A stretch of DNA of 10,722 nucleotides. Origin: Hellea balneolensis (lineage in GTDB: Bacteria > Pseudomonadota > Alphaproteobacteria > Caulobacterales > Maricaulaceae). A model generated the notes under the pieces. The model was given only the letters and a program-made list of their open reading frames with translations, made no database searches and was not told where the DNA came from. Of the stretch, positions 1 to 10,722 are shown piece after piece (position 1 is the first letter of the stretch; each line of letters starts with the position of its first letter). The stretch lies in NCBI GenBank assembly GCA_003233025.1, contig QIKS01000039.1, positions 1 to 10,722 on the forward strand, read 5' to 3'. The translations under genes and the position numbers were made by a program.

Positions 1-653
1 TAGGAAATACGGATCAAGCGGTTTACTTTCATATCCAAAGTTTCAAGAGCGCGGCGGATTTCGCGGTTTTTACCCTCGCGGATGGTGATGCTCATCCAGG
101 CATTTGTTCCTTGTTGTTTGTCGAGCGTCGCTTCAATAGGCCCGGTGCGCACCCCGTCAATCAGCACACCCTTCATCAACCGGTCAAGCCGCTCTTGAGT
201 GGCTTTACCGTAAGCTCGCGCTTTATAGCGCCGCGCCCACGCCGTTGCTGGCAACTCCAATTGCCGGGCCAGCTCTCCGTCATTGGTCAGCAATAATAAG
301 CCTTCCGATGTCATATCGAGGCGACCGACCGAGATAACACGCGCCATATCGTCGGGCAGGTTTTCAAACACGGTTGGCCGCCCGCCCGGATCATTATGGG
401 TGGTCAGCAGGCCACTTGGTTTGTGATAGCGCCACAGACGCGGTGGTTGCTTGGCGGCAATGGGTGTGCCGTCAACTTCGATCTTGTCGTGGCCGTTGAC
501 CAAAAACGCAGGTGTGATCAGCAGATTGCCATTGACCTTCACCCGCCCCGCTATGATCATTCTCTCGGCTTCACGGCGCGAGGCGACCCCGGCCCGGGCC
601 ATGGCTTTGGCAATGCGTTCGCCTGGTGTTGTATTCGGGGCTTGCTTTGTCAT
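1..653 (-). CDS. rluB: RsuA/RluB-family rRNA pseudouridine synthase (C-terminus outside window)
   Basis: This enzyme family isomerises one specific uridine in ribosomal RNA to pseudouridine; RluB acts on the 23S peptidyl-transferase region. The reading frame, which I translated from the reverse complement, starts MTKQAPNTTPGERIAKAMAR and is open for 217 codons to the window edge, so the 3' end is missing. Residues about 11-60 form an S4 RNA-binding domain (GVASRREAERMI, then GRVKVNG). The catalytic region follows with GRLDMTSEGLLLLTNDG at 110-126; Asp113 is the expected catalytic aspartate. Residues 189-201 hold the family motif ITIREGKNREIRR. The ATG at 653-651 is the only possible start, because an in-frame stop lies just upstream and no start codon lies between. 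No good ribosome binding site is visible. The gene diverges from tadA across 18 bases. The family is certain; RluB rather than RsuA or another paralogue is inferred from overall resemblance and the tadA neighbour. Confidence 0.9.
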   Translation of the reverse strand, partial: MTKQAPNTTPGERIAKAMARAGVASRREAERMIIAGRVKVNGNLLITPAFLVNGHDKIEVDGTPIAAKQPPRLWRYHKPSGLLTTHNDPGGRPTVFENLPDDMARVISVGRLDMTSEGLLLLTNDGELARQLELPATAWARRYKARAYGKATQERLDRLMKGVLIDGVRTGPIEATLDKQQGTNAWMSITIREGKNREIRRALETLDMKVNRLIRIS

Positions 654-671
654 CGGTTTTTGACCATTTCA

Positions 672-1148
672 ATGTCTATGAATATTGATGAGCAGTATAT
701 GCGCCAATGTATAGCACAAGCGCAAGCGGCAAGTGGGCGCGGGGAAGTGCCCGTCGGGGCGTTGATCGTCGATCCGGCAACAAACCAGGTATTAGCGCAA
801 GCCAGCAATGCCCCGATTGGCGATAACGACCCCACGGCTCACGCCGAAATTATCGCCCTGCGCCGGGCCGCGCAAAAGCTTGGCAATTACCGCCTCAGCG
901 GGTTGACGCTTTATGTCACACTTGAACCTTGCGTTATGTGCGCCGGCGCTCTGTCCCACGCCCGTATTGGCCGGCTTGTCTTTGGCGCCTATGACAAAAA
1001 AGGCGGGGCGGTGGAAAATGGCGTGCAGTTCTTTAAGGCCGCAACCTGCCATTCCAAACCCGATATTACAGGTGGTGTCCTGGCCGATATATGCGGCCAA
1101 CTTCTGAAGGATTTTTTCAAAAACAGGCGCGCACTGCGTAACAAATAA
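672..1148 (+). CDS. tadA: tRNA-specific adenosine deaminase TadA
   Basis: TadA deaminates adenosine 34 to inosine at the wobble position of tRNA-Arg(ACG), an essential step for reading CGN codons in most bacteria. The 158-residue product has the cytidine-deaminase-like zinc fold. HAE at 57-59 supplies the zinc-ligand histidine and the proton-shuttling Glu59, and PCVMC at 86-90 supplies the ligands Cys87 and Cys90. The helix MRQCIAQAQAASGRGEVPVGA is typical of the TadA N-terminus. The frame is open upstream to about 396, but that part is antisense to the pseudouridine synthase gene and does not look like TadA. I therefore chose ATG 672; ATG 678 is an equally possible start two codons later. 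Neither has a clear Shine-Dalgarno sequence. The promoter must lie inside or across the divergent neighbour's coding region. Length and motifs match the family well. Confidence 0.95.
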   Translation: MSMNIDEQYMRQCIAQAQAASGRGEVPVGALIVDPATNQVLAQASNAPIGDNDPTAHAEIIALRRAAQKLGNYRLSGLTLYVTLEPCVMCAGALSHARIGRLVFGAYDKKGGAVENGVQFFKAATCHSKPDITGGVLADICGQLLKDFFKNRRALRNK

Positions 1149-1152
1149 GTTG

Positions 1153-1308
1153 ATGGACTTTATCCGTAAACCCAAAGCGATGACCCGCTATCTTAACCGG
1201 AGGCGACGAAGCGGTTATGCGCAGAAAATTCCGCTGCGGGTTTTACAAAAGAACGCAGCAGCGCTATATGGTATTGCCGCCTTTATGATGGACGAAAACC
1301 ATGGATGA
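1153..1308 (+). CDS. Possible small basic protein, 51 residues, unknown function
   Basis: An open frame of 51 codons begins with ATG four bases after the tadA stop and ends with a TGA that overlaps the first eight bases of eda. It fills almost the whole tadA-eda gap. The product begins MDFIRKPKAMTRYLNRRRRS and ends AAFMMDENHG. It is strongly basic in its first half, with four consecutive arginines at 17-20, and has a short hydrophobic patch (AALYGIAAFMM) near the end. I recognise no family. In favour: the placement is tight, the overlap with eda is of the kind seen in coupled genes, and the frame is open across the whole gap. Against: there is no convincing ribosome binding site, and a frame of this length can arise by chance. 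The gap also contains inverted repeats that may be the real reason for its sequence. Treat as hypothetical. Confidence 0.3.
   Translation: MDFIRKPKAMTRYLNRRRRSGYAQKIPLRVLQKNAAALYGIAAFMMDENHG
1194..1259 (+). other. Two short inverted repeats between tadA and eda
   Basis: The gap holds two hairpin candidates. The first pairs TAACCG (1194-1199) with CGGTTA (1212-1217) over a 12-base loop. The second pairs GCTGCG (1233-1238) with CGCAGC (1254-1259); TTT and AAA inside its loop could extend the stem past two mismatches. Neither is followed by a run of T, so they are not good intrinsic terminators. They could be a weak attenuator or RNA-processing site, or simply chance. Confidence 0.25.
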
Positions 1309-1311
1309 AAA
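1288..1311 (+). repeat. Imperfect tandem repeat over the eda start
   Basis: ATGGACGAAAACC (1288-1300) is followed directly by ATGGATGAAAAAT (1301-1313), matching at 10 of 13 positions. The first copy lies in the frame of the small ORF and would read MDENHG before its stop; the second is the eda start, MDEK. With only GGA upstream at 1290-1292 as a possible ribosome contact, the duplicated start codon makes the exact initiation site of eda less certain, though only 1301 is in the aldolase frame. Confidence 0.4.
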
Positions 1312-1936
1312 ATTTACAGCAATTTTGCAGGCTCTGGCCAAATGCCCCCTCGTTCCGGTGTTGACCATCGATGATGTAAAATTTGCAGCACCTTTGGCCA
1401 AAGCCTTAAGCGCGGCAGGGTTAACCTGCGCAGAAATCACCTTGCGCACCGACCAGGCTCTGGACGTAATCCACATTATGAAAACCACCTGCCCCGAACT
1501 GATGATCGGCGCCGGCACCGTCTTGACCCCCCATGACGTTGAGCGCGTCTTGCAGGCGGGATGCGATTTTTTGGTTACGCCGGGCCTAAACTCAAAATTA
1601 TTGCAAGCCATAAAAACCTCGCCCCAAGCCGTATTCCCCGGTGTGGCAACCCCAAGCGAAGCCCTTGAAATGCATAGTCATGGCTTTGCGCACCTAAAAT
1701 TTTTCCCAGCTGAGGCCAATGGCGGCGCCGCAGCTTTGAAAGCCATGTCCGCCCCCTTGCCCCAAATCCACTTCATGCCCACAGGCGGCGTAAACACCGC
1801 AAACGCGCCCGATTACCTCGTACTCCCCAACGTCTTTGCTATTGGCGGCTCTTGGATGATTGATCAACAAGCCCTTGCCAATGGCGATTTCTCTCATCTT
1901 GAGACACAAGCCGCACATGCGATTTTAAAACTATAA
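1301..1936 (+). CDS. eda: KDPG/KHG aldolase (2-dehydro-3-deoxy-6-phosphogluconate aldolase)
   Basis: Eda splits 2-keto-3-deoxy-6-phosphogluconate into pyruvate and glyceraldehyde 3-phosphate, the last specific step of the Entner-Doudoroff pathway, in the cytosol. The 211-residue product is a single class I aldolase TIM barrel of normal length. Key residues fall at the same numbers as in the E. coli enzyme: Glu45 and Arg49 in AEITLRT, and the Schiff-base Lys133 in HLKFFPAEANGG. GAGTVLTP (70-77), FLVTPG (90-95) and the phosphate-binding MPTGGVN (159-165) are also present. ATG 1301 is the only start in frame that gives this alignment; its ribosome binding site is weak. gap lies 58 bases downstream and consumes the triose product, so the two are probably co-transcribed. 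A 6-phosphogalactonate aldolase (DgoA type) is a less likely alternative, given the gap neighbour and the close match to Eda. Confidence 0.93.
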   Translation: MDEKFTAILQALAKCPLVPVLTIDDVKFAAPLAKALSAAGLTCAEITLRTDQALDVIHIMKTTCPELMIGAGTVLTPHDVERVLQAGCDFLVTPGLNSKLLQAIKTSPQAVFPGVATPSEALEMHSHGFAHLKFFPAEANGGAAALKAMSAPLPQIHFMPTGGVNTANAPDYLVLPNVFAIGGSWMIDQQALANGDFSHLETQAAHAILKL

Positions 1937-1984
1937 AGCACGCTCAAGCAGGCGGTGTGTCTGTGTCGGCAAGGATATATTTAC

Positions 1985-1990
1985 GGAGGT
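1985..1990 (+). promoter_or_regulatory. Ribosome binding site of gap
   Basis: GGAGGT lies four bases before the ATG at 1995. It is one of two strong Shine-Dalgarno sequences in the window and fits the high expression usual for GAPDH. It also fixes the start codon. Confidence 0.8.
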
Positions 1991-1994
1991 TTTT

Positions 1995-3002
1995 ATGACA
2001 CTTAGAATAGCGATTAACGGGTTTGGACGCATTGGGCGGCTGGTATTGCGGGCATTATTGGAGAGCGGCCACACGGATATAGAGATAGTGGCCATTAATG
2101 ATCTCGCAGATGCGAGCCGCCTGGCACATTTGCTTAAATATGACAGTGTGCACGGCAGTTTTCCAGGCGATATTGACAGCAAAGACGGCGCCATTTTTAT
2201 CAATGGTCAGCCCATTCCCACATTTCGCGAGCGTGACCCGCAAGACTTGCCGTGGAAAGAATTGGCCGTTGATCTTGTTATGGAGTGTTCGGGGTTTTTC
2301 TTGACCCAAGCGCTGAGCGCAAAACATTTGCGCGCCGGAGCCCGGCGGGTTTTGTTGTCCGCCCCGGCCAAAGACGATATAAAGACGGTTGTTTACGGCA
2401 TTAATCACGACATAATTAACGAAAATGACCAGATCATTTCCAACGCCTCATGCACAACCAATGCGTTGGCGCCCTTGGTGCAGGTTTTGGATCAGGCTTA
2501 TGGTCTTAAAAGCGGCCTCATGACGACGATCCACGCCTATACGGGCGGACAAAACCTGGTGGATGGTTTGCACAAAGACGCCTACCGGGGCCGGGCTGCC
2601 GCCTTGTCCATGGTGCCAACAACCACGGGGGCAACAAGCGCGATCGGCAAAATATTACCCCACTTGGACGGTAGGTTGGACGGGGTCAGCCTACGTGTGC
2701 CAACGCCCAATGTATCGGCGATTGATCTGTGTGTTGTCACCGAAAAACCAGCCAGCAGCGATGATGTGCGGGCGGTGTTTAAGAAGGCTGCCCAAGGGGA
2801 TTTAAAAAATATCCTGGGATATATTGAGGACAAAGTTGTCTCCACCGATATGAACCACAACCCCCGCTCGGCAATTCTTGTCGCCGACCAGGTTTTAGTG
2901 ACACATGACAATCTCATTCGGGTATTTGCCTGGTATGATAATGAATGGGGGTTTTCAAACCGTATGTTGGATACGGCCAGGGTCATGGGCAAATTTCTCT
3001 AA
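1995..3002 (+). CDS. gap: Glyceraldehyde-3-phosphate dehydrogenase, type I
   Basis: This enzyme oxidises and phosphorylates glyceraldehyde 3-phosphate to 1,3-bisphosphoglycerate in the cytosol, normally with NAD. The 335-residue product has the N-terminal Rossmann motif INGFGRIGR (7-15), followed by AINDL at 33-37, where the nucleotide ribose is read. The catalytic motif SNASCTTN (149-156) carries the nucleophile Cys153, with His180 in TTIHAYTGGQ. RAAALSMVPTTTGA (200-213) and the C-terminal WYDNEWGFSNRM (313-324) are family signatures. Erythrose-4-phosphate dehydrogenase (Epd) is unlikely because RAAALSMVPTTTGA is GAPDH-like. The mid-region has a few unusual spots: ECSGFF where STG/CTG-F is common, and AYTGGQNLVDG where YTGDQ is common. 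Neither touches the catalytic pair. The gene follows eda closely and takes that enzyme's triose product. No terminator is obvious after it. Confidence 0.95.
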   Translation: MTLRIAINGFGRIGRLVLRALLESGHTDIEIVAINDLADASRLAHLLKYDSVHGSFPGDIDSKDGAIFINGQPIPTFRERDPQDLPWKELAVDLVMECSGFFLTQALSAKHLRAGARRVLLSAPAKDDIKTVVYGINHDIINENDQIISNASCTTNALAPLVQVLDQAYGLKSGLMTTIHAYTGGQNLVDGLHKDAYRGRAAALSMVPTTTGATSAIGKILPHLDGRLDGVSLRVPTPNVSAIDLCVVTEKPASSDDVRAVFKKAAQGDLKNILGYIEDKVVSTDMNHNPRSAILVADQVLVTHDNLIRVFAWYDNEWGFSNRMLDTARVMGKFL

Positions 3003-3062
3003 AAACGATGGCCATAGATTCCGGCCAAAACCTGTTTCCCTGACAGATGATGGTGATTTCAT

Positions 3063-3092
3063 TTGGATTTTGAGCCAAAACCCTTATATACT
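3063..3092 (+). promoter_or_regulatory. Possible sigma-70-type promoter of the Bax-inhibitor gene
   Basis: TATACT at 3087-3092 matches the -10 consensus at five of six positions. The best-placed -35 is TTGGAT at 3063-3068, with an 18-base spacer and only the TTG matching. Transcription would begin near 3099 and leave a leader of about 20 bases containing the AAGGAG site. The locally A+T-rich context supports a promoter, but the weak -35 keeps this tentative. The rest of the 117-base gap after gap holds only short inverted repeats, such as TGGCC (3008-3012) with GGCCA (3022-3026), with no T run. Confidence 0.4.
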
Positions 3093-3107
3093 GCCCATAC
3101 ATATTAA

Positions 3108-3113
3108 AAGGAG
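3108..3113 (+). promoter_or_regulatory. Ribosome binding site of the Bax-inhibitor gene
   Basis: AAGGAG sits six bases before ATG 3120. Another ATG at 3115 lies one base after it and is followed at once by TAA (ATGTAATG), so it cannot make a protein. The spacing favours 3120 as the true start. Confidence 0.8.
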
Positions 3114-3119
3114 AATGTA

Positions 3120-3857
3120 ATGAACAATTTTAGAGGCGGCGATGTCGCAATGCAAGGCCAGGCAGATGTGGGATTACGCCATTTCATGTTGGGCACTTAT
3201 AAATATATGATAGCAGCCATGGCTGTCGCGGCCATCGTCGCTTACGGCGTTGGCACACAGATCGTTGACGCCAATGGCAATATTGCGAGCTGGGCGCGGG
3301 TTCTTTATAGCGGCCCTGGGCTACTTGCCTTGATCTTCGGTATTCCAATCGCATTTGGTATTGTTGGCTCCAAGCTTCAGTCCATGAGCATTGGCGGAGC
3401 GCGTGTGTTCTTGTTCGGCTTTGCTGCCGTAATGGGATTGTGGCTATCCGCAATTGCCGCTTTGAAAGATCCGATGATTTCCGTGCGGATTTTCTTTATG
3501 GCCTCGGCGATGTTTGCCGGTCTGAGCTTGCTTGGCTACACAACCAAAAAAGACTTAAGCGGCATTGGCAAAATATGCGCTATGGTGTTTATCGGCTTTA
3601 TTGCCGTCAATGTATTGGGCGCTTTCGTGCCTGCACTTGCGGCGACCGGCATGATGGATCAAGTCATCAACCTTGTTGGCCTGGCTGCCATTGCCGGCAT
3701 TACCGCCTGGGAAACCCAGGGCCTTAAGCGGATTTATTACGCGACGGTTGGTGACGCGGCTATGGCTGAAAAATATGCGGTTTACGGCGCGGCAGGTCTG
3801 CTGCTCGCCTTCATCAATATTTTCAGCATTTTGATGAGCCTGTTTGGCAATGATTAA
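3120..3857 (+). CDS. Bax inhibitor-1/YccA-family inner-membrane protein
   Basis: The 245-residue product has seven predicted hydrophobic segments, at about 27-46, 66-83, 95-115, 121-139, 150-172, 181-197 and 219-242. The family motif LGYTTKKDLSGIGK spans 138-151, and AWETQGLKRIYY spans 196-207. Members are inner-membrane proteins: some leak calcium in a pH-dependent way (Bacillus YetJ) and some modulate the FtsH protease (E. coli YccA). The physiological role here is unknown. Two positions differ from the usual family pattern. The Asp of the sixth-helix motif (usually YDTQ) is Glu198, and the Asp of the last helix (usually LDFIN) is Ala230 in LLLAFINIF. In YetJ these two aspartates form the pH-sensing pair. 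The gene has its own likely promoter and strong ribosome binding site and ends at a large hairpin, so it is probably a single-gene transcript. The start is fixed by AAGGAG. Confidence 0.88.
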   Translation: MNNFRGGDVAMQGQADVGLRHFMLGTYKYMIAAMAVAAIVAYGVGTQIVDANGNIASWARVLYSGPGLLALIFGIPIAFGIVGSKLQSMSIGGARVFLFGFAAVMGLWLSAIAALKDPMISVRIFFMASAMFAGLSLLGYTTKKDLSGIGKICAMVFIGFIAVNVLGAFVPALAATGMMDQVINLVGLAAIAGITAWETQGLKRIYYATVGDAAMAEKYAVYGAAGLLLAFINIFSILMSLFGND

Positions 3858-3871
3858 TTTCGTTTAAGGCG

Positions 3872-3903
3872 CAAGCTGGCGGGTAAATTTATCCGCCAGC
3901 TTG
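3872..3903 (+). terminator. Strong hairpin after the Bax-inhibitor gene, probable terminator
   Basis: CAAGCTGGCGG (3872-3882) pairs perfectly with CCGCCAGCTTG (3893-3903). The inner bases GTAAATTTAT can pair further, so the stem is at least 11 base pairs. It begins 15 bases after the stop codon of the upstream gene and ends 19 bases before mutS. The following sequence (TCCTTAC) is a poor T tract, so termination may be partial, and the structure could instead protect the upstream mRNA's 3' end. It leaves little room for a separate mutS promoter downstream of it. Confidence 0.65.
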
Positions 3904-3922
3904 TCCTTACAAAGACTTTGCT

Positions 3923-6262
3923 ATGAACAAGCCAACACAACCGACGCCGATGATGGCGCAATTTCTTGACATCAAACAAAAAGCAAGACAGGCAGCAGGC
4001 ACGGACAGTGCCAGCGACGATGCGATTTTATTCTACCGCATGGGCGATTTTTACGAAATGTTTTTTGACGACGCCGTGCGCGCCGCCGCCGCCCTCGATA
4101 TTGCCCTGACCAAACGCGGCAAGCATGAAGGCGTCGATATCCCCATGTGCGGCGTCCCCGTCCACGCGGCGGAAACCTACCTCCAGCGTCTGATAAAAAA
4201 AGGGTTTCGCGTTGCGGTGTGCGAACAAACCGAAGACCCTAAAGAAGCCAAAAAACGCGGCGCGAAATCGGTTGTGCGGCGCGAAATTGTTCGCTTGGTG
4301 ACACCCGGAACCCTGACCGAAGACACGCTTTTAGATGCGCGCCGCTCCAATTACATCCTCAGCATTGGCACAACCCACGCCGGCGCATTGGCCTTGGCGT
4401 GGGCGGATATTTCGGTCGGCAGTTTTGAGGTTTGCCAGGCCGAGCTTGGCCAGCTTGAAGCGGAACTTTCCGCTTTAAACCCACGCGAAATTATTATGTC
4501 CGAGACGGTGTACCAAAACCCCGAATTGGCGGAAATTTTGCGCCACTCCCAAGCCGCCCTGACCCCGCTTGCCAGCACAAAATTTGATGCCCGCACTGGG
4601 GAGCGTCGCCTCAAGCAACGTTATAATGTCGGCGCGCTGGACGGGTTTGGTGATTTTACCAAGCCGGAACTAATCGCCGCCGGCGCGTTGCTGGATTATC
4701 TGGAGCTAACCCAGGCCGGCGCGCAAAGCGAGCTTAGTCCGCCCAAAAGAAGACGCGCCAGCGGCTTTATGTCCATTGACGCCGCCACACGGGCCAGCCT
4801 TGAAATTGACCGCACTCAAACTGGCGCTAAGAAAGGCTCCCTCCTGTCGGTGATTGACAAAACCCTCAGCGGCCCCGGTGCGCGTCTTTTGGCGGCGCAA
4901 TTAACCAGACCCTTGATCGACCCTTTGGCGATTAATCACAGGCTGGCTTGCGTCGCGTTTTTTCATGACGCGAGAGACTTGCGCGGCGCGGTACGCACTC
5001 ATGTAGCGCAAGTCGGCGACCCGGCACGCGCCGCCAGCCGCATCTTGCTCGGCCGGGGCGGGCCGCGTGATTTGCTGGTCGTCGCTGGGGCATTGGCCGA
5101 GGGCGAACTGCTCAATGCTTTATTTGCCAAAACCCCCGGACTTGAACTGCCGGACAATTTAACCGCCGCCCTGTCGGCATTTTCCTTGGCAAAGCGTCCC
5201 AAGCTGGCGTCTTTGGTGCTCGATATTGACAAAGCGATCAACCCCACATGTCCGCTTCTGGCCCGCGACGGCGGGTTTGTCGCCGCCGGCTGGCGGCCAG
5301 AGCTGGATAAATTGCTCCAATTACAAGGAGATAACCGGCAACTCATCGCCGCCTTGCAGGCGAAATATGCGCAAAAAATTGGCGTTGCCAGTTTGAAGAT
5401 AAAGCACAATAATGTGTTAGGGTATTTCATTGAGCTGACACCAAAGCACGGCGATGTTTTGCTTTCCGGGCCCCACAAAAACGATTTTATCCACCGCCAA
5501 ACCCTGGTCAGCGGCGTGCGTTTTACCTCTGAAGAACTAATCGGTCTGGACGCACAAATAAGTGGCGCGGGCGAAAAAGCACTGGCGCTGGAGCTGGAAA
5601 TATTCGAAGAATTTTCCGCACGACTTAAAAGTTTGAGCGAAGATATCCGTACCGCCGCTCATGCTTTGGCGCAGATTGATGTCATGAGCGCATTGGCCCA
5701 TTGGGCGCAAAACGCAAGCGCTGTCCGCCCCAGCGTGGACGAAAGCACAGATTTTATCATTAAAGGCGGACGCCATCCGGTTGTCGAAGCGGCCTTGGCC
5801 CAAACCGGCGAGACACCATTTACGGCCAATGATTGCACGCTTGACGGGGAAGGAAAATCCGCCGACCGGTTGACCTTGATTACGGGGCCAAACATGGCCG
5901 GTAAATCAACATATTTGCGCCAAAATGCCTTGATATTTATCCTAGCGCAAGCGGGCAGTTTTGTGCCCGCGCAAAGTGCGCATATGGGGGTGTGTGATGC
6001 TTTGTTTTCACGGGTCGGTGCGTCCGATGATCTGTCACGCGGGCGCTCGACCTTTATGAGCGAAATGATCGAAACGGCAGCGATTTTAAATCAGGCCGGG
6101 CCGCGGGCCTTTGTCATTTTGGACGAAATTGGTCGCGGCACGGCCACTTTTGACGGGCTGTCTATTGCTTGGGCAACCGCCGAGCATTTGCATGAGGTTA
6201 ACGGATGCCGCACTTTATTTGCCACCCATTATCACGAGCTAACCGGCTTGATGGAAAGCTGA
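3923..6262 (+). CDS. mutS: Truncated MutS (N-terminal 779 residues)
   Basis: This is the part of mutS that can still be translated from its own start. The mismatch-reading motif GDFYEMF carries Phe43 and Glu45, followed by the connector, core/lever and clamp regions. The ATPase domain has Walker A GPNMAGKST (655-663, Lys661), Walker B FVILDEIGRG with Asp734-Glu735, and His769 in ATHYHELT. All three sites sit at a constant offset of +41 from E. coli MutS (620, 693, 728), so nothing is missing before this point. The protein then ends after HELTGLMES. It lacks the last ATPase strands and the C-terminal helix-turn-helix that holds the MutS dimer and completes the partner's ATP site. I therefore infer it is inactive, or possibly interfering. 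ATG 3923 gives the standard N-terminus (TPMMAQFLDIK) but has no clear Shine-Dalgarno sequence; the gene begins 19 bases after a strong hairpin. Confidence 0.8.
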   Translation: MNKPTQPTPMMAQFLDIKQKARQAAGTDSASDDAILFYRMGDFYEMFFDDAVRAAAALDIALTKRGKHEGVDIPMCGVPVHAAETYLQRLIKKGFRVAVCEQTEDPKEAKKRGAKSVVRREIVRLVTPGTLTEDTLLDARRSNYILSIGTTHAGALALAWADISVGSFEVCQAELGQLEAELSALNPREIIMSETVYQNPELAEILRHSQAALTPLASTKFDARTGERRLKQRYNVGALDGFGDFTKPELIAAGALLDYLELTQAGAQSELSPPKRRRASGFMSIDAATRASLEIDRTQTGAKKGSLLSVIDKTLSGPGARLLAAQLTRPLIDPLAINHRLACVAFFHDARDLRGAVRTHVAQVGDPARAASRILLGRGGPRDLLVVAGALAEGELLNALFAKTPGLELPDNLTAALSAFSLAKRPKLASLVLDIDKAINPTCPLLARDGGFVAAGWRPELDKLLQLQGDNRQLIAALQAKYAQKIGVASLKIKHNNVLGYFIELTPKHGDVLLSGPHKNDFIHRQTLVSGVRFTSEELIGLDAQISGAGEKALALELEIFEEFSARLKSLSEDIRTAAHALAQIDVMSALAHWAQNASAVRPSVDESTDFIIKGGRHPVVEAALAQTGETPFTANDCTLDGEGKSADRLTLITGPNMAGKSTYLRQNALIFILAQAGSFVPAQSAHMGVCDALFSRVGASDDLSRGRSTFMSEMIETAAILNQAGPRAFVILDEIGRGTATFDGLSIAWATAEHLHEVNGCRTLFATHYHELTGLMES

Positions 6263-6575
6263 ATGGGAGGGTGAACTTATCTTCCTCCATGACGTCAAGC
6301 CCGGCGCTGCCGATAAATCTTACGGCGTGCAAGTGGCCAAATTGGCCGGACTACCGCCCGCCGCCACCCAGCGCGCACGCGAAGTGCTCACCCGGTTAGA
6401 AGCGGAGGCCGACGGGGCGGATGCTTTGGGCGGCTTGCCTTTGTTTAGCGCGCCGCCGCCGCCAAAAGCGCGCACGACATCAAAGCTACACCAAGCCTTG
6501 GCGGCCTTGGATGTTGATGCACTTTCGCCCCGTGAAGCTTTAGATTTGCTTTATGAATTAAAGACATTGAAGTGA
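6252..6575 (+). pseudogene. mutS: mutS 3' remnant encoding the C-terminal dimerisation region
   Basis: This open frame of 107 codons continues MutS after the frameshift. It reads KAEWEGELIFLHDV, then KSYGVQVAKLAGLPPAATQR, the conserved helix-turn-helix segment, and then a proline-rich linker (SAPPPPKARTT). It ends in the family's C-terminal helical tail (LSPREALDLLYELKTLK), whose stop overlaps the glnD start. It has no ATG near its beginning; the first plausible internal start is GTG 6327, so it is probably not made. Its intact frame shows that the lesion is young. Without translation through it, ribosomes no longer reach the GTGA overlap with glnD. Confidence 0.8.
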
Positions 6576-9208
6576 GCGCCCCGGACATATTAAAGCCTTT
6601 AAATTTCGCAACTCCGCTTGAGCGCGCCCAGATACTGTCTGTGTTAAAAGAAAAATTACAACACGGCCAAACCAAGGTGCAAAAACGCTTTGAGGACGGC
6701 GCGATTAGCGCCCTTGAAGCCGCGACAGAGCTGGCCAGCGCCCATGACGTTCTTGTCGTGACCATCTTTAATTATGCCGACCAGGTTTTGTTTCCAGGCA
6801 CGAACCCCAAGCAAGCAAGCCAGATATCGATCTGCGCCGTTGGCGGGTATGGGCGCGGCGAGCTGGCACCGTTTTCGGATTTGGATTTGTTGTTTTTACA
6901 CAGCAAACAGGCGGACGAAAAACGCTGTGCGCAAATCACGGAGTATGTGCTTTATATGCTCTGGGATTTGGGCCTTAAAATCGGACACGGGATGCGCACG
7001 CCAGCCCAGTGCATTTCTTTGGGGCGCGTGGACGAAACCATTTTAACCACATTGCTGGATTTACGGTTTTTATCAGGGGGGCGTGACCCTGCCATCCATT
7101 TGGTTGAGCTGTTACGCCAAATGCGAACGCGCAGCGCAAAGCGCAAATTTATTCGCGCCAAGCTTTCCGCCCGCGACGCCCGCCATAACCGGGCTGGCAA
7201 TTCACGTTATGTGATTGAACCCAATGTCAAGGAAGGCAAAGGGGGCTTGCGCGATTTGCATGAACTTTACTGGATCGCCCGTTTTGTTCATGGCACCAAG
7301 AGTGCAAAAAATGATCCGGCGCGCATCCCGGACAAACCCCACGGTGTTGAAGCCTATCTGCGCCACGGGCTTTTGGACGCAAAGGCAGGGAAACGGTTTG
7401 GCGACGCAGCAGAATTTCTATGGAAAGTCCGTTTTAATCTGCATTATAAAGTGGGACGGGCCGCCGAAGTTTTAAGCTTTGATCGCCAGGCCGCAATTGC
7501 CAGGCGCATGGGATACCACCAGGTAGAAAATGAACAGCTCGTGGAAGCGTTCATGCATACCTATTTTAAAACCACGCGTGAAGTCGGTGCCTTGACCCGT
7601 ATCGCCTGTACAAAACTTGAAAGCCAAAGCGCTTTGTTATTGCCACAAGGTCTGGACAGGCTCCTGCCCACTTCCCGGCGCGGGCTTAAGCAAAAGGGCT
7701 TCGTTTTAGAGCATGGCCGGCTTAATTTTTCTTCTCTTGCCGGGTTGAAAAAAAAGCCGATTGATATTTTAAAATTGTTTGAGATTGCCGGGGTGCGCAA
7801 TTTGGATATTCATCCGGACGCGTTTTTTATCATCAGTCAAAATTTGAACCTCATTGATGATAAGTTTCGCGGCAATGCCGAAGCAGCCGATGTGTTTTTT
7901 GATATTTTATTGCAAACAAAAGCCCCGGGCGCAACCTTGCGTACCATGAATGAGGCCGGGGTTTTGGGTGCTTATATTCCTGAATTTGGCTCCATTGTTG
8001 GCCGCACCCAATTTAACATGCACCATGCCTATACGGTTGATGACCACACGCTTTCCCTCATTGGTTTTGTTCATGATTTGGAAAGTGGCCGCTTTGCCCG
8101 CGAACATGCTGTGTCGAGCAAATTTATCAAATCCTGGACACGGCGTTTGCGTTTGTGTGTTTATCTCGCCTGTCTGTTGCACGATACCGGCAAGGGCAAA
8201 GGCGACCAATGTGTGGAAGGGGCGGTGCTGGCACGAAATTGTGCGCGGCGATTGGGGTTGGAGGAAGCGGATACGGATACGGTCGCATGGCTGGTTCGCA
8301 ACCATCTTGAAATGTCCGAAACCGCCCAAAGACGCGACCTTTCCAATCTGCGAACTATTGAGGTATTTGCCGGTAAAATTGGCTCTGTCACCCGGCTGCA
8401 AATGCTCGCGGTTTTGACCATTGTTGACATCCGCGCCGTTGGCCCAGGGATTTGGAACGACTGGAAGGGCGAACTTTTACGCGAACTTTATACCAAGACG
8501 GCGCAAAAATTGATGGGGGAAACCGCCCGCCGCGACGAAGAAGCCAATGAAATTGACGAACAGATAAAAACCTTGCCGCCCCATGCTTTACAAGGCGCCC
8601 ACGCGGTCTTTGTTAGCTGTGACAGGCAAAAAGATATTACGGCGGCCTGGGTGCTCACCCGTGACCGCCAACATTTATTTGCCGCCCTTACCGGGGCCAT
8701 TGCCAATAGGGGAGCCAGCATTGTCGGGGCGCGTTTGCACACGGATGAAAGCGGACGGGTGTTAAATGTTTTTTATCTCCAAAACGCCCAAGGCCTGGCC
8801 TATGGCCGCCAAAACGACAGCAAATTACAAAAACTGCAACAAGCCGTGTTGCAGGCGACAACCGACAAAACCCTGCCAGACGCCTCGCCGGACGCCCCGC
8901 CTTCGCGCCGGGCTGGCGCTATTCCTATCCACCCCCGCGTCGCCGTGATTAAAGACGGGCGGGGGCAGTTTATCATCGAAATAGAAGGGCGTGACAGGCC
9001 GGGGCTTCTCTATGGTCTGTCGCGTGTGTTGGGCCAACATTCTTTGTCCGTCCGCTCGGCCCATATTGAGGTGGCGGGGCCGAAAGCGGTTGATGTTTTT
9101 TATGTCTCGACCTTGGCCAGCGGCAAGAGGAGCGCGCCCTTTGATCAACACCAATTGCGTGATGATTTGTTGACCCTGCTCACTGCGCCTGCCAAACATA
9201 TGAAATGA
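6572..9208 (+). CDS. glnD: Bifunctional uridylyltransferase/uridylyl-removing enzyme (PII regulator)
   Basis: GlnD senses glutamine and adds or removes UMP on PII proteins (GlnB/GlnK), setting glutamine synthetase activity and nitrogen gene expression. The 878-residue product has full family length. The nucleotidyltransferase motif GGYGRGELAPFSDLDLLFL is at 91-109, with metal-binding Asp103 and Asp105, followed by the family segment VKEGKGGLRDLHELYWIAR (219-237). The HD domain contains HHAYTVDDHT (484-493), HD at 537-538 and Asp619 in TIVDIRAVGPGIW. Two ACT domains lie at about 676-741 and 798-870, the second with a standard GRDRPGLLYGLS loop; they bind glutamine in the family. The usual GDHS after the HD pair is GDQC here (Gln546). 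GTG 6572 overlaps the mutS stop as GTGA and is the only start in frame after a stop at 6554; its ribosome site is weak, so translation was probably coupled to mutS. murJ follows with a 4-base overlap. Confidence 0.95.
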   Translation: MSAPDILKPLNFATPLERAQILSVLKEKLQHGQTKVQKRFEDGAISALEAATELASAHDVLVVTIFNYADQVLFPGTNPKQASQISICAVGGYGRGELAPFSDLDLLFLHSKQADEKRCAQITEYVLYMLWDLGLKIGHGMRTPAQCISLGRVDETILTTLLDLRFLSGGRDPAIHLVELLRQMRTRSAKRKFIRAKLSARDARHNRAGNSRYVIEPNVKEGKGGLRDLHELYWIARFVHGTKSAKNDPARIPDKPHGVEAYLRHGLLDAKAGKRFGDAAEFLWKVRFNLHYKVGRAAEVLSFDRQAAIARRMGYHQVENEQLVEAFMHTYFKTTREVGALTRIACTKLESQSALLLPQGLDRLLPTSRRGLKQKGFVLEHGRLNFSSLAGLKKKPIDILKLFEIAGVRNLDIHPDAFFIISQNLNLIDDKFRGNAEAADVFFDILLQTKAPGATLRTMNEAGVLGAYIPEFGSIVGRTQFNMHHAYTVDDHTLSLIGFVHDLESGRFAREHAVSSKFIKSWTRRLRLCVYLACLLHDTGKGKGDQCVEGAVLARNCARRLGLEEADTDTVAWLVRNHLEMSETAQRRDLSNLRTIEVFAGKIGSVTRLQMLAVLTIVDIRAVGPGIWNDWKGELLRELYTKTAQKLMGETARRDEEANEIDEQIKTLPPHALQGAHAVFVSCDRQKDITAAWVLTRDRQHLFAALTGAIANRGASIVGARLHTDESGRVLNVFYLQNAQGLAYGRQNDSKLQKLQQAVLQATTDKTLPDASPDAPPSRRAGAIPIHPRVAVIKDGRGQFIIEIEGRDRPGLLYGLSRVLGQHSLSVRSAHIEVAGPKAVDVFYVSTLASGKRSAPFDQHQLRDDLLTLLTAPAKHMK

Positions 9209-10722
9209 GGCTTATTCGCTCAACCGCCATTATCGCAACCCTGACATTGTTCAGCCGTGTTCTTGGTTTGGTACGCGATACGCTGATGACAAAATATCTC
9301 GGCGCAGGCCCCATAACTGACGCCCTGATAACCGCTTTTAAAATCCCCAATACGTTTCGCAGAATTTTCGCCGAAGGCGCATTTAACTCTGCCTTTGTCC
9401 CCCTCTATGCCCGGCGCATAGAGGAAGACGGGGAGGAAAGCGCAGACGGGTTCGCCTCCGAAGCCTTCGCCGCCTTATTCGTCATGGTGGCGGCTTTGGT
9501 CATCATCTTTGAAATTACCATGCCGTGGACGCTTAATCTGTTTGGCATTGGCCTGGGCCGAGAAAGCGTTGACCCCGGCGCCGCGTTCCCGGCCGGGTTG
9601 GCACCTTATGAGCTGGCCGTATTGTGTGCGCAAATCACCATGCCTTATTTATTGCTCATGTCCTTAACGTCTCTGTTTTCTGGCATTTTAAACACGCGCC
9701 ACCATTTTGCCGTGGCCGCTTTTGCGCCGGTGTTGCTGAATATTGTGCTGATTGCCGTGCTCGGCTATATGGCAGCGGCCCAATGGAGCCAATCTTTACT
9801 AACGGTTTATCTGTCCATTGGCATGAGTATTTCCGGCCTATTTCAACTGGCCTTGGTGTTTTGGGCCTGCCGTAAAGCTGGCGTACACATCAGCTTTAAA
9901 CGGCCGCGCATGACCCCGGGGGTAAAGCGGCTTTTAACCTTGGGCATACCGGGCATGTTGGCGGCGGGCATTACCCATATCAATATTATGGTCAGCAATT
10001 CCATTGCCACCTTACAAGACAGTGCCGCCTCCTGGCTCTATTGGGCCGACCGTCTCTATCAATTGCCGCTGGGCATGATAGGTATTGCCATGGGCATTGC
10101 CCTGCTGCCAACCTTAACCCGCAGCTTGCGCAGCGGTGATGAGGCGGGTGCGAAGAGTTCTCTAAACCGGGCCATGGAAATCGCCGCGTTTTTAACCTTG
10201 CCTGCCGCCGCGGCCCTGGCGGTTATGCCGGAGTTTCTCGTCGGCGGTTTGTTTGAGCGCGGCGCCTTTGACCGCTCCGATACCCAAGCTACCGGAGCGG
10301 CCTTGCAGATATTTGCGTTCGGCCTGCCAGCTTTCGTGTTGATCAAAGTGCTAACGCCGGCGTTTTTTGCCCGCGAGAACACTAAAACGCCGATGCTCTA
10401 TGCCGGCATTTCCGCTGTGATCAATCTGGTTCTGGGCTATATGTTATTTGTAAAGATGGGTTTTGTCGGCCTGGCCATTGCCACTTCTTTCGCCAGTTGG
10501 GTAAATGTTTTCTTCCTCACCCGCACTTTGTTGGCGTCGGGAGATTTTAAACCGGACGCACGATTGTTAAGCCGCCTGCCGCGCATTGCCTTGGCGTCGG
10601 CAGCCATGGGCGTTTTAGTCTGGTGGGCAGCACGGGCGGCCACGCCTTTCATGGGCGTGTCTTTCGTGCAAAATTATTTACTGTTAGCACTTGTGTCCGG
10701 CGCAGGCTTGCTGTTTTATGCC
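9205..10722 (+). CDS. murJ: Lipid II flippase MurJ (3' end outside window)
   Basis: MurJ moves the peptidoglycan precursor lipid II from the inner to the outer face of the inner membrane and is essential in most bacteria. The frame begins at ATG 9205, overlapping the glnD stop as ATGA, and is open for 506 codons to the window end. E. coli MurJ has 511 residues, so only the C-terminal tail is missing. The N-terminus reads LFSRVLGLVRDTLMTKYLGA and contains the functionally required Arg18, Arg24, Asp39 (PITDAL) and Arg52 (NTFRRIFAEGAF), at exactly the E. coli numbers. Arg283 in YWADRL corresponds to E. coli Arg270. LFERGAFDRSDT (349-360) and TPAFFAREN (384-392) are further MVF-family signatures. 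The whole protein is hydrophobic, consistent with the family's 14 helices. No ribosome site is needed if translation is coupled to glnD. The glnD-murJ order is common in alphaproteobacteria. Confidence 0.95.
   Translation, partial: MRLIRSTAIIATLTLFSRVLGLVRDTLMTKYLGAGPITDALITAFKIPNTFRRIFAEGAFNSAFVPLYARRIEEDGEESADGFASEAFAALFVMVAALVIIFEITMPWTLNLFGIGLGRESVDPGAAFPAGLAPYELAVLCAQITMPYLLLMSLTSLFSGILNTRHHFAVAAFAPVLLNIVLIAVLGYMAAAQWSQSLLTVYLSIGMSISGLFQLALVFWACRKAGVHISFKRPRMTPGVKRLLTLGIPGMLAAGITHINIMVSNSIATLQDSAASWLYWADRLYQLPLGMIGIAMGIALLPTLTRSLRSGDEAGAKSSLNRAMEIAAFLTLPAAAALAVMPEFLVGGLFERGAFDRSDTQATGAALQIFAFGLPAFVLIKVLTPAFFARENTKTPMLYAGISAVINLVLGYMLFVKMGFVGLAIATSFASWVNVFFLTRTLLASGDFKPDARLLSRLPRIALASAAMGVLVWWAARAATPFMGVSFVQNYLLLALVSGAGLLFYA

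Follow-up and report, generated by a model that had tools for sequence, protein, structure and literature searches.

A frame-split mutS, short by a net 35 nucleotides just after its HELT motif, in a draft alphaproteobacterial genome

The mutS gene in the 10,722-nucleotide stretch of DNA analysed here (the window, which is the entire contig C73 of a draft genome, G000) is broken just after its HELT motif: the open reading frame at 3923-6262 (779 codons) ends at a TGA at 6260-6262, and the remainder of the family sequence continues in another frame. A preliminary description, made from the letters of this DNA alone, had called mutS inactivated by a deletion and frameshift at this point, and what it observed of the gene is confirmed in all particulars that could be tested. 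The coding sequence is disrupted where that of intact relatives is continuous, as in a loss-of-function allele, and we lean towards the reading that this is an ordinary mutS loss-of-function allele whose deletion is present in real DNA. If so, a net deletion of about 35 bases in the sampled DNA would have struck the sole mutS found in what appears to be a Robiginitomaculum-like alphaproteobacterium, just past the H-loop sequence, and translation would stop 5 residues past HELT. The predicted product would keep the mismatch-binding, connector and core domains and most of the ATPase domain, and would lose the final part of the ATPase fold together with the helix-turn-helix (HTH) through which two MutS subunits join. 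Judging from MutS proteins that have been studied, no stable dimer would form and mismatch repair would be lost; with the lesion in real DNA and the function gone, as we infer, the mutation rate would be expected to rise.

The source draft genome comprises 1,670,048 bases in 311 contigs and is 83.7% complete and 2.9% contaminated. Among the matches listed, the best three mutS homologues with a named organism are from Robiginitomaculum sp., a genus in Maricaulales, Robiginitomaculaceae. At its left end the window holds an rRNA pseudouridine synthase gene that is cut by the contig start (3-653, minus strand) and that we take to be rluB-like, and a deaminase gene (672-1148, plus strand), presumably tadA-like, which adjoins rluB in three of the four congeners read. 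The two parts of mutS are followed on the plus strand by glnD, encoding PII uridylyltransferase (6572-9208, GTG start; ORF and Pfam), and by murJ (9205-10,722), which continues past the contig end. The order mutS-glnD-murJ is common to the window and four congeners. Upstream of mutS, at 1301-3857, lie genes for a KDPG aldolase, a GAPDH and a Bax1-I protein; different genes stand upstream of intact mutS in the four congeners read (L137, L139, L140, L141). No tRNA was found in the window, an Rfam scan gave no match at gathering thresholds, and a plasmid search in near mode gave no match.

The 5' part of mutS (3923-6262, plus strand; ORF, Pfam and TIGR01070) retains its motifs through the H-loop. 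Pfam assigns it MutS domains I-IV and domain V up to profile position 128 of 188, and it scores above the curated cut-offs of both TIGR01070 (838 bits vs 480) and PRK05399 (674 vs 642). MGDFYEMF, GPNMAGKST (residue 655), SRGRSTFMSEM (705), ILDEIGRGT (732) and FATHYHEL (766) are all present, and we take them to be the mismatch-recognition F-x-E motif, Walker A, the signature, Walker B and the H-loop, respectively. Alignments to two solved MutS sequences contain no gaps between Walker A and the last residue of the 5' piece, in agreement with the constant offset that had been described between Walker A, Walker B and the histidine motif.

At the lesion point (6257-6263, plus strand; profile match and alignments), 12 codons present in relatives are missing and the frame changes. 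The preliminary description had placed the stop at 6260-6262 and a continuation open from 6252, and the open reading frames bear out both: the frame carrying EWEGELIFLHDV has its preceding stop at 6249-6251, is open from 6252 and runs to a TGA at 6573-6575. From EWEGELIFLHDVKPGAADKSYG on, the family sequence is read in the frame of 6261, and the resulting 3' remnant (6261-6575, plus strand; PF00488 and TIGR01070) comprises what is left of domain V and the C-terminal portion of the protein, its TGA overlapping the glnD GTG at 6572 by 4 bases. TIGR01070 follows the first piece to profile position 722 (residue 778) and picks up the second, read from the W codon at 6264, at positions 738-839, starting at its residue 2; once S779, E and W are counted, 12 profile positions are without a counterpart. 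PF00488 matches the remnant at profile positions 142-188.

The spacing from HELT to EW is 5 residues in the window vs 17 in 27 of 28 aligned relatives, and it is also 17 in 113 of the 119 homologues among the matches listed, the two sets overlapping in some organisms. The one exception among the aligned relatives (L011) is cut at the same place; of the six other listed homologues, four could not be parsed by the HELT-EW pattern and two, P0050 and P0081, are truncated there. The roughly 12 residues said earlier to be absent after HELT are thus indeed missing, and 12 lost codons with 1 base left over amount to a net shortage of 35 nt, a loss of the 3n+2 form that had been proposed with 35 as its example. 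P0081, a 795-aa mutS homologue, has an end that reads CLLYTSPSPRD..., a tail that we take to be Illumina adapter read-through.

Aligned to the solved structures, the last matched residue of the 5' piece corresponds to residue 737 of E. coli MutS, which puts the cut at about 738. The E. coli HTH is described as residues 766-800, as stabilising dimers, and as moving about a hinge at 765-766 (PMC4521584). The cut lies ahead of these residues, and the predicted loss of the HTH dimer region from the product stands; no single frame in the window's mutS holds both a complete domain V and the C-terminal HTH. A protein without the HTH and part of the ATPase fold is expected to lose function, and the MutS product of this gene is probably non-functional. 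Disruption of the HTH in MutS is reportedly the subject of work by Biswas et al. in 2001. The engineered protein MutS deltaC800 has likewise lost C-terminal sequence, but it retains the HTH (766-800) and forms a dimer in the crystal (PMC4521584), whereas the window's product would end at about residue 738, without the HTH.

It might be supposed that the pieces still work, through recoding of the stop or through a separate C-terminal piece begun at GTG 6327, the earliest start codon in the remnant frame. The second frame has no stop before its natural end and still encodes the family sequence, and a start codon is at hand; yet 12 residues that every parsed relative possesses are missing in any frame, and GTG 6327 falls after the EWEGELIFLHDV segment, and we hold working pieces to be exceedingly improbable. 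To our knowledge, no MutS works as two recoded or separate pieces.

A loss-of-function allele of this kind would be nothing new in principle, since natural mutS frameshifts that make mutators are already known and the window is at most another case. In Vibrio splendidus 12B01, a mobile element that excises from mutS leaves a 2-bp frameshift behind (PMC5296598). The two cases are alike in having a frameshift in an otherwise intact mutS and predicted hypermutation. They differ in that the V. splendidus element sits in the HTPMMQQ motif and leaves 2 bp of damage, whereas the window's gene is missing about 35 nt close to its C-terminal end. The equivalent motif in the window, PTPMMAQF, lies undamaged close to the N-terminus, with no element seen, and the lesion lies 5 codons after HELT; a mobile-element scar of the V. 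splendidus type was therefore rejected.

A competing explanation is that the cell has an intact mutS and that some 35 bases were lost from the reads or the assembly, at thin coverage or in a mixture of strains. We doubt this, although it carries real weight, given how fragmented the assembly is (311 contigs, 84% complete) and given the frequency of split genes. When 41 G000 contigs (455,465 bases, 27% of the assembly, two contigs being cut at 20 kb) were set against ORFs in 1.44 Mb of the roughly 3.1-Mb genome of a congener, G001, 3 of 152 comparable genes were frame-split in G000 (mutS, uvrB and an ELM1-like gene) vs 0 of 158 in the reverse comparison, a difference of three events that may be chance and that is drawn against a far better assembled genome (10 contigs) rather than a matched control. 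One G000 row and three G001 rows with stops inside the match were excluded from the split counts. An earlier scan of this kind covered 130 genes and had 8 rows with in-frame stops, 3 of which were inspected; one of its four splits was discarded as the wrong-strand ORF of a real gene, with 6 stops in the match.

The uvrB gene is short by about 7 nt near base 310 (L152, G000:C4, 2-355 and 313-1038); its 5' part lies on a second contig (L258, G000:C122) that overlaps C4 by exactly 91 bases, and no intact copy of the stretch was found in G000. The ELM1-like gene lies in two frames (L150, G000:C2, 16070-17033, minus strand), and its G001 counterpart has PF06258. The earlier statement that the damage is confined to one spot thus holds within mutS but not for the genome, in which these two genes are frame-split too. 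Against an artefact, losses of 35 nt in mutS and about 7 nt in uvrB are not one-base homopolymer slips. A reference-free hexamer scan for frame changes was also tried, and it returned similar rates in the two genomes (13 pairs in 455 kb of G000, mutS and uvrB included, and 45 in 1.40 Mb of G001); four of the G000 pairs (8 pieces) were assigned by Pfam, in each pair to different families, and represent neighbouring genes.

The manner of assembly also bears on whether the deletion is real. Contig ends overlap by exactly 91 bases in three pairs among the contigs fetched, the C122/C4 pair included, which suggests a k-mer assembly with k of about 91. In such assemblies a junction usually needs reads that contain it, so that a deletion in real reads is somewhat favoured, although the argument is a weak one because assemblers that raise k stepwise may retain junctions formed at smaller k. 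The junction string occurs once in the assembly with up to 3 mismatches allowed; no repeat there accounts for a misjoin, and a repeat-driven misjoin in the window is accordingly unsupported. This uniqueness, like the single lineage indicated on both sides of the junction (below), counts against an artefact.

Breaks near the same position in other sequences pull the other way. In G008, mutS runs to LMEKLP and is then joined to an opposite-strand DUF2779 gene at a contig end (L138, G008:C24, 1-260), and the two matches meet or overlap by a few bases; the mutS tail was not found elsewhere in this 74%-complete genome. An insertion sequence at that position was rejected, Pfam giving DUF2779, and this identity together with the meeting or overlapping matches makes a misjoin, or recombination, at a short shared stretch likelier in G008; the join is probably a misjoin over such a stretch. 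A gene join at the same spot, and the end of P0081 nearby in apparent adapter sequence, both speak for an artefact in the window as well.

A further case involves P0050 (751 aa, ending HELTDLIENLDRRSR; TIGR01070 19-725) and P0267 (97 aa; TIGR01070 746-839, its family match starting shortly before GAADKSYG), which are both listed with a 15,426-base contig from the source jgi. Together they apparently represent one mutS split after HELTDLIENLD, with the sequence between the pieces missing or changed. The likeness to the window lies in this apparent split after HELT..NLD; the differences are that it concerns another species (69% identical) and another lesion, and that placement of the two pieces on one contig rests on the equal 15,426-base size. 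The window, this pair and the G008 join could together suggest that mutS in this family breaks recurrently just past the H-loop, at a fragile or contingency site through which natural populations turn off mismatch repair time and again; this seems to us very unlikely. The N-termini of 120 of 372 C-terminal fragments lent no support to a break hot spot after HELT, in a weak test, the projected starts being scattered across about 100 positions and governed by the available start codons and the length limits of the search.

An intact mutS is the rule among relatives. The gene is one open frame of 883 codons or more in 55 of the 61 genomes searched, a total that includes G000 itself. The six without one are G000 and G008 plus G004, G005, G015 and G029, in which the mutS match is partial or in two pieces; these four likely reflect contig ends, as coordinates show for G004 (C86) and G005 (C233). 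Looking for a second mutS had been advised, and neither a second gene nor a second MutS_V domain was found in the 83.7%-complete G000 assembly. P0002 is the top-scoring relative for both pieces of the window's mutS among the 23 compared (74% identical over the 5' piece, 80% over the 3' piece), and the best glnD match is P0122 (66%), whose contig and that of P0002 are listed as equal in size. Both mutS pieces and glnD therefore point to one lineage, so the contig is no two-species chimera at the lesion. No near-identical mutS appears among the matches listed, the next best being 74% identical, and a scan of genome contigs for relatives (at least 80 loci, all at most 56% identical among the matches listed) added nothing.

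What remains of mutS shows the usual constraint. In a 29-row alignment, the window differs at 3 of the 221 columns that are otherwise invariant and the 28 relatives at 0-6, and the ratio of mutS to glnD terminal branches is 0.58 in the window and 0.27-1.13 in the others, in trees of the window and 16 relatives with the two genes paired by equal size of their listed contigs. As these values indicate no relaxed evolution in the remaining gene, the lesion is either recent or not real. The recent event proposed in the preliminary description thus gains indirect support, and the same normal constraint would also fit an assembly artefact.

Searching for mutL had been advised as well, and no match was found in the G000 assembly with TIGR00585 or MutL_C, both of which match in control genomes; TIGR00585 MutL is present in 40 of 40 relatives. 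In all four congeners read, one flank of mutL holds a DUF3035 gene and ileS, separated by lspA (three of them list it directly), and the other flank, in three of the four, has rsmD, rluB and tadA within a few kb; the fourth (G011, L135) has other genes on that second flank within the stretch fetched. The corresponding G000 contig, C210 (L147, 816-3397), carries the end of ileS, lspA and the DUF3035 gene and then an opposite-strand TonB-receptor-like gene; mutL is not there. The Plug match of the TonB-receptor-like gene is just below the cut-off, and the gene shares 63% identity with one in G009 whose match exceeds it; this G009 counterpart lies beyond tadA, at the far side of the block. In G000, tadA and rluB stand at the window's left end beside eda-gap-bax1-mutS, the contig stopping inside rluB, and rsmD was not found in the assembly with a query that had no positive control. 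Most of ileS is missing, with its ends at contig ends, almost certainly through an assembly gap. Most simply, the block would have moved, and rsmD and mutL would lie left of the window in sequence missing from the assembly; a deletion of mutL is possible. Because the region around it is rearranged and breaks off at contig ends, the absence of mutL is unproven and is no evidence of lost repair.

These observations bear on a different view of the lesion, namely that mismatch repair was lost longer ago and across the lineage, with mutL gone, mutS a remnant, uvrB broken and the genome shrinking. Such a history would accommodate the unmatched MutL against its presence in all 40 relatives, its absence from the usual place after the DUF3035 gene on C210, the frame-split uvrB and an assembly of 1.67 Mb vs 2.0-3.5 Mb in 13 congeners. 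We nevertheless consider it quite unlikely: mutS shows no acceleration, rsmD too is unfound and the contig begins inside rluB, so that a gap can explain both missing genes, and the lack of most of ileS is almost certainly a gap as well.

Laboratory lines and clinical isolates are the main settings in which recent loss of mismatch repair is known. If the favoured reading of a real deletion is right, the window would present an uncultured environmental bacterium caught soon after losing mismatch repair; if the lesion is artefactual, it warns against inferring a mutator from a repair gene that is frame-split in a draft genome of low quality. The mechanism is ordinary either way. The broken gene may also affect its neighbour: translation would now end about 310 nt short of the glnD start, a start that overlaps the original mutS stop, and weaker coupling to glnD is a possible consequence.
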